A stretch of DNA of 64,000 nucleotides from Patescibacteria group bacterium. Lineage in GTDB: Bacteria > Patescibacteriota > Patescibacteriia > 2-12-FULL-60-25. Each line of letters begins with the position of its first letter. The first letter of the stretch is position 1. The notes beneath the pieces are model-generated. The model ran no database searches, was not told the origin of the DNA, and saw nothing but the letters and a program-made list of their open reading frames with translations. The stretch covers positions 1,121,251 through 1,185,250 of the forward strand of contig JAVHLR010000001.1 of NCBI GenBank assembly GCA_031082005.1, read 5' to 3'. The position numbers were made by a program, and so were the translations under genes. This document shows positions 1 through 64,000 of this stretch, in pieces.

Positions 1-88
1 TATCAGGCAAGAGGATTCCCGCCTTGCTCATTTCTTCTTTCGCGGCCGGTTTTACGATGACCCGGTCGCCTAAGGGACGTAGCTGCAT
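1..88 (-). CDS. groES: Co-chaperonin GroES, 5' part only
   Basis: This gene is missing from the ORF track because it runs off the left edge. Reading leftward from the ATG at 88-86 gives [20 protein letters not shown] and then SKAGILLPD, which is the classic N-terminus of GroES (LRPLGDRV, then KEE and GI..P around the mobile loop). GroES caps the GroEL cage and helps ATP-driven folding in the cytoplasm; groEL would be expected just outside the window. No Shine-Dalgarno sequence precedes the ATG; the leader is very AT-rich. A CIRCE operator lies 56 bases upstream, so heat-shock control by HrcA is likely. About 29 of roughly 95 residues are visible. Confidence 0.93.
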
Positions 89-143
89 AGAAATAATAAA
101 TTATGATTTATTTGTTAGATTTATTATGTTTTTTGATGCCCAT

Positions 144-170
144 TTAGCATTCTACATATGAGAGTGCTAA
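144..170 (-). promoter_or_regulatory. CIRCE operator (HrcA site) of groES
   Basis: TTAGCATTC, nine bases, then GAGTGCTAA. This matches the CIRCE consensus TTAGCACTC-N9-GAGTGCTAA with one mismatch. It lies between the 5' end of groES (leftward) and the 3' end of the O-antigen-ligase gene, so it can only serve groES. HrcA itself is not in the window. Confidence 0.92.
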
Positions 171-277
171 ATGAGTTTGGCCTTAAATATGCAATCGTTG
201 GCGAAACGTGTCAAGACTCTACCAATTTCTATGCAATTTTAAAACAGGCTTCCGTCAAACCTCTATATCAGCATTTT

Positions 278-1624
278 CTAAGCCGATTTTTTTCCCGCAC
301 AAAGAAACACCCCCAACGCCATCAATGACAAACCTGACCAATACGAAATGCCATAATGATCAAACCACAAAACAACGACCAAGCAAGCCAAAAAGGGCAA
401 ATCAGCCAATTCTATTTTTCGATAAAACAACAGAACCGACAATCCTGCAATGAGCAGACTCCCCACGATGCCGAAATCCACCAGCAACAACAGGAATGCA
501 TTGTGGGGTGATTCAATGGGCTCACGCAATCGAAGCTCGGTGTATTTTTTGCCTTGTCCTGCAGCTAGCACTATTGCGACATCGATCTGTTCCGCATTCG
601 CACCCGAACCGAACAGCAGATGGCGCTTCAAGACAGAAAAACCTTGTTCCAAGCTCTCCCCTCTTTGCGACAAGCTTTTTTCCTCCAAACGGCCTTGTTC
701 TTGCGTTCGAGATAAAATCGCTTCGCGTTGAGAAAAACTTACGACGCCAGCGACCAGCACCGCCAGACACAAGGCCAGCATGCCGAATTGGAACGCCGTC
801 GCATCAAATTTTCGTCGTGCGAAAAAAACACCCGCCATCAATCCAGTCCCGATTGCCGCAGACAAATAAGCCGCACGACTGAAGGTAAGGACCAAAACAC
901 CTGCGATCAAGGCAGATGAAACTGCCCAAAATAAAGCCGCTTTTTTTCCGGCTGAAATGAAGGCTGAATACGCTGCGGCCAAAATCCCGAACGCCAACCA
1001 GCCCCCCCATATATTCGGATGCGGCATGCTCCCATAAATCCTCAACAACCGAAATTCTCCGAACTCGACCACGGATACCCCCAACTCACGCGGATCATGC
1101 AACGCGATGCCGAGCCACTTGGAACCAACGACTTTCTGCATCAAAAACTGGACGTACGATAACCCCACGACAGGCAACAAAGATATGACGAACCAACCCA
1201 AAACCTTCTCGCCCACCACCCTAACCCCCCAGAGCGTGAAGAAAAACCCCGACAAGATGATTGCCTCGAACCACCATTGCGTCGCGGCAATGGCCTTGAG
1301 ACGCACAGCACCATCATCCGCACCAGACGCAACGCCAAAAACGTTCACCACGAAAAGTAACACCAGCACGGCCATAAGCGCCCGCTTCTTCCTCCTGCTT
1401 ACCTTTCTTTCATGAAACCGCCGACCCAAAAATATCGCAGCTATCATCGGCAACCAGGCGAGATAAAAACTCCACCTCCCCTGCTCCCATGGCCACCCCG
1501 CCAAACCCTGTTCATGAAACCATCGCGTCTGCCAGGGCAAAACCAAAAAAGCAAACCGCCACGCCAATTCGAACCAAGTCCTTCTTTCGCGCAGTTTAGA
1601 CAGACTTACCTGCACGAAATTCAT
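278..1624 (-). CDS. O-antigen ligase / polymerase family membrane protein
   Basis: A polytopic inner-membrane protein of about 448 residues with ten or more hydrophobic segments. The order of features fits the Wzy/WaaL (Wzy_C) superfamily: a central loop with PHPNIWGGWLA, a helix starting with RAAYLSAA, and a late loop containing ESPHNAFLLLLVDFGI, where the His is the family's functional residue. Such proteins polymerise or transfer lipid-linked glycans at the outer face of the membrane. The track start at 1648 is probably too long. The ATG at 1624 overlaps the stop of the upstream gene as ATGA, which implies translational coupling. Exact substrate (surface polysaccharide or glycoprotein glycan) cannot be told. 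Confidence 0.8.
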   Translation of the reverse strand: MNFVQVSLSKLRERRTWFELAWRFAFLVLPWQTRWFHEQGLAGWPWEQGRWSFYLAWLPMIAAIFLGRRFHERKVSRRKKRALMAVLVLLFVVNVFGVASGADDGAVRLKAIAATQWWFEAIILSGFFFTLWGVRVVGEKVLGWFVISLLPVVGLSYVQFLMQKVVGSKWLGIALHDPRELGVSVVEFGEFRLLRIYGSMPHPNIWGGWLAFGILAAAYSAFISAGKKAALFWAVSSALIAGVLVLTFSRAAYLSAAIGTGLMAGVFFARRKFDATAFQFGMLALCLAVLVAGVVSFSQREAILSRTQEQGRLEEKSLSQRGESLEQGFSVLKRHLLFGSGANAEQIDVAIVLAAGQGKKYTELRLREPIESPHNAFLLLLVDFGIVGSLLIAGLSVLLFYRKIELADLPFLACLVVVLWFDHYGISYWSGLSLMALGVFLCAGKKSA

Positions 1625-2532
1625 GGTGCTACCCCGTATTTGCGGCATAACGATTCATATTCAACGCGATATTTCTCACGCCTATCCGTAACATGCATTT
1701 TCAAGACATCCTCACCGACCATGACGCGTGTATCGCGATTCATCAGCTCCTTGAGTCTCGACGGAAACCATCTTATCTGGAACCTTCGCGCCACGCTTTC
1801 GGCGAATGTCGGCAAGGGCAGACGCACGGCAGGAGACAGGACGAAATCCGAAGGCGCAATCCATCGCTTTACCGCAGCGTGGCGCGCTAACAAAATCCTG
1901 TTGGCCGCCCATAAATGCTCGCCTATGCCGTCATCGAACAAAGGCAGCAGAGACATGAACCAGTATCTGAAGTACGGATCGTCTCCAGGCAGCATGTGAG
2001 ACGACAGATCTAACGACCTATCCGTGATGAAATACGACAGGCACACGGTATCGCGAGTATGCTCATCGCTTGGCAACATGCCGAGCAACTTGAAAACCCC
2101 GCCCAAAAAAAGCCGCGTCGACCACAACGAACCGTGGCGGACGACAACGAAAAAATCCAAGTCGCCTTCATCTCGCGCATCTCCCAAGGCCGTGGTGTTC
2201 GCTAAAGCCACGAATCTCACCGCGCGCCAACGGGAAAGCCAAGCCGCTACCCTTCTTGCTTGTCGTCTTTTTCTGGGCTGGAATCGTTCACACTCTCTAG
2301 CCGCCTCCGCCGTGGCGACAAAAAACTCCGCCAAGCCGATCCGACCGTCGCGTTCGACGGCGATCCCTTCCGTCGACAAGCCATCCACTGCGGCCGAGAT
2401 ATCACTTTCGCGATATTCTGCACCCAAGCTGTCCAAGGTAGACAGAAGTTCGACCCGTGTCGGCAAATGCCGCCAGACCGCATGGAAACATAATGTGCGT
2501 ATGACGGCGTTCCTGACCTCGTCAATATTCAT
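1621..2532 (-). CDS. Nucleotidyltransferase-fold protein, substrate unknown
   Basis: About 303 residues. The middle carries NTTALGDARDEGDLDFFVVV, which resembles the GS-x10-DxD core of pol-beta-type nucleotidyltransferases, with the two Asp of DLDFF in place but the usual Gly-Ser replaced. The first ~90 residues look like a winged helix. There is no signal peptide or membrane segment. I chose the ATG at 2532 because it overlaps the preceding stop as ATGA; the track start at 2583 lies inside the upstream gene. It is coupled with the PRC-barrel gene before it and the O-antigen-ligase gene after it, so a role in surface-glycan assembly is possible but not shown. Confidence 0.55.
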   Translation of the reverse strand: MNIDEVRNAVIRTLCFHAVWRHLPTRVELLSTLDSLGAEYRESDISAAVDGLSTEGIAVERDGRIGLAEFFVATAEAARECERFQPRKRRQARRVAAWLSRWRAVRFVALANTTALGDARDEGDLDFFVVVRHGSLWSTRLFLGGVFKLLGMLPSDEHTRDTVCLSYFITDRSLDLSSHMLPGDDPYFRYWFMSLLPLFDDGIGEHLWAANRILLARHAAVKRWIAPSDFVLSPAVRLPLPTFAESVARRFQIRWFPSRLKELMNRDTRVMVGEDVLKMHVTDRREKYRVEYESLCRKYGVAP

Positions 2533-2840
2533 GTGCGATATGAAGTGACGATCGGACGCGTGCCGCTCAACAAGGCGAACCACTTTCGGACTTTCGCTGC
2601 ACCCTGCTCCGCAAAATCATCAGCCACCACGATCTCATCTTCACCCATGGAAATGACCTGCACCCAAGCGATGATCAGCTCATCATCCAACAAGCCCGGT
2701 ACCGGACCCCTGACTTTCACGTGCAATGCATTGAGTTTTCCGGTTTCGGCATCAAAGTCCATGCTTTTCAGTCGTCCCAATAACAAACCAGCCTTCGTCC
2801 TGACCGGAACCCCGATCATATCTCGCGTATTTACGACCAT
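2529..2840 (-). CDS. PRC-barrel domain protein
   Basis: A small protein of 103 residues from the ATG at 2840. It has a PRC-barrel pattern: DMIGVPVRTKAGLLLGRLKS, an acidic hairpin (DFDAETGKLNAL), then VKVRG and a second half with IIAWVQVISMGEDEIVVAD. PRC barrels are small beta-barrels, often found in RimM or photosynthetic reaction-centre proteins and widely as stand-alone binding modules. The track start at 2876 is a TTG just beside the yidC terminator hairpin; the ATG at 2840 keeps the whole domain and has AGGG close upstream. It is the first gene of a three-gene overlapping run. Confidence 0.7.
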   Translation of the reverse strand: MVVNTRDMIGVPVRTKAGLLLGRLKSMDFDAETGKLNALHVKVRGPVPGLLDDELIIAWVQVISMGEDEIVVADDFAEQGAAKVRKWFALLSGTRPIVTSYRT

Positions 2841-2877
2841 ATACCCTAAGATTAGCGCGATAATGGACAATAGCAAA

Positions 2878-2896
2878 GGGCGGAATGAATCCGCCC
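2878..2896 (-). terminator. Weak intrinsic terminator after yidC
   Basis: GGGCGGA-ATGAA-TCCGCCC hairpin, followed in the leftward direction by TTTGCTATT. The U-run is short, so termination is probably partial and may let transcription continue into the PRC-barrel gene. Confidence 0.5.
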
Positions 2897-2904
2897 CTTA
2901 TCCG

Positions 2905-3669
2905 CTATTTGCTTAATTGTGCCTCCATCTTTGGAGGCGTAGGTTTCTTGAGGAAAATCGCCTGCTGGATTACGGTCAACAAGCTCATCACTAGCCAGTA
3001 CAGGGTCAAACCGCCAGGCAAAGAGATGCCGATGATCACGGTCACTACCGGCATGATGTACATCATCTGTTTGTTCATCATGGCAGCCATGGATTCGTCC
3101 TTCGCACCCTCGGCCCCCTGCACCTCGACAGGCGGAGGCGTCGCCGGACTTGGCTTCTGGAATATCTGCTTGGATTGCCAGAACTGGATCAGACCAGACA
3201 GCACAGCCAAGACATAATTCGGACGACTCAAATCGACAAACCCCAGAAACATGTTATTGATCGTCCCAGGATTTTCGACGAAAGGATAAAGCAGATTCAG
3301 ACTATGTGAAGAAAGCCCGCTGCGCAACGCCTCGAACAGGCCGATGAAAATCGGCATCTGTATAAGCAACGGCAGACATGAAGACGCCGGGTTGACCTTC
3401 TCCCTTTTATAAAGATCCATCAGCTCCTTTGCCTGGGCTTCTTTATCGTCTTTCAGACGGCTCCGTATCTCGTCTATCTTGGGTTGCAGTTCCTGCAAGG
3501 CACGCTGCTGCTTGATCTGCTGCACCGTCAACGGATATAGGATCAACTTCACGATGATGGTCAGCGCGATGATGGCGAAACCGATGTCATTGCCCGGTAA
3601 GACATTGTACAGCCAGATCAACAGGTTCAGGATGGGCTGGAAAATCACTGTATTGAAGAGTGCGATCAT
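2905..3669 (-). CDS. yidC: YidC/Oxa1 membrane protein insertase
   Basis: 254 residues. YidC inserts and folds membrane proteins alone or with SecYEG. The sequence shows the conserved core: a first helix (FQPILNLLIWLYNVL), then IIALTIIVKLILYPLT whose Lys/Arg region forms the hydrophilic groove, the cytoplasmic helical hairpin LQELQPKIDEIRSRLKDDKE, and PLLIQMPIFIGLFEALR. The large periplasmic domain of proteobacterial YidC is absent, as in short Gram-positive and CPR forms. There is no lipobox. It follows nusA at a 76-base distance; its usual partners (rpmH, rnpA, jag) are not adjacent. No Shine-Dalgarno sequence precedes the start. Confidence 0.95.
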   Translation of the reverse strand: MIALFNTVIFQPILNLLIWLYNVLPGNDIGFAIIALTIIVKLILYPLTVQQIKQQRALQELQPKIDEIRSRLKDDKEAQAKELMDLYKREKVNPASSCLPLLIQMPIFIGLFEALRSGLSSHSLNLLYPFVENPGTINNMFLGFVDLSRPNYVLAVLSGLIQFWQSKQIFQKPSPATPPPVEVQGAEGAKDESMAAMMNKQMMYIMPVVTVIIGISLPGGLTLYWLVMSLLTVIQQAIFLKKPTPPKMEAQLSK

Positions 3670-3745
3670 AATTGATTTTTATGGAAGGGTTCGTGTTCAT
3701 AGACCTGCCGACAGGCAGATGATAGCACGCAATCCGTCCGAAGAT

Positions 3746-5200
3746 TTATTCCTTGGACGACTCGGCACCCACAGTCAGCTCTTCGCCGTTGACTTGCGTC
3801 CCTTCAAGCGGTTCCTGGGCGGCTTCTGCTTTTTCATTCTTGCTTTCGGCCTCCTGCACGGTCTCTGGCGTTTCATCGACTGCGACAGGCTGTTCTTCCG
3901 GCGACTTCCCGGCCGTTTCGTCCGCTACGGCGGCTTTGGCTTCACCTGCGAATTCACCCACCTCGGAATCCGCGACTGTCTTGCCGCTTTCTTCCGCGAT
4001 ATTGATTTTCCAGTTGGTCAATTTAGCCGCCAGACGTACGTTCTGCCCGCCCTTACCGATAGCCAACGAAAGCTGATCCGAAGGGACGCGGACTATGGCC
4101 AGATGCTCACCGCGATTCAAATCTACCTTGATGGCTTTTGCCGGCTGTAAAGATGCTGCGATGTATTCTCCCTCATCTTCCGACCAAGGGATAACATCGA
4201 TCTTCTCTCCGCCTAATTCGCGGATGATGGTCTGCACGCGCGTCCCACGTTGGCCGATACATGAACCGATCGGATCGATCGCATCGTCGTGCGCAGTGAC
4301 TGCGACCTTAGTTCGCGAACCCGCCTCGCGGGCGATATTCTTGATTTCTACGGTGCCATTCGCGACTTCCGGGATCTCTTGGGCAAAGATGGCAGCCACC
4401 AAGCCAGGACTCGATCGCGACAAACGGATTTCCGGACCCCGCGGAGTCATAGCCACCTCACGCAAGAGAGCCTTAATGCGGTTGCCTGCGAAATAACGTT
4501 CGTTCTCTATCTGGTCTTCCGGCAAAAGTACACCCGTAGCGCGGCCAAGATCGATCAACACCAATCTGCCCTCGCGGCGCTGGATCGTGACGTTCATCAA
4601 CTCACCTTCGCGATCCTTGAAGTCGGAATAGATGACCGTGCGCTCCGCTTCACGCAGCTTCTGCATGATGACCTGCTTGGCGGTCTGGGCAGCCATTCGT
4701 CCGAACGCAGCCGGAACGGTCAATTCGACCCGGATCTCGTCGCCTTCCTGTGCGTCGGGCTTAAGGTCACGCGCATCAGAAAGCATGATCATCGTCTTCT
4801 GGTTGAACTTGAACTCATCTTCCACCTCACCTTCAGCCGTCACCGCAGCTCCTGTAGCCTTGCCTTCTCCTTCATCCGGTCTGGGGCGACGTATTTCCGC
4901 TTGCATGCCCGCTTTCACTTCCTGTTTCTTCAACGCAAACGCCTCTTCGAATCTCTCGAAATAATCATCCGGTAACTCCATGTCAGGCACAACCGTCTTC
5001 ACGTCAAAAACGCGGATGCCCATGGTACCGCCATCATAAGTCTCCGGGTCGAACTCTACCTTGATGTTCTGGTTTTTGTTGCCGAAGTCCTTACGGAAAG
5101 CAGCAGCCAACGCGGATTCTACGGTTTCGAGAACTGATTCGTACGTCAGGTTCTTCTCATCGCACACCTGACGGATAGCTTGGGAAATCGGTGAGGCCAT
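3746..5200 (-). CDS. nusA: Transcription termination/antitermination factor NusA
   Basis: 484 residues. NusA binds RNA polymerase and modulates pausing, termination and antitermination. Domains in order: N-terminal RNAP-binding domain (ISQAIRQVCDEKNLTYESVL), S1 domain (about 165-235, with LIDLGRATGVLLPEDQI), KH1 (about 265-340, GSCIGQRGTRVQTI) and KH2 (about 350-400, SLAIGKGGQNVRLAAKLT). The last ~75 residues are acidic and Ala/Glu-rich, with no acidic repeat of the E. coli type. There is no rimP in front and no infB behind, so the usual operon is split; the gene stands beside a 580-base repeat-rich gap. There is no Shine-Dalgarno sequence before the ATG. Confidence 0.96.
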   Translation of the reverse strand: MASPISQAIRQVCDEKNLTYESVLETVESALAAAFRKDFGNKNQNIKVEFDPETYDGGTMGIRVFDVKTVVPDMELPDDYFERFEEAFALKKQEVKAGMQAEIRRPRPDEGEGKATGAAVTAEGEVEDEFKFNQKTMIMLSDARDLKPDAQEGDEIRVELTVPAAFGRMAAQTAKQVIMQKLREAERTVIYSDFKDREGELMNVTIQRREGRLVLIDLGRATGVLLPEDQIENERYFAGNRIKALLREVAMTPRGPEIRLSRSSPGLVAAIFAQEIPEVANGTVEIKNIAREAGSRTKVAVTAHDDAIDPIGSCIGQRGTRVQTIIRELGGEKIDVIPWSEDEGEYIAASLQPAKAIKVDLNRGEHLAIVRVPSDQLSLAIGKGGQNVRLAAKLTNWKINIAEESGKTVADSEVGEFAGEAKAAVADETAGKSPEEQPVAVDETPETVQEAESKNEKAEAAQEPLEGTQVNGEELTVGAESSKE

Positions 5201-5228
5201 ATGTTTCTGGATTCGTTTTTCTGCAGTC

Positions 5229-5597
5229 GATAACCGGTGACTGGACGTAACCGGCTATCATCTGATAAGCGATTAAGTAATAAAGAAACTCGTTCATCAG
5301 AACGAGTATGCGTATACGATACGCTACTCCAGCGATACTGTCAAATCAACGACCGAGTCCCGCAGCAAAGGAACCCACCCTATACCTCCGAAAGCGAACC
5401 GGAATGCTTGGGCTCTTAACCGAGGACCTACCCGCCCCGCCGCTCGCGAGCAGCGGGGTAAAAGATAAACTAGACAAGCCCCGCTCAATCATCTTTCCTC
5501 TCACAGGACTGCAACTAATGGGTTCCTGAAGCGAGGACTGTTTGAGGCCGTCATAAAATAAACAACCGCCAAGTTCCGCAGCAAAGGAACTCACCAT
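5229..5597. repeat. Repeat-rich gap upstream of nusA, degenerate hairpin-element copies
   Basis: No gene is supported here. There is a hairpin CTCGTTC-ATCA-GAACGAG (5289-5306) and a degenerate copy of the conserved-core element. A copy of the left arm GCGAACCGGAATGCTTGGG recurs at 5394 and is followed by CTCTTAACCGAGGACCT. A second core-like string GCGAGGACTGTTTGAG lies at 5531. TGGGTTCCT (5519) pairs with AGGAACCCA (5369), so copies look nested. Confidence 0.6.
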
Positions 5598-5615
5598 ACA
5601 CCTTCCCTCCCCAAA

Positions 5616-5706
5616 GCGAACCGGAATGCTTGGGTTCTTAACCGAGGACCTGTTCGAGATAGACTTGACGAGCCCCGCAGGTAAGAACCCAAGCATTCCG
5701 GTTCGC
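5616..5706 (+). repeat. Hairpin element A (25-bp perfect arms, conserved core)
   Basis: The arms 5616-5640 and 5682-5706 are a perfect 25-bp inverted repeat starting GCGAACCGGAATGCTTGGGT. They enclose a 41-base core beginning ACCGAGGACCTGTTCGAGAT and ending near GAGCCCCGCAGG. The same core recurs at 23856-23899 inside different arms. It ends 12 bases before the -35 box of the next gene. Confidence 0.85.
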
Positions 5707-5718
5707 GCCCCAATCTCC

Positions 5719-5747
5719 TTGACCAATCCCTAAATTCCTGATACATT
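5719..5747 (+). promoter_or_regulatory. Promoter of the degenerate AAA+ gene
   Basis: TTGACC, a 17-base spacer, then TACATT. The start site is expected near 5754, about 27 bases before the ATG, and the RBS CGGAGTAAG sits between them. Confidence 0.7.
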
Positions 5748-5780
5748 CGCGCGGCCCCTTTTTCATCGGAGTAAGCGCGA

Positions 5781-6518
5781 ATGAACGTAAAAGTCCCCCC
5801 TTCTCACAAGCCGCGTGAACCGTTCCCGGTCGTCATGCGATCCACCGCCATCCGAAGGTTCTTCAACTCCGCGTTGGATGCGATTCGCCAAAGGCACGTC
5901 CTGCTTCTGGGAGTCAGGCAGGCCGACCGTCTGGAGCTCAAATCCTTCTTTCGCGCTTTGGCGCAAGAGACTTCCAAGCAAGCCCCCCAACGCATCTGCA
6001 ACGATGCCAATTTCGATCCAATCGTCTTGGACGAGGAAGATGATACGTGCTTCCTCTTTCTTCATGGAGAGGAAATGCGCGGCAGTCTGCAACACAACAT
6101 CTGCCTCAACTATCGCCACCTGCCGCTCGTCGCCGTAGCTATCGAGCCGCACGCCGAGGGACAAATGCCGTCGCGCTGGGACAGGCGCTTCATCCAAACC
6201 CTAAGTCCGATGCTCAACTGGCCAGCCTGGTCAGAACGAGACGAAGACAAGGCAGAAATCTGCGAGATCGTACGCTCACGCATCTTGCTTCCCAGCGGTC
6301 TTCCGACTCCGATCTTCGATCCGGACGCACTCCGCTTCCTGCTCGAAAAGGATTTCGACGGTCCTGTGGCCGTCCAAGATACGATTCGCCGCGCCATGCA
6401 GGCATATCGCCGCGACAGTTGCACCGGACCCCTCACGCTTGATGCTTTTCTGCCGAAGCGTTCGAGCCGACCCGGCAACCAACCCTCCATCTCTCCCTCA
6501 AGCCCGCCCATGGGCTGA
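5781..6518 (+). CDS. Degenerate NtrC-like AAA+ protein, ATPase motifs lost
   Basis: 245 residues, no database family obvious at first sight. The segment order matches the sigma-54-activator AAA+ domain. RFFNSALDAIRQRHVLLLG sits where the Walker A strand belongs. DTCFLFLHGEEMRGSLQ sits where GTLFLDEIG-D occurs. LSPMLNWPAWSERDEDKAEI parallels the L-PPLRER-EDI sensor segment. IFDPDALRFLLEKDFDGPVAVQDTI parallels FS-EAL-LL---WPGNVREL. The Walker A GxxxxGK, Walker B DE and GAFTGA loop are all missing, and no DNA-binding HTH follows. It is therefore probably a non-hydrolysing scaffold or regulator. It has its own promoter, a good RBS (CGGAGTAAG) and a strong terminator. The family link is my reading of the pattern, not a search result. 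Confidence 0.6.
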   Translation: MNVKVPPSHKPREPFPVVMRSTAIRRFFNSALDAIRQRHVLLLGVRQADRLELKSFFRALAQETSKQAPQRICNDANFDPIVLDEEDDTCFLFLHGEEMRGSLQHNICLNYRHLPLVAVAIEPHAEGQMPSRWDRRFIQTLSPMLNWPAWSERDEDKAEICEIVRSRILLPSGLPTPIFDPDALRFLLEKDFDGPVAVQDTIRRAMQAYRRDSCTGPLTLDAFLPKRSSRPGNQPSISPSSPPMG

Positions 6519-6529
6519 CACACCACCTC

Positions 6530-6567
6530 GACCTCCGTGCTTCCAGCCGGAGGTCTTCGCTTTTTTT
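6530..6567 (+). terminator. Intrinsic terminator
   Basis: GACCTCCG and CGGAGGTC pair with a 10-base loop and are followed by TTCGC and seven T. It closes the single-gene unit that begins at 5719. Confidence 0.9.
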
Positions 6568-6638
6568 ACAGGAAAGAGGCGCGGTAACCGCGCCCCTACA
6601 CCTGACCCTAAATGCTATCTACTAGATGCCTGACACCC

Positions 6639-9600
6639 CTACGGCGCCACACCCAACTGCAACGCCCCCTTAAATACGACCCACGGTCTGTAGAACGAAC
6701 CACCGTTTTCAGGATCGCACATATTATTCTTATTTTGTGATTGGGCGACGTTCAAAGACAACGTCGGATCGGAATTCCAATATACTCCGCTCGCGTCATA
6801 ACATCCGCCATTGGGCAGCAGAATGTTATTTCTGGCGACGCCTCCGCCATCTTTGAAACCAGGGCCGAGCTTACCGCCGCCCAAATCTTGGACACGGCAT
6901 TCACCCGTACACCAACCCCAGTTATCTTTCACCAGGACGCGAGGCGTATAGCGGCAGGCGGCATTCGTATCGTCGAAGCATCCACCAGGTTCGGCAGTAT
7001 TCGGGACGCACGTATCACCCTTTGCGCATGACGTGGACGAGGAACATTCTCGCGTATTATCACGCGAACAATGTCCGGTGACGTTAGCGCACTTGTAATC
7101 CGCATCTATCTGTTGCGACTTGTCACAGGTATAGACATGCGTAAACTCGAAGTAGTTCTGTTCACAGGCCGCATCGCTGGAGCCGAACCCTACGCGGACA
7201 TTACACGTATCGTCGCCCACGGACCCCGCCCGACAATCCTGATCCGTATGGCACGATACTTCCGGCTTGCGGTTACAGCTTCCCGTGTCAGTACACCGAC
7301 CTGCGGCAGGCGGACAATCGTTATCCGAACTGCAAGTCAAACCGGGTACGAATTCGCACTCTTTACTCACGCCGCAGAACGGTTTCTTGTTCTTCATCCT
7401 GACGTCGTCCAGTTTCTGCTGCGTCCCGTCACCCCAATCGATCGTCATTTCCTTCAAGCCCATCTGGTTATCCGCCGCCCAAGCATAGAATCGCATGGTC
7501 ACGATGGCTTGTCCGCCCACGTAAGCGACCTTGCCCTCCGTCAGGCCTTCCAAGCTGAACGCGTCCACCGTGGAAATCGGACATTGGCCAGCTGATGCGC
7601 ATTGTCGGTTGGTATCAGGTGCAGCAAGGCGCGGCGGCTTCGGCGCATAATATGAGATGTAGGTGAAATCAGTGGCGTAGTCAGTTTTCGAAAAGCCATT
7701 CTGTTCTGCTATATACGTCGGCAAATGCAGACCGCCCGTCACGTCAGTCGGCGGCAGTCGTTTTTTCGCATCGAACGAGGCGATATAGCTTCCGCTGGTC
7801 GCGCTATCGCGTTGCGATACTCCGGTCAGACACTCCGGTCGCTTCGGATCAAGACCGCACAAGTCAACGCGCGGTCGATATCCAGCCTTATGTGTACAGG
7901 AGTTATTATCCCTATCCAAATCAGTCGTATTAGCATCACCGTCCGGATCTTCACAGTCGAATGATGTGCCGTATACCGTGCCTTTACTCGGTACGTTCCC
8001 GACCATAGTCACAGGCTGGCAATAGAATTGAGAATTCCACTGCTGATCATCGGTCGCCCAAGATGGCTTACAATCTTTTTCGTCCTGGCAGAAACTTCCT
8101 TCCTTCGCGCCAAGTTCGCAGATACCCGGACTCGAACTGGAACCACGCCAACGGGTCAAACCAGTACCTGTAATTTTGAAATACGGCACGTCAGGCGGAT
8201 AGGCCTGCGCAGTACAATCAGCTTCGCCTCCTGGAAAATTTCCCAGCGCGAATTCCTTACACCTTGTAGCATCAACCGCCAGCTTCTCGCAATGTCCAGG
8301 GATGAAGATATCCGCAGCCTCTGGGGTACCGCCCTGTTTATTCACGACTTTCAGATTATTCACAGTCTCTAGCGTGAAAGCACCCGGGAACCTGAACAAA
8401 TCCAAACCAGTACCCTGTGATCCATGGAGTAGATATCTCAAATTATTGAATTCCTTCCCTGCCAAATCCTTACTCGGCGATTGGCCGTCAGTTCCCTTCC
8501 ACAGCTCATAATCCTTACTCGGCGATTGGCCGTCAGTTCCCTTCCACAGCTCATATCCGCCGCTTGTCCAGTTATCCATCCAATACAGGTTACCCAAGTT
8601 ACCTAAGCCGGCCCAATCTGCAGTATTGTTCAATACTGCGCCGTTGAGCGGATAATTCGTATTGACCGTTCCTGGCGAACTTACTGTATTGCTATAGAAT
8701 ATCCCCACAAAAGCCGTACCCAAATCATCACTCGGTATCACCGCATGCCTCGTCGGATATGGCATCGGCTTATCAGGCATACCCGCTGGTTTGGACATAT
8801 CGTTGTACCACCAATTGGCCCAAGTGAATGAACAACCTGAACCCTCGTTACAGCGCACATGCTCATAACCTGGCGTAGAGCAGAAACCAGTCGAATAATT
8901 ACAACTGCCGAATACCTCCACCGGACAATCCGTCGATGGCTTACCTCCGCTCGGCTTACGGCACCACGACTGCTTGCCGTCCGGGAAATGTACGGCGTCA
9001 TCCGCGCACCAGAAAGCCCCGGCTTTTGCAGCGCTTGTCCTCACCAGATTTTTACAGTCTCCGTTCTGACCATCAGCCACGCAGTCAGCTTTGATAGCGG
9101 CGATCTCTGTCTGACAAGCAGTCAGATCCGCTCCAGATATGCCGGAGCATGGGTCTGCTTTAAGGGAATAGAGGCTTGAATTCGTCATCTGCTCCCAATA
9201 ATCGCTCATGCCACAAGACGTAAACTGCGGAGCCAGCTTACCGTTCACGTTCTTTACCGGTCCTCCGTGACACACATCATACTGACCGATATCGATTCCT
9301 CCGCCTGGACCGCAAGCCAAACCGGCATTCACTCCAGAAAGCGAATTACAGAAAGCCAAACTCGGATCTTTCAGATCAATCAAATCAGGATTACAGTCTC
9401 CCTGATATCCACAATACTTTGCCGAAGAAGTAGCGCCCTCGTCCCATACGGCATAACCGGAGCAAGTCTTATCCAACAAAGGATTACATGCGGTAGCCCC
9501 GCCGGAATCCGTGCCCGTGTAATACTTTGACAAATCCGGACAGCGTTCGCCCTGTCGAGGACCCGACATGCAAGTCCAGCTCGACTTGGTCACCGGCTGT

Positions 9601-12600
9601 TCATTCCATCGATATATCTTATAGATTTTCGCGAAGATATTGCTCAACCAACCCCAGTTACCTGTCGGGGCTTCACCTAAACGGAAATATTCCGCACCCG
9701 ATAACAAGAAAGTTGGCTTATTAGCTCCGGACTTGTACTGCGTCTTATCCAGCGCACCAGACATGATAAGGGGTTCCTCACCGATTTTCTTGGTGTGTTT
9801 CGCCGCACCGAACGGATTATTCGTCGTACCGACATTGAATCCTAGACTTGGTATGGCGTACGACCCCTGATCCCACACGCGATCCGTGTATGCCGCCGTA
9901 TCCCCCGCACTCTCCGAAGCTACGCTACCTACTTCCTTACAGATGTCTGCATGCCCGACATCCATATACATGTAGATATACCGCTCGTTCGTCAATCCAG
10001 GGAAACTCGCCGTGACCCACCAACCAACGAACTTGAACGGGCCAGCCAACTGGCTTCCTGAAGGATCAGATTGGTCTTCCGCGACGGCGTTATCTTCCGG
10101 CACCGTGTCTTCGAACATGGCACGTATGGCGAAATACGGCTTGCCGCCTTCGCTCTCGGCGTAGAACACATCCTCTCCCTTCAGCTCGCGCGGTCCGCCA
10201 ATCGATTCATTGAATCTGCGGAACTTGGATTGTCCATCAGCTCGGAATCCCATTTCCCAATACTTGTAATAGCAATAGTTGTCGCCTTCAGGGCCCGAAT
10301 GTGCTTTATCCTTACACGGTAATCGGATTAAACGCGTACCATCCTCGTTCGTGAGATAACCCGATCCTTGGGGAGTCAGTCTCTTGATCTCCGCCATTTC
10401 GCGTTTGACTATTTCGTTACCGGCCTTGTCCCATCCTGCCGTTCCGGCCTCTGTCGGGAATTGGTCGACCCACCAGCCGGATTGGCCGCAAGCCCACGTT
10501 CCACCCGCACCAGTCTTATACATCGGCTTGAAATCGAAATACGTGAAGTTAGTTTCAAGCGACGCCTTCTCTATCTCTTCGGCTGTCGGCGCGGTCTTGT
10601 TTATCAACCATTCGGTCCAAGCCTTATCATTGAACTCGACGAAATATTCAGCATAGTTCCTGTTCTTACCGCGACCCGTGGTTATCCAACGTCCGGCAAG
10701 AGTATCTTCAGCATATGCTTGCGCGCCAAAAGCATTACGCCCCTGCCCACAAGCCGCTCCGCTATCCGTACCGCGGACAGACAGACCGTCTATCGTCGAA
10801 CCCCAACCGCAGTTGTTCTCATACCAATTCTTATAATCGCCCGATCCGCCAATCCAACCATTCCAGGTCATGTTATAGGGCATCGGTACGGCCCAATCGG
10901 AAATCGCTCCGGGATCCTGGACAAAACACTCGTTATACCAGAAATAGCTCATCTTGCCCGGTGCCTTAGCGATCAAATAACCAGGCTTATCCAATGAGAC
11001 AGCCGGAGCCACAGGTGCGGATATCTTGATACCTCCACCAGCTGCTCCCGGGGAACCAGGAGAAAAATCCCACTCCGTCAATACATTCGGCATCTGCGCC
11101 TTCAACACCCTTGGCTCCTTGGCGCTGGACAAGCAATAATATTCCCCGGAATTCATCGGCGGCAGATAACCGGCCGTGGGCTGATAGTGATACACGTCTT
11201 GTTTGCCCTGCAATACCGGAGTCGGACTCCAGACCAAGCATGGATGAAGGTCCTGCGTATTTCCCAGCGTCCTCGAATAATCATATTGCAGACAATTTCC
11301 GAAGATACCACGTATCAACGAGCTTGATTGCAACTCGCTGCAGGCACCTCCCGATCCGCAATCGCGACCATCAAAATCGGCATTCCCGGCGGTCGTACTG
11401 GCACTTGAAGCTTGATTCTGCAAAGCCGCACCCGGAGTACAAGACTGCCCATTGCGCGCTCCCCCGATACACACGCCCGATGGCGATGTGCCGCTATACG
11501 GCGCGTAATATTTATACATTCCGCCGTAAGACAGACGACGATAACTGCAATCGCAATCTTCGCCATACTCGCACAAAGACACTCCATCGAAACCCGGCTG
11601 ATATTTGATCGGTTGCGGCGGGTCCTTCACGTAATCCCATTCGATCACGAACTTGTTCGGATACGGGGCAGCTGAATCCGGATATGCACGGCAAGTAGAA
11701 CCGGGGAAAGCTTGAGCCAACGTGGCGTTGTCTTTCACCTTTTCATCCTGCGTGAAGGCCACGGAAGCATTCTGTACGTTCCTCTCATTGATGCTGGCGA
11801 TGATCAGCTGGGAATAGGCTTTATCGATCGCTGTATAGCAGTAATCCGGCGTGCCCGCTGCTTTTTCGATATAATAACCGATTGCGCCAGTCTGTTTGAT
11901 TTTGCACAACTTCAAATAGTTGAATTTGAGATCCGAATACGTCTCGGCCTGGCTCCACGGTACTGCTGCGACTGCACGATATTCGTTAGTCAAACCAGGC
12001 TGCAGATCCCCCAACCTAGTTGACATCAACTCGTATGCCATCCTACGCGTCTGGATATCGGGTATCTGATAATGATTGGGCAGCGTATAACCCGAATAAT
12101 CCCAGTCCGTGAACGTTACTTCCCTATCGGCGTATGTATCATGGTCAAGAAAGCTACCCTGCCACAAAACAGCCTGTGTCGTCGTCGATTTACGATCGAT
12201 GTAATGATTACAGAATTGGCTTTCTGTCGTACCCGATAACTGATCGCAGAGCGACAAAGCCGTACATAAATCCACGTACTTACCTTGCGCCGGATCAAAT
12301 ACGGTCTCTTGCGTTGAGCACCCGAGCCAAGCCTGACAATCGCGATCCAACTTGACCTTCATCACGATATTCGAGTCGTTCAACGAGCACCGCCCCGTCG
12401 CGACAAAACCATAAGAGTGGTCGTCAGACGTATCGTTCGAACAATCGGCATCCGTCGAACATGAAGCGTTCTGCGTCTGGCTAAGCCAAGAAGATACGTA
12501 TGGGTCCGTCACGCAATCATAACCGCCGGGTGTGCCTCCAGGATTCCCAGCGCAATTGACGACTTTGATGTCAACGCATGACCCGGCGTTTTTGCAGAAC

Positions 12601-15600
12601 TCGCTATCCGGATCGCTGACGCAATTGACCGGGTTTGTCGCCACATCGCCTTCCGCGTGTGACTTGGCATAAGATGCCTTAGTGCTGAAATTCAGACGAC
12701 TGTCATTCATGTCACGGAACAACACGCATCCCGAAAGAGGATCTATCTTGCCGTTACAGGTCGATTTATCCAATAATTGATTATTGATGAAATAGTACGG
12801 TTTGCCTTGCAGATGAGACTGGTCGGAATGATCGTTAGTGTCACGGAATTCAGTACATTCTGATTGGTCGGCAGGACAAGCCGATGTCGTACCGCGGTAG
12901 TTCGGCGAGCCTGAAAACTCTCCGAGGAAAGTATGTCCTCCACCGAGCTTTTCGGGATAGCATGGTTGCGGCGGCGAAGAATCCTTCACGAACCAGCCTG
13001 AATATTCCCCCTTCGGATATGTCGGGTTGCTTGATGCTTCGAGCTCCACCTTGTCGTGCCATTCGCAGATATGTTCCAAGGGAGCACGGAAGTAAGACGT
13101 AACCGGGCCGCTCACGAACTTATCGCATAACAGCTCGCTCGGACGGCACAGCATCTGCGGTTCGTTGCCGCTATCTACATATTTAGTGATGTCGTCCTTC
13201 AGATACACGGTCTCTATCGTCGATGTCGGTATTCCCAAGTTATCGAATTTCTGTTTGCCGAAAGCGCGACATGACATCTGACTTTGGTCGCAACGGAACG
13301 CCGGATCATCGACGACATAGATGAATCTATCAGCCGACTTGTTCACCGTCACCGTACCTGCATACAGACTGTCCCAAGGCTTCGCGTCCTGCGGCACTGG
13401 CAGCCCTTCCAGGAAGTACTGCTGACCGTATGGATCGTCGCTATTTTGGGTATCCACGAAAGCCGTACAACCGATCAGATCATAACGGCACAATCGCGAG
13501 AACTGCCTGACTGTCACATAGCCGCCGTTCCTATCCTTATATTCACGGCAACCCAACATCGCCTGTGCCTGCGGTACGCCTTCAGGCGTCATGTCGCATT
13601 CCGTAGGTATGACCCATGAACCCTTGATGACATATGATACGTCCTGCAGCCTTTGGATACTGATTTCATCCAAGTAAGAGACGTTGGGCATACCAACCCA
13701 GCTCAATGTCACCTTACCCGCCTGCGTCGTCTTGAATGGTCCGATCTCAAATCGTTTCCAATCGCTGGATGCCTTGAACGCTCCCACGGTAGTCGGACCT
13801 AAATTGACGTTTACCGTCTTAGCCGTGGCGACCGTCGACTTATACCAGAAACTGACCGTGTACAAAGTCCCGGTAGCCGCATCGAAATCGACGTTGATCG
13901 TTGTCGCCTGGCTGGTGTTGCTGTTCTGGATCTGTAAAGAATAATCCCCCACCAACAAAGCTTCAGTCGAGACTTTCAACGTAACCGTCGATTGCGCGGT
14001 GTACACCGGAACATTCCCCGCCGCATCCTTGAATGCCTCGTAGAAGACATTCGCCGTATTGCGGCCACGTGATCCCAGATAAGCGCGACAACCGGCATTC
14101 GCCATAGCACACTCATTGCTCTCGCTGGCGAGAATGTGATAGACACAGTCATTGGTCGTCTGGCGGTAATCCCCGCCGGTCTTTATGCAATCGTCGGCGT
14201 TCTGGTTATTCTTGCGATAGTCCACACAAGACGCGCTGGAGACGATAGTCTGCGAAAAATACCGATAGTAAGCTTGGCCGTTCTCATCGTAAATCTGACG
14301 GCAATCCAAATCAGCGCCGTCTTTCCAGTTCTGTTCGTCGCAACCGCTTGGATCCTTAAGTACCCCATCAGGGCCGGCTTTACGCAGGATCTGCGGCCCT
14401 CCTGCCGTCTCTTTGATCAAGCTCCAGGTACGCAGCTGGTAGCCCGTCGCTTCAGAGCCCTCCCATGTGAAATACGTAGTGGATTTATCATTCGGTTTTT
14501 GGCAGGCGCGGGCGTATGTCAGATATATCGTCTCTTCACCGCCACCAGCCGCTGCCTCCAAGTTAGTGAAGGCCTCGCAACCGACCTGGTCGGCGCTACA
14601 CTGTTCGGCATTCTTCGGCACGAAATTTGCCGTCGTGTCATCGTTCGGATCGGTCAAAGGATCAGTCGCGGGATTCGCCGCACCGGTCTTCACCAAATCG
14701 AAAGCCGAGGGCATCTTCAAGTATTCGGCATAACCGACACAGCTATTAGGACAATAATCACCCGTCGACAGTATAGCCGGAATTTCAGTCGGATCAGCGC
14801 CCGATGCATCAGTATAGCCTTGGCACCCGGCGTCCAACTGTGAGCACATCCGCGCAAAATCGCTGCATTCTGTCCGGTCGCTCTTATCGTCGCCCGTGCA
14901 TTTGAATTCATCCGGCGGCAATTTCAGATATTGCGTCTTAAGATCGCCAGCCAGCATCTCGACGTATTCAGTCGATTTATCCCCTTCCTCAAGTTGTACG
15001 TCCTCGATAGCTGCGTTCACTCCGCCGACGAAAATCCTTCCGGCGGTCGCATCCGCATTCGACACGAACTCACATGTGAACCTTTGCCATTCTTCGGTCA
15101 ACTGACTGGTTCCCGCGCTGACCGTGTTGTTCGAATTGATGAATGACGGCAGGCTCACGGCCAGATTCGCGCTATTGGTGATACATGCTCCGCTCCTGAA
15201 ATACGTCTGGCCGACCACCGTACTCACGACCGTCGATTGTTGCAGCGACGGCGAAATGGTCTTCGACAAGACCAAGCTCACCGAAGCCTTATGGGTTCCC
15301 GAGGTGTTATTCGCCCGTGCATAGAAAGACAAGGCGTAATTCCTTAACGGCGCGACCAAAACCGCCTGATAAGGCCCAGCCTGATAATCTGGAGACGTCT
15401 TGATCTCTATACTGCGTGAACCGGAACGACTCGAATCTCCGGAATCAGCGACGAATACCGTCGGCACATAGGGAGATTTATCCTGAAATATCTTCCAGCC
15501 GTCAAGCTTGCCCGGAGCCGAAGCATCGTCGTATTCGAACGAACTGTTTTTCACCAAATTCAATGAAGGCTTACCTTGATTGACCTTAAGCACCTTAGTG

Positions 15601-17696
15601 CAACCGTCCCCCGACGCATCACACTTTTCGACAGTGGAATCGAAATAAACCCTTGATGTTTCCAGGAATATATTCTTGACGACCCCGTTGACCTTAGTGG
15701 TGAAGCCATGATCCACCCATTTACCGGTTGTTGTCGTACTTACATCATGTTTTGTCATGTAGTACATACAACCGATATTGTCCTGGTTACATGAGCCGTA
15801 ATCGATGGTATTGCGGATTAGCGAAAGGGCGTCGCCGCCATGCGGACCGCTATCGCGGGAAGTATAAGTACGGCAACTGACGTATTTTTCGTCACACTGG
15901 TCGCCACCAAAGCGCCAAACCGTCTTTTCCGCCATGCAGTATCCGTAAGCCCCGGTACAGTTTCCCTTATCATCGCGTTGCAGACATGAGACCAAATCAG
16001 TGCATTCCTGTAGACGTGCGTTCGTACTTGGAGCAATCAAGGACTCGCCAAAGCCGTTCAGTTGGCACTTAAAAGGAGGTGCTGTCAAAACCCATGTAGG
16101 ACTGATGAGATGACACCAAGGATGGGTCGCGTCAGCCAAACCCTCATCATTACAATCGCTGAAGCCTCTGACTACAGCCTCCAGAGTCACATATTTACCG
16201 TTGACTTTCTTGTTATACGGCGAATTTGCAGCCAACTCCCAGCCTATCGGGATAATGCGTGCAAAACGAAGTTTCGCCAGGTTTGAAGCACAATAAGCGC
16301 GCTGGAAACAACCAGGATCCTGGTTATCTTTGTTTTCCGTCACCGGAATGAGCTCCCAATCCTTGTGCAGTACTGCCTGGAGCCCCTCATCGTTCGCGAC
16401 AATCCCTGCCGCTTTCAACACCGTCAAGCCACCTGCCGTGCTCCCCTGCTGTAACGCATTAGCCAAACCTTCATCCAACGTACAGTTCCAATAACTACGT
16501 GAATCGGAACAGACCGACATCTCGGTCAAGAAATTTATTTCGTCCGAACCGCGCAGATTCGGCGTTATTATGTCAGTAAAAATCTTCTTCGGCCCGCTGC
16601 CCGTTCGTGGCTCGGCGCTCGTCTGTGCATACGGATTCGTCAAATCGACCTGATAGACGTTCGACTCCGCCTCGCTCGTATCAGTGAACCACCAGTTGAT
16701 GAGTTTATTCAAAGCACCTTCCGCCAAGGTCGTCAGGAACGTCATACCAGCGATCACCGGCAATTGTTTGACGCCGGCCCACATTGCGCTCATGGCCAAG
16801 GTGTTCATCTCGGAGAACGTGACCTCGTTCATCGATTTCACCGCGTTCGATTCCGCCAAAGTCTGTTCGATGATCAACGCCGGTGTCTTGATGCTGGTGC
16901 TCAAAGGACCGACGGTCGCCGTCTGCATGCCGCGGTTCTCTTGACGTTGCAGTTCGGCCGACTTCTTGGCCTCCTCACGCCCGATGACCGCCATGCTGTT
17001 GATGCGCAGCTGCAGCTCCATCGGATTGTTCGCCCCACGATCTATGCCGCTCAACAGATTACTCACGACTTCACGCGGTTGGAGCTGTTTGTAGACCGCA
17101 GAAAAATTCTGGTAGATTTTCTGATAAGTACAATCTGGCTCCGGCGGTTCGGGCAATCTCGCAAAAGGAATGCGCAATTTGAAATCCAGATTGATCGGTT
17201 GGCACAACCCCAAACCCCACTCCTTATCCACGCCATCGATGAAGCGATTAGTGAAATCCTGCGCCACATCACCCAAAAAGTCCTTGAATGATTGCCTGAA
17301 GAATGACGGCTTGCCGTGCATGCCTTCGAGCACCCACTCCGCCATGCTCTGCGACATGCGCATCACATACTTATTCAAAGTGTTCAACATGGCTCGCACC
17401 ACGATGAACTGCAACATGCCCTTACCTTCAGCGATACGCATCTTGAAGATATTGGCGTATTGACAGTCGTTTGAAGAGGCCATCCCTACTCCATAGGGTG
17501 CATTCAGCATCATCTGACAAGCCTGGATGTTCCAATGCGCCGCATATGCCGCCGGGAGATAAGCCGGGTCTTCTTCTACCGTGATGGCCTGCGCCGGTCG
17601 CGGCGACCAACCCACCGACAACACCAGCATCAACGCTCCGGCTACGCCCATCCCTGCCTTGGCGATATGACGGTAAAAATCCCTCGTGGCTTTCAT
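6639..17696 (-). CDS. Giant secreted Cys-rich surface protein (3685 aa)
   Basis: One uninterrupted frame of 11 kb, about one sixth of the window. Residues 1-37 are a signal peptide ending PRPAQA. Residues ~60-340 are helical with a hydrophobic stretch near 320-340 (VIAGMTFLTTLAEGALNKLI). After that comes a long Cys-rich, Tyr/Asp-rich part in which C-x6-C-x2-[FY] recurs at least eight times. Two carbohydrate-binding-like beta-sandwich regions lie near residues 711-860 (NLVKNSSFEYD) and 1210-1360 (NVFYEAFKDAAGN). A PKD-like strand pattern (MTIDWGDGTQ) lies near 3410, followed by a Cys-dense cluster. No LPXTG or C-terminal membrane anchor is visible. An adhesin or cell-surface fibre is plausible but not proven. 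It lies three bases behind the TSP3 membrane protein gene, so the two are co-transcribed. No Shine-Dalgarno sequence is visible. Confidence 0.85.
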   Translation of the reverse strand: MKATRDFYRHIAKAGMGVAGALMLVLSVGWSPRPAQAITVEEDPAYLPAAYAAHWNIQACQMMLNAPYGVGMASSNDCQYANIFKMRIAEGKGMLQFIVVRAMLNTLNKYVMRMSQSMAEWVLEGMHGKPSFFRQSFKDFLGDVAQDFTNRFIDGVDKEWGLGLCQPINLDFKLRIPFARLPEPPEPDCTYQKIYQNFSAVYKQLQPREVVSNLLSGIDRGANNPMELQLRINSMAVIGREEAKKSAELQRQENRGMQTATVGPLSTSIKTPALIIEQTLAESNAVKSMNEVTFSEMNTLAMSAMWAGVKQLPVIAGMTFLTTLAEGALNKLINWWFTDTSEAESNVYQVDLTNPYAQTSAEPRTGSGPKKIFTDIITPNLRGSDEINFLTEMSVCSDSRSYWNCTLDEGLANALQQGSTAGGLTVLKAAGIVANDEGLQAVLHKDWELIPVTENKDNQDPGCFQRAYCASNLAKLRFARIIPIGWELAANSPYNKKVNGKYVTLEAVVRGFSDCNDEGLADATHPWCHLISPTWVLTAPPFKCQLNGFGESLIAPSTNARLQECTDLVSCLQRDDKGNCTGAYGYCMAEKTVWRFGGDQCDEKYVSCRTYTSRDSGPHGGDALSLIRNTIDYGSCNQDNIGCMYYMTKHDVSTTTTGKWVDHGFTTKVNGVVKNIFLETSRVYFDSTVEKCDASGDGCTKVLKVNQGKPSLNLVKNSSFEYDDASAPGKLDGWKIFQDKSPYVPTVFVADSGDSSRSGSRSIEIKTSPDYQAGPYQAVLVAPLRNYALSFYARANNTSGTHKASVSLVLSKTISPSLQQSTVVSTVVGQTYFRSGACITNSANLAVSLPSFINSNNTVSAGTSQLTEEWQRFTCEFVSNADATAGRIFVGGVNAAIEDVQLEEGDKSTEYVEMLAGDLKTQYLKLPPDEFKCTGDDKSDRTECSDFARMCSQLDAGCQGYTDASGADPTEIPAILSTGDYCPNSCVGYAEYLKMPSAFDLVKTGAANPATDPLTDPNDDTTANFVPKNAEQCSADQVGCEAFTNLEAAAGGGEETIYLTYARACQKPNDKSTTYFTWEGSEATGYQLRTWSLIKETAGGPQILRKAGPDGVLKDPSGCDEQNWKDGADLDCRQIYDENGQAYYRYFSQTIVSSASCVDYRKNNQNADDCIKTGGDYRQTTNDCVYHILASESNECAMANAGCRAYLGSRGRNTANVFYEAFKDAAGNVPVYTAQSTVTLKVSTEALLVGDYSLQIQNSNTSQATTINVDFDAATGTLYTVSFWYKSTVATAKTVNVNLGPTTVGAFKASSDWKRFEIGPFKTTQAGKVTLSWVGMPNVSYLDEISIQRLQDVSYVIKGSWVIPTECDMTPEGVPQAQAMLGCREYKDRNGGYVTVRQFSRLCRYDLIGCTAFVDTQNSDDPYGQQYFLEGLPVPQDAKPWDSLYAGTVTVNKSADRFIYVVDDPAFRCDQSQMSCRAFGKQKFDNLGIPTSTIETVYLKDDITKYVDSGNEPQMLCRPSELLCDKFVSGPVTSYFRAPLEHICEWHDKVELEASSNPTYPKGEYSGWFVKDSSPPQPCYPEKLGGGHTFLGEFSGSPNYRGTTSACPADQSECTEFRDTNDHSDQSHLQGKPYYFINNQLLDKSTCNGKIDPLSGCVLFRDMNDSRLNFSTKASYAKSHAEGDVATNPVNCVSDPDSEFCKNAGSCVDIKVVNCAGNPGGTPGGYDCVTDPYVSSWLSQTQNASCSTDADCSNDTSDDHSYGFVATGRCSLNDSNIVMKVKLDRDCQAWLGCSTQETVFDPAQGKYVDLCTALSLCDQLSGTTESQFCNHYIDRKSTTTQAVLWQGSFLDHDTYADREVTFTDWDYSGYTLPNHYQIPDIQTRRMAYELMSTRLGDLQPGLTNEYRAVAAVPWSQAETYSDLKFNYLKLCKIKQTGAIGYYIEKAAGTPDYCYTAIDKAYSQLIIASINERNVQNASVAFTQDEKVKDNATLAQAFPGSTCRAYPDSAAPYPNKFVIEWDYVKDPPQPIKYQPGFDGVSLCEYGEDCDCSYRRLSYGGMYKYYAPYSGTSPSGVCIGGARNGQSCTPGAALQNQASSASTTAGNADFDGRDCGSGGACSELQSSSLIRGIFGNCLQYDYSRTLGNTQDLHPCLVWSPTPVLQGKQDVYHYQPTAGYLPPMNSGEYYCLSSAKEPRVLKAQMPNVLTEWDFSPGSPGAAGGGIKISAPVAPAVSLDKPGYLIAKAPGKMSYFWYNECFVQDPGAISDWAVPMPYNMTWNGWIGGSGDYKNWYENNCGWGSTIDGLSVRGTDSGAACGQGRNAFGAQAYAEDTLAGRWITTGRGKNRNYAEYFVEFNDKAWTEWLINKTAPTAEEIEKASLETNFTYFDFKPMYKTGAGGTWACGQSGWWVDQFPTEAGTAGWDKAGNEIVKREMAEIKRLTPQGSGYLTNEDGTRLIRLPCKDKAHSGPEGDNYCYYKYWEMGFRADGQSKFRRFNESIGGPRELKGEDVFYAESEGGKPYFAIRAMFEDTVPEDNAVAEDQSDPSGSQLAGPFKFVGWWVTASFPGLTNERYIYMYMDVGHADICKEVGSVASESAGDTAAYTDRVWDQGSYAIPSLGFNVGTTNNPFGAAKHTKKIGEEPLIMSGALDKTQYKSGANKPTFLLSGAEYFRLGEAPTGNWGWLSNIFAKIYKIYRWNEQPVTKSSWTCMSGPRQGERCPDLSKYYTGTDSGGATACNPLLDKTCSGYAVWDEGATSSAKYCGYQGDCNPDLIDLKDPSLAFCNSLSGVNAGLACGPGGGIDIGQYDVCHGGPVKNVNGKLAPQFTSCGMSDYWEQMTNSSLYSLKADPCSGISGADLTACQTEIAAIKADCVADGQNGDCKNLVRTSAAKAGAFWCADDAVHFPDGKQSWCRKPSGGKPSTDCPVEVFGSCNYSTGFCSTPGYEHVRCNEGSGCSFTWANWWYNDMSKPAGMPDKPMPYPTRHAVIPSDDLGTAFVGIFYSNTVSSPGTVNTNYPLNGAVLNNTADWAGLGNLGNLYWMDNWTSGGYELWKGTDGQSPSKDYELWKGTDGQSPSKDLAGKEFNNLRYLLHGSQGTGLDLFRFPGAFTLETVNNLKVVNKQGGTPEAADIFIPGHCEKLAVDATRCKEFALGNFPGGEADCTAQAYPPDVPYFKITGTGLTRWRGSSSSPGICELGAKEGSFCQDEKDCKPSWATDDQQWNSQFYCQPVTMVGNVPSKGTVYGTSFDCEDPDGDANTTDLDRDNNSCTHKAGYRPRVDLCGLDPKRPECLTGVSQRDSATSGSYIASFDAKKRLPPTDVTGGLHLPTYIAEQNGFSKTDYATDFTYISYYAPKPPRLAAPDTNRQCASAGQCPISTVDAFSLEGLTEGKVAYVGGQAIVTMRFYAWAADNQMGLKEMTIDWGDGTQQKLDDVRMKNKKPFCGVSKECEFVPGLTCSSDNDCPPAAGRCTDTGSCNRKPEVSCHTDQDCRAGSVGDDTCNVRVGFGSSDAACEQNYFEFTHVYTCDKSQQIDADYKCANVTGHCSRDNTRECSSSTSCAKGDTCVPNTAEPGGCFDDTNAACRYTPRVLVKDNWGWCTGECRVQDLGGGKLGPGFKDGGGVARNNILLPNGGCYDASGVYWNSDPTLSLNVAQSQNKNNMCDPENGGSFYRPWVVFKGALQLGVAP
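8466..8555. repeat. 45-bp perfect tandem duplication inside the giant gene
   Basis: The 45-base unit beginning ATCCTTACTCGGCGATTGGC is present twice in a row (8466-8510 and 8511-8555) with no difference. It encodes the doubled peptide YELWKGTDGQSPSKD and keeps the frame. Identity at all positions points to a recent event or an assembly artefact. Confidence 0.95.
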
Positions 17697-17699
17697 AAT

Positions 17700-18398
17700 T
17701 TATTGGTTGTTTGTTTGTGTCGCCGCATTCGTAGCGTCTGCTTGCTGCTGTTTTAATTCAGCGATAGCGGCATCGTAATATTGCAGCAATTGCTCATCCG
17801 TCAGGGAGTCCAATTCTTCATCCGTAATCTGTCCCTTGAGGATCTGGCGGATCATCACCGGATTGCGCGGTAAAGTCGAAGCTTCATCCGTGCTGTCGTC
17901 AGTCATGGTTGAACCGCTGGTCGCGAGCTGTGCCAAAAATTCAAGATCCTGGTTGTCGTTAGTCGCAGACTTGTCTGGCGACATGACGCTGAACGTATCG
18001 CTGGCATAATTCAACGCCGAAAAATCCAGATTCCCCGCTTGTCCGCAGACCAGGTTCTTCCCGCTGATGACACGCACGTTGTCCGGTAACCCGTCGCCGC
18101 AAGAATCGCGCGAATTGGGGTTCGTGTTATACACGTTCTCTTCATCCCAGTCGGATAGCCCGTCGCCATCAGTATCCAAGCGCTTCTGTTTGGCGATTTC
18201 TTCAGCCTGAGTCAGGCCGATGATTTTCTTGGCCTCATAAATCTCTTGCGTGTCGATCAAAAAAGGCGCCCTGATGGAATAACTGATGCGATACAACGAA
18301 AGACCGAAAGTCAACGCTCCGGCAAATGAAAAAATCACCAACAAGATCTGCTGCCCTTTGGCTAAGGATTGCCAACGCAGAACGATAGAATTCCACAT
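17700..18398 (-). CDS. Single-pass membrane protein with TSP3-like calcium repeat
   Basis: 232 residues. A membrane segment lies at about 17-40 (ILLVIFSFAGALTFGLSLY). The region after it carries DTDGDGLSDWDEE, NTNPNSRDSCGDGLPD, the Asp-rich Ca-binding pattern of thrombospondin type 3 repeats. The tail (LKGQITDEELDSLTDEQLLQYY and a Gln/Asn-rich end) is soluble and probably helical. It sits directly upstream of the giant secreted protein with only three bases between, so it may help export, anchor or assemble that protein. The partnership is inferred from position only. Confidence 0.75.
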   Translation of the reverse strand: MWNSIVLRWQSLAKGQQILLVIFSFAGALTFGLSLYRISYSIRAPFLIDTQEIYEAKKIIGLTQAEEIAKQKRLDTDGDGLSDWDEENVYNTNPNSRDSCGDGLPDNVRVISGKNLVCGQAGNLDFSALNYASDTFSVMSPDKSATNDNQDLEFLAQLATSGSTMTDDSTDEASTLPRNPVMIRQILKGQITDEELDSLTDEQLLQYYDAAIAELKQQQADATNAATQTNNQ

Positions 18399-18549
18399 CG
18401 TGTTTATGCGCTAAGTATAGCACAATGACAATAAAAAAAGGACTTACATGTTCGGCAGATACCCACATCTTTCGCCAAACGCGCAAGCCTTCTTACTTAC
18501 CTCCCTCCCCCTGAATTCTGAAAGCTGAATTCTGAATGCCCTAACGCCC

Positions 18550-18918
18550 TCATTCCTCCCAATCTATCTTGACTTTCTTGCCTTTTTCCCTGATCGGGAT
18601 GCGCACTTCCAAGACACCGTTCTTCAAAGAGGCACTCGTCAAATCCGTCGCCACTTCGTAGGGCAAAACTAAGCTACGGCTGAATGCACCCCAAAAACAC
18701 TCGCGATAATACCAATCTTCTTCAGACACTTCTTTCGCTGATTCACGCTTGCCGCGGATAGTCAAAAGATCCCCGTGGATATTTATGTCCAAATCCTCTG
18801 GCTTGACTCCGGCTACGGTAGATCTGACGACCAACTCATCGCCATCACGAAAGACATCCACCGAAAGCTGCCCTTCACTCGAACCCGCTTGCCATTCAGG
18901 CACTGCATAATCCTGCAT
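18550..18918 (-). CDS. Small heat-shock protein, Hsp20/alpha-crystallin family
   Basis: 122 residues from the ATG at 18918 (MQDYAVPEW); the track start at 18951 adds eleven unlikely residues. The alpha-crystallin domain is complete: LSVDVFRDGDELVVRSTVAGVKPEDLDINIHGDLLTIRGKRES at the start, then ECFWGAFSRSLVLPYEV, LKNGVLEVRIP and a closing IREKGKKVKI. Hsp20 proteins are ATP-independent holdases that keep unfolded proteins soluble. No CIRCE element is visible in front of this copy, unlike groES and clpP. Confidence 0.93.
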   Translation of the reverse strand: MQDYAVPEWQAGSSEGQLSVDVFRDGDELVVRSTVAGVKPEDLDINIHGDLLTIRGKRESAKEVSEEDWYYRECFWGAFSRSLVLPYEVATDLTSASLKNGVLEVRIPIREKGKKVKIDWEE

Positions 18919-19016
18919 ATGGCGACATGATAGCAAATCGGCCGTTCTCACGAAAGAGAAACATCACCCATTATCCTTCCACGGGTCAACTAGGGGATGA
19001 CAAAAAGATAGTGCAG

Positions 19017-20858
19017 CTATCCTCCTGTCGTACTTGTCGCCGTCTCTGTCCCTAACTTCTCGACACCGATCAGACAAACCGCTTGCCAAGGTCGATAGTG
19101 GCTACGGAACACCTGTGTGAGCACCTGACCATCAGGCATCTTCACCGTATATGTAAAATCCGCATCCGCGCCCCAATGCGCAATCTCTGAACACTTCTTC
19201 TTACCCGGCGCCAAATCAAGCGTTTCGACCAACTTCGTCGGGGGTGGCGCGGTGATATTGTAGATATGCGGGTCAGTCCGCTGGGCAATCCGACCATCCC
19301 GCGTACCCCAAAACTCGAAAATTAAGATGTCGCCTTTGACATACGCATTGATCAGAATCTTATTGCCCGTATCATTCTTGAATTTCAAATCAGGGTGCGG
19401 TCCATAGATCGTCGCGTCGGTTCCAGCCGGTTCATAATAGCGCACGCGATATGAGTGGTTCTGTCGTTCCACTATCGGCAAGCCGGAATCCATAGCTCCA
19501 CGGAAAGCCGTCGTACCGATCTGGCACAATCCACCACCGTACTCTGGCAGCGTCTTATCGCCCTTGATAACCATCTCTGGATACCAGCCATTCGGCCCGT
19601 CGATTTCCCCCATCGTATCGACCAACGAAAATACCTGATCAGGTTCGACAATCGTACCGTTAAGCAACTGGACGCCCCGCGCAATGTTCTTGCGACGATT
19701 GACCGGCGAACCGGAAAAATCCGAAGTACCGACACCGATAAGTTCCCTTATCCCGATTTTCTCCGGATCCTCTCCGACTAAAGTCGCCGGTATCTTTTCT
19801 GTCGTCAAAGCGAAGGTCGATGTCGGAGGCCAATCAGCCAGAACTTGGCGCAATAACTCATCGGTCTTTATCCTGATGCCTTCCGTCCCCGCAACGAAAG
19901 ACTCTATCTTTCCGTCCTTCACGACCAAGCTACCGTTCTTGCCCTCCACCTCAACCGCTTTCGCGATGGCACGGACACCCTCGCTGAATTTCAAAGCATC
20001 CAAAGTCAGACCAAACTCCCCCGACGTACTGGTCACCGTGACCCATGAGGCTAAAGTCGAGGTAGGCACTTCGAATCTAGATTTTCCGTAAGTGAAGACC
20101 AAGTTCGGACGATACAGCATCTCGGTCGCTTTGGGCTCCAAGCCTTCCAGGTCAGAATATTTTATCGTGGGCTCGATACTGCGCTCGCTCAACTCGATAG
20201 GCTTGAAGGACAGCTCGGCAGCTTGGGCATTCAACTCTTTTATGGCTGCATCAGAGACCAGGACGCTTCCGGTTTTTTCCGCTTCGATCTTGGTCACGAC
20301 TTTTCCATCCTCAAAACTTACGGCCAGCATCGCATCCTGCACCGGATCCAGGTCCTTGGCCACGGCAGCATCCAAAGCCAAAGCAATTCCCGCCTCATCG
20401 ATATTCACTTGAGCCGTAAAATTCTTAGGTACCACCCGGACACGCACCTGCTCGCTGATATCCTGCCGCCAACCGCTATCACGGCCATACATGAACGCAT
20501 CTTCGACAGCTTGTTCCGTTCCGAATCTGATTAGATCTCGCGCAGCATCAGGGTCAGTCGCGACCGTCATCGCATCTAACGATAGATCCCGACCGCGGAA
20601 TCTGAACCGCAGACCGCCACGCAATGCGCCATCGATGGAATCCTGCACGGCCTGTCGCGCCTCGCTTTTCGTCAGACCATCGACACGTACGCCGAAAACC
20701 CGTACGCCGGGGAACAGCCTATCCTCATACAGACGCCCATAAGCCACCAGCGACCCGACCACCATCAAAACAGCCAACGCCGTTACGGCGACGGTCACAT
20801 TAGCCCAAGTCAACAAAAGTTTAAGCGACTGGATTTTCAATTTATTGTTTTCGGTCAT
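19017..20858 (-). CDS. VanW family protein with peptidoglycan-binding-like repeats
   Basis: 613 residues. One N-terminal membrane anchor (about 12-36, LLLTWANVTVAVTALAVLMVVGSLVAYG) is followed by PGVRVFGVRVDGLTKSEARQAV, the start of a YoaR/PG_binding_4-like domain, which is followed by a second related domain. The VanW domain occupies about 390-530 with NLLNGTIVEPDQVFSLV-type sequence, YGGGLCQIGTTAFRGAMDSGL and HSYRVRYYEPAGTDATIYGP. VanW proteins are extracytoplasmic and common in Gram-positive and CPR genomes; their reaction is not known. The next gene downstream on this strand is Hsp20, upstream is a small conserved protein 10 bases away. Confidence 0.88.
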   Translation of the reverse strand: MTENNKLKIQSLKLLLTWANVTVAVTALAVLMVVGSLVAYGRLYEDRLFPGVRVFGVRVDGLTKSEARQAVQDSIDGALRGGLRFRFRGRDLSLDAMTVATDPDAARDLIRFGTEQAVEDAFMYGRDSGWRQDISEQVRVRVVPKNFTAQVNIDEAGIALALDAAVAKDLDPVQDAMLAVSFEDGKVVTKIEAEKTGSVLVSDAAIKELNAQAAELSFKPIELSERSIEPTIKYSDLEGLEPKATEMLYRPNLVFTYGKSRFEVPTSTLASWVTVTSTSGEFGLTLDALKFSEGVRAIAKAVEVEGKNGSLVVKDGKIESFVAGTEGIRIKTDELLRQVLADWPPTSTFALTTEKIPATLVGEDPEKIGIRELIGVGTSDFSGSPVNRRKNIARGVQLLNGTIVEPDQVFSLVDTMGEIDGPNGWYPEMVIKGDKTLPEYGGGLCQIGTTAFRGAMDSGLPIVERQNHSYRVRYYEPAGTDATIYGPHPDLKFKNDTGNKILINAYVKGDILIFEFWGTRDGRIAQRTDPHIYNITAPPPTKLVETLDLAPGKKKCSEIAHWGADADFTYTVKMPDGQVLTQVFRSHYRPWQAVCLIGVEKLGTETATSTTGG

Positions 20859-20868
20859 AACGCATATT

Positions 20869-21090
20869 CTACCCTTTCAACAGCTCATTGAGGAGATGCC
20901 TCGCCAACTCCTGCCTGCCGGCATCTTCGCCTCCCAATGCAACGACAATCACCGCGACGTCCTGCCCTTCATTGGCCCGTCCTTCGAGCGAACCAGTCTT
21001 GATATTCAAAGACTGTCCGTCTTCAGTCTGGACAATGGCGCTGTCGCCGCTTAAAGAAATGATTTTACCTTTCAACATAGGATGAGTCAT
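20869..21090 (-). CDS. Small conserved protein, SH3/KOW-like beta fold
   Basis: About 73 residues. The pattern MLKGKIISLSGDSAIVQTEDGQSLNIKTGSLEG looks like a small five-stranded SH3-like barrel (K-G-I---G--A-V---DG). A helical tail EDAGRQELARHLLNELLKG follows. I do not recognise a named family. The track start at 21198 would include a hydrophobic stretch that is really untranslated leader; ATG codons at 21090 and 21078 both fit. It ends 10 bases before the VanW gene, so the two form an operon. Function unknown. Confidence 0.6.
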   Translation of the reverse strand: MTHPMLKGKIISLSGDSAIVQTEDGQSLNIKTGSLEGRANEGQDVAVIVVALGGEDAGRQELARHLLNELLKG

Positions 21091-21154
21091 CCTATATTTA
21101 AACGGAAATATTGTAAACACATGACAACCCACGAAAAAGCCCTTTTTAGGGGGT

Positions 21155-21316
21155 AAAAAAAATACATATAACAAAACAAGATCCCGGGTAATCCGCACCC
21201 AAGAAATTTATTTATAGGAGAGAACAAGTCCGAAGACCGGTTGCATCCTACAAAATAAATTCCATGCTTGTCGTGGACGCGGATTACCTGGAATCTCGTA
21301 TTTTCTTGAAAAGTGA
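21155..21316 (-). ncRNA. Candidate structured RNA, long rod-like hairpin
   Basis: On the minus strand the arm 21296-21279 (AGATTCCAGGTAATCCGC) pairs with 21196-21179 across ~80 bases, and an outer GTATTTT/AAAATAC pair extends it. Inside are a second stem (AATTTATTT with AAATAAATT, TAGGA with TCCTA) and an apical GUC-UUCG-GAC tetraloop. An eight-T run follows at 21162-21155, so the RNA would be about 160 bases, with a good promoter just upstream. Rod shape, internal bubbles and size fit a 6S-like RNA, but no diagnostic 6S sequence was seen. It could also be the leader of the 20869 gene. Confidence 0.6.
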
Positions 21317-21323
21317 ATGTAGC

Positions 21324-21352
21324 TTTTTATCACGTCTAGCCCATCCTGTCAA
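21324..21352 (-). promoter_or_regulatory. Promoter of the 21.2-kb structured RNA
   Basis: TTGACA (21352-21347), a 17-base spacer, then TAAAAA (21329-21324); GATAAA two bases earlier is an alternative -10. The start would be near 21316, right before the outer stem of the RNA. Confidence 0.65.
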
Positions 21353-21417
21353 GGGCTGCGGCTGTTTAGAGACGAAAAAACGGTCTTTTCGATAGGCCGC
21401 TTCAAAGATCTGTTAAG

Positions 21418-21446
21418 ATTAAACCAAAATAGCTTTAACCTGTCAA
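21418..21446 (-). promoter_or_regulatory. Second leftward promoter upstream of the RNA
   Basis: TTGACA (21446-21441), a 17-base spacer, then TTTAAT (21423-21418). It lies between the end of smc and the first promoter, giving two tandem starts into the RNA. Confidence 0.6.
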
Positions 21447-21505
21447 GCCTTCAAAAATTCATCTAAATTTAAGCTAATTTTGACCTCAACCCACCGTTTT
21501 AAAGG

Positions 21506-23752
21506 TTATTTTGCATTTTTTGTCGCCTCTCGACCTTCCAAATTGACCGATAACAACTGCGAAACCCCATCATCCCCCATCGTAACACCATACAGCACAT
21601 CAGCTTTATCCATGGTTGCACGATTATGGGTCACCACGATGAATTGCGTATTACCCGACAATGAGTCGACGATCTCCGCGAATTTCCTCGAATTCGACTC
21701 ATCCAAAGCGGCGTCCACCTCATCCAGCACCACAAAAGGCGAAGGATTGATCGCCATTATCGCACAAATCAAAGCAATCGAGGTTAAAGCGCGCTCCCCG
21801 CCCGAAAGCAACGCAATAGCCTTCAATCTCTTGCCCGGTGGCGTGGCGTGGATTTCTATCCCCGATGTTTCACGCTTCGCATCAGCCCGTTCCTGCTCTG
21901 CGACCTCTCCGTCTTCACCCGACCCTTCGCCTTCGGCAACATCCTCCGGCTCGACTTTTATCAATTCTGCATCCCCGCCATTGAAGAGCTTCTTGAAATA
22001 CACCCCGAACTCGTGGTTCAGCTGACGAAAAGCCACATCGCCTTTTTCCTTAATCGTCTTATCCAGCTCTTCCAGCACGGTCTGCAAAGACTTCATCGCT
22101 TCACGCAAATCGATCGATTGTGTGCTTAACGTATCGAAGCGCAGTTTAGTCGTCTCATATTCTTTGATGGTTTCCGGGTCTATCCCACCGATGAATTCGA
22201 GCTGCGAACGCAAGCGCTGGATACGCGACCGCATGACTTCAAGTTCGCCATCGTTCTTACGGGCATTGATAGTGTCTGCCAGTCTCTCCACATCCCCTTC
22301 CAAACCAGGCGCCTGCTGACGCAGTTCAGCGAGATATGCGTCCCGCCGCGTCTCATGCCGCGCCAAAGCCACGTTCGCCGCAGACAGCTTCTGCTCTTCG
22401 CGCTGCACGTCATGCCGCTTGGCCGTCAAGGCGCGCTGTAGCTCGAAGAGATGCGACCGCGCTTTATCTTCTTTGGCGTTCAGTTCCTGAAGCTGTCTCT
22501 CGGCCGCCAAAATCTTTTCCGAAACTGCAGACACGTCCTTCAATAGACTCGTCATCTCCTTCTCCAGCTCCGGATCCTGTGGCGTTTCCTTCACTTCCGG
22601 TGCAGGCTGCTGGAGTTGGGAAAGCAAAGACTCGTGCGCTGATTTCAGTTCCGCCGCCAACTTCTTAAGTAGCGCCATGTCAGGCGTTTCTTTCCCCAAT
22701 TCTTTCAGCAACTCGTCATGGCTGACGTTCAGCTTCTCTATCCTGTCGATGATTTTGGAAAGCGGCAACGGCGACCAAGGCTTAGCCGACTGGACTTTCG
22801 CGACTTCACGTCGTGACTCCAGACGGATCTGACGTTCACGCAATTTCGCGCGCTCTTCTTTTAAGGCGTCGATGCCCTGTCTGACTTCCCGTAATTCGCT
22901 CGAAACAGGCGTAGCCTTCTCCAGCGCAGCCAATTCCTGTTCGATCTTCTCTGCCTCCGCATTACGCTCCCCGAAAATCCTCTTGGCTTCCGCGGCTTCC
23001 GCCTGCCCGTTCTTCAGGCGTTCTCTGATTTCAGCCCAGGCACCGCCAAAGTACTCCTTCTCCAGTCCGCGCAGCTCCTCCTCTATCGCCTCACGCTGTT
23101 TCAATCTTTTGACCTGCCGCTCCAAAGATGACAAGCGCGGTTCGATTTCACGCAGCAACAATTCGGCTTGGCGCAGGTTCTCATGCGTCGCATCGAGCTT
23201 CAGGACCGCTGACTGGCGCTTCAGCTGGAACGGCTTCAACCCAGACGCTTCATCAAAGAATTCCTTGCGTTCGCCCGGACTGGCGGATAACACCGCGTCC
23301 ACCATACCTTGTCCGATGACGCTATATGTCCGCTGTCCGACTCCGCATTGCGCCAACAGCATGACCACGTCAGACATGCGGACTGCCTTCTTATTTATCT
23401 CGTATTCCGACTGGCCGTCCCGATATAGACGACGTGTAATGACGATTTCCGGCAGATCTATCTCGTCATTTCCGTCATTCACCATGGTCAGACTGACCTC
23501 CGCGAAACCAGCCCGTGGTTTCTTGGCCGAACCGGAAAAAATCACATCCTCTGATTTCTTGCTGCGCAACAAACGCATGCTCTGCTCACCCATCACCCAA
23601 CGCAATGAATCGGCGATGTTCGACTTGCCTGAACCGTTCGGACCGACCACCCCAGTCACGCCACGCCGCCCTTGCTCTTCACTCAAAAATTCCAATGCAG
23701 TCTTCTGGGCGAATGTCTTGAAGCCTTGCAGTTCGAGCCTTTTTAGATACAT
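21506..23752 (-). CDS. smc: Short chromosome segregation SMC protein without a clear hinge
   Basis: 748 residues, against about 1150-1200 for a usual bacterial SMC. The ABC head is complete: Walker A GPNGSGKSN near 37, a Q-loop/insert region with VGQRTYSVIGQGMVD, the signature LLSGGERALTSIAL near 655, Walker B PFVVLDEVDAALDE, and an H-loop VVTHNRATM. Between them are two coiled-coil arms (about 170-310 and 400-590). They are joined by only ~80 residues (AKPWSPLPLSKIIDRIEKL through QQPAPEVKE) that do not look like an SMC hinge with its Gly-rich motifs. SMC compacts and segregates the chromosome; scpA and scpB are not adjacent. It has no Shine-Dalgarno sequence. It could be a Rad50/SbcC-like protein, but it lacks the CxxC zinc hook. 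Confidence 0.85.
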   Translation of the reverse strand: MYLKRLELQGFKTFAQKTALEFLSEEQGRRGVTGVVGPNGSGKSNIADSLRWVMGEQSMRLLRSKKSEDVIFSGSAKKPRAGFAEVSLTMVNDGNDEIDLPEIVITRRLYRDGQSEYEINKKAVRMSDVVMLLAQCGVGQRTYSVIGQGMVDAVLSASPGERKEFFDEASGLKPFQLKRQSAVLKLDATHENLRQAELLLREIEPRLSSLERQVKRLKQREAIEEELRGLEKEYFGGAWAEIRERLKNGQAEAAEAKRIFGERNAEAEKIEQELAALEKATPVSSELREVRQGIDALKEERAKLRERQIRLESRREVAKVQSAKPWSPLPLSKIIDRIEKLNVSHDELLKELGKETPDMALLKKLAAELKSAHESLLSQLQQPAPEVKETPQDPELEKEMTSLLKDVSAVSEKILAAERQLQELNAKEDKARSHLFELQRALTAKRHDVQREEQKLSAANVALARHETRRDAYLAELRQQAPGLEGDVERLADTINARKNDGELEVMRSRIQRLRSQLEFIGGIDPETIKEYETTKLRFDTLSTQSIDLREAMKSLQTVLEELDKTIKEKGDVAFRQLNHEFGVYFKKLFNGGDAELIKVEPEDVAEGEGSGEDGEVAEQERADAKRETSGIEIHATPPGKRLKAIALLSGGERALTSIALICAIMAINPSPFVVLDEVDAALDESNSRKFAEIVDSLSGNTQFIVVTHNRATMDKADVLYGVTMGDDGVSQLLSVNLEGREATKNAK

Positions 23753-23839
23753 ACGATGTTGGATAGGTTACTAAAAATACACTCTTTCGGGAAGAGGCGC
23801 GACTATTCTTTCTGCTTCTTCAACTGATGCAGTTTAAAC

Positions 23840-23915
23840 GATGACTCGATTTCTTGACCGAGGACCTGTTCGAGATAGATTGAAACGAGCCCCGCAGGTA
23901 AAAAATCGAGTCATC
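23840..23915 (+). repeat. Hairpin element B (same core as A, different arms)
   Basis: Arms 23840-23855 (GATGACTCGATTTCTT) and 23900-23915 pair at 15 of 16 positions. The core 23856-23899 starts GACCGAGGACCTGTTCGAGA and ends GAGCCCCGCAGGT, nearly identical to element A, while the arms are unrelated to those of A. It ends 18 bases before the -35 box of the vWA gene. Confidence 0.85.
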
Positions 23916-23933
23916 CTCGGGCACCCTACCCTA

Positions 23934-23962
23934 TTGACATTCCCCCCTTATTCTGATTACAT
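23934..23962 (+). promoter_or_regulatory. Promoter of the vWA gene, with leader hairpin
   Basis: TTGACA, 17 bases, TTACAT. A strong GCCCCC-TGGC-GGGGGC hairpin follows near 23979-23994, immediately before the AAGGAG ribosome site, and could affect access to it. Confidence 0.7.
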
Positions 23963-24010
23963 GACTGATTCCTGAACCGCCCCCTGGCGGGGGCAAGGAG
24001 CTGTTTCAAA

Positions 24011-24682
24011 ATGGATAGCGAACAAGCGTTCATCGCAGTGCCGCCGGACTTTCTCGCCCGCAAGCGGCTGGTCGTCTGCGGCCTGCTCATCGATAGATCA
24101 GGCTCGATGTTCAAGTTCGCCGACGCTCCTCGGACGGCGATCAACGAACATCTCGCATCGATCAAAACGAGCGAACGCGCAGCGGACACGATGGTGTTCG
24201 TGGCTACGTTCGCCGATGACGTGACCTTCGATGTGCCGCCGCAACCCCTATCCGGAATCTCGGGTCTCGGGCATTATGCCACGCACGGCAACACGCTCCT
24301 CTATGGCAGCGTCCTGATGATCCTGGAAGGGATGCTGGAGCTCAAAGCACAAGCGGAAACGCTTGGCATCGAAGTCACGCTCAAGCTCGACGTGCTCACT
24401 GACGGCGTAGATGAGCCGCCGGACAGTCAGAAGCACATCGACTTCAAGACGCCGCTTCAACGCCTCACCTCCCATGCGCTGGAGGCAGGCGCCGAACTAA
24501 ACCTCTTCGGCATCGGATTTGCCTGCCAGGCCATCGCGGTCGACATCGGATTCCCGCCGCAGAACGCCATCCAAGTGCCGGCAACCGAAGCCGGCATCAA
24601 CCAGACCATGCGCGGCGTCACCGCACGCACGCATATCACGATGATGTGCGGCAAAATGCCGCCCCCCAGCTCCTCGCGTTGA
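24011..24682 (+). CDS. von Willebrand factor A domain protein
   Basis: 223 residues made almost wholly of one vWA domain. The first strand RLVVCGLLIDRSGSMFKF carries an intact metal-ion-dependent adhesion site (DxSxS). The MIDAS Thr is in THGNTLLYGS and the third site in LDVLTDGVDEPPD. There is no signal peptide or membrane segment, so it is probably cytoplasmic. vWA domains bind protein partners through a divalent metal; MoxR-type AAA+ partners are common, but none is encoded here. The ATG is preceded by AAGGAG at a 10-base spacing, unlike the housekeeping genes. It has its own promoter and hairpin terminator. The target is unknown. Confidence 0.85.
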   Translation: MDSEQAFIAVPPDFLARKRLVVCGLLIDRSGSMFKFADAPRTAINEHLASIKTSERAADTMVFVATFADDVTFDVPPQPLSGISGLGHYATHGNTLLYGSVLMILEGMLELKAQAETLGIEVTLKLDVLTDGVDEPPDSQKHIDFKTPLQRLTSHALEAGAELNLFGIGFACQAIAVDIGFPPQNAIQVPATEAGINQTMRGVTARTHITMMCGKMPPPSSSR

Positions 24683-24691
24683 GCCCTCTCA

Positions 24692-24722
24692 AGAGCCCGG
24701 TGGTCACTCGACCCCGGGCTCT
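24692..24722 (+). terminator. Hairpin after the vWA gene
   Basis: AGAGCCCGG pairs perfectly with CCGGGCTCT across a 13-base loop. No T-run follows, so it may stall or protect the 3' end rather than terminate fully. Confidence 0.6.
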
Positions 24723-24796
24723 CGCTATTCATCAGACCCGAACCGAACATAGACATATCTCTTACTTATTGCTAACTTCTGACTATCGAACATCTT

Positions 24797-25180
24797 ATGC
24801 CCCGACGACTTGAACAAAGCATGGAGCACCTCCGCGAAGCCATCGCCGAGATCTTGCGCGAAAGCGTGGAATTCCCGCCCGGCATTTTCGTTACCGTCAT
24901 TGAGGCCAAGATCACCCGCGACTCGCTCCACGCCAAAGCCGTGTTGTCCGTCATGCCGGCCGGATGCGAAAAAGAAGTGGTTGAGACGCTGAAAGACTAC
25001 CAGCGCGAAATCAAAGACGGACTGGCGCACAAGCTCCGCATGCGCCGCGTACCGACCATGTTCTGGGATTTCGACACCACCGAAGCCGAAGCTTCCGTAA
25101 TCGAAAATACCATCAACGAGTTGGAAAGACGCGGCGATCTCGGCCCGCCCATCGAGAAACCCTCCGGCTTGACCGAATAG
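24797..25180 (+). CDS. rbfA: Ribosome-binding factor A
   Basis: 127 residues. RbfA binds the 30S subunit and helps 16S rRNA 5'-end maturation, especially in the cold. The KH-like fold is visible: MEHLREAIAEILRESVEFPPG at the start, VTVIEAKITRDSLHAKAVLSVMPAG in the middle, and HKLRMRRVPTMFWDFDTTEAEASVIENTINEL at the end, matching the family's R-VP-I-F--D-S and helix. The DHH phosphoesterase gene follows by 29 bases, the common rbfA-nrnA order. infB and truB are not here. No Shine-Dalgarno sequence precedes the ATG. Confidence 0.9.
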   Translation: MPRRLEQSMEHLREAIAEILRESVEFPPGIFVTVIEAKITRDSLHAKAVLSVMPAGCEKEVVETLKDYQREIKDGLAHKLRMRRVPTMFWDFDTTEAEASVIENTINELERRGDLGPPIEKPSGLTE

Positions 25181-25209
25181 CCTAATTGCCATAAGCTGAT
25201 CCATCACGC

Positions 25210-26175
25210 ATGGAATCAGTCGACTACATTTTTGGCCGTACCCACGAAGCGATTAAACGAGCGGATCGCGTTCTTCTGGTTGCCCACAAACGCCCTGACG
25301 GCGACACCCTCGGAGCCAGTTCCAGCGTATTTAGATGGCTCAAACGAGAGGATAAAGACGTCACGCTCTTCTGTCAGGATCTCCCTTCAAAGCAACACCG
25401 TTACCTCGAACACCACGGCGACTACACCGATGACCCGAGCGTTTTCGAAAAAAACTACGATCTAGTCATCATCTTTGATTCAGGCGATCTGCGCTATGCC
25501 GGTATCCACGAGCATATGAACCGGCTATCGGCAGGTTTCCGGATAATCAACATCGACCACCATATAACCAACGAACGCTACGGCCATCTGAACATCGTGT
25601 TGCCCCAAGCGACCTCGACTTCAGAGATAATGTATCGCTTCTTCGAAGCCAACGGCATAAACATCGATGCAGCCATGGCGACGGCGCTCCTGACTGGCGT
25701 CTTTTTCGACACCTCTAACCTGACGAATACCGCCACCACTCCGGAAAGCATCGCAGTCTGCAGCAAGCTTATGGATGCCGGGGCGCGCTACCAAGAGATA
25801 ATCCGCCACACCATTCACGATAAATCCATCGACCTGCTCCAAGTATGGGGGACCTTCCTCTCTCGTCTGCGCTTCAATGGAACATACGGCGTCGTATCTA
25901 CTTACGTACTGAATTCTGATTTCGTCGGCGTTCCGGCGGAGGCTGTTGATGGTGCCGCTAATTTTCTGAACGCCGTAGTCGGCGATGGCGACACTGTCCT
26001 GATCCTCAAGGAAACTCCAAACGGCATGATCAAGGGATCATTCCGCAGCATCGGACGCGACGTCTCCAAGGTCGCCAAGCTGATGGGTGGAGGAGGCCAC
26101 AAAAAAGCAGCCGGTTTCGTCGTCACTGGTCGGATCGAAGTGACGCCGGAAGGACCGGTCATCATCAGGGCTTGA
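25210..26175 (+). CDS. DHH-family phosphoesterase (NrnA/bifunctional oligoribonuclease type)
   Basis: 321 residues. The N-terminal DHH domain shows LLVAHKRPDGDTLGAS, VIIFDSGD and NIDHHITNERYG, the metal-binding motifs of the family. MATALLTGVFFDTSNLTN supplies another motif. The C-terminal DHHA1 domain ends in LMGGGGHKKAAGF, the GGGH substrate-binding motif. NrnA-type enzymes degrade short oligoribonucleotides or dephosphorylate pAp. Position right behind rbfA supports that family. Which of the two activities dominates cannot be read from sequence alone. Confidence 0.92.
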   Translation: MESVDYIFGRTHEAIKRADRVLLVAHKRPDGDTLGASSSVFRWLKREDKDVTLFCQDLPSKQHRYLEHHGDYTDDPSVFEKNYDLVIIFDSGDLRYAGIHEHMNRLSAGFRIINIDHHITNERYGHLNIVLPQATSTSEIMYRFFEANGINIDAAMATALLTGVFFDTSNLTNTATTPESIAVCSKLMDAGARYQEIIRHTIHDKSIDLLQVWGTFLSRLRFNGTYGVVSTYVLNSDFVGVPAEAVDGAANFLNAVVGDGDTVLILKETPNGMIKGSFRSIGRDVSKVAKLMGGGGHKKAAGFVVTGRIEVTPEGPVIIRA

Positions 26176-26234
26176 ACGATTATCTTGCCCCGCCATTTAC
26201 CATCCAAAAACCGGGGTGTTATCATTGCTCCACT

Positions 26235-26627
26235 ATGCCAAAAGAATCAATGCCACCCTTCGCCGCGCCAGAGACTCCCAAGCGACCCTCAAAGCTTGGC
26301 AAATTAGCCAAGGCAGCCGCCCTAGCGGGTGCTCTCGCCTTGCCCGCTCAAGAAGCCGCCTGCGCCCCGGTTCAGCTCACCCCGTTAGCCGAAGATGCCG
26401 GAAAAACCCAAGCCGAAGTCAGGGAACGCCGTGCCGCGTGCGATCGCGGCATCCAAGAAGCGCGTGCCATCAAAAACAGCTCCAGACCGGTTGCCGCCGG
26501 CCTCGCCGACCAAGCAGAATTCAAATTCAGTTCCTGTTATGTCTCGTCAGGCATGGGCGTATGGGACGAAAAAGGTTTCCAAGAAGCTCAAGCTCTCCTC
26601 AAGCAAGCCAAAGAAACCAAAAACTGA
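26235..26627 (+). CDS. Small putatively secreted protein
   Basis: 130 residues from the ATG at 26235 (MPKESMPPF); the track start at 26172 overlaps the previous gene. A lysine-rich N-terminus (about 1-25) is followed by AAALAGALALPAQEAACA, which reads as a signal peptide with cleavage near AQEAACA. The mature part is charged and helical, with two further Cys (RRAACDRG, FSSCYVS) that could form a disulfide. TATCAT lies about 15 bases before the ATG, so the message could be nearly leaderless. No family is recognised. Confidence 0.5.
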   Translation: MPKESMPPFAAPETPKRPSKLGKLAKAAALAGALALPAQEAACAPVQLTPLAEDAGKTQAEVRERRAACDRGIQEARAIKNSSRPVAAGLADQAEFKFSSCYVSSGMGVWDEKGFQEAQALLKQAKETKN

Positions 26628-26654
26628 ACGGCAGGGATTATCATGCCCGCACGA

Positions 26655-26674
26655 CCCGGCTGGAGACAGCCGGG
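26655..26674 (+). terminator. Hairpin after the small secreted protein
   Basis: CCCGGCT-GGAGAC-AGCCGGG followed by CTTCGTT. A strong stem with a poor T-run. Confidence 0.55.
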
Positions 26675-26698
26675 CTTCGTTACCTGCAAAACTGACAT

Positions 26699-26725
26699 TT
26701 AGCACTCCCACCTTTTGACTGCTAA
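26699..26725 (+). promoter_or_regulatory. CIRCE operator of clpP
   Basis: TTAGCACTC, nine bases, GACTGCTAA: the left half is perfect and the right half has one mismatch to GAGTGCTAA. The right part overlaps a possible -35 box TTGACT (26715-26720), with TACCGT 18 bases on. Bound HrcA would thus block clpP transcription. Confidence 0.88.
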
Positions 26726-26786
26726 ACAACCTTTATGCTACCGTAAAATCTACCAGACAATCAAAGACTAACAAAAAACTCAATCT

Positions 26787-27401
26787 ATGAATCCCTACGA
26801 AATAAAATCGCAAATCTCCAGTTCCTGGCTCGTACCGACCGTCATCGAAAAAACAGCCTACGGCGAACGCGCTTACGACATCTACTCACGCCTGCTCAAG
26901 GACCGCATCATCATGCTCGGTTCGGCCATTGATGATGCGGTCGCCAATACCATAATCGCCCAAATCCTTTTCCTCGAAAGCCAGGATAAGACCAAGGACA
27001 TCAAGCTTTACATCAACTCTCCGGGCGGCAGCGTCACATCCGGACTCGCCATCTACGACACCATACAGCATGTCTCATGCGACGTACAGACCATCTGCGT
27101 CGGTATGGCCGCTTCTATGGCAGCCGTGCTTTTGGCCGGAGGTACCGCGAAAAAGCGCTTTGCCCTGCCCAACTCCGAAATCATGATCCACCAACCGCTC
27201 GGCGGCGTCGAAGGTCAGGCGACCGACATAAAGATCCGCGCTGAACGCATCCTGAAAGTCAAAGATCAGCTGAATAAGATACTCGCCAAACACAGTGGAC
27301 AGATCTTCAAGAAGATAGAGACAGACACTGATCGCGATAACTTCATGGATCCGAAACAAGCCCTGGAATACGGTCTGATCGATAAGATCATCGGAAAATA
27401 A
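26787..27401 (+). CDS. clpP: ATP-dependent Clp protease proteolytic subunit
   Basis: 204 residues, normal length. ClpP forms a two-ring 14-mer serine protease chamber fed by ClpX or ClpA/C. The catalytic Ser is in [16 protein letters not shown], the His in [11 protein letters not shown] and the Asp in [15 protein letters not shown]. The N-terminal part ([31 protein letters not shown]) and the handle helix region are also typical. It is a single-gene unit between a CIRCE operator and a bidirectional terminator; clpX is not adjacent. There is no Shine-Dalgarno sequence (AACAAAAAACTCAATCT before ATG). Confidence 0.97.
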
Positions 27402-27430
27402 TCACGGTGAACAACGACCACGACAAAAAA

Positions 27431-27456
27431 TCCTCCCGTTCGCGGGAGGATTTTTT
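27431..27456 (+). terminator. Bidirectional intrinsic terminator, clpP / membrane transferase
   Basis: TCCTCCCG-TTCG-CGGGAGGA with A6 before and T6 after, so it can stop both converging genes. The UUCG tetraloop makes the stem very stable. Confidence 0.95.
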
Positions 27457-28975
27457 ATTCTTTGTTCGCTACATACATCCTCGCGCTGTCATAATCCCCT
27501 GGTCCATAATCATCCGTATAGACCAAAGCGTCGCTGGCATCAAAGTCGAATGGTTGTGCCGTCGGGATATCGTATTTCTCCCTGATGCTGCGAGCCAAGG
27601 CCTCTGCATCGGGTTTATCTCCATGCCCCGCGAAAAGCATGACATTCGCGATTCTTCCCGTACCTTTTGTCACATTACCCATCGAAATCGGCACGACCCA
27701 ACCGAAAACGCTGCGCATGGTCGCCAGACTGCGTCGAGTAAAGACAGACTCACTCGCTTCAGGGTTAGTCGCCATGATTACGTTAGCCGTCAAAACTCCA
27801 TCGACCGATAACTTCTCATCCAAATCCATAAGCGCCTCACGTGTGATCAGATGCCACGGCACGCTCAAGTCGCCACCGTAAGCGTCGACCACAATCGTGT
27901 CATATTTTCCGTCGAGCCGTCTCACGACCGTACGGGCATCGCCAAAATGGATATTCAGCCCCGCCTCATCACCCGTCCCGAAAGTCTCCTTCGCCGCTTC
28001 GTACACCGCAGGATCTATCTCTATGACATCCGCTATCGCTCCCGGGTGACGTTCCAGGAATCCATGCGCGATATGCATACCCCCTCCTCCCACTAGCAAC
28101 AGACTTTTCGGATCAGACGTCAGCCCTTCTACCGCTTGAGCGGCTTTAGCATACGAAAAAACCGTATGTTCGGGATCTTCAAGCGTAGCGCCGGAATGAA
28201 AACCCTTATTGATGATGAGCATCTCGGAATCCTGCCCTTGCCAGGGCATCCGGATGACCGAGACGTGGGAATAAGCCGAAGGGAAAAACTTGCCCGGCGT
28301 CAGTTGCCCCTGCACGCTGTCCACCAGAGAACCGAGCATCACGATGGAAAAACAAGAACCTAGGATCGGATACATCTTCACCTTCTCGGTAAGCAACAAG
28401 GCATAGACTATCATCACCCCTGAAAGCATGACCAAGAGAGACTCGACGCCGAACCTAGGCAACAGCACATACCCCGTCAGGTATGTACCGACTAAACTGC
28501 CGATAGTGCCTAAAGCAGAAAGCAAACCCGCTTCGTGTCCGCTCTGCTCGACGTTCTTGACCATCATGCGCCACAAAACAGGTGGCACCGCGCCCAGCAA
28601 CAAAGAAGGCGGCGCGAACAAAATCAGTGAAGCCAGAGGTGTCGCGACCTGTTGAGATAGCACAGTGAAGGAAAGCAGGATTTCCCGCCCCAAAACCGAC
28701 ATCCCAAGCGACCAGATTCCAGCTCCGAACAAGGCCGCGGCTGCCCAACGGATATCTGGGCGCCTATCCACTACGACTCCGCCCAACCATGCTCCAAGGG
28801 CCAGTGCCGCCAAGATCACGCCGATGATATTCGTCCAGACCAGGACTGAAGAACCGAAATACGGGGCGGCCAATCGAGCCTCGAGAAGTTCCAGACTCAT
28901 CACGGCAAAGCCGCCTACAAAGGCGGCTCCGACCATAGTCCGGCGTGGAAGTCTTGCGTTCGCTTGCTCGGACAT
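27455..28975 (-). CDS. Membrane-fused spermidine-synthase-like protein
   Basis: 506 residues. The first ~220 form about seven hydrophobic segments with MSLELLEARLAAPYFGSSVLVWTNIIG, the hallmark start of the fused MFS/spermidine-synthase family. The C-terminal half is a Rossmann methyltransferase-like domain: SLLLVGGGGMHIAHGFLE, VIEIDPAVYEAAKETFG, IHFGDARTVVRR and DTIVVDAYGGD. In this family the aminopropyl-transfer activity is often uncertain because the polyamine-binding residues vary. A polyamine or related transferase at the membrane is a fair guess only. It is convergent with clpP and follows gyrA by 11 bases, so it is probably in the gyrA operon. Confidence 0.85.
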   Translation of the reverse strand: MSEQANARLPRRTMVGAAFVGGFAVMSLELLEARLAAPYFGSSVLVWTNIIGVILAALALGAWLGGVVVDRRPDIRWAAAALFGAGIWSLGMSVLGREILLSFTVLSQQVATPLASLILFAPPSLLLGAVPPVLWRMMVKNVEQSGHEAGLLSALGTIGSLVGTYLTGYVLLPRFGVESLLVMLSGVMIVYALLLTEKVKMYPILGSCFSIVMLGSLVDSVQGQLTPGKFFPSAYSHVSVIRMPWQGQDSEMLIINKGFHSGATLEDPEHTVFSYAKAAQAVEGLTSDPKSLLLVGGGGMHIAHGFLERHPGAIADVIEIDPAVYEAAKETFGTGDEAGLNIHFGDARTVVRRLDGKYDTIVVDAYGGDLSVPWHLITREALMDLDEKLSVDGVLTANVIMATNPEASESVFTRRSLATMRSVFGWVVPISMGNVTKGTGRIANVMLFAGHGDKPDAEALARSIREKYDIPTAQPFDFDASDALVYTDDYGPGDYDSARMYVANKE

Positions 28976-28986
28976 CTTATTTGTTC

Positions 28987-31476
28987 CTATTCTTCGACCT
29001 CTCCTCCAAGGATCGTCGCATTAGACAGCATGTCGCCTTCTTCCTTGAACCGCATGATACGCACTCCCTGGGTATCGCGTCCGAGGTTCGGTACGCTCTT
29101 GAACGGCAAACGGATGACGATGCCCTTCTTCGAGACGCAGAGCAGATCGCGCGTTTCATCTGTCGCGGTTACATATGCCGCGACTACTCCTCCGGTCTTG
29201 GCCGTGATCTTCATGGTACGGATTCCGGAGCCTCCGCGATTCTGGACTTTGTACTCCGTAAGGTTCGTACGCTTACCTAAGCCATTTTCGGCGATGGTGA
29301 AGATCTCCAGATGTCCTTTTTTCACCAAAGACGGCAGCACTACATCCATCCCGACCACGGCGTCGTTCTGTTTCTTGAGGTTTATGCCGCGTACGCCAGA
29401 AGCGGTGCGCCCCATGGGACGTACATCTGTCTCTTTGAACCTGATCGATTGCCCCTGTTGGGTGACAAGTACCACGTCGTCCGAACCCGATGAAGGCTTG
29501 ACCCAGCGCAGATCATCACCCTCGCGGAGGTTGATGGCGATGAGTCCAGAGCGTCTGACGTTATCGAACTCCCCGAGCGGTGTCTTTTTGATCGTACCCT
29601 TATCCGTGACCATGACGAGATGCTTAGCGCCCTCCATATCGCCCATCGGCAAGACGGTCGCCACCTTTTCGCCTGGACCCAGTTGCAGGAAGTTGACTAT
29701 AGCCTGTCCCTTGGACGTACGGCTGCCTTGCGGCACGTCGTACGCCTTCAGCCGGAATACGCGCCCTCGCGTAGTGAAGAACATCACGTCGGCATGGGTG
29801 TTGGTCGAGAAGACGTGCTCCACACGATCTTCTTCTTTGGTCGTGAGGCCGGTTACGCCCTTACCGCCGCGTCCCTGCGTACGGAAAGTGTCTGGCGGCA
29901 CGCGTTTGATGTAGCCGTCAGCCGTCATCATGACTACAGTGGATTCGTTCGGTATCAGATCCTCCACCGAGAATTCCCCCACCGGCGACTTGATCACCTG
30001 CGTGCGCCGCTCGTCGCCGTATTTCTCGGCCAGCTCCTCGACCTCCTGCTTGATGATGGCGAGCATCTTCTTGGCGGATTTCAGGATTGACTCAAGTTCA
30101 GCGATCAAATCCATCTTTTCCTTGTACTCCTGCTCAATCTTGAGACGTTCCAGGTTAGCCAATTGCTGCAATCTCATCTCGAGGATGGCGCCGGCCTGAA
30201 TCTCCGACAGCTTGAATTTCTTGATCAAGTTGACCTTCGCTTCATCCTTGTCTTTCGATTTCTTGATGGTGGCGATCACCTCGTCGATCTTGATCAAAGC
30301 GATACGCAGACCCTCAAGGATATGCGCACGCTCCTTGGCGCGCGCCAAATCGTATTCCGTACGTCGTCTGACGACGTTTTGGCGATGCTTGAGGTATTCG
30401 TCAAGGATATTCTTGAGCGTCAGGACGCGTGGCAGAATCCCATCGACCAAAGCCAAGGTATTTACATGGAACGTCTCCTGCAGCTGCGACATCTTGAACA
30501 GCTGGTTCAGGACTTTGCGCGGATAGGCGTCCTTCTTGAGCTCGATCACGATGCGTATGCCGTCCTTGTTCGACTCGTCACGCAAATCCTTGATGCCTTC
30601 GATCTTCTTCTCTTGCACCAAATCTGCGATGCGCTCTATCAGGGTGGCTTTATTCACCTGATACGGTATCTCGCTCACCAGGATCTTGAACTGACCCGCC
30701 TTATCCTCAACGATCTCGGTCCTGGCGCGCATCACGATGCCGCCTTTACCCGTGGCATATGCCTGTTTGATTTCGTTGATGTCGTAGATGATGCCTCCAG
30801 TCGGGAAATCCGGTCCGGTTATATGCTCCATCAGACCTTCTACCGTGATATCAGGATCTTCGATCAAAGCCCCGATAGCCCCGCAAATCTCCTTCAAGTT
30901 GTGCGGCGGGATGTTCGTCGCCATGCCTACGGCGATGCCGAGCGTACCGTTCAACAACAAGTTAGGCAGCTTAGCCGGCAAGACCGAGGGCTCACGTTTT
31001 GATCCATCATAATTGGGACGGAAATCGACAGTATCCTTCTCGATATCGAACAACAACTCTTCCGCGATCATCCCCAACTTTGACTCCGTATAACGATAGG
31101 CAGCCGGACTATCTCCATCGATCGAACCGAAGTTGCCTTGGCCGCGGATAAGCGGATAGCGCATGGAAAAATCCTGCGCCATGCGTACCAACGAATCATA
31201 GACCGCAAGGTCGCCGTGCGGATGATAGTTTCCCAGCACGTCTCCGACCACGGTGGCGCACTTCTTGAACTTAGCGGTGGAACGCAGACCGTTCTGCCAC
31301 ATCGAATACAGGATGCGCCTGTGCACCGGCTTCAGGCCATCCCGGACATCCGGCAATGCGCGATCCACGATCACGCTCATGGCATAGTCCAAAAAGGAGG
31401 TGCGCATCTCCTGGACGATATCCTGCTCATTGACCGTACCTATGTACTGCAAAGGTGATTGTTTATTCTCTTCCAT
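28987..31476 (-). CDS. gyrA: DNA gyrase subunit A
   Basis: 829 residues. GyrA cuts and rejoins DNA in the gyrase tetramer. The breakage-reunion domain shows [23 protein letters not shown], the catalytic Tyr region [14 protein letters not shown] and the QRDR area [19 protein letters not shown]. The coiled-coil tower contains [13 protein letters not shown]. The C-terminal beta-pinwheel has six blade-like repeats and a GyrA-box-like [11 protein letters not shown], which favours gyrase over topoisomerase IV. gyrB is not in the window. It lies in a leftward run between a small membrane protein (12 bases upstream) and the spermidine-synthase-like gene. Confidence 0.97.
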
Positions 31477-31488
31477 ACCAGTCTATAT

Positions 31489-32094
31489 CTATTGTTTATT
31501 CGTGTTGTTGTTTTCGCCGTTTGCCTGCTGCGTGGCATCCGATCCTATCGGCTTATTGAAGATATCCCTCTTCGTCCCGTCCTGCGTTCCCGAAACTGCA
31601 TTCTCCTGCATCAATTGCTGCAAGGTATCGACGACCGGTGTCCCGGTGCTTGATGCTACGCCTGAATCAGCCGTCGCATCTTTGATTTTCCAAGTCTCGC
31701 TCAATACCTCTTGGGCTTCTTTCATCTGGCTCGTGACATTCTTCAGAGAAGAACCCAGATCAGAGACTGCGGGACGTAACTCATTCTTGTAGGTTTTTGC
31801 GATCTCCGGCTTCACTGCCCACCACCAACCGAAAAGAACCATAAGCGCCGTCGCCGTTACCCCAGCCCACATGCTGACTATCTGCACCGGGTCATGGGTT
31901 TCACGCATCGCGGCATGCGCCAAGATTATCCTGCGCTTCTCATCGCTGCTCAAACCCTTTCCGGAAACGAACACATCCGGCGCAACAGGCTGCTCGGCTA
32001 CGCGTTTCACCGTCCGTTTCTGGACAGGCTTCGTCGATGCCCTCTTAGGCGGCGCACGACGCGTTTTCTTTTCTTTTGGATCAAGGGTTTTCAT
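31489..32094 (-). CDS. Small single-pass membrane protein of unknown function
   Basis: About 201 residues from the ATG at 32094; the track start at 32106 is a TTG. The N-terminal 45 residues are Lys/Arg-rich (KEKKTRRAPPKRASTKPVQKR), then comes one membrane helix near 80-100 (VSMWAGVTATALMVLFGWWWAV). A predicted extracytoplasmic helix (NELRPAVSDLGSSLKNVTSQMKEAQEVL) and an Asn/Gln-rich disordered tail follow. No family is recognised. It precedes gyrA by 12 bases, so it is co-transcribed with it; a nucleoid or cell-envelope link would be speculation. Confidence 0.7.
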   Translation of the reverse strand: MKTLDPKEKKTRRAPPKRASTKPVQKRTVKRVAEQPVAPDVFVSGKGLSSDEKRRIILAHAAMRETHDPVQIVSMWAGVTATALMVLFGWWWAVKPEIAKTYKNELRPAVSDLGSSLKNVTSQMKEAQEVLSETWKIKDATADSGVASSTGTPVVDTLQQLMQENAVSGTQDGTKRDIFNKPIGSDATQQANGENNNTNKQ

Positions 32095-32130
32095 ACATTT
32101 GGACAAATGAACGAATATCGATAAAAAGGA

Positions 32131-32778
32131 CTAGGCGCGTTCCAAGACAGTGATCACCATATCCTCACTCGGCAGATCTTTCTTCGTGATCTTAAGCTTA
32201 TTCGCATCCTGCCGTTGGCACACGCCGAGTGATTTGCAGAAATCATTTACGCTCCCCAGTTTAGTTTTGATGCCCGGCAGATCATAGTGCATCGGCACCA
32301 CGATACGCGGTTCGACGATCGAGATTATTTCGCTCGCCAGCTTGGAATCCATCACCTCTCCTCCGCCCACCGGCAAAAACAAAATTTGGATATCTCCGAG
32401 CTCCTCTACCTCCGAATCCGTCAGTTTCCTTCGGTGTTGCCCCAAGAAAGCCATCGCGATATCTTCCGCGACAATCCGATAAATGACGGAACGATGCTTG
32501 TCTTCCGGTTCGCAAGACGGATCCTGGATGCCTTGGACGAACACGTTCTTCACCTCATATTCACCCGGATTCGAGATGATGAACGGTGACCCCTGCACGC
32601 CCTCCAAATTGAAACGCGACTTGTCCTGATGCGACAGCAGAAGGATGTCCGGTTCGACCGTCCGTGGCAAGCGCAAACTAGCCTCATTCTGGAAAGGATC
32701 CGTCAGTACAGTCGCCTCCTTATCGGCAATTTTTGCCTCTATCCTGATGGTCGAATATCCATGCCAATAAATCTGCAT
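32131..32778 (-). CDS. MBL-fold (UlaG-like) protein with degenerate metal site
   Basis: 215 residues with the fold order of UlaG-like metallo-hydrolases: IYWHGYSTIRIEA, VLTDPF, DILLLSHQ, then NPGEYEVKNVFVQGI, DIQILFLPVGGG and a late PRIVVPMHYDLPG. The key motif HxHxDH, expected after LLLSH, reads HQDKSR, so most metal ligands are missing. The outer His of VVPMHY remains. It is therefore more likely a binding or structural protein than an active hydrolase. Such degenerate MBL proteins occur in CPR genomes, but their role is not known to me. Neighbours give no hint. Confidence 0.75.
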   Translation of the reverse strand: MQIYWHGYSTIRIEAKIADKEATVLTDPFQNEASLRLPRTVEPDILLLSHQDKSRFNLEGVQGSPFIISNPGEYEVKNVFVQGIQDPSCEPEDKHRSVIYRIVAEDIAMAFLGQHRRKLTDSEVEELGDIQILFLPVGGGEVMDSKLASEIISIVEPRIVVPMHYDLPGIKTKLGSVNDFCKSLGVCQRQDANKLKITKKDLPSEDMVITVLERA

Positions 32779-32855
32779 AATTTACTATAGAAATACAGGT
32801 ATTTTTACCCCAAAATACTATCATGCTGGATATGTAAAAACAAGGGTTTTGTACC

Positions 32856-33776
32856 CTAACAAGCTGCTCGTCTATATTCCTCGGCTGCCGTCTCTGCCGC
32901 GACCGGATTCACCACTATTCCCCCGTCCAGTTCGAACCCACCCCAGCGATTCATCCGCGGCGTGAAATTGATCTCAAAAAGCTCATCTTCCTCGCCGACT
33001 ACGTCATGAAAAAAAATATTGTACGCGCATTTGAGCTGCTTCATGAGCGGCAAAAGCGCATATATCGCCTGTGCTAATGATTTACGCTCTGCCGGGTCGG
33101 TCTCGGTGATATTGTCGATCTGGCGTTTCAGGATTATCCGTGCCCCATAAGCAAAACGAGATGCCGGATCAGCATAAGCGACGACATGTTTATCCGAAAA
33201 TATGGTCAAAGCGGGCTTCGCTTCCTTCAACGCCGATTGGGTCATGTTTTGGCCGCTCTGTCTTGCCGAAGTTTGGCGCTTACGGATGATCTGCTTCACC
33301 CTGCTCGGCACGAAATTCAATGCGAAAATCTGCGAATGCGCGTGCGGCTGCGACGCCCCTGCCTCCAGCCCATCGTTCTTGAAGATTAAGATATATTTCA
33401 CGCCTTTCCGTCGCCGCATCTCAAGCGCCCGAGACGCATAAGCCTCCAGCAACGTCTCCAACGCGTTCAGATCACAAGAAGAAAAAGGCTTACACCCTTC
33501 GCCTTCGACCAAAATCTCTTGGAAGCCGGAAAACTCACCGCTCGTCGGGAATACCGGATACTTATTCTCTATCGCCCATACACGGCCCTTGCCCTTACCG
33601 AATTGCGCCAAAATGTTCTCCTTCTTCAGATTTTTGGGCGAAAATGGGTCGACAACCTTCTTCTTCAAGCCATTCGGACGTTTATGCCGATATGGAGCCA
33701 AAATTATGCACTCACCCGTGATATCGTCACAGATGTATTTCAGTGCGGGTTTGATCTGCTTTTTTTTCTGCGGCAT
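32856..33776 (-). CDS. Galactose-1-phosphate uridylyltransferase-like protein (HIT superfamily)
   Basis: 306 residues. The N-terminal part has WAIENKYPVFP and an FQEILVEG strand that match GalT, and NDGLEAGASQPHAHSQIFA contains the histidine-triad-like nucleotidyl-transfer site (PHAHSQ, where classic GalT has HPHGQ). The C-terminal half has YNIFFHDV and NRWGGFELDGGIVVNPVAAETAAEEYR, close to the second GalT half. It may transfer UMP or another nucleotide between sugar phosphates. The substrate is uncertain because CPR GalT-like proteins are divergent. It ends the MBL-to-ruvC leftward group. Confidence 0.8.
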   Translation of the reverse strand: MPQKKKQIKPALKYICDDITGECIILAPYRHKRPNGLKKKVVDPFSPKNLKKENILAQFGKGKGRVWAIENKYPVFPTSGEFSGFQEILVEGEGCKPFSSCDLNALETLLEAYASRALEMRRRKGVKYILIFKNDGLEAGASQPHAHSQIFALNFVPSRVKQIIRKRQTSARQSGQNMTQSALKEAKPALTIFSDKHVVAYADPASRFAYGARIILKRQIDNITETDPAERKSLAQAIYALLPLMKQLKCAYNIFFHDVVGEEDELFEINFTPRMNRWGGFELDGGIVVNPVAAETAAEEYRRAAC

Positions 33777-33779
33777 ATG

Positions 33780-33989
33780 TCACTCGGTCAACTTTTGGCT
33801 CGGTCGTTGCGTCTGTCCAGCCGAGGTGGTCTGCTCTGGTGCACGAAGACCGGCCGTGCCCCCGACACCTTCAACGATTATTTTCCCGCTCTGGCCGCTC
33901 ACCACAACACCGCTATCTTCCTGCGCAGCGACACACCCTGCTCCCAGCAAAACGAGCGCAAACAAAAGGAATGTAATTTTGTTCATCAT
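33780..33989 (-). CDS. Small lipoprotein
   Basis: 69 residues. A type II signal peptide MMNKITFLLFALVLLGAGC carries a perfect lipobox LGAGC, so the mature protein is a lipid-anchored peptide of about 51 residues (VAAQEDSGVVVSGQSGKIIV, then a Gln/Thr-rich end). It lies three bases before the GalT-like gene and ten bases after ruvC, so it belongs to that operon. No family recognised. Confidence 0.7.
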   Translation of the reverse strand: MMNKITFLLFALVLLGAGCVAAQEDSGVVVSGQSGKIIVEGVGGTAGLRAPEQTTSAGQTQRPSQKLTE

Positions 33990-33999
33990 GCCTCAAAAA

Positions 34000-34506
34000 T
34001 TAAACACCTGGCGTACAGGCCTTAGTATGCTTGAAAAGCGAACCTCCGACAATCGCCATAGCGAGGGCGTCTGCTGCGTCATCCGGCTTTGGTATCTCCT
34101 GCAATAACAACACCCTCTGCACCATCTGTTGGATTTGTTTCTTGTCAGCGCCGCCCCAACCGGTGAGCCCCAATTTGACCTGCGCAGGCGTCACATCCAC
34201 AATCGGCACTCCCGCATCAGCCGCAGCCAAAACCATGACTCCACGCGCCATCCCCACTTTTATCGCTGTCTTGGCGTTATTTTGAAAAAATAGCTGTTCT
34301 ATCGCCACGCATGACGGTCTGTGCTCAAGGATTATCCCACGCAGCCCATCGCGTAATTGCTGCAACCTTAACGTAAACTCATCTTTCGCGCTTGTCTGGA
34401 TACAACCATGACCTAGATAAAGCATCTTGGATCCTGCGTGATCGACGATACCGAAACCCATCCGGTCAAAACCTGGGTCAATACCGAGTACACGAAGGTT
34501 ATTCAT
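34000..34506 (-). CDS. ruvC: Holliday junction resolvase RuvC
   Basis: 168 residues, normal size. RuvC resolves Holliday junctions left by recombination. The catalytic acids are visible: GIDPGFDRMGFGIVD (first Asp), CVAIEQLFFQNNAKTA (Glu) and PDDAADALAMAI (the final Asp pair). The DNA-binding loop and IQTSAKDEFTLRLQQLRDGL region are also typical. yebC lies six bases upstream; ruvA and ruvB are not here. The yebC-ruvC order is widespread. Confidence 0.96.
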   Translation of the reverse strand: MNNLRVLGIDPGFDRMGFGIVDHAGSKMLYLGHGCIQTSAKDEFTLRLQQLRDGLRGIILEHRPSCVAIEQLFFQNNAKTAIKVGMARGVMVLAAADAGVPIVDVTPAQVKLGLTGWGGADKKQIQQMVQRVLLLQEIPKPDDAADALAMAIVGGSLFKHTKACTPGV

Positions 34507-34512
34507 CCGCAG

Positions 34513-35238
34513 TTATGCCAAATTAGAATACACCTGACTCACATCATCCAATTCATCCAGACTATCGATCAAATCCGAGACCTTTAGCCCTGTCTCTTCA
34601 TCCGTCTCAACCAGATTCTTGGGCAACCATTCGAATTCTACCGAATCCGCCGTCAGCCCCAACGCATGCACAGCGTCCGCGACTTTAGCCAGATCAACCG
34701 GTGCGCATTTGATCTCAGTGCCTTCATCATATTCAGAGATATCTTCCGCCCCCGCATCGATCAAAGCCAATTCAACTTCATCGCGCCTGTCTGCGGGTAA
34801 TCCCCCAGGCACCCTGACGACGCCCTTCCTATCGAACAAATAAGTCACCGATCCCTGCGCCGCCAAAGTCGCCTCTCCTTTGGATAGAAGATGCTTAACG
34901 TCATTCGCCGAACGATTACGATTGTCGGTCAAACATTCGATTATCAGTGCCGTACCGCCGGGAGCGTACGCCTCATAAGTCAACGACTCGATGATCGCTG
35001 CGTCCGTCCCCTTGCCCGTACCGCGTTGCACAGCACGTTCCACTGCATCCTTGGGCATAGATGCTTTACGTGCCCGATCCATTGCGACACGCAACCTCAC
35101 GTTCATATTCGGGTCGCCACCTTTTTCACGCGCCGCCACCGTGATTTCCCGCGCTAACTTGGTGAATGAAGCGGAACGCTTGGCATCTACCGCGCCCTTG
35201 AATTGTTTGACTTTGGACCATTTGGAATGTCGTGACAT
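34513..35238 (-). CDS. YebC/PmpR family protein
   Basis: 241 residues from the ATG at 35238 (MSRHSKWSKVKQFKGAVDAKR); the track start at 35286 overlaps the next promoter. The family signature is complete: HSKWSKVK, FTKLAREITVAAREKGGDPNMN, LR-A---A+-ASMPKDAVERAVQRGTG, EAYAPGGTALIIECLTDNRNRS and the acidic C-terminal domain. YebC proteins act either as transcription regulators (PmpR) or, in newer work, as translation factors that relieve stalling at proline runs. Which applies here cannot be told. The start has GAGG close upstream. Confidence 0.93.
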   Translation of the reverse strand: MSRHSKWSKVKQFKGAVDAKRSASFTKLAREITVAAREKGGDPNMNVRLRVAMDRARKASMPKDAVERAVQRGTGKGTDAAIIESLTYEAYAPGGTALIIECLTDNRNRSANDVKHLLSKGEATLAAQGSVTYLFDRKGVVRVPGGLPADRRDEVELALIDAGAEDISEYDEGTEIKCAPVDLAKVADAVHALGLTADSVEFEWLPKNLVETDEETGLKVSDLIDSLDELDDVSQVYSNLA

Positions 35239-35279
35239 AGCCTCGTAATTTGACCCTACATTAGCCGAACCGTGAGATA

Positions 35280-35308
35280 TTGACAAAAAACCTGAATAAG
35301 GCTATTTT
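35280..35308 (+). promoter_or_regulatory. Promoter of the zinc-ribbon gene
   Basis: TTGACA, a 17-base spacer, TATTTT. The start near 35315 gives a leader of about 25 bases with TTGGAGG before the ATG. Confidence 0.75.
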
Positions 35309-35339
35309 CCTTTAGCTCTTTTACCTTGGAGGTCACCTG

Positions 35340-35651
35340 ATGCTGTGTATTTTTTGCGGCCGTCCCAACATCGATTCAGCAGCCCGCTTCTGCGATAGCT
35401 GCCTGCATCTGCTCGTCATCCAACGAGCCATCGAACGCGGCCGTTTCCATGGCGTGAAAATCATGCATCTGCTTCAGACGGCGAAACGCCTACCATGTCT
35501 TGCCTGCGCCCACAAACCTTGTACCTGCCTCTGCGTCGTCTGCCATCTGACCAGCGACAAGTGCACCTGTCGGGCTGAAGCGATTCTCGCATATTACGGC
35601 ATCCAGGGATATGAAGACGTAGCCCCACAAGCGGCTATTCCTGCCCCTTGA
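35340..35651 (+). CDS. Small Cys-rich zinc-ribbon protein
   Basis: 103 residues with twelve Cys. The first site is CIFC-x11-CDSC, a classic zinc ribbon; the second half is CLACAHKPCTCLCVVC-x6-CTC, a dense cluster that could bind one or two more zinc ions. There is no signal peptide, so it is cytoplasmic, and a Lys/Arg-rich helix (IQRAIERGRFHGVKIMHLLQTAKR) lies between the clusters. That would suit nucleic-acid or protein binding. It is a monocistronic gene with a strong RBS, own promoter and own terminator, divergent from yebC. No family recognised. Confidence 0.7.
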   Translation: MLCIFCGRPNIDSAARFCDSCLHLLVIQRAIERGRFHGVKIMHLLQTAKRLPCLACAHKPCTCLCVVCHLTSDKCTCRAEAILAYYGIQGYEDVAPQAAIPAP

Positions 35652-35804
35652 TGAACCCTGTACGGGTCATCGAATGAGGTTAACCCTTTAAGACCTTAGT
35701 CCTGATAGTTCTTCCGTCGCGTTGCATCGGGACATGAAGGCCGAGGCTGGCGATCCTCGCAAACACTCTCTCATGATCTTCACCTCTCAAGGAGGTGAAG
35801 CCAG
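35652..35804. other. 3' region of the zinc-ribbon gene, no gene seen
   Basis: Contains a hairpin CACCTC-TCAAG-GAGGTG and GC-rich inverted repeats but no supported ORF. It may be a 3' untranslated tail before the terminator. Confidence 0.4.
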
Positions 35805-35839
35805 CTCCCCCGTCGTGCCAGCGGCAGGGGAGTTTTTTT
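35805..35839 (+). terminator. Intrinsic terminator of the zinc-ribbon gene
   Basis: CTCCCC pairs with GGGGAG, with an inner TGCC-AGC-GGCA stem, and TTTTTTT follows. Confidence 0.9.
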
Positions 35840-35846
35840 AATTCAC

Positions 35847-35883
35847 AAAAGCAAAAAGAGGCTCAACACCTCTTTTTGCTTTT
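35847..35883 (-). terminator. Intrinsic terminator of rpoC
   Basis: AAAAGCAAAAAGAGG and CCTCTTTTTGCTTTT form a perfect 15-bp stem with a 7-base loop, T-rich on the leftward side, directly after the rpoC stop. Confidence 0.93.
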
Positions 35884-35899
35884 CTACAGATTGTTTCTT

Positions 35900-38800
35900 T
35901 TATGCCACAGCTTCTTCAGCAGCGGTATCACCTTCAGGCTCACGCCCTTCGATAAGTTCCCCATCTTCGCCGTACGCTTGGAAACCGGTACCTGCCGGAA
36001 TCAAACGGCCGATGATGACATTCTCCTTCAAGCCTTCCAAGTGGTCGATCTTTCCGGTCACGGCCGCGTTGATCAAAACGCGTGCCGTCTCCTGGAAAGA
36101 GGCCGCTGAAAGGAAAGACTCGGTGGAAAGGGAAACCTTGGTCACACCCAGGAACAAATCCTCGAGTTCGGCTAGCTTAGTGCCGTTGACTTCGGCTGAT
36201 TTGTTCTCTGCTTCGGCGCGCGTGCGTTCCACGACCTCGCCCGGCAAAAGGTCCGTATCACCGGAATCGCGAACATAAACACGCGAGAACATCTGACGGA
36301 TCATGACCTCGATGTGTTTGGCGTTGATCTTCTGGCCCTGCGAGGCATAGATCGCAAGCACCTCGCGCAGCATGTAAAGCATGACTGCATCACGGCCCTT
36401 GAGGCGGAAGAGTTGGAGCAAGTCCATATGCCCTTCCGTCAGCTGATCTCCTGCCGTCACTTCCTGGCCATCCTTCACCAACACCTGATATCCCATCGGT
36501 ACCTGGTATTCGATCACCGCAGGGCTTTCGTAGATTACGATTACGCGATCTTCGGTCACTTTTGCCGTACCGTCATTCTCCGCCAATACTTCCTTGCTGT
36601 TCTTGCCCGTCGTCACGATGACATCTCCCGCCTTTATCTTGGCGCCGTCCTTAGCTTTAGCTTTGTCGTTCGCGCCCAAGACATGCACCTCTTCCTGCAC
36701 GGCGGTGTGCTCGATACTGATGACTTTGCCTCCAGCAGCCACGTCCACCACCTTCTCGCCGCTAGGCGTCTCGATGATACGACGTTCGCCCTGCGACACC
36801 TTGGCCTTGCCGGCGACTTCCGCGATGACCGCACGATACTTCGGCGGACGCGCTTCGAACAGTTCCTCAACACGCGGCAGACCTTGCGTGATGTCAGCAC
36901 CTGCGACGCCTCCCATGTGGAAGGTACGCATGGTCAGCTGCGTGCCAGGTTCACCGATCGACTGCGCGGCGATGATGCCTACCGCCGTTCCCTTCTGGAC
37001 CATACGGCTATATGCCAGGTCAAAGCCATAGCACTGCTGGCACAGACCGCGACGCATCTTACAGGTCAGCACCGAACGTACGTGCGCCTCCTGCAACGGC
37101 TCCTTGAACAGCTTGATCTTCTTGATGTCGTCTTCGGTCGCCACGGCGCCCTTCTTGACCACGACCTTCTTGGTCTCCGGATCCTTGATGTCCTTCATGA
37201 CGATGCGACCCAACAAGCGAGTCAGCAACGGTTCACCGATCTGCTCGCACTCCTGGTGTGTGATGATCACGCCATCCGTGTCGCCGCAATCGTCATCGGT
37301 GATGACCACATCCTGCGCCACATCCACCAGACGGCGTGTCAGGTAACCGGCGTTAGCCGTCTTCAAAGCCGTATCAGTCAGACCTTTACGCGTACCGTGT
37401 GAAGAGATGAAATATTCCAGCACACCCAAGCCCTCGCGGAAGGATGACTTGATCGGCAGCTCGATGATCTCGCCGCGCGGGTTAGCCACCGGGCCTTTCA
37501 TGCCGATGACCTGTGACAGCTGTCCGACGGAACCGCGGGCTCCGGATTGGATCATGGCTGCGACCGAGCTTTGTGCCACCAAAGATTCGCTGCACATCTT
37601 CTGGATTCGGTCACGCACGTCCGTCCAGACTTTGACGATCAACGCGTAGCGTTCCTTCTTGGTCAACAGACCTTCCTTGTACTGCTCTTCGATCTGCGCG
37701 ACCTTCTCGTCACCTTCGTCGATCAACGCCTGCTTGCCTTTGACTTCAGGCAACTCGCCGATTCCGTAGGAGAAACCGGATTTGCTTACATAGTAGAAAC
37801 CCATGTCCTTGACCTTATCGAGGAAGACGGCGGCCGGTTCGAAACCCTGCCGTTCCATGATGACACGGGTGATCTCCGCCAACTGCTTGACCCCCATAGC
37901 CTCATTACGGTAACCGATTTCCGTGGGGAACAGCCTGTTCACGATGATGCGTCCCACGTTAGTCTCGAAAATCGGACCACCCAGCGTCAGACGCGTCTTT
38001 ATCTTTTCGCGGATATTCAGCTTACCCAACTTATATACATACACCGCCTCTTCCGGTGAGGAAAAAGCCCTGACCTTCTCGTTCTTGGGTTCGACTAAGG
38101 TCGTCATGTAGAAAATACCCCAAGCGATGTCTTTATCCGGTTTCATAACCGGCTGTCCGGTGGCAGGTTTAAGCAAGTTGCGCGTCGAAAGCATCAGGTT
38201 GCGCGCTTCTTCCCTGGCCTCTTCGGTCAGCGGTACGTGCACGGCCATTTGGTCGCCGTCGAAGTCGGCGTTGAACGCCGGACACACCATCGGATGGATC
38301 TGGATCGCCTTGCCTTCGATGAGCTTCGGATAGAAACCCTGGATGCCCAAACGGTGCAAAGTCGGAGCACGGTTCAAGAGCACCACCGAATTGGTCGCGA
38401 TGTTCTCCAAGATGTCCCACACCTCCGGATTATCAGCCTCGATGAAACGGTTAGCCGAACGGATATTATGCACGATCTCGCGCTTGATGAGTTCCGCGAT
38501 GATGAACGGTTTGAAGAGTTCCAAAGCCATGATCTTCGGCAGACCGCACTGATCCAAACGGAGGTTCGGACCGATGACGATGACCGAACGCCCGGAATAG
38601 TCCACGCGTTTGCCCAGCAAGTTCTGACGGAAACGTCCTTGTTTACCCTTCAGGCCGTCAGCCAAAGATTTCAGCTGGCGTTTCTTACCTGTCGCGGCCA
38701 AGACCGTCTTGGAGTGACGTGCGCTGTTGTCTATCAATGAATCGACCGCTTCCTGCAACATGCGTTTTTCGTTGCGCGTGATGACCTCCGGCGCGTTCAG

Positions 38801-39865
38801 CTCCAACAGACGCTTGAGGCGGTTGTTGCGGTTGATCACGCGGCGATACAGGTCGTTCAGGTCGGAAGTCGCGAAACGTCCGCCGTCGAGCGCCACCATC
38901 GGACGCATGTCCGGCGGAGTTATCGGCACGACTTTCAAGATCGCCCAATGCGGTTCGATCTTCTGCAATTGGAATGACTTCAGAAGCTTCAGGCGGCGCA
39001 TGATGCGGTCGCGTTTGACTTCAGAGGCGCCTTCGATATCTTGCTGCAAAGCCTCGATCGTAGCGGCCACGTCGATCTTCGTCAGCAGTTCATTGACTGC
39101 CTCGGCACCGATCTTGGCTTCGAATACATGGCCGAACTTGAGCGACATCTCGTGATATTCGTTCTCGCTCAACACCTTCAAGGGCTTGAGGTCCTTGAGT
39201 TCTTTTTCGACACCGGAAAAATCGCCGTCCAACTCCTTGAGCTTCCGCTCCTTGTTGCCGTGCGCCTTATCCAGCTCATCCGTGACCTTGGCCGGTTCGA
39301 GCTTCTTGGCGTCAGCATTCTCGTTGATGCGCTTGACCTCGCGTTCGTATTCCGACTCGATGGATTTGCGTTTGCCCTTGTACTCCGTGCGGATCTGCTC
39401 GATGGTCTGCGTCTTCAGCTCCTCGTTCACGTCGGTCACGATGAACGCCGCGAAGTAGATGATTTTCTCCAGCGCCTGCACCGACATGTCCAGCACCGTA
39501 CCGATCTTGGACGGCACGCTGCGCAAGAACCAGATGTGCGAAACGGGAGCGGCCAATTCGATATGTCCCATGCGCTCGCGGCGCACCAAGGAATGCGTGA
39601 CTTCCACGCCGCACTTGTCGCAGATTATCCCTTTATAACGGATCTTCTTATATTTTCCGCAATAGCATTCCCAGTCCTTCGATGGTCCAAAAATCTCTTC
39701 GGCGAACAAGCCGGATTTTTCCGGTTTCTGGGTGCGGTAGTTGATGGTCTCGGGCTTGGATACTTCGCCATACGACCAACTGCGGATGGTTTCCGGCGAC
39801 GCCAGCTTGAGGCGGATCGCATCGAAGTCCGTGGTTTTGATGTTTTCTGATTGGAAGAAAGACAT
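35900..39865 (-). CDS. rpoC: DNA-directed RNA polymerase subunit beta'
   Basis: 1321 residues. The largest polymerase subunit holds the catalytic magnesium. The N-terminal zinc site CYCGKYKKIRYKGIICDKCGVE, the catalytic loop NADFDGDQMAVH, the second zinc site (CGDTDG with CKMRRGLCQQCYGFD) and the bridge helix/trigger loop AAQSIGEPGTQLTMRTFHMGG are all present. A Lys/Glu-rich coiled coil of about 90 residues (YKGKRKSIESEYEREVKRINEN) lies after the first zinc site. rpoB lies 12 bases upstream, so the two form the only genes of this operon. Confidence 0.98.
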   Translation of the reverse strand: MSFFQSENIKTTDFDAIRLKLASPETIRSWSYGEVSKPETINYRTQKPEKSGLFAEEIFGPSKDWECYCGKYKKIRYKGIICDKCGVEVTHSLVRRERMGHIELAAPVSHIWFLRSVPSKIGTVLDMSVQALEKIIYFAAFIVTDVNEELKTQTIEQIRTEYKGKRKSIESEYEREVKRINENADAKKLEPAKVTDELDKAHGNKERKLKELDGDFSGVEKELKDLKPLKVLSENEYHEMSLKFGHVFEAKIGAEAVNELLTKIDVAATIEALQQDIEGASEVKRDRIMRRLKLLKSFQLQKIEPHWAILKVVPITPPDMRPMVALDGGRFATSDLNDLYRRVINRNNRLKRLLELNAPEVITRNEKRMLQEAVDSLIDNSARHSKTVLAATGKKRQLKSLADGLKGKQGRFRQNLLGKRVDYSGRSVIVIGPNLRLDQCGLPKIMALELFKPFIIAELIKREIVHNIRSANRFIEADNPEVWDILENIATNSVVLLNRAPTLHRLGIQGFYPKLIEGKAIQIHPMVCPAFNADFDGDQMAVHVPLTEEAREEARNLMLSTRNLLKPATGQPVMKPDKDIAWGIFYMTTLVEPKNEKVRAFSSPEEAVYVYKLGKLNIREKIKTRLTLGGPIFETNVGRIIVNRLFPTEIGYRNEAMGVKQLAEITRVIMERQGFEPAAVFLDKVKDMGFYYVSKSGFSYGIGELPEVKGKQALIDEGDEKVAQIEEQYKEGLLTKKERYALIVKVWTDVRDRIQKMCSESLVAQSSVAAMIQSGARGSVGQLSQVIGMKGPVANPRGEIIELPIKSSFREGLGVLEYFISSHGTRKGLTDTALKTANAGYLTRRLVDVAQDVVITDDDCGDTDGVIITHQECEQIGEPLLTRLLGRIVMKDIKDPETKKVVVKKGAVATEDDIKKIKLFKEPLQEAHVRSVLTCKMRRGLCQQCYGFDLAYSRMVQKGTAVGIIAAQSIGEPGTQLTMRTFHMGGVAGADITQGLPRVEELFEARPPKYRAVIAEVAGKAKVSQGERRIIETPSGEKVVDVAAGGKVISIEHTAVQEEVHVLGANDKAKAKDGAKIKAGDVIVTTGKNSKEVLAENDGTAKVTEDRVIVIYESPAVIEYQVPMGYQVLVKDGQEVTAGDQLTEGHMDLLQLFRLKGRDAVMLYMLREVLAIYASQGQKINAKHIEVMIRQMFSRVYVRDSGDTDLLPGEVVERTRAEAENKSAEVNGTKLAELEDLFLGVTKVSLSTESFLSAASFQETARVLINAAVTGKIDHLEGLKENVIIGRLIPAGTGFQAYGEDGELIEGREPEGDTAAEEAVA

Positions 39866-39877
39866 ATATATTGGTCG

Positions 39878-42800
39878 TTATTCTTTCGCGAATGAACCCC
39901 AGTCCGCTTCAGCGGCTGACTGGCTTGGCTCCGGAGCCGGACGGAATTCGGATGCACGAGGCGTATTCTCCTCGAGCCTCTGTCCGCCCTTCATGAGTTC
40001 GACGTCGAGACACAGACCCTTCAGCTCACGTACCAAGACGTTGAACGATTCAGGTACGTTGACTTTACGGATCGGCTCTCCCTTGATGATCGCCTCGTAA
40101 GCTTTTGAGCGTCCCGGCACGTCGTCGGACTTGATGGTCAGCACCTCCTGCAGGGTATGTGCTGCGCCATAGGCCTCGAGGGCCCACACTTCCATTTCTC
40201 CGAAACGCTGTCCTCCGGACTGCGCCTTGCCGCCCAACGGTTGCTGGGTGATGAGCGAGTACGGTCCGATGGAGCGCTGGTGAATCTTATCTTCCACCAT
40301 GTGGTTCAGCTTAAGCATGTAGATGTAGCCCACGGTCGGATCGTTCTCATATCGTTCACCGGTACGTCCGTCATACAACGGAATCTTACCGTCCTCCGGG
40401 AAGCCGGCCTTCTTTAGTTCCTCACGCAATAGTTCTTCCGGTACTCCATCGAACACAGGGGTCGCAGCGCGATAACCTAATGCGTTTGCCGCCAATCCCA
40501 AATGCGTCTCGAGAATCTGTCCCAAGTTCATACGGGAAACGACACCAAGAGGAGAAAGGATGACGTCCACTGGGGTTCCATCAGCCAAGAACGGCATGTC
40601 AGCTACCGGCACCACCTTGGAGATGACACCCTTGTTGCCGTGACGGCCAGCCAGCTTGTCGCCGACCTGGACTTTACGCAGGTCAGCCACGGAAATTACG
40701 ATCTGCTTGATCACGCCAGGCTGCAATTTATCCCCTTCTTCGCGCGAGAAGACGGTCACGCCCACGACCTTGCCGTGTTCGCCGTGCTCCAGGTACAAAG
40801 ACGTGTCGCGCACATCGCGAGCTTTCTCGCCAAAGATGGCACGCAAGAGTTTTTCTTCCGCCGAAAGGTCAGTCTCGCCTTTTGGCGTGATTTTTCCGAC
40901 CAAGATATCACCGGATTTGACCTCGGCACCGACGCGAACTACGCCGTTCTCATCCAGGTTCTTCAGCTTCTCTTCCGAGACGTTCGGGATATCGGATGTC
41001 ACGACCTCGGCACCCAACTTGGTGTCGCGGACATCGATGGCATGATGCTCGATATGGATGGACGTGAAACGGTCATGATGCACCAATCTTTCCGACAAGA
41101 TGATGGCGTCCTCATAGTTATAACCGTCCCATGACAAGAACGTGCACAACAGGTTCTGGCCCAAAGCCATTTCGCCGCGATCGCAGGAAGGGCCATCCGC
41201 CAGCACTTCACCGGCATAGACCTTCTGCCCCTTATCGACGCGCGGACGCTGATTGATGCACGTTGAAGCGTTGGAGCGTTGGAACTTGGTCAATTCATAG
41301 CGGTGGACTTCACCGTCCTCCGCTTTCAATTCTATGTAGTTCGCGGAAACCGAAGTGATCTCGCCGTCATCCGGCGCCATGATCACATGTCCGGAGTCGA
41401 TGGCTGCACGGCGTTCCACGCCAGTACCCACGATCGGCGCATCCGGCTTGATGCAGGGCACAGCCTGACGTTGCATGTTCGTTCCCATCAAAGCGCGCTG
41501 ACCGTCATCGTGTTCGACGAACGGGATAAGCGAGGTCGCGATAGACAAAATCTGTTTGGACGACACGTCGACATAATCGATTTCGTGCGCGTCCACGATC
41601 ATAGGTTCGCCGTTCTTACGGGCAGAGATGCGCTCTTCGGAGAAACGGCCGTCGCGCCCGATCGGCGTAGTGGCCGGAGCGGATGTTCCGCGCTCTTCGG
41701 CGAATGCGTTCAGATATACGATCTCACCCGTGACACGCGGGACGATGGGCAATTTGTCGATCGGCAATTTCATCAGCTTCTTGGCCAGCTTCTCATCCAC
41801 CTCATCGCCGCCTTTGGCCACGGTGTCACCCGTCCCTTCACGGACGTCGACACGCAGAGTCTCACCTACAGCGTCCTTGCCGTCGTTCTTCGCCCAATTC
41901 TTCACCTTGCGGTAAGGCGTTTCGATGAAACCATAATCATTGATGCGACCGTAACACGCCAGATGGCCAACCAGACCGATGTTCGGACCTTCGGATGAGG
42001 CGATGGGACAGATACGTCCATAGTGCGTACGATGCACGTCGCGGACGTCGAAGCCTGCACGCTCACGCGACAGACCGCCAGGACCCATGGCCGACAGACG
42101 ACGGCGATGTTCCAGCTCGGAGAGTGGATTCGTCTGATCCATGAACTGCGAAAGCTGCGAACTCATGAAGAATTCGCGCACCGCACCGATGACCGGGCGC
42201 GCGTTGATGAGCTTAGCCGGGGAAATCAAAGTGATGTCCTGCGTGGACATGCGGTCTTTGACGATGCGCTCCATGCGGGCCAAACCGATACGGAAACGAC
42301 CCTTCACCAATTCACCGATGGCACGGACGCGACGATTACCCAAATGGTCCACATCGTCCGGTTCTTCCTGCATGTTGTTGAGGCGGATGATTTCCTTCAG
42401 GATCAAGACCAAATCTTCCTTGGTCAAGATACGGTTCTCTTCCTTGGCCACATCCTCAACCACAACCGGCAAACCGAAACGCTGATTGAATTTGTAACGG
42501 CCGACAGCGCCCAAATCGTAGCGCTCGAACTTGAAGAACATGGCGTGGATCAACGACTTCGCGTTATCAGCCGTCGCCATATCGCCCGGACGGATACGCT
42601 TATAGACCTCGATATGTCCCTCGTCTTCGTTGCTCGCAGCGTCCTTGCCGATCGTCGCCTCGATATAATGGTTGAGCGGATGGATGTCGGCATCTTTGAA
42701 CAACTCCAATATCTCTTCGTTGGTGCTGTAACCGAAAGCACGCAAAAGCGATGTAGCCGCCACTTTGCGTTTGCGATCGATCTTCACCCAAATGACGTTG

Positions 42801-43336
42801 TTCTGGTCAGTCTCGAATTCGAGCCAAGCACCACGATCCGGGATGACTTTGGCTCCATAGTAACGGCGGTTGCGGTAAAGCTCGGCGGTGAAGAACGCAC
42901 CAGCCGAACGCACCAACTGCGAAACCACGCAACGCTCGATGCCGTTGACGATGAAAGTACCGCGGTCAGTCATGACCGGGATGTCGCCCAGATATACTTC
43001 CTGCTCTTTCGATTCGCCCGAGCGCTTGTTCACGAGCCGCGTCTTGACGCGCAACGGAGCATCGAAGGTGATGTTCTTGGCGCGCGACGTCTTTTCGTCG
43101 AACTTCGGTTCGTCCAAAAAGTAATCCACGAACGAAAGTTCCAGGTCGCGACCGATAAAATCCTTGATCGGCGAGATCTCTTTGAGCAGATCGCGGATTC
43201 CTGTCTCTAAGAACCAACGATAGCTCTGCTTTTGGATCTCGATGAGATCCGGCAAGGCCATAGCGTCTCGTGACGCCGTAAAGTATCGACGTTCAAGCTC
43301 CTTGGGGGCTTGGCGCCGGAAGACTGAATTTGGCAT
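39878..43336 (-). CDS. rpoB: DNA-directed RNA polymerase subunit beta
   Basis: 1152 residues. The rifampicin pocket (SSQLSQFMDQTNPLSELEHRRRLSAMGPGGLSRERAGFDV) keeps the usual residues, but the normally invariant CPIETPEGPN reads CPIASSEGPN. The active-site loops DKLAGRHGNKGVIS and SRMNLGQILETHLG are intact. rplJ/rplL, normally upstream, are missing, and a 460-base leader with its own promoter is in their place. No Shine-Dalgarno sequence is visible. Confidence 0.98.
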   Translation of the reverse strand: MPNSVFRRQAPKELERRYFTASRDAMALPDLIEIQKQSYRWFLETGIRDLLKEISPIKDFIGRDLELSFVDYFLDEPKFDEKTSRAKNITFDAPLRVKTRLVNKRSGESKEQEVYLGDIPVMTDRGTFIVNGIERCVVSQLVRSAGAFFTAELYRNRRYYGAKVIPDRGAWLEFETDQNNVIWVKIDRKRKVAATSLLRAFGYSTNEEILELFKDADIHPLNHYIEATIGKDAASNEDEGHIEVYKRIRPGDMATADNAKSLIHAMFFKFERYDLGAVGRYKFNQRFGLPVVVEDVAKEENRILTKEDLVLILKEIIRLNNMQEEPDDVDHLGNRRVRAIGELVKGRFRIGLARMERIVKDRMSTQDITLISPAKLINARPVIGAVREFFMSSQLSQFMDQTNPLSELEHRRRLSAMGPGGLSRERAGFDVRDVHRTHYGRICPIASSEGPNIGLVGHLACYGRINDYGFIETPYRKVKNWAKNDGKDAVGETLRVDVREGTGDTVAKGGDEVDEKLAKKLMKLPIDKLPIVPRVTGEIVYLNAFAEERGTSAPATTPIGRDGRFSEERISARKNGEPMIVDAHEIDYVDVSSKQILSIATSLIPFVEHDDGQRALMGTNMQRQAVPCIKPDAPIVGTGVERRAAIDSGHVIMAPDDGEITSVSANYIELKAEDGEVHRYELTKFQRSNASTCINQRPRVDKGQKVYAGEVLADGPSCDRGEMALGQNLLCTFLSWDGYNYEDAIILSERLVHHDRFTSIHIEHHAIDVRDTKLGAEVVTSDIPNVSEEKLKNLDENGVVRVGAEVKSGDILVGKITPKGETDLSAEEKLLRAIFGEKARDVRDTSLYLEHGEHGKVVGVTVFSREEGDKLQPGVIKQIVISVADLRKVQVGDKLAGRHGNKGVISKVVPVADMPFLADGTPVDVILSPLGVVSRMNLGQILETHLGLAANALGYRAATPVFDGVPEELLREELKKAGFPEDGKIPLYDGRTGERYENDPTVGYIYMLKLNHMVEDKIHQRSIGPYSLITQQPLGGKAQSGGQRFGEMEVWALEAYGAAHTLQEVLTIKSDDVPGRSKAYEAIIKGEPIRKVNVPESFNVLVRELKGLCLDVELMKGGQRLEENTPRASEFRPAPEPSQSAAEADWGSFAKE

Positions 43337-43631
43337 GCAAATATTTTGCTACAGACGTATACAACCATCCCGTTCGGGCCGTGATCCGTTTGGGACCGTG
43401 CCGTCGGTGTGGATCAGGCGCCTACAAGATAAGCTGTACGCTGTTAGTTAATAATTTGGGGAAAAGTGCGATATCGACGCAGCCACAGACGCAAAAATTA
43501 CGGATGTCAAATCCGTTACATTCTTACGTTATTTTAGCGACGTAACCATTCAAGATTGAAGTGGGTTACGACCGGTCAGGTGAGAATTCTGCAGTTTTAC
43601 TCTCATCTGGCAAGCCGCATCTCGTGCGCGG

Positions 43632-43660
43632 ATTATGTCAAATAATCAAAGGTTAGTCAA
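43632..43660 (-). promoter_or_regulatory. Promoter of rpoB-rpoC
   Basis: TTGACT (43660-43655), 17 bases, CATAAT (43637-43632), reading leftward. The 5' leader to the rpoB ATG would be about 290 bases and may carry control elements, but I saw no clear terminator hairpin. Confidence 0.75.
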
Positions 43661-43787
43661 GAGGGAAATCGGCTAGCTTATTATTCAATGTACAATTTAA
43701 TGTCATAATTAACATAAAAATTTGATTCTAAACAATATTTATCTAAAATAAGCCAAATATTTGATTACCATTCTGTTGCCATACCTC

Positions 43788-43816
43788 TTGACAAAATCGT
43801 CAAAAGGTGTTATAGT
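43788..43816 (+). promoter_or_regulatory. Strong rightward promoter of the 43.8-kb RNA
   Basis: TTGACA, 17 bases, TATAGT, the best match to a housekeeping-sigma promoter in the window. It diverges from rpoB and points to the RNA at 43822. Confidence 0.85.
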
Positions 43817-43821
43817 GTTTC

Positions 43822-43968
43822 GTTAACTAATGGAACGCTCTGTCGGTTAACATGCAAATTTAAAAGCGAACCAGTCTCGAAAGGAGAGCGAGGCCAATCG
43901 CCAATCAGACCCAAGCTTAACGGCTTTTGTTTGATGCCCTTCGAGACGCCCATATGCGTCTATTTTTT
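43822..43968 (+). ncRNA. Candidate RNA with mutually exclusive hairpins (attenuator-like)
   Basis: The transcript would start with GTTAAC, repeated at 43846 (a 5' hairpin). GTCTCGAAAGG (43874-43884) can pair with CCCTTCGAGAC (43937-43947). That pairing overlaps the left arm of an intrinsic terminator AGACGC-CATAT-type GCGTCT (43944-43961) followed by TATTTTTTG. The two structures exclude each other, as in riboswitches and attenuators. No known riboswitch family was recognised. The nearest rightward gene is 700 bases away, so it may also be a free-standing short RNA. Confidence 0.6.
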
Positions 43969-43977
43969 GTCGCCCAT

Positions 43978-44135
43978 GACGACGCGGAGGAGAGAGATCT
44001 TACGGCAGTACCTCACGGTGTCTGCCGTAGAGGGTCAGAGAACCCAGACCAGCCGGTTGCGGCGCAAGCCGATTTACTGGCGACTCTGGCAGTAACTGAC
44101 TAAGGATGTGAAAGGCTTCTCGCCTCTTCACATCC
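43978..44135 (+). other. Hairpin-rich segment without a gene
   Basis: Starts with GACGACGCGGAGGAGAGAG. It then folds into TACGGCAG/CTGCCGTA, GGGT/ACCC, a UUGC/GCAA hairpin and a closing GGATGTGAA/TTCACATCC hairpin. No start codon stands at a useful distance behind the GGAGGAG string. It may be part of the upstream transcript or a second RNA. No tRNA fold or known RNA motif seen. Confidence 0.45.
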
Positions 44136-44182
44136 CCTTCGTGTCGTCCTGGGTGAAACTAGCACCCTAACAAATCAAATTT

Positions 44183-44246
44183 CGTCGTTCCGAGCGCAAT
44201 CGAGGAATCTTTACACAAAGATCTTTCGACAAGCTCAAGATGACAG
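44183..44246. repeat. Palindromic intergenic repeat, copy 1
   Basis: CGTCGTTCCGAGCGCAATCG at one end and CAAGCTCAAGATGACAG at the other form an imperfect palindrome of about 62 bases. Same family as 45003-45064. Confidence 0.85.
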
Positions 44247-44264
44247 ACAAAAAACACATTTTCT

Positions 44265-44569
44265 CCATACAGACGTGGAGGAGGAAAAACCCATCTTAAG
44301 TCCGAACCCGGATCCTGAGATGGTCGGAACAGATCAGATACCGCCGGCTTAGGCTGACGAACTCTGAACACACGTTCCGCGGATGTGTCGCCGACTTTAT
44401 GTCAACGACTATCCCCTCTACATCTGTCGGGAGAAATTCTGACAAAATTTTTGGCAGCGCCCTCTAGATAAGGGACTCAAACCGAGGGTGCCCTACCCAT
44501 GGGCCAAAACTCCCTAAACAGGAGAAACAGTGGGACCGCCCCAACCCACCGCTGCCGAGACTCCTCCTC
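44265..44569 (+). other. Non-coding stretch with GACGTGGAGGAG module
   Basis: No gene supported. Begins with CAGACGTGGAGGAGG, a string that recurs at 45131, then folds into CATCT/AGATG with inner TCCG/CGGA, and ACACA/TGTGT. Possible remnant or RNA leader. Confidence 0.4.
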
Positions 44570-44632
44570 GCTGGAACGATTCTGTTCCAGCGCTGGCTCA
44601 AGAACACGAAAATTTCGCTGATTTGAGCCAGC
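44570..44632 (+). other. Two adjacent perfect hairpins before a small gene
   Basis: GCTGGAAC-GATTCT-GTTCCAGC (44570-44591) is followed directly by GCTGGCTCAA (44592-44601) pairing with TTGAGCCAGC (44623-44632). Both stems are perfect. They lie 45 bases before the ATG at 44677, so they are likely leader structures of that gene. Confidence 0.7.
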
Positions 44633-44676
44633 CGTAGTCGATCCTGAACCGATTACCTTCGCAAGGAGAACGGAAG

Positions 44677-44910
44677 ATGACGTACGACTCGCAGACTGAA
44701 AACGTTCGCGTCACGCACTACGACCCCGACGCGCCCTGGCCGACCCGCAAGCCGCATGCAGTGACGAACGCGATGGTTGTCAATGCTGTCGAGACGCGCG
44801 GTTCCGAGATCCTTTCGTACCGACGTGACACGCGCCGCTCCCCTTCCTGCGGCATCCTCGCGTCGTCCAGCGTCTCGCATCGCTCGCACCGCCGCAGCAA
44901 GAGCCACTAG
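44677..44910 (+). CDS. Small basic protein of unknown function
   Basis: 77 residues. It is supported by AAGGAG eight bases before the ATG and a structured leader. The first half is polar (DSQTENVRVTHYDPDAPWPTRK). The second half is rich in Arg, Ser and His (SYRRDTRRSPSC, HRSHRRSKSH), so it is strongly basic and could bind nucleic acid or membranes. There is no signal peptide or membrane helix. No family recognised, and an ORF of this length could be chance, but the translation signals argue for a real gene. Confidence 0.6.
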   Translation: MTYDSQTENVRVTHYDPDAPWPTRKPHAVTNAMVVNAVETRGSEILSYRRDTRRSPSCGILASSSVSHRSHRRSKSH

Positions 44911-45002
44911 CACCTTCCCACCTAAAACCCCTTTGCCGAACCCCTAATTCGGCAATCCCCCCGAGTTTGTGACGCCAGTCGCAGATTCAGGCAGGAACGT
45001 TC

Positions 45003-45064
45003 GTCATTCCGAGCGCAGTCGAGGAATCTTTATATAAAGATCCTTCGACAAGCTCAGGATGACA
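45003..45064. repeat. Palindromic intergenic repeat, copy 2
   Basis: GTCATTCCGAGCGCAGTCGA ... CAAGCTCAGGATGAC, imperfect palindrome with TATA at the centre. The best preserved of the copies. Confidence 0.9.
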
Positions 45065-45300
45065 AAGGGAGTAATCCCTAGGCCGTGACTGTCATGTAGC
45101 CTTCGCTCAGGACGACAAAAATCATTCTCACGATAGACGTGGAGGAGAGAACACGGAGAGGAAAATTATGTGAACCGGCTCTTCGAGTTTAACTCGATGA
45201 CGCTGGTTCTCCATGAAAGTACTGATCCATCGGACAAGACGCGCTTCGGCGTAGTCGAGTCCCCTCTGCGTCCATCAGGAGAATATCGAGCGATTATTCT

Positions 45301-45365
45301 GTCATTTCGAGCAAAGTCGAGAAATCTTCCAGCTGGAAGATCCCTCCACGTTGGTCGAGATGACA
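45301..45365. repeat. Palindromic intergenic repeat, copy 3
   Basis: GTCATTTCGAGCAAAGTCGA ... TTGGTCGAGATGAC with centre CCAGCTGG. Same family but diverged in the middle. Confidence 0.85.
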
Positions 45366-45517
45366 TTTTTTTATTCCATCACCGACGATCTTGTTAATAC
45401 CCCGCCTGTCTTAAACACCTCAAAAAGCGTTGAATTCAGACAGAAATCAATAATAAACGCTTAATTTAAATAAAAACTGTCTTTCTTATCTTTTGCTTTC
45501 ATTTTGTTCAATTGCCC

Positions 45518-45546
45518 TTGACATTTGCTGCAATTTCTGCTAGATT
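45518..45546 (+). promoter_or_regulatory. Promoter of the 45.6-kb operon
   Basis: TTGACA, 17 bases, TAGATT. Start near 45553, leader of about 50 bases, then GGAGG before the ATG at 45604. Confidence 0.8.
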
Positions 45547-45603
45547 ATCGTATTGTTCTTAAACATCCACGTATTCATTCGGAAAGACATGGAGGTTTGA
45601 ATC

Positions 45604-46002
45604 ATGGCCAACACGACTTCTCCGGCTTTCGCTGGACAGGTCCGGGCCTCTCTCCTCATTCGCGTCAGGCCTTTGTGCCAAAACGTGAATATAAACCAAT
45701 TCGGCCTGCAAAGGTTATTGCCGATGCGGGCCGCCTCCAGCTCTTTCCGAATGACTTACGGAGGCGTTCCTTCCATGAAAAAAGTTGCGTCATCGTCTGT
45801 CGCTGTCTGCCTCTTCCTTATCATCGCCTATCTCTGGCTTGACGTGGACGTGTCATCGCTCCTCGTCACGCTAGTCGTCTTGGGTCTTGCGACCCTGCTT
45901 GTCTTGAAATCAGGCGGCCACGAACCCACCCATCTCGGCACGTTGCAGAATGGGATGGAGGAGTGGCGAAAAATCCGGGAATGGGAAAAATCCCGGAGAT
46001 AA
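45604..46002 (+). CDS. Small two-helix membrane protein of unknown function
   Basis: 132 residues from the ATG at 45604, which has GGAGG 12 bases upstream. A second ATG at 45775 (MKKVASSSVAVCLFLII) also has GGAGG and would give a neat 75-residue membrane protein, so the first 57 residues may not be translated. Two closely spaced membrane segments (VAVCLFLIIAYLWL and LLVTLVVLGLATLLVL) are followed by a soluble tail NGMEEWRKIREWEKSRR. It is first in an operon with the acidic 73-residue gene. No family recognised. Confidence 0.65.
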   Translation: MANTTSPAFAGQVRASLLIRVRPLCQNVNINQFGLQRLLPMRAASSSFRMTYGGVPSMKKVASSSVAVCLFLIIAYLWLDVDVSSLLVTLVVLGLATLLVLKSGGHEPTHLGTLQNGMEEWRKIREWEKSRR

Positions 46003-46014
46003 AGGAGAGTTGAA

Positions 46015-46236
46015 GTGGCAGTTGAAACAGAGAGCAGATTCGATTCATTGTATCCAGGCGTAGATCCGGAAGAATATCCGGGTCAGGACCCCATCGACTG
46101 GAGTTCGGAAGCCGAGACTGATCGTTTCCTTGCCTGCGAAGACGAGCTTGAATTCCTTCGGACTTCCGCAGCATCGTTCGCCTCGCACGACGAAGTAGCG
46201 CTACTCATCTTCCTCGCCCCCGAGGAACCGAACTAA
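46015..46236 (+). CDS. Small acidic protein of unknown function
   Basis: 73 residues from a GTG start with AAGGAGAG at good distance. It is very acidic (ESRFDSLYPGVDPEEYPG, DWSSEAETDRFLACEDELEFL) with a hydrophobic end. It lies 12 bases after the membrane protein gene, so it is co-translated with it. It could be a partner of the basic tail of that protein, but this is a guess. Confidence 0.6.
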   Translation: MAVETESRFDSLYPGVDPEEYPGQDPIDWSSEAETDRFLACEDELEFLRTSAASFASHDEVALLIFLAPEEPN

Positions 46237-46646
46237 CGCAACGGAGCCAACGCTCCACCCACCTCTTGGGCGAACCACACTGCGTTCGCTCTCCCACAAG
46301 AGTATCGAAACCGATTCGATCCTGCTGCGGGAGATGACATAACTCATCACCCACCTTCCCACAACCTGTAAGGGTCTTGCACCGCCCAGCGCGGTCGGAT
46401 AACCCTTAAGTCACCCCTGTGGGGAAACAACGAGCCAAAGGATCCGTATCCTGAAGGCTCGAACAACCTCGAACAGGCCTGATGCGAAATGCTTCGGCAC
46501 GACGCATCGGACCTATGCACCTCGACAACTGAACAACTATCTTCCGTGTAACCGCACTGGCGGCAATGCACGGAACTCAAACGGTTAAGAGACAAACTGA
46601 ACGCAGGAACAATGGCGGGTAATCCCCGTCCACCAAGGAGTTCATC
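46237..46646 (+). other. 410-base structured leader, no gene
   Basis: Three clear hairpins: AAGGGT/ACCCTT with inner ACCGC/GCGGT (46370-46407), CCCC-TGT-GGGG (46414-46424), and GAGCC/GGCTC with inner AGGAT/ATCCT (46432-46460). The leftward 206-codon frame here is the antisense shadow of the next gene. It reads as the 5' leader of the 46647 gene. Confidence 0.55.
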
Positions 46647-48017
46647 ATGAGCCGAAAGACCAAGGAAGAGAAGTTGGCCGAGAACAAGCGTCTTTACCAA
46701 GCCCTCGAGCAGCAGACCTGCCCCGCTGACAACGGGGTGCGGCAGGTATTCACCACGGGTCTGAGCAATCTGATCCCTGGAATCACCCCTCCGCCCGGAA
46801 TGCGGCTGGTTGTCAGCAACATCCCGAGGGTCAGCAACGGATTCCCTGTCTTGGTTTCCAACCGCGAGCTGTGCGTCATGCAGCTCAACCAGGACCCCGA
46901 GCTCATCGCTCCGGAACAGCTTGCGGCACTCGACGCAGCTACCCGACAGAGGTTCGAACACTACCAAGAGCTACCGCTCATGGAGTACGAACGTTACCTC
47001 GACCTCGAGTACGGAAGGTTCGATCAAGTCGCCCCGGAAGACGCCCTGAAGTTGCCCGCCATTCGTGGTAGCGGCGGACAGATCAAGGACGCACTGAAGG
47101 ACGGCGTGATGGACGTCGTGGTGATCAAACCCGACACCCATCAGTTGATTGAACGCACCGACAGGGACGGCAAGAAGTACCAGGTGAGTGTGCCCATCAA
47201 GCGCGGACAGTCGTACAGAATCAACTTGTACGATCTCAGCCGAGCTATGAGTCGCCCCGTGGGCGAAACCTTCAAGATCTTCGGTCGCAAGGGTGGACCC
47301 ATGAAGTTCGTCCGGCTGGCCGGCCACGTCGAAAACGACAGCCGAGGGCAAAGAACCGTCGCGACCCACGTGATCGTTGGCTGCATGCCGAGCAGAGATG
47401 CACGACGTGCGAACACTGATCGTCCGATCTCTGTCGGCGCAGCAGGACGCGACGGACGCGGCATCATCTTCATTATCGAGCTGCCTCTGGTGAAGGTCGC
47501 CATCTGGACCTACCAGACCCTCATCCTTCCCGGATTCGACTACAGCAAGCCGGAACCGGAGATCGAGGGGCTGAGCCTCATGGTCAGCTGGCTCTCGCTT
47601 TGCCCCAGCCCCAAGGAAAGCGTAGCTTTCATGGATAAGCTCCTTGAGGGAACCGCCGAGGCCATCACCTCCGACAAGGACAACGAGGGAATCGAGAAGA
47701 TCAATCTCGACGACCTGCTCGCGGGTACGACCAACGAAACTTCAACCTCATCCGCCGACGCCGTCGCAGTCAACGGCGACGCAACGGATGCTTCGGAAGA
47801 CGCGACGACCCAATCCGCACAAGCGGAGGAAGGCGCAGGCGATGCAACCGAAGAAGGCTCCGAGGATGACGCCCCCAAGGCGATCGCCTCGGACGACGAC
47901 ACCCCCGACAGCAACCCCGCCACCGAAACCGCTGCCGAAGCCACCGCGGCTGACGCAGCTCCTGCCACCGATACTCACGTCGAAATCAAGCCGGCGACCG
48001 CCGACTTGCTCGACTGA
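46647..48017 (+). CDS. Unknown protein with long acidic disordered tail
   Basis: 456 residues, AAGGAG eight bases before the ATG. Residues 1-365 are folded in character: a basic helix (RKTKEEKLAENKRLYQALE), a Pro/Gly-rich strand region (IPGITPPPGMRLVV), an acidic helix (DLEYGRFDQVAPEDALK) and a beta-rich core with KRGQSYRINLYDLSRAM and GRGIIFIIELPLVKVAIW. Residues ~365-456 are almost all Ala, Asp, Glu, Thr and Ser, a disordered acidic tail. There is no signal peptide. I recognise no family. It lies behind a long structured leader and before a hairpin terminator. Confidence 0.8.
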   Translation: MSRKTKEEKLAENKRLYQALEQQTCPADNGVRQVFTTGLSNLIPGITPPPGMRLVVSNIPRVSNGFPVLVSNRELCVMQLNQDPELIAPEQLAALDAATRQRFEHYQELPLMEYERYLDLEYGRFDQVAPEDALKLPAIRGSGGQIKDALKDGVMDVVVIKPDTHQLIERTDRDGKKYQVSVPIKRGQSYRINLYDLSRAMSRPVGETFKIFGRKGGPMKFVRLAGHVENDSRGQRTVATHVIVGCMPSRDARRANTDRPISVGAAGRDGRGIIFIIELPLVKVAIWTYQTLILPGFDYSKPEPEIEGLSLMVSWLSLCPSPKESVAFMDKLLEGTAEAITSDKDNEGIEKINLDDLLAGTTNETSTSSADAVAVNGDATDASEDATTQSAQAEEGAGDATEEGSEDDAPKAIASDDDTPDSNPATETAAEATAADAAPATDTHVEIKPATADLLD

Positions 48018-48067
48018 CCCCCACGTCTCTCAACCGTTCCGCAAAGCTCAATCTCTCGGCTTTGCGG

Positions 48068-48144
48068 GATCCCTTAAATCTTCCATAGGTGCATACCTTG
48101 CCAAAAGGGCAACATCATGCTATGAAGGACTTAAGGGATCTTTT
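48068..48144 (+). terminator. Long-stem terminator
   Basis: GATCCCTTAAATCTTCCATA (48068 on) pairs with 48120-48140 at nearly all positions; an inner TTGCC/GGCAA hairpin sits in the loop, and TTTT follows. It separates the 46647 and 48169 genes. Confidence 0.75.
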
Positions 48145-48168
48145 CATTTCCAACGTCCTGGAGCAGTC

Positions 48169-48783
48169 ATGAAAAGCGGAAGTGCCAGTCGGAAATCACG
48201 TACCAGCCAATCAGACGGCGTCCTCATCGACGCCTCTGAACGCTTCCTGCGCAAAAGCAGGCCGCCCGCTTCGTCATTCGACGAGGCTGATGAGGAAAAC
48301 GGCATCGCTCTGCCCCAAGCAGAGCGCATCTCAAGCCCGGCTGTCCGCGGCAATTCCAACTTGCGTCCGCTCATCAAGACGATAGAGCTGCACCCCACCG
48401 TGGTGTTCATCCTGTATCGTCCGCGCGACATCCTGTCGCCAACGTCGTGGCACGATTTCCGCGCCTGGGCTCACTTCATGCTCGCCTTCATGCTCGCCTT
48501 CATCTTGCGTCGCCCGGAGATGCGGCATGACCGCGAAATCATCACGCTTATTCCGGCGCCGTTCTACAAGCATGACGACGAGGCGTACTTGCGCCCGTAC
48601 TTCCTGCGCGGCTGGTCGCCGCTCTTCAAACGGATTGATGATTCCGGACTTCCCGCAGGCTTCGCCCGCAGCGCCACCACCGAAGACACTCTGCGCAAAG
48701 CGCACGCCTCTTGCGACGACATGCGGATTTCCGTCGACAAGCTACTGCGCTTCGTCGAAGCCTCCGACCCGCTCCAGTACTAG
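48169..48783 (+). CDS. Unknown basic protein
   Basis: 204 residues from the ATG at 48169 (MKSGSASRKSRTSQSDG), with CTGGAG six bases upstream; the track start at 47644 is false. The N-terminus is Ser/Arg-rich. The core has a strand-rich part (VVFILYRPRDIL), a hydrophobic helix with a doubled unit (FMLAFMLAF) coded by a 12-base tandem repeat, then RRPEMRHDREIITLIPAPFY. The tail ends RISVDKLLRFVEASDPLQY. One hydrophobic stretch could be a membrane helix but is flanked by charged residues. Own hairpin at the 3' end. No family recognised. Confidence 0.65.
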   Translation: MKSGSASRKSRTSQSDGVLIDASERFLRKSRPPASSFDEADEENGIALPQAERISSPAVRGNSNLRPLIKTIELHPTVVFILYRPRDILSPTSWHDFRAWAHFMLAFMLAFILRRPEMRHDREIITLIPAPFYKHDDEAYLRPYFLRGWSPLFKRIDDSGLPAGFARSATTEDTLRKAHASCDDMRISVDKLLRFVEASDPLQY

Positions 48784-48792
48784 GACGACTCA

Positions 48793-48820
48793 TCCGACCG
48801 GGCTCCCCTTCCCGGTCGGA
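48793..48820 (+). terminator. Hairpin after the 48169 gene
   Basis: TCCGACCGGG-CTCCCCTT-CCCGGTCGGA, perfect 10-bp stem without a T-run. Confidence 0.6.
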
Positions 48821-48875
48821 CACCCTCTCCGTTTCACCGCACAGCGGCTAATCGAAGAAGGATGAAAAAATTTTC

Positions 48876-48904
48876 TTGACAAAGCATGTTGCGCCACCTA
48901 CCGT
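48876..48904 (+). promoter_or_regulatory. Promoter of the 48.9-kb RNA
   Basis: TTGACA, 17 bases, TACCGT. The start falls near 48911, exactly where the outer stem of the RNA begins. The same TACCGT -10 occurs before clpP. Confidence 0.7.
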
Positions 48905-48910
48905 ATGCGG

Positions 48911-49105
48911 ATTCCCGGCCCGGGAGCTGCGAAGTGTTGCACGTCGCTAATGGTAATATCCGTGGTTTCCCTCTTCAATGAGGGATTCTCTCTCCTCACA
49001 TGGGTACGGCCATTTACTTGGCGTGGCAGCTCTTTGCAGCTTCCGGTCCGGGAATAAGTCACCCTGATGATTCATCGCAAGATAAATCCATTAGGGTGAT
49101 TTTTT
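48911..49105 (+). ncRNA. Candidate structured RNA, rod-like, 6S-like architecture
   Basis: ATTCCCGGCCCGGGAGCTGC at 48911 pairs with the segment ending at 49055 in a closing stem of about 24 bp. Inward follow a bubble, CACGTC/GGCGTG, TAATGG/CCATTTA, CCGT/ACGG and an apical CCCTC-TTCAAT-GAGGG hairpin. An intrinsic terminator TCACCCTGATG/CATTAGGGTGA with T6 ends it at 49105. Promoter, long interrupted rod and terminator make a convincing free-standing RNA. Shape and length suit 6S RNA. The SRP RNA loop (GGAAGGGAGCAGC type) and tmRNA ends are absent. Confidence 0.75.
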
Positions 49106-49124
49106 AATTAATTTTTCCTTCCGC

Positions 49125-49219
49125 GTACAGCAAGGGTTGATTTTTCATGCAGTGAGGACTGTTTGAGCGAGCGAAGCGAGCGAGTTCCGGAACAAATGAA
49201 AAAACAACCCTTGCTGTAC
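49125..49219 (+). repeat. Hairpin element C (24-bp arms)
   Basis: Arms 49125-49148 (GTACAGCAAGGGTTGATTTT...) and 49196-49219 pair at 23 of 24 positions. The core GTGAGGACTGTTTGAGCGAG ... GAGTTCCGGAACAA is a variant of the cores in A and B and matches the degenerate copy at 5531. It sits between the RNA terminator and the end of the RodZ-like gene. Confidence 0.85.
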
Positions 49220-49229
49220 CCCCCCCTCT

Positions 49230-49961
49230 CTACTCACTCTCCGTCGAAGTGACCACTTCCGCATCTTCCGTCGATGTCGCTTGCACCTCTTTTCGGGTAA
49301 ATAAAATATGGCGCTCTATCACCACAGGCGGGCTGTATCTTCGTTGAGCCTGCACCTTGATGGTCGAGACTCCTTCTGGGATATCTAAAAGCATCTTGAA
49401 CACGCCATCGTCACCCACCACAGCCTGGCGTCCATTGACTTCGACTTTCGCCGTCACATCAGCCTCGCCCTCAACTTGAACTTCAGCCACGTCGACCCGC
49501 AATCCTTCGACTGGATTCAGCAAAGCCAAATCAGGCGGAGCTGTCATCTGCTTGACTTGCCATACCACATAGCTGGCCAAGATGCCGACGATCGCCAAAG
49601 TCAAAGCCACGACAAGAATTTTAGACGTGACCCAAAAATCCGTCTTTCTGGTGCATGGATTCAAATTGAACGACCCTTCTTCTTTTACGCCTTGTGCCTT
49701 AAGCAGTCGATCGTATTTCTCCAACAGGAAAAACTCACTCGCCTCCAAGGCAGAAGCCAATAGCTTGACGTGCCGCTTCGCATAATACGGATCCTTGAAA
49801 TCCTTGAGGCGCTCTTCCTCCAAAGACTGGATGATCGCCGGATGGATACCGCAAATCTTAGCCAATGTCTGCCGCGTATAGCCGCGCAATTCCCTCAACT
49901 CTTTAAGGTCTTCGCCGAAACCACGGTTGCCGTTCAAGACCCGCTTACGTAAAAACGGCAT
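49230..49961 (-). CDS. RodZ-like HTH membrane protein
   Basis: 243 residues. An N-terminal helix-turn-helix (about 15-85: FGEDLKELRELRGYTRQTLAKICGIHPAIIQSLEEERLKDF) is followed by a membrane helix near 112-135 (KILVVALTLAIVGILASYVVWQV). A C-terminal beta-sandwich (NPVEGLRVDVAEVQVEGEADVTAKVEVNG) follows outside the membrane. This is the layout of RodZ, which links MreB to the elongation machinery, with a PF-like Ig domain instead of the usual tail. ftsK lies four bases upstream, a pairing consistent with a cell-envelope role. No mreB is in the window. Confidence 0.8.
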   Translation of the reverse strand: MPFLRKRVLNGNRGFGEDLKELRELRGYTRQTLAKICGIHPAIIQSLEEERLKDFKDPYYAKRHVKLLASALEASEFFLLEKYDRLLKAQGVKEEGSFNLNPCTRKTDFWVTSKILVVALTLAIVGILASYVVWQVKQMTAPPDLALLNPVEGLRVDVAEVQVEGEADVTAKVEVNGRQAVVGDDGVFKMLLDIPEGVSTIKVQAQRRYSPPVVIERHILFTRKEVQATSTEDAEVVTSTESE

Positions 49962-49965
49962 AATT

Positions 49966-52194
49966 TTATTCTTCCTCTATATCAGGGATCTCACGGTTTA
50001 CCTGCTCCAAAGCCGGGTGGCTCGGAAGCTCTTGTTGGTTCGTGAAATCCGCCTTCAGGATATCGCGAGGCTTGGCTCCATCGGATGGACCGATGAATCC
50101 CTCTTCTTCCAGTAAATCTAAAATCCTGGCTGCTCTGGCATAGCCCACTTTCAACCTGCGCTGCAGCAACGAAGCCGAAGCTTTACCGGCGCGTAAGATT
50201 TCTTCCTTGGCTTCTGCCAATAGGGCATCGCCGTCCGCTCCGCTGCTGTTTATGTCGCCACCGTTGAAGACAGCATTCCCACGATACGATTCGACGACCG
50301 AAGGATCATATTCCGCTGGATCGTATTTTGATTTCAGATACTCGACCACGCGCTTGATCTCGTCATCCGCCACGAACGCTCCCTGGATACGTCGCGGGCT
50401 CGCCATTTCAGCCGTCTGATACAGCATGTCTCCACGGCCGATGAGTTTTTCCGCCCCCATCTGATCCAAAATCGTACGCGAATCAGTCGATGATGCGACA
50501 GCGAACGCGATACGAGCTGGAATATTTGCCTTAATCAAACCCGTCAGGACATCCACCGAAGGACGCTGCGTAGCCAACACCAAATGGATACCGACGGCGC
50601 GCGCCATCTGGGCTAGACGCACGATCGGACCCTCGACTTCTTGCATCGCAGTCACCATCAGATCAGCCAGCTCATCGACGATGACCACCAGAAACGGCAG
50701 CTTCTCTTCGGCTGCCGCATTGTAGGAATATATGTCGCGCGAACCGAACTTCGAAAGGATATCGAAGCGCCTATCCATCTCGCGCAACGCCCATTTCAGT
50801 GCGTTCACCGTCTTCTCTACGTCTGTGATGACCGGTGTGACCAGGTGCGGTATGCCGTTATAGACCTGCAGCTCGACGCGCTTTGGATCGACCATTATCA
50901 GCTTCAACTCATCCGGTCCATTAGCATAAAGCAACGACATGATGAGCGTATTCAGACAGACCGACTTGCCCGATCCGGTTGCGCCAGCGACCAAAAGATG
51001 CGGCATGCGTCCAAGGTTAGTTACCCACGGCTTACCCGAAACATCGCGCCCCAACACGAAATGGATATTATCCCGACGCTCGCGCCACTCTTTGGACTCG
51101 AACATCTCGCGTAAACCGACAGTAGCGACGCTCTGGTTAGGCACCTCCAAACCGACCAAAGATTTACCGGGGATCGGCGCCTCGATACGGATCGGGTGCG
51201 CCGCCAAAGCCAAAGCTAGGTCATTATGCAAAGCCGTGATCCTCGACAGCTTCACTCCCTCCGAAGGCTTCAGCGTAAATTGCGTCACCGTCGGACCCAC
51301 CGAGACTTCAGCCATCTCGACGGGAATACCGAACGTCTCAAGCGTCCTCTGTATGACGTACTGATTGCGCTGGATATCTCCCGAAGTCGGCTTCTGATCA
51401 CGTCGTATCAAGAGCTCCAAGGGTATCTCCACTTTCGGCTGCCTTCGCTTAGGCTTCGCCGGCTTGGCGTCGACTTCATCCTCATCCTCGTCCGCGTCAT
51501 CATCCTCTTCATCTTGTGCCGTCGGTTGGCTTACCTTTGCCGCAGGCACCACGGGCTGCACCTTTTCAGGTGCGGCATATTGTTGGCGGATGCGTTCTTC
51601 CGCTTGGATGCTTTTTCGACTCACCAGCCATTTGAACGGAGCCAACACGGCCAGGACTAGTCGTTTCAGATATCCCAAAAGCAACGCTAGAATGGCGACC
51701 GCCCGCTTGAGCGAGGTGTTGAAAATCAACAATAATGAAATCACGAAAATCGCTAAAAACAATGTCGTCGCGCCAAAACGCCCAAGTAAACCCACGAACG
51801 GCTCTGACAATAAGCTGCCCAATCTGCCTCCCCAGCTGCCAATTTTTTCCGGAACCATCTGACCATCAACCGCATTCACCGTATGGATGAACGGATTAAA
51901 AGCCAGAAAAAACACGACAAATCCGATATAATTCGTACCCCTTAATGGAAAACGATCAGGCGTCAAACGGTTGATGCCAATGGCGAAAAAAAAGAACGGC
52001 AGCACTATCCGATCCCAACCGAAAATCTGCATCAATGCACCATCAAGACTCTTGCCCAGACTCCCAGCCAAATCGAACATGGACAAAAAAATGAGTGCAC
52101 CGATCGCAAATACAGCTACCGTCAAAATACCATGCGCGGTCTCTGGATCGAGCGACAAGTCAGGGAATTTGAAACCTTTACGTCTTCGTGACAT
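49966..52194 (-). CDS. ftsK: DNA translocase FtsK/SpoIIIE
   Basis: 742 residues. Four or so membrane segments lie in 1-185, followed by an acidic linker (DEEDDDADEDEDEVDAKPAKPKRRQ). The motor domain follows with VAGATGSGKSVCLNTLIMSLL (Walker A) and PFLVVIVDELADLMVTA (Walker B). The RecA-like core ends in a winged-helix gamma domain (KASASLLQRRLKVGYARAARILDLLEEEGFIGPSDG). FtsK pumps chromosomal DNA at the septum. The protein is shorter than E. coli FtsK because the linker is short, as in SpoIIIE. Confidence 0.96.
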   Translation of the reverse strand: MSRRRKGFKFPDLSLDPETAHGILTVAVFAIGALIFLSMFDLAGSLGKSLDGALMQIFGWDRIVLPFFFFAIGINRLTPDRFPLRGTNYIGFVVFFLAFNPFIHTVNAVDGQMVPEKIGSWGGRLGSLLSEPFVGLLGRFGATTLFLAIFVISLLLIFNTSLKRAVAILALLLGYLKRLVLAVLAPFKWLVSRKSIQAEERIRQQYAAPEKVQPVVPAAKVSQPTAQDEEDDDADEDEDEVDAKPAKPKRRQPKVEIPLELLIRRDQKPTSGDIQRNQYVIQRTLETFGIPVEMAEVSVGPTVTQFTLKPSEGVKLSRITALHNDLALALAAHPIRIEAPIPGKSLVGLEVPNQSVATVGLREMFESKEWRERRDNIHFVLGRDVSGKPWVTNLGRMPHLLVAGATGSGKSVCLNTLIMSLLYANGPDELKLIMVDPKRVELQVYNGIPHLVTPVITDVEKTVNALKWALREMDRRFDILSKFGSRDIYSYNAAAEEKLPFLVVIVDELADLMVTAMQEVEGPIVRLAQMARAVGIHLVLATQRPSVDVLTGLIKANIPARIAFAVASSTDSRTILDQMGAEKLIGRGDMLYQTAEMASPRRIQGAFVADDEIKRVVEYLKSKYDPAEYDPSVVESYRGNAVFNGGDINSSGADGDALLAEAKEEILRAGKASASLLQRRLKVGYARAARILDLLEEEGFIGPSDGAKPRDILKADFTNQQELPSHPALEQVNREIPDIEEE

Positions 52195-52263
52195 GAAATC
52201 AATGATATCCTAGCTGAAAATCCGACGAAAGTCACGCCTGACTCGTCGCTCAAAATCGCTCCG

Positions 52264-53355
52264 TTATTCAACAATCTCCGCAGGAGGGAGCTCATCATCC
52301 AAGTCTCCTGCTGGCGGTTGTTTAGTCAAAGCGTTGTCGCTATCTTCACGACGACGCCACTCTTCTATCACTAAATCACGGATTTCTTTATGGAATTGAG
52401 GGCGCTCGCGCAATCCCATTTTGGCGTTCTCGCGACCTAAACCGATCTTTTCATCCTTATACATGTATGAATTTCCCGACTTTTTGATTACACCGTACTC
52501 TACGCCGAGATCCAACAGGTCGCCGACCAACGAGATACCCTCGTTATACATGATATCGAACTCGCATGTCCGGAAAGGCGCCGCGACTTTGTTCTTCACT
52601 ACCTTGACCTTCACGCGGTTGCCCAAAATCTTCTCTCCCATCTTGATTTGCGCCGATCGACGCACTTCGACACGGACGGAAGAATAGAACTTCAAGGCCA
52701 CACCGCCTGTCGTCGTCTCCGGGTTACCGAATACCACGCCGATCTTCTGACGGATCTGATTGATGAAAACCAACGAAGTCTTAGTCTTGGAGATGACGCC
52801 GGTCAATTTACGCAACGCTTGGCTCATGAGGCGCGCCTGCAGACCCATATGCGATTCACCCATTTCGCCCTCGATTTCGGCCTTTGGCGTAAGTGCGGCC
52901 ACGGAATCGACCACGATGACGTCCACCGCATTCGATCTGACCAAGGTCTCGACTATATCCAACGCCTGCTCACCGGTATCAGGTTGGGAAATCAAGAGCT
53001 CGTCTACATTCACGCCTATCTTTCGCGCATAATCCGGATCCAAGGCATGCTCCGCATCGACGAAAGCAGCGATACCTCCCAACTTCTGGACTTCGGCGAT
53101 GATATGTTGCGCCAATGTAGTCTTACCTGATGATTCAGGACCATAAATCTCTGCTATACGACCACGCGGTACACCCAACACGCCCAAAGCCAAATCCAAT
53201 GACAAACACCCGGTTGGTATCGCATCCACCGCCATTTTCTTAGCTTCACCTAAGCGCATGATGCTCCCCTCTCCAAAACGCTCCTTTATCTGGTCTATAG
53301 CCTCTTGTGCCGCCAAGCGGCGCTCATCCCTTTCATCAACGACTTTTTTCGCCAT
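52264..53355 (-). CDS. recA: Recombinase RecA
   Basis: 363 residues. RecA forms filaments on single-stranded DNA and drives strand exchange and SOS co-proteolysis. Walker [15 protein letters not shown], the Walker B region [24 protein letters not shown], loop L1/L2 motifs ([33 protein letters not shown]) and a Glu/Asp-rich C-terminus are normal. The gene is alone; recX and lexA are not adjacent. A repeated GTTC-type operator lies just upstream. No Shine-Dalgarno sequence (AATTTATATACAAAAATAT before ATG). Confidence 0.98.
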
Positions 53356-53379
53356 ATATTTTTGTATATAAATTTTCTT

Positions 53380-53404
53380 GTTCTAGTTTTGTTCTATTTT
53401 GAAC
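53380..53404 (-). promoter_or_regulatory. Possible SOS (LexA-type) operator of recA
   Basis: On the plus strand GTTC-N7-GTTC (53380-53394) is followed by six bases and GAAC (53401-53404), giving both a direct and an inverted pair. GTTC-N7-GTTC is the LexA box form known from Alphaproteobacteria. A weak leftward promoter TTGCGT-17-CAAAAT overlaps it. Assignment is by pattern only. Confidence 0.5.
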
Positions 53405-53486
53405 CATTAAACCTTACCACGCAAGTACCCATTTGTGGATAAGGGAATGACGCCTCGTTTTATCGAGACGTCAAGAGGAAGCATGT

Positions 53487-55691
53487 TCACGGAATCTGGT
53501 CGATGTGACCGTTATTGTATGGCTCGCCTTGAGTGTTATTCGGCACGAGCGTGACGCTCAACTCCCCCGCCGAACCATATACTCTAGCTGTCCCGATGGT
53601 CGAACCGCAGCCTCCTTGCTGGCCACAAGATTCGTCACCCCAATAACTTCCGTCTGGCAGGTTCACCTGAAACTCCAGCGGTCCGGTACCGGATGGCACC
53701 GAGAAAATACAGTCGAGCATGCCGTCACCCGACTCGTCATCCGAACAATCAGTCACTTCACCCCACGTACGAGGTTCGACATTCGGCGGCTGCCACCAAG
53801 CCATGAGCTTGATTTCACCCGACATGAGCGGACCGACATAGACGAACCTAACTTGGCCCAAAGAGAGCGTCTGTAGACCGGCATCAGCCAGCGGCTGACA
53901 CTCCTGATCCCCTGTGCAGGTTTCATCTGCGCAATCGATCGATCCGTCGCAATCGTCATCGATCGTATTACTGCAATCTTCGGAATAGCTATGGCACTCT
54001 CCCCAGCTGCAGGACGGAGCCGTACACATCAGATATCCGGCGCTGTTGCAGGAAGTCACGCACGCGCCGCCGATCGCCCCGAGGCGACACATGAATACCT
54101 CGTCGATCTGGCCGTTGCCGTCGTCATCCGAACCGTTACAGGTTTCACTTGTCGAAGACGCTTCAGCCGATGCACCGGCGTCTTGACCGCCGGATGATTC
54201 TTCGGCATCAGCGCCGTAATCCTCCGGATCATCACCGCCACCGCATGTCCCGTCCGAAGGACAAGGCGCAGGCAAGGCACAGTTGAAGATGGAATCGTAG
54301 TCCACGATGTTGGACTCGCGTACTCCGGCCACGACGTCGATGACATCATACGGCACGGACATGATTCGATCCCACGAATATCCGAGTTTCTCATAAATCT
54401 CGCCCGTGCCGATGGGCCGCCGCGTCTGCCACGGCGTGACGATCGAGACCTCACTCTCTTCGTCTGCTTTGATGAGCGTACCCGGACGCAACTGACGGAA
54501 TCCACGCGGCGTATAGCCGACTTCGCGCGACTGGATCTTGGAGGAATCGGTCGTCAACGCTTGGAAGTTGTAGCCCCAGGAATACAGCGCTTCCTGGCGA
54601 ATCACATCGTAGCGCTCCTGCCGGTCGTCGTACGCCATGACGACCGTATGCGTACCAGGTCTCTGGTAGAACGTGACTTTTCCGAGCGACTTGATCTCCG
54701 CCCCGCGCGCGTAGCACTCAAGCTCGTCCTGCGATGCGCGAGCGGCAAGCGAAACATCATAGCGATCTGACGCCAAGACGGTGTTCGGCACCCTAGAGAT
54801 CTCCGTCTCTCCGGTCACCAACCAAAAGGCCCCCTGCTCGTCCTCGAGCATCGACCCTGGCGGGTGATGACGCACTCCGACATCCGGCGTAAGTGCGGGG
54901 TCGCCGTACTTCTTGACCGTATCGATCGGGTCGAACCATTGCGGATGGACGAGTTTCCCCGTCTGCGGGTCCTTGCTGAATTCGCTCCGCGCGGCGTAAC
55001 CGCGGACCCAGTTGCCCACACCGGAACGCGTGTAGGCGGTCGCCGTGAATGCACCCTTGCGGTTGCCCCAGTGGATATGGTGCCAGTCCGTAGTCTTTCC
55101 CGAACCGTACCAATAGTGGCCGATGTGCCCCAAGTACTGCCCACGTCTCACGATCGTGCTGCGTGTCGGGTTACCCGTACGCGCCGCTGGATCGTAGACA
55201 ACCGTCGACTCGCACTGGACGTGTCCGAGCAATGTGGTGAAAGGGCTTCCGTCAGGAAGCTCGTGCTCGAGCACGATTACGCAACCGTAGTAGTCGCTGT
55301 TGCCGCTGCTCGTCGATCCATAGCCCCTAAAGGTCAGGTCAGTCGTTATACGGACAATGCCGTCGGCTGGCGCCACGACCTCCTTGCCATACGACGTACG
55401 TCCGACGAGCGAATCGTGCGCCAGATGATAGCCGTACGCGAGGCACTGCCCGTCCTTGTCGCGGCTCATGCAGATGAGGTCGTTCATGCTGCCGAAACCA
55501 AACCCGAAATCCGATGCGTTGAAATCCTGGATCGGGTACTGGTACGTGCTCGCATACGGCACGCCCGTCTGCTGATCGATCTGCAGAGGTTCTTGTGCCT
55601 CCTCCGACCGACCATCGTCCGGATTGTACTGCGAGCCGCAATTGATGGCTGTGAGCAAACCGAAGACTGCGAATAGGCTTCTCTTTGGCAT
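53487..55691 (-). CDS. M23-type peptidase-like lipoprotein with MopE-like metal repeats
   Basis: 734 residues. The N-terminus MPKRSLFAVFGLLTAINC is a signal peptide whose Cys18 could be a lipidation site, although Asn before the Cys is unusual. Residues ~80-210 form a LytM/M23 domain: H89-A-H-D93, the hydrophobic strand CVIVLEHELPDG, and DWHHIHWG (HxH at 205/207), so the zinc site looks complete. About 500-600 carry CNGSDDDGNGQIDE and CSNTIDDDCDGSIDC, the Asp-rich repeats of the MopE-like metal-binding family. It may cleave or bind cell-wall peptide of itself or a host cell. The ATG is preceded by AGGAG at 8 bases, unlike the housekeeping genes. Confidence 0.8.
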   Translation of the reverse strand: MPKRSLFAVFGLLTAINCGSQYNPDDGRSEEAQEPLQIDQQTGVPYASTYQYPIQDFNASDFGFGFGSMNDLICMSRDKDGQCLAYGYHLAHDSLVGRTSYGKEVVAPADGIVRITTDLTFRGYGSTSSGNSDYYGCVIVLEHELPDGSPFTTLLGHVQCESTVVYDPAARTGNPTRSTIVRRGQYLGHIGHYWYGSGKTTDWHHIHWGNRKGAFTATAYTRSGVGNWVRGYAARSEFSKDPQTGKLVHPQWFDPIDTVKKYGDPALTPDVGVRHHPPGSMLEDEQGAFWLVTGETEISRVPNTVLASDRYDVSLAARASQDELECYARGAEIKSLGKVTFYQRPGTHTVVMAYDDRQERYDVIRQEALYSWGYNFQALTTDSSKIQSREVGYTPRGFRQLRPGTLIKADEESEVSIVTPWQTRRPIGTGEIYEKLGYSWDRIMSVPYDVIDVVAGVRESNIVDYDSIFNCALPAPCPSDGTCGGGDDPEDYGADAEESSGGQDAGASAEASSTSETCNGSDDDGNGQIDEVFMCRLGAIGGACVTSCNSAGYLMCTAPSCSWGECHSYSEDCSNTIDDDCDGSIDCADETCTGDQECQPLADAGLQTLSLGQVRFVYVGPLMSGEIKLMAWWQPPNVEPRTWGEVTDCSDDESGDGMLDCIFSVPSGTGPLEFQVNLPDGSYWGDESCGQQGGCGSTIGTARVYGSAGELSVTLVPNNTQGEPYNNGHIDQIP

Positions 55692-55782
55692 GACACTGAC
55701 TCCTGTTGTGCCCCTGTGGCTTGTCTAAAGGACGTATTTCCCGGATTCCGCCCGCTATGCATCCCGAGCGGAAGAAGGAACG

Positions 55783-56403
55783 TTAGGGCACATTGACTGA
55801 CGATATATAAATTTGCACTTCAGGATGTAGTTCATCTGGCCAAAAAGCCGCATTAGCATCCTGGAGTATCAGAACCGTTGAAGTCCCTGCGATCAATAAA
55901 GCATTACCGCCTTCCAGACCGCCCATAGGCACCAGGTACGCTTCTCGATCTCCGACTTTGACCTGTTTGTTTTCTGGCTTGGCCAGTGCCTGTCTCATCA
56001 TCTTTCCATCGACAATCCTTGATTCCTCGATTATAAGACCAATCTTCTCGTCCTCTATCAGCCGGACCACTGATTCACGCGTGGGCGCCGTACCAGAGAA
56101 GTAAGACATGCTCAGCATCATCTGATCCTGCTGGCGCACAAAAGACCAATTCGGCCCCAAGCTCTGCAACGGCTCACCGTCTTGAAAATGGGCGGACGTA
56201 GGCGCCGGCAATCCTTCGGGGACTTCATTGCTCACATCCGCAGAAGAACTGGCAGCCGATTCCGTGGAATCCGGCACAGCAAAATCGGATTCCGAGAACT
56301 TAGCGGAAAGCGAGATATTCCGCATCAACACGGCTGCGGCCAAAATAACCACACCTGCACCCAAAAGTGACAATTGGACGGTAGAAACTTTGATTTTTTT
56401 CAT
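55783..56403 (-). CDS. Single-pass membrane protein of unknown function
   Basis: 206 residues. A membrane helix near 8-30 (VQLSLLGAGVVILAAAVLM) follows a short Lys-rich start, so most of the protein is probably outside. The rest (ESDFAVPDSTESAASSSADV linker, then GPNWSFVRQQDQMMLSMSYFSG and a beta-rich end HPEVQIYISSVNVP) gives no known fold. It lies directly behind a structured RNA whose end runs into its start codon, so that RNA may be its leader. No family recognised. Confidence 0.7.
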   Translation of the reverse strand: MKKIKVSTVQLSLLGAGVVILAAAVLMRNISLSAKFSESDFAVPDSTESAASSSADVSNEVPEGLPAPTSAHFQDGEPLQSLGPNWSFVRQQDQMMLSMSYFSGTAPTRESVVRLIEDEKIGLIIEESRIVDGKMMRQALAKPENKQVKVGDREAYLVPMGGLEGGNALLIAGTSTVLILQDANAAFWPDELHPEVQIYISSVNVP

Positions 56404-56435
56404 AGAAATATCATTTTACCTGTTTAGGACAACAT

Positions 56436-56731
56436 CGCGAAGAGGCCCGGGACATACCCGCAGTCCGGTCGGCCAGCCTTTTGGGCCAACCTCGTTGCTG
56501 CTGCCTGCGTGCGACCGGGCTTCTATGATCCCCGTCATGGGGAGTTCTGCTTGGTCGCTCGGGGGATATCTGTCCGGCATACACTTCCCTTGGAGCTGAC
56601 ATCATTCCGACGCAGTTGCCGTACCGCATCCGGGGCACAGAACAGGGCCGCTTTATCTCCCTGCCCACGCCTTTCCTTACGAACTCCTCGAGCCTCTTCG
56701 TATGTTATTGGTGCAGGATCATGTGATCCAT
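56436..56731 (-). ncRNA. Candidate structured RNA or leader, closed by a 9-bp helix
   Basis: Reading leftward, CGAAGAGGC (56700-56692) pairs perfectly with GCCTCTTCG (56446-56438), closing a domain of about 265 bases. Inside are CAGGG/CCCTG, CCCC-ATGAC-GGGG, GGTTGGCC-CAAAA-GGCTGGCC within CCGGTCG/CGACCGG, and GATGC/GCGTC. It runs up to the start of the 55783 gene. I looked for RNase P (GAGGAAAGTCC, ACAGAA) and tmRNA ends and did not find them. AAGGAAAGG and CGAGCGACCAAG are only weak echoes of RNase P boxes. Confidence 0.6.
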
Positions 56732-56737
56732 GATTCC

Positions 56738-56766
56738 AGCTTAAGCCCCATTGCATGGAGGGTCAA
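56738..56766 (-). promoter_or_regulatory. Promoter of the 56.6-kb RNA
   Basis: TTGACC (56766-56761), 17 bases, TAAGCT (56743-56738). Start near 56731. Confidence 0.6.
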
Positions 56767-56772
56767 AGATTC

Positions 56773-56865
56773 TGTTTGTCAGCGCTGACAAACAATTCGC
56801 ACCTTCTTTTTCCCCGCGACAAACAATCGAATCATCCGCCAAAAAGCTGTCAGCGCGTCCTGACA
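56773..56865 (-). promoter_or_regulatory. 22-bp palindrome and a second TGTCAG/CTGACA site
   Basis: TGTTTGTCAGC-GCTGACAAACA (56773-56794) is a perfect 22-bp palindrome ending seven bases upstream of the -35 box. TGTCAG-N6-CTGACA recurs at 56848-56865 near the end of comEC. The pair looks like a two-site operator for a dimeric regulator. Confidence 0.65.
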
Positions 56866-56867
56866 AT

Positions 56868-58361
56868 CTATTTTTCACCGACAGCTTTTTCCACAAGGCT
56901 CAACGCAGAATCAGACTGCTTGGACAGTAGCCGCGCCATTTGGAGAAGGCAGAGATACGTCGCCGCCATCAGATAAAAATCCAAATTTTCGACTTTAAGA
57001 TCCAGCCAAGGCAACAATCGGCTATAATCCGAAATTTTTATGATGAACCCCGCCATACCCTGCGCTGGCGCGACGATAAACGCATATCCCGGGAGGCTCC
57101 CATACGATGCCGCGATAGCTCCGAACAGCATCAACCAAGGCACAAACGGCAAGACAATCGCGTTCGTGATTATTCCCAACAACGTCATCCGACCGAAAGC
57201 CCAAGCCAGGTACGGCAGAGTCATGATCGTCGCACCCAAAGTGACCGCCACGCTTTCGCGCAAACCCAATACTTCCGGTATCCAGTGCAAGCGCTTTTCC
57301 AAAAGAGGCGACCAAACCATCAAACCCAAAGTCGCCAAGAACGATAAGGCGAACCCCGCGTCAAAACACAGCAACCACGGATTGAGCAGATTGAGTGCGC
57401 AAGCAGCGACCAACAATATTCTCCAGACAGAAGGCAGCCGTCCACACGCTCGTGCCGATATCACCAACCAACCCATCAAGGCAGCACGTAAGACAGAAGC
57501 CGAAAAACCCACGAACACCACAAAAGCTGCTATGCCCACAGTCACGAACCAAAACGCTCGTCGACGATCCACTCCGAGCGATAATACGACTGCCATGATT
57601 ACGCTGACCACGATAGTGACATTGGAACCGGAGACGGCGATGATATGCATCAAGCCAGCGCTGCGAAAATTCTCCAACCGTTCCGCCGAAAACGACTGTT
57701 CGCCATACAGCACGCCAGCGGTCAGTGCAGCCTCATCTCGTCCCATGGTCGAGTTTATCCGTGCAGTCAGCATCTGACGCCAGACGCCGAACATCATCTG
57801 GATATATCGCCGCTTGTCCGTACCTATGCGCTGTAAATCCCAAACATCAGAGCATTGGGCAAACACGCCCTTCCGCGCTTCGTAAACGCGTTGATCGATG
57901 TTCGACGGAAAAGTAGCCACGGGACGTAATCTACAGCCGAACTCCAACATCTCTCCGACCCGAAATCCCGCCCTGCCTTTCAGATGCAGCCTGGAACCTT
58001 GTCCCCGCACATCTCTTTCGGCAACCCGCCGTACATCCACGATCAGATCCCCTTGATTGACCGCCACTACCGTCCCTGTAACCGCAACCTCTTGTCCCAT
58101 CCAATACACCAATCCGTGCTTGTCGTCAGGCAAACTCACATCAAAACGCCAAAACCCGATAAAAAATGCCGATACAAACAAAAACACCAACCGAATCTTT
58201 CCTCGGCTCAAAGCCGCCATCAGTATGACCGTCAACGCGACAAAAACCGACCAAGCGAACTTTTCAAACGCAAATCCGGAGTGCACAGCCACGCCAAGCA
58301 AGAACGAACTCAACAATAGGCCGCTTAAACGATTGCGCTCAAAAAAATGTGATAGCCCCAT
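56868..58361 (-). CDS. comEC: ComEC/Rec2 DNA-uptake channel protein without MBL domain
   Basis: 497 residues. ComEC is the inner-membrane channel for single-stranded DNA during natural uptake. After three hydrophobic segments comes an OB-like soluble part (EVAVTGTVVAVNQGDLIVDVRRV). The Competence domain then shows ALTAGVLYGEQSFSAERLENFRSAGLMHIIAVSGSNVTIVV, with the family's G--L-G and HI-AVSG-N motifs, and about eight membrane helices. The C-terminal MBL nuclease domain of long ComEC proteins is absent, which is usual for the short form. The gene ends at the operator-like palindromes. Confidence 0.9.
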   Translation of the reverse strand: MGLSHFFERNRLSGLLLSSFLLGVAVHSGFAFEKFAWSVFVALTVILMAALSRGKIRLVFLFVSAFFIGFWRFDVSLPDDKHGLVYWMGQEVAVTGTVVAVNQGDLIVDVRRVAERDVRGQGSRLHLKGRAGFRVGEMLEFGCRLRPVATFPSNIDQRVYEARKGVFAQCSDVWDLQRIGTDKRRYIQMMFGVWRQMLTARINSTMGRDEAALTAGVLYGEQSFSAERLENFRSAGLMHIIAVSGSNVTIVVSVIMAVVLSLGVDRRRAFWFVTVGIAAFVVFVGFSASVLRAALMGWLVISARACGRLPSVWRILLVAACALNLLNPWLLCFDAGFALSFLATLGLMVWSPLLEKRLHWIPEVLGLRESVAVTLGATIMTLPYLAWAFGRMTLLGIITNAIVLPFVPWLMLFGAIAASYGSLPGYAFIVAPAQGMAGFIIKISDYSRLLPWLDLKVENLDFYLMAATYLCLLQMARLLSKQSDSALSLVEKAVGEK

Positions 58362-58408
58362 ATTCCAGAGCTACCACATCTACGTTTTTTATTTAACTCC
58401 CCAGCCAA

Positions 58409-59695
58409 TCATCCTCTCCCGATCCTCAAATACCTGAATCCACAACCTTCAGCCGCCGCTTGGTCAAGCAGATTACGCGCATCCATGATCAGATTGCCCG
58501 CCATGGATTGCTTAAGTCTCTCCAAATCCAAAGTCCTGAATTCTTCCCATTCCGTAGCGATCACGATTGCAAGCGCTCCTTCTGCCGCCTCGAATATCGA
58601 CGCAGCGTGCGGTACATCAAACCCATGAGACGATAACACCACTCTCGCTTCCGGATCATAGACCGTGACATCAGCACCCCGTTCCACGCAATGACGGATG
58701 ATGTCTATCGCCGGAGATTCACGCGTATCGTCCGTATTACCCTTGAACGCAACACCGAATATGCCTATTTTCTTGCCTCGTAAATCTCCCAGTTCCGTCT
58801 CCAGACGCGAGACTACCCGCGACCGAGCCAATTTATTCATCGCCAAGGCAGCGTTGACTACCGGCATAGGATGCCCTTTTTCTTCACCCAGCTTCAAAAA
58901 GGCTTTGACATCTTTGGGGAAGCAACTTCCGCCCCAACCGGGGCCTGCCTTCAAAAACTCTTTCCCGATCCGAGGGTCGCTCCCCATCCCGGTCGCCACA
59001 GCATCCACATCCGCTCCAACAGCCTCACACAGATGCGCGACTTCGTTGATGAAACTGATTTTAGTGGCCAAAAATGCGTTCGAGGCGTATTTGGTCAGCT
59101 CTGCGCTGCGTTCGTCCATCACGATCTTCGGACAATCGATGTGTGCGTACAGCCTCCGCATCACATCCGCTGCCCGCTCCGAACCCGTGCCGATGACTAT
59201 CCTCGCGGGCTTCAAAAAATCGAACACCGCGTGACCCTCGCGCAAAAATTCAGGGTTGGATACCACGTCAAAATCCGTATCCGTGACTTGACGCATCAAC
59301 TCCGCGACGCGTTCTGATGTACCGACCGGGACCGTGCTTTTGTCGGCTATCACTGCATATCCGGATAGGTGTTCTCCGATCATCCTGGCGGCTGCATCTA
59401 CATAGCTCATGTCCACGGAGCCATCAGGCGCCGAAGGCGTACCGACCGCGATGGAAATCACTTCAGCCCCCGGAACCCCGACAGAAAAAGAAGTCGTGAA
59501 CTTCAACCTTCCGGCTTGGTAATTGCGTTTCACCAGCTCCTCAAGACCAGGCTCGTAAATCGGCATCACGCCGTTCTCAAGCTTGGAGATCTTCTCGGCA
59601 TCCGTATCGATACACACTACTTCGTGCCCCAAGTCGGCCAGGCAAGCGCCTGACACTAACCCGACATATCCCGTTCCGATGATTGCGACTTTCAT
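58409..59695 (-). CDS. UDP-glucose/GDP-mannose dehydrogenase family protein
   Basis: 428 residues. These enzymes oxidise a UDP-hexose to the uronic acid with two NAD per turn. The N-terminal Rossmann start KVAIIGTGYVGLVSGACLADLGHEV, the STVPVGTSERV loop, the long helix with FINEVAHLCEAVGAD, the catalytic Cys in GPGWGGSCFPKDVKAFL and the C-terminal GVAFKGNTDDTRESPAIDI are all present. The likely substrate is UDP-glucose, which would feed surface glycan synthesis; UDP-N-acetylsugar forms cannot be excluded. It lies three bases after the 138-residue gene, in an operon with leuS upstream. Confidence 0.92.
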   Translation of the reverse strand: MKVAIIGTGYVGLVSGACLADLGHEVVCIDTDAEKISKLENGVMPIYEPGLEELVKRNYQAGRLKFTTSFSVGVPGAEVISIAVGTPSAPDGSVDMSYVDAAARMIGEHLSGYAVIADKSTVPVGTSERVAELMRQVTDTDFDVVSNPEFLREGHAVFDFLKPARIVIGTGSERAADVMRRLYAHIDCPKIVMDERSAELTKYASNAFLATKISFINEVAHLCEAVGADVDAVATGMGSDPRIGKEFLKAGPGWGGSCFPKDVKAFLKLGEEKGHPMPVVNAALAMNKLARSRVVSRLETELGDLRGKKIGIFGVAFKGNTDDTRESPAIDIIRHCVERGADVTVYDPEARVVLSSHGFDVPHAASIFEAAEGALAIVIATEWEEFRTLDLERLKQSMAGNLIMDARNLLDQAAAEGCGFRYLRIGRG

Positions 59696-59698
59696 AGT

Positions 59699-60115
59699 TC
59701 AACGTTGGTTCTTTCTGCTGATTTTCACGGCCGCCAAAAAAAATTCGCGCATGACTTCCGGGGTAAAATGACGCGTCCTGGGCGGAATGCCGGAAGCGAT
59801 GGACTCTTCCACTTCAGCCAGCTCCTGCATGTATGCAGGCACTTCATTTTTCTTCAGCTTTGGGAACTTTTCTTTTATAAATCCTGCGTTCGAGATGCGA
59901 TACGCCTTCTTTTCGAACGGAGCTTCGCACGTCCGCATATCTTGACACAGGCTACGTAGCTCGCTCAATTCCGCTTCAGCCCAAACGACTTCACCCGGTC
60001 CTTCATCCTCTTCATCCTCGATCCCGCTGGCAAAGCCGATATTAATCTCCTCCGGCACGACATCGACCGCTTTCTTCTTTCCTGCTTTTGGCATTTCACC
60101 AGACATTCCGAACAT
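59699..60115 (-). CDS. Unknown acidic/helical protein
   Basis: 138 residues, no signal peptide. The first third is Lys- then Glu/Asp-rich (KAGKKKAVDVV, DEEDEGPGEV); the rest is helical (AELSELRSLCQDMRTCEAP, EVPAYMQELAEVEESIAS). Two close Cys (LCQDMRTCEA) could bind something. It sits five bases after leuS and three bases before the sugar dehydrogenase gene, so all three are co-transcribed. I recognise no family. Confidence 0.7.
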   Translation of the reverse strand: MFGMSGEMPKAGKKKAVDVVPEEINIGFASGIEDEEDEGPGEVVWAEAELSELRSLCQDMRTCEAPFEKKAYRISNAGFIKEKFPKLKKNEVPAYMQELAEVEESIASGIPPRTRHFTPEVMREFFLAAVKISRKNQR

Positions 60116-60120
60116 ATTTT

Positions 60121-62709
60121 TTAGACCGAGATGCTCACCAACCTACCTTTTACATATACAATCTTCTGCGGCTCCTTGCCCACAAGGAAAGCCTGCACCT
60201 TTTCAGAAGCCAAGGCGATAGCTTTCGCCTCCTCTTCCGAGATATCCGCCGACACTTCCATCTTATCGCGCACCTTTCCGTTCACCTGCACCACCATCTC
60301 GAACGTCGCAGACATGCATTTGGCTGGATCGTATTGCGGCCACGGTTCTCGATGGATCGAAGTCGTGTGACCCAATTTATGCCACAGCTCATCAGACAGA
60401 TGCGGAGCGAAGGGCGCGAAAATTTTCAAGAACCCTTCAGACATTTCTTTTGGCATAAAATCCGCCGTTGTTCCGAACTTCTCGAATGCCTTATTGGACA
60501 AAATCATCAACGCGGAAACAGCTGTATTGAATTTCATCCCTTCGATGTCGTTTGAGACCTTCTTTACCGTTTGGTTATACAAGACCACCAAGTCTTCATC
60601 TGTCTTTTCCGGGGAGATGAAATAGTTTTTCTCAATAGCTGAATCATACGAAACAAAAATCTTCTCCAAAAACCGCTTCACTCCCTCAATCCCATGCGTA
60701 TCCCAAGGCGCATCCTGGTCGAAAGGCCCAATGAACATCTGATAGACGCGGAACACGTCCGCGCCGTATTCTTTGACCACGTCATCCGGATTCACGACAT
60801 TACCTTTAGATTTGGACATTTTAATGCCGCCTTCACCCAAAATTAGCGCATGCGAGCGACGTTTAGCATATGGTTCTGAACTGCATTCGTGAGGTACAAG
60901 ACCCAAATCCCACATGAACTTATACCAAAAGCGTGAATACAAAAGATGCAGAGTAGTATGCTCCATACCTCCGTTATACAGATCCACGGGCATCCAGAAT
61001 TTCAATTTCTCCGGATCCGCGAAAGCCTTATCGTTATGCGGATCGCAATAGCGCATGAAATACCACGATGAGCCCGCCCAGTTCGGCATCGTATCCGTCT
61101 CGCGTTCCGCCGAGCCGCCGCACTGCGGACAGGTCGTCTCGACCCAATCGCGAATCGCAGCCAACGGAGATTCTCCGGTATCCGACGGTTCATATTTTTC
61201 CACGTCCGGCAAAGTCACAGGCAGTTGGTCTTCTGGAATCGGCACCCAGCCGCACTTCTGGCACTTCACCAACGGGATCGGTTCGCCCCAATAACGCTGA
61301 CGCGAAAACACCCAATCCCGCAATTTGTAGGTTATAGCTCCGCGTCCACAACCGTTCTGCGCCAACCACTCGATCATCTTAGCCTTCGCCTCATCTGTCG
61401 CTAAACCGTTCAAGATCCCCGAATTGAAAGCTACCCCTAGACTCGTAAAAGGCAAACCACGTGTCTCATCTCCTTCTGCCGCCGCGACTACCTGGACGAT
61501 AGGCAAACCGAACTTCTGCGCGAACTCGAAATCGCGTTCATCGTGCGCCGGTACGGCCATGATCGCCCCTGTCCCATATCCGGCCAAGACATAATCCGCG
61601 ATCCATACCGGGATCTTCTCGTTATTCGCCGGATTGATCGCCATCAAGCCCTTCAGGGCGACACCTGTCTTCTCTTTATTCTCCTGACGCTGCAGTTCGC
61701 TCATCCCTCTGGCTTGGGTCTTATACGTCTCGACCTCTGTCACGTTCTCGATCAAACCGCCCTCAATCCATCGCGCCACCATCTCGTGTTCCGGCGCCAA
61801 CACCATGTATGTCGCTCCGAACAATGTATCAGGGCGAGTAGTAAAGACCGCTAGCTTGTCAGGCAACAGACCTGAACCTGCCGTTACGTCAAAATCCACA
61901 TACGCCCCCTCGCTCCGACCGATCCAATTGATCTGCTGGGCTTTTATCTTTTCCAGGTAATCCACTCCAACCAAATCGTCCAGCAGACGTTGCGCATAGG
62001 CGGTGATGCGTATCATCCACTGCTCCTTAGTCCGCTGTTCCACGGTCGTGCCGCATCTTTCGCACACTCCGCCGATCGCCTCTTCATTCGCTAACCCTAT
62101 TTTGCAGCTCGGACACCAGTTGATTTTCGTCGCAGTCTTGAAAGCCATGCGCTTTTCATCGCGAAATCGTTTCGTAGCCTCTTCTCCCTGCTCCGCGACA
62201 GACTGTGGGATAGCCAACAGGTCTATCGGCTTCGCACGGCCCTCCACGGCATCAAAATATGAACCGTAAAATTTGAGGAACATCCACTGTGTCCACTTAT
62301 AATATTCCGGATCAGTCGTATTTATCTCGCGCGACCAATCAAAACCGATACCGAGAGACTTTATTTGACGCGTAAAGTTCGCCACGTTCTTGGCCGTCGC
62401 ATCAGCCGGTCTAATCTTGTGTTTGATCGCAAAATTCTCGGTCGGCAAACCAAAAGCATCCCAACCGATCGGGTACAGCACATCCTTTCCCTCCATCCGC
62501 TTCTTCCGCGTCATCAGATCAATAGCGATATATGAGCGAGGATGCCCTACATGCAATCCTTCGCCAGACGGATACGGGAACTCGATCAGGCCATAAAACT
62601 TTTTCGATTTTTCCGCCGCAGGCAAATCTTCCGCCCGATACGTCCCCTCTTTGTCCCAATGCTCCTGCCACTTTTTCTCTATCTCTTGGAATGGATATAT
62701 TGATGCCAT
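60121..62709 (-). CDS. leuS: Leucyl-tRNA synthetase
   Basis: 862 residues from the ATG at 62709 (MASIYPFQEIEKKWQEHWDKEGTYR); the track start at 62778 adds a non-family extension. LeuRS charges tRNA-Leu in the cytoplasm. The HIGH motif reads HVGH in YPSGEGLHVGHPRSY, and KMSKSKGN is intact. The CP1 editing domain is present (FTTRPDTLFGATYMVLAPEH, GTGAIMAVPAHDERDFEFA). A zinc-like CQKCGW and CPQCGG are seen. No T-box leader is visible; TTGAAT-17-TAGCGT may be a promoter. There is no Shine-Dalgarno sequence. Confidence 0.97.
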   Translation of the reverse strand: MASIYPFQEIEKKWQEHWDKEGTYRAEDLPAAEKSKKFYGLIEFPYPSGEGLHVGHPRSYIAIDLMTRKKRMEGKDVLYPIGWDAFGLPTENFAIKHKIRPADATAKNVANFTRQIKSLGIGFDWSREINTTDPEYYKWTQWMFLKFYGSYFDAVEGRAKPIDLLAIPQSVAEQGEEATKRFRDEKRMAFKTATKINWCPSCKIGLANEEAIGGVCERCGTTVEQRTKEQWMIRITAYAQRLLDDLVGVDYLEKIKAQQINWIGRSEGAYVDFDVTAGSGLLPDKLAVFTTRPDTLFGATYMVLAPEHEMVARWIEGGLIENVTEVETYKTQARGMSELQRQENKEKTGVALKGLMAINPANNEKIPVWIADYVLAGYGTGAIMAVPAHDERDFEFAQKFGLPIVQVVAAAEGDETRGLPFTSLGVAFNSGILNGLATDEAKAKMIEWLAQNGCGRGAITYKLRDWVFSRQRYWGEPIPLVKCQKCGWVPIPEDQLPVTLPDVEKYEPSDTGESPLAAIRDWVETTCPQCGGSAERETDTMPNWAGSSWYFMRYCDPHNDKAFADPEKLKFWMPVDLYNGGMEHTTLHLLYSRFWYKFMWDLGLVPHECSSEPYAKRRSHALILGEGGIKMSKSKGNVVNPDDVVKEYGADVFRVYQMFIGPFDQDAPWDTHGIEGVKRFLEKIFVSYDSAIEKNYFISPEKTDEDLVVLYNQTVKKVSNDIEGMKFNTAVSALMILSNKAFEKFGTTADFMPKEMSEGFLKIFAPFAPHLSDELWHKLGHTTSIHREPWPQYDPAKCMSATFEMVVQVNGKVRDKMEVSADISEEEAKAIALASEKVQAFLVGKEPQKIVYVKGRLVSISV

Positions 62710-62841
62710 AGCGCTAACTACGCTATCAATTCGGGGGGAAATATTCAAATCGAAAAACCGCACTCCAATGTATCCCAATGCTCGAAGCTCGAACTGCGGT
62801 CAAAATAGTATTCAACCCAGCCGCTACTGCTGACTGGAGAC

Positions 62842-62984
62842 AACCGCTTCGCGGTATTAACGAACAAGACCGTGCATATCAACTCCAGAGATGGAGACGA
62901 GATGCACGGTCATGCCCTTACTGCGATAAGGGTTAATGAAAAGGGTTAAGTAAGAAGGAACGAGAAGTTGAGTGACAAGGACTG
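62842..62984 (-). terminator. Strong hairpin after the 62985 gene
   Basis: GACCGTGCAT (62868-62877) pairs perfectly with ATGCACGGTC (62902-62911), with an inner CTCCA/TGGAG stem; leftward it is followed by TTGTTCGTTAA. CCCTTA/TAAGGG and an ACCGC-TTC-GCGGT hairpin flank it. Probably the terminator of the 62985 gene; the rest of the gap holds no gene. Confidence 0.65.
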
Positions 62985-63992
62985 TCACTCTGGGAGGACG
63001 AAGGAAGCAGACCCGTAGCCGGAGGTCGGAGCAGTCGGCGAGACGCTGTCGAACTTCGGTCTGTCGTCGTTCCAGTTGAAGCACGGGGCGCCATGGAAAT
63101 CCCCGCCAGCCCTCGGAGCCCGAGCCCGCTCTGTTCCGAGGCAGCCCATAGCGAGAGTCCCCTTAGCGATACGACCGGGATTGCCGACGATCAGGCACGC
63201 TGCCATGAAACACGGCATTCCGAACTCACGTGGGCGAGCGCCGATGTGGCCTCGGGCGGCACGGACGCTATATCCAGCGTAGAGTGCGCCGGACTGCACA
63301 GGGAGGACATGAAAATCGCCAGGCGTCCTAGCTGCGTCCTCCGCAAGGGCACAAGCCGTCGCATAGAAGAGCCGGTGACGCTCCGGTCCGACGCGTCCAT
63401 GGGTCCAGTCGTAAAAGTCGGGGACGACCTCCTTGAGTACTCCGAGGAGGTACAACATCGCTTTGTTGATGTCACCCCAACCTCTCTTGCCGGAGACAAG
63501 GCTCGCGAGTCGGTCGAGCTTGGGGAAGGTCAGGAGTCCCTCCATGCCCTCGGGCAAAAGGATGCGAGAATTGTTTCTCGGCGCGGCGCGATAGCCGCCC
63601 TCGTGTTCGGCCGAACGGTCGGCCACCAGGTAGCGATCGAGGAGCGACTCGACATGCGATGCATCGAGGCCTTTGAAGTGAGGCGTAAGGAGCAGCAACT
63701 GGGCGAGCACGCCGTTGCGCTTCCAGCCCGGCGGGTACTGCCAGTACGGCGCCTTGGCACGCTCGTCCCAAAAGTCACCGCGGTACTGCGATGGCGGCTG
63801 TATCGCGAGCTCAATGGCAGCTCTCTCGACCTCCTCGACACCACGTTGCTCACGTATGTACGCAATCAGGCGCTTGGCGTTTTCGCCCTTGCGCACCCAG
63901 GCTGCGTCCTCGTCGGTGCCACCCGCATGGGAAATGGCGGCATTCGTCGATCCCAACACATCACCGTCAATCTTCTTCCAAGGCTTGGCCAT
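62985..63992 (-). CDS. Unknown protein
   Basis: 335 residues from an ATG eight bases from the window edge, so its leader is not visible. The N-terminal ~100 residues are helical (GENAKRLIAYIREQRGVEEVERAAIELAI), followed by a Trp/Tyr-rich part (GDFWDERAKAPYWQYPPGWKRNG). A helical core has LLDRYLVADRS and GWGDINKAMLYLLGVLKEV, and a Gly/Pro-rich end. There is no signal peptide or membrane helix. I recognise no family. It is GC-rich and ends at a strong hairpin, like the strong-RBS gene set, but its own RBS cannot be judged. Confidence 0.65.
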   Translation of the reverse strand: MAKPWKKIDGDVLGSTNAAISHAGGTDEDAAWVRKGENAKRLIAYIREQRGVEEVERAAIELAIQPPSQYRGDFWDERAKAPYWQYPPGWKRNGVLAQLLLLTPHFKGLDASHVESLLDRYLVADRSAEHEGGYRAAPRNNSRILLPEGMEGLLTFPKLDRLASLVSGKRGWGDINKAMLYLLGVLKEVVPDFYDWTHGRVGPERHRLFYATACALAEDAARTPGDFHVLPVQSGALYAGYSVRAARGHIGARPREFGMPCFMAACLIVGNPGRIAKGTLAMGCLGTERARAPRAGGDFHGAPCFNWNDDRPKFDSVSPTAPTSGYGSASFVLPE

Positions 63993-64000
63993 AATGGCTC

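Follow-up and report, generated by a model that had tools for sequence, protein, structure and literature searches.

The closest described systems are accessory proteins of conjugation. TraN, the F-type mating-pair stabilisation protein (PF06986), is a secreted, cysteine-rich T4SS accessory protein in which recipient specificity is set by a variable beta-sandwich at the tip of a conserved disulfide scaffold (PMC9246713). VirB5/TrbJ (PF07996), a T4SS pilus-tip protein, is also secreted and is encoded immediately before VirB6, and Gram-positive conjugation uses PrgB and LPxTG adhesins. For most Patescibacteria a life on other bacteria is assumed. In the only species tested, epibiotic growth requires the T4SS (PMC12857230, citing Wang et al. 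2023). PMC12102498 and PMC12857230 both describe the phylum as monoderm. A survey of Patescibacteria T4SS (PMC12102498) reports no PrgB homologue or PrgB-like adhesin and, in its accessible sections, does not mention the protein described here, of which no published description was found in the open-access literature.

The stretch of DNA analysed (the window) comprises 64,000 nucleotides of a Patescibacteria genome, and carries on its minus strand an ORF of 3,685 aa (6639-17696); the features given below lie on the same strand unless stated otherwise. The predicted protein (the giant) contains 142 cysteines (3.9% of residues) and begins with a signal-peptide-like segment (17586-17696, aa 1-37), bearing out the initial annotation of a giant secreted product. 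The hydropathy peak of this segment (aa 11-29) is the only one in the ORF, and a similar segment is found in most homologues. Hydropathy profiles reveal no second hydrophobic segment or C-terminal anchor in the giant, and none of the 41 sequences (the giant and its homologues) has a hydrophobic C-terminal segment, i.e., they are without an LPxTG-type anchor. An N-terminal domain (16497-17519, aa 60-400) was delimited by a profile (A1), the phylum search and operon contexts. Conserved columns near the other end (6912-7514, aa about 3395-3595) outline a PKD-like region (DWGDGT ... HxY ... VxDNWG), a label assigned by eye and accompanied by no Pfam match. The cysteine core between them matches no known family in Pfam, NCBIfam or the PDB, no adhesin domain was matched in the giant, and no catalytic or enzyme domain was matched in any tested stretch.

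A C-x6-C-x2-[FYW] motif recurs nine times in the protein, compared with a mean of 0.56 in shuffles of the residues of the whole protein; the maximum was five motifs, and none of 5,000 shuffles reached nine. When spacings of the form C-xk-C-xj-[FYW] were varied (k from 1 to 19, j from 1 to 4), k = 6 with j = 2 was the sole pattern with at least five copies. The eight copies quoted in the initial annotation are all present and in frame: CNQDNIGCMYY (15759-15791, aa 636), CSQLDAGCQGY (14814-14846, aa 951), CSADQVGCEAF (14568-14600, aa 1033), CAMANAGCRAY (14079-14111, aa 1196), CRYDLIGCTAF (13458-13490, aa 1403), CDQSQMSCRAF (13260-13292, aa 1469), CRPSELLCDKF (13116-13148, aa 1517) and CPADQSECTEF (12846-12878, aa 1607). 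The fixed spacing with a terminal aromatic that it had described is a true repeat, and its list was correct as far as it went, having overlooked CDEKYVSCRTY (15864-15896, aa 601), the first copy in the protein. A tenth site, CDASGDGCTKV (15591-15623, aa 692), lies third in order; it retains both cysteines and ends in Val, a position occupied by Phe or Leu in most homologues.

Forty homologous ORFs of about 2,360-4,620 aa, read from loci of up to 20 kb in a single class of Patescibacteria, contain 5-10 motifs each (0.25-0.80 expected). In the alignment of all 41 sequences the paired cysteines are invariant (41/41) at each of the ten sites, and six residues separate them in 395 of 410 cells (ten sites by 41 sequences), so that the spacing proves to be conserved in homologues. 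The pooled consensus is C-[SRP]-[AEP]-[EDSQ]-x-[VA]-G-C-x-[AE]-[YF], with the final aromatic replaced by Leu, Val or Met at some sites. Outside the window's family (f1) the cores are only about 27-33% identical to that of the window protein, and the persistence of the motif cysteines at this divergence indicates that they are under strong constraint.

The initial annotation had further suggested that the repeats represent a disulfide-knotted module, and a knotted unit of domain size was not borne out. Comparison of profiles for the ten sites showed similarity only from the first cysteine to the aromatic at +3 (11 residues), and column profiles of the flanks were at background out to -30/+39. 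Because similarity is confined to 11 residues, the repeated entity is a micro-loop and not a domain, and both a domain-sized repeat and a cystine knot or other known disulfide-rich domain were rejected on the same ground. The cysteine pairs at 1403/1410 and 1469/1476 are the only invariant cysteines in their stretches, and since several stretches have such a lone invariant pair, a local Cys-x6-Cys disulfide closing each micro-loop, rather than a knot, is the simplest reading of the sequences. The motif cysteines never vary among the 41 sequences and give no co-loss signal for pairing; perfect co-variation is seen between certain non-motif cysteines, for example 463 with 469 and 933 with 944. 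Two AlphaFold models made from two-sequence alignments were both poor (pLDDT 39 and 35), the latter being of too low confidence to bear on the pairing. The genome containing the window encodes VKOR, a disulfide-forming enzyme; the domain lies in a 406-aa open frame (G000:C3:839851-840228), whose product could plausibly oxidise the cysteines of the giant. VKOR was rejected as an obligatory companion gene, being enriched in the class (17 of 24 genomes, against 103 of 262 in other classes) yet not universal.

The variable, beta-rich spacers described in the initial annotation were substantiated, at least two of them being CBM-like beta-sandwiches. The first (14967-15560, aa 713-910) matches CBM_4_9 (Pfam PF02018) over aa 713-813 with 28.1 bits, above the cut-off of 25.9, and is absent in 13 of the 41 sequences. 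The second (13632-14069, aa 1210-1355) is present in all 41. Its profile (A2) matches a xylan-binding module (4xup, E 1.6e-10) and a CBM4 (1gui, 8.4e-6) in the PDB, and Foldseek returned CBM4, CBM16 and CBM22 matches to a low-confidence model of it. Mean identity is 33-38% in scaffold segments and 24-26% in the two CBM inserts, i.e., the cysteine scaffold is conserved and the CBM-like beta-sandwich heads are variable. The two spacers resemble CBM families 4/9, 16 and 22 by profile but differ from them in being inserts in a non-enzymatic scaffold.

Of 57 relatives subjected to six-frame protein searches, 53 have the giant. It is likewise present in every one of the 24 same-class genomes in an even draw of 286 from across the phylum, and in both sets there is one copy per genome. 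The cysteine core was found in none of the 262 genomes of other classes, where only CBM-like positions matched. The six-frame search of this draw gave a single match in other classes, confined to the N-terminal region. Scans of IMG/VR with profiles A2 and A5 found no relatives, and a search of genome contigs for more added one (L031). PMC12102498 reports that comF, recG and radA adjoin the T4SS loci of ABY1. The same three genes lie downstream of VirB4 in one locus carrying the giant (L097), and comF-like genes occur in two others (L099 and L103; Pfam), from which we infer that the class is ABY1.

Outside the window's family, the giant gene sits between rsmA and virB6 of a T4SS operon. Upstream of the giant lies rsmA in 22 of 25 of these loci. 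In 22 loci the sequence extends far enough downstream to look for virB6, and 17 of them have a VirB6-like gene as same-strand neighbour of the giant, in one case on its upstream side. This gene was assigned to VirB6 on the basis of weak TrbL matches (E 0.0027 and 0.0047, below the cut-off) together with its topology and position. Beyond virB6 are genes for PrgI/VirB3 (39.9 bits, cut-off 27), a TraC-N/TrsD-like protein and VirB4 (P-loop_TraG, E 2.6e-28), all by Pfam. This linkage with VirB3, VirB4 and VirB6 is conserved outside f1 and is not found within it, the giant being next to virB6 in none of 15 loci of the window's family. In the window genome, VirB6 is the first gene of the T4SS locus (VirB6-X-PrgI-TrsD-VirB4, C3 about 404-412 kb), and no protein with the N-terminal domain is encoded there. 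Profile A1 matches the giant and nothing else in that genome, at a distance of about 0.7 Mb from the locus. The gene has thus become detached from the T4SS locus in the window's family, along with its upstream partner gene. This partner (17700-18398, 232 aa), 3 bp from the giant, has an N-terminal TM segment and a bacterial TSP3 repeat (TSP3_bac, 24.0 bits against a cut-off of 25), and is conserved beside the giant in 38 of 41 loci.

Profile A1 also matched 11 genomes outside the class, in ORFs of about 350-890 aa. One of these, an apparent 624-aa ORF (in genome G074), contains a run of N, and the real protein is about 290 aa. Among the loci of other classes that were read out, eight encode a stand-alone, profile-matched N-terminal-domain protein before virB6 in the T4SS operon, with rsmA also on the contig in seven. 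Two more loci have a secreted protein at the same operon position, where the profile match was not reproduced by local search. The stand-alone form suggests that several classes of Patescibacteria have a T4SS subunit not recognised so far.

Like TraN, the giant is secreted and cysteine-rich, and its 142 cysteines with one insert absent in 13 of 41 sequences follow the TraN logic of a fixed scaffold bearing variable beta-sandwich heads (PMC9246713). It differs from TraN in being several times longer, in belonging to a monoderm phylum without an outer membrane, in its repeated 11-residue C-x6-C staple and CBM-type inserts, and in an N-terminal domain not known in TraN. The TraN profile was not matched by the full ORF (hmmscan, E<=1) or by the C-terminal parts of six members (E<=0.1). 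With VirB5 it shares secretion and a gene placed directly before virB6, and its N-terminal domain was modelled as all-helical (AlphaFold, low confidence, pLDDT 39); unlike VirB5 it has thousands of additional cysteine-rich residues. The N-terminal domains of 19 members gave no match to PF07996 at E<=10, and Foldseek with the low-confidence model gave no PDB match with E<0.001; neither by profile nor by Foldseek could this domain be assigned to VirB5. In its proposed role, that of an adhesin at the surface stabilising the contact between cells for a monoderm T4SS, the giant is comparable to PrgB and the LPxTG adhesins, from which it differs in lacking an adhesin-domain match and a C-terminal hydrophobic anchor. 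The giant has no sequence match to the VirB5, TraN or PrgB families, and the best reading of these comparisons is that it works like TraN and VirB5 in the proposed sense and is not a detectable member of either family.

On balance, the giant is probably a class-specific, T4SS-linked adhesin for contact with the host cell, functioning like TraN or VirB5. After export by way of the signal peptide, the helical N-terminal domain would dock beside VirB6, on the T4SS at the cell surface. The remaining 2,000-4,000 residues or so might form an outward-reaching arm, stapled by disulfides and bearing lectin-like (CBM-type) beta-sandwiches in the stretches between staples. By binding host-cell glycans, the arm could keep the epibiont attached to its host during T4SS activity, a part played in conjugation by TraN or VirB5. 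The disulfide pairing, surface location, T4SS binding and adhesive role in this scheme are what we infer from gene order and protein sequence. Counting against it are the presence of VKOR in only 17 of 24 genomes, the separation of the giant from virB6 in the window's family, and the ability of CBM-like folds to bind things other than host glycans. It seems about as likely as not that, throughout the class, a small secreted T4SS subunit encoded before virB6 and occurring in several Patescibacteria classes grew into a giant, cysteine-stapled host-contact arm with lectin-like heads, through the addition of 2,000-4,000 residues based on a new 11-residue disulfide micro-loop. A class-universal, T4SS-linked giant with lectin-like heads is a concrete candidate for recognising and holding the host. 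If the proposal is true, the giant would be part of an undescribed type of host-attachment organelle in Patescibacteria, and would supply the T4SS adhesin missing from surveys (PMC12102498).

The giant might instead be a general cell-surface or S-layer-like structural protein, with no role in secretion or attachment and a T4SS neighbourhood that is merely historical. A huge, cysteine-rich protein present throughout the class in single copy, separated from the T4SS locus in the window's family and without a detected anchor or enzyme domain, would suit such a role. This is judged unlikely because the N-terminal domain occurs in other classes as a stand-alone T4SS-operon protein upstream of virB6, 17 of the 22 loci that could be tested outside f1 have VirB6 next to the giant, and lectin-like inserts are present. 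A pattern arising by accident of composition, in a protein with 3.9% Cys, has practically no probability: it is ruled out by the shuffles, none of 5,000 reaching the observed count, and by cysteines that stay invariant at each of the ten sites across 41 sequences, although core identity to the window protein is only about 27-50% for most of them.

Encoded in a T4SS operon, very large and modular, the giant could also be seen as a toxin-like substrate or effector delivered into the host, particularly as CBM-like modules occur in some toxins and the Foldseek matches to the low-confidence model include toxin binding components. Its own Sec-type signal segment and the lack of any matched catalytic domain leave this a slim prospect, and a polymorphic toxin is disfavoured because the C-terminal end is conserved (D3591 in 41/41) and not variable as in such toxins. 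Slimmer still is a role in extracellular glycan processing or nutrient scavenging, with CBMs capturing polysaccharide for uptake; the two CBM-like modules would fit, but no catalytic domain was matched in any tested stretch and the linkage to T4SS argues against it.

A VanW-domain protein is encoded two genes upstream of the TSP3 gene (19017-20858, minus strand), and a related gene is found repeatedly close to the giant within the window's family. In other classes (L165, L167, L168, L170, L171 and L172) the position ahead of the stand-alone-domain protein, which in this class belongs to the TSP3 protein, is taken by a product of about 290-430 aa that has a hydrophobic segment at its N-terminus. 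A 796-aa ORF in G074 (L101, 11940-14327, plus strand), between the N-terminal-domain protein and virB6, has a signal segment, a TSP3-like stretch ('DTDGDSILDEADV') and a C-terminal TM segment.

Of 35 testable class loci, 14 (L057, L058, L063, L064, L066, L069, L071, L072, L083, L084, L088, L089, L092 and L093) have a solitary gene convergent with the giant and just downstream of it, whose product is lipoprotein-like (lipobox, 124-423 aa). This gene lies 64-1061 bp past the stop of the giant on the opposite strand, often between the giant and virB6, a position that recalls the entry-exclusion lipoproteins of conjugative plasmids. Only six lipobox ORFs were found elsewhere in all loci, and four of these are also downstream of the giant. 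The downstream lipoproteins are mutually unrelated except for those of L088 and L089, their genes are GC-richer than the giant in 13 of 14 cases, and some have PEGA or MopE-like domains; L060 has a same-strand TSP_3 lipoprotein. Reminiscent of Myxococcota lipoproteins, they are possibly host genes captured at a fixed slot. In the window, a convergent 245-aa ORF (5781-6518, plus strand) lies about 120 bp past the stop of the giant, with a GC content of 0.58 against 0.52 for the giant; it does not encode a lipoprotein, and could be another occupant of the downstream slot, or spurious.
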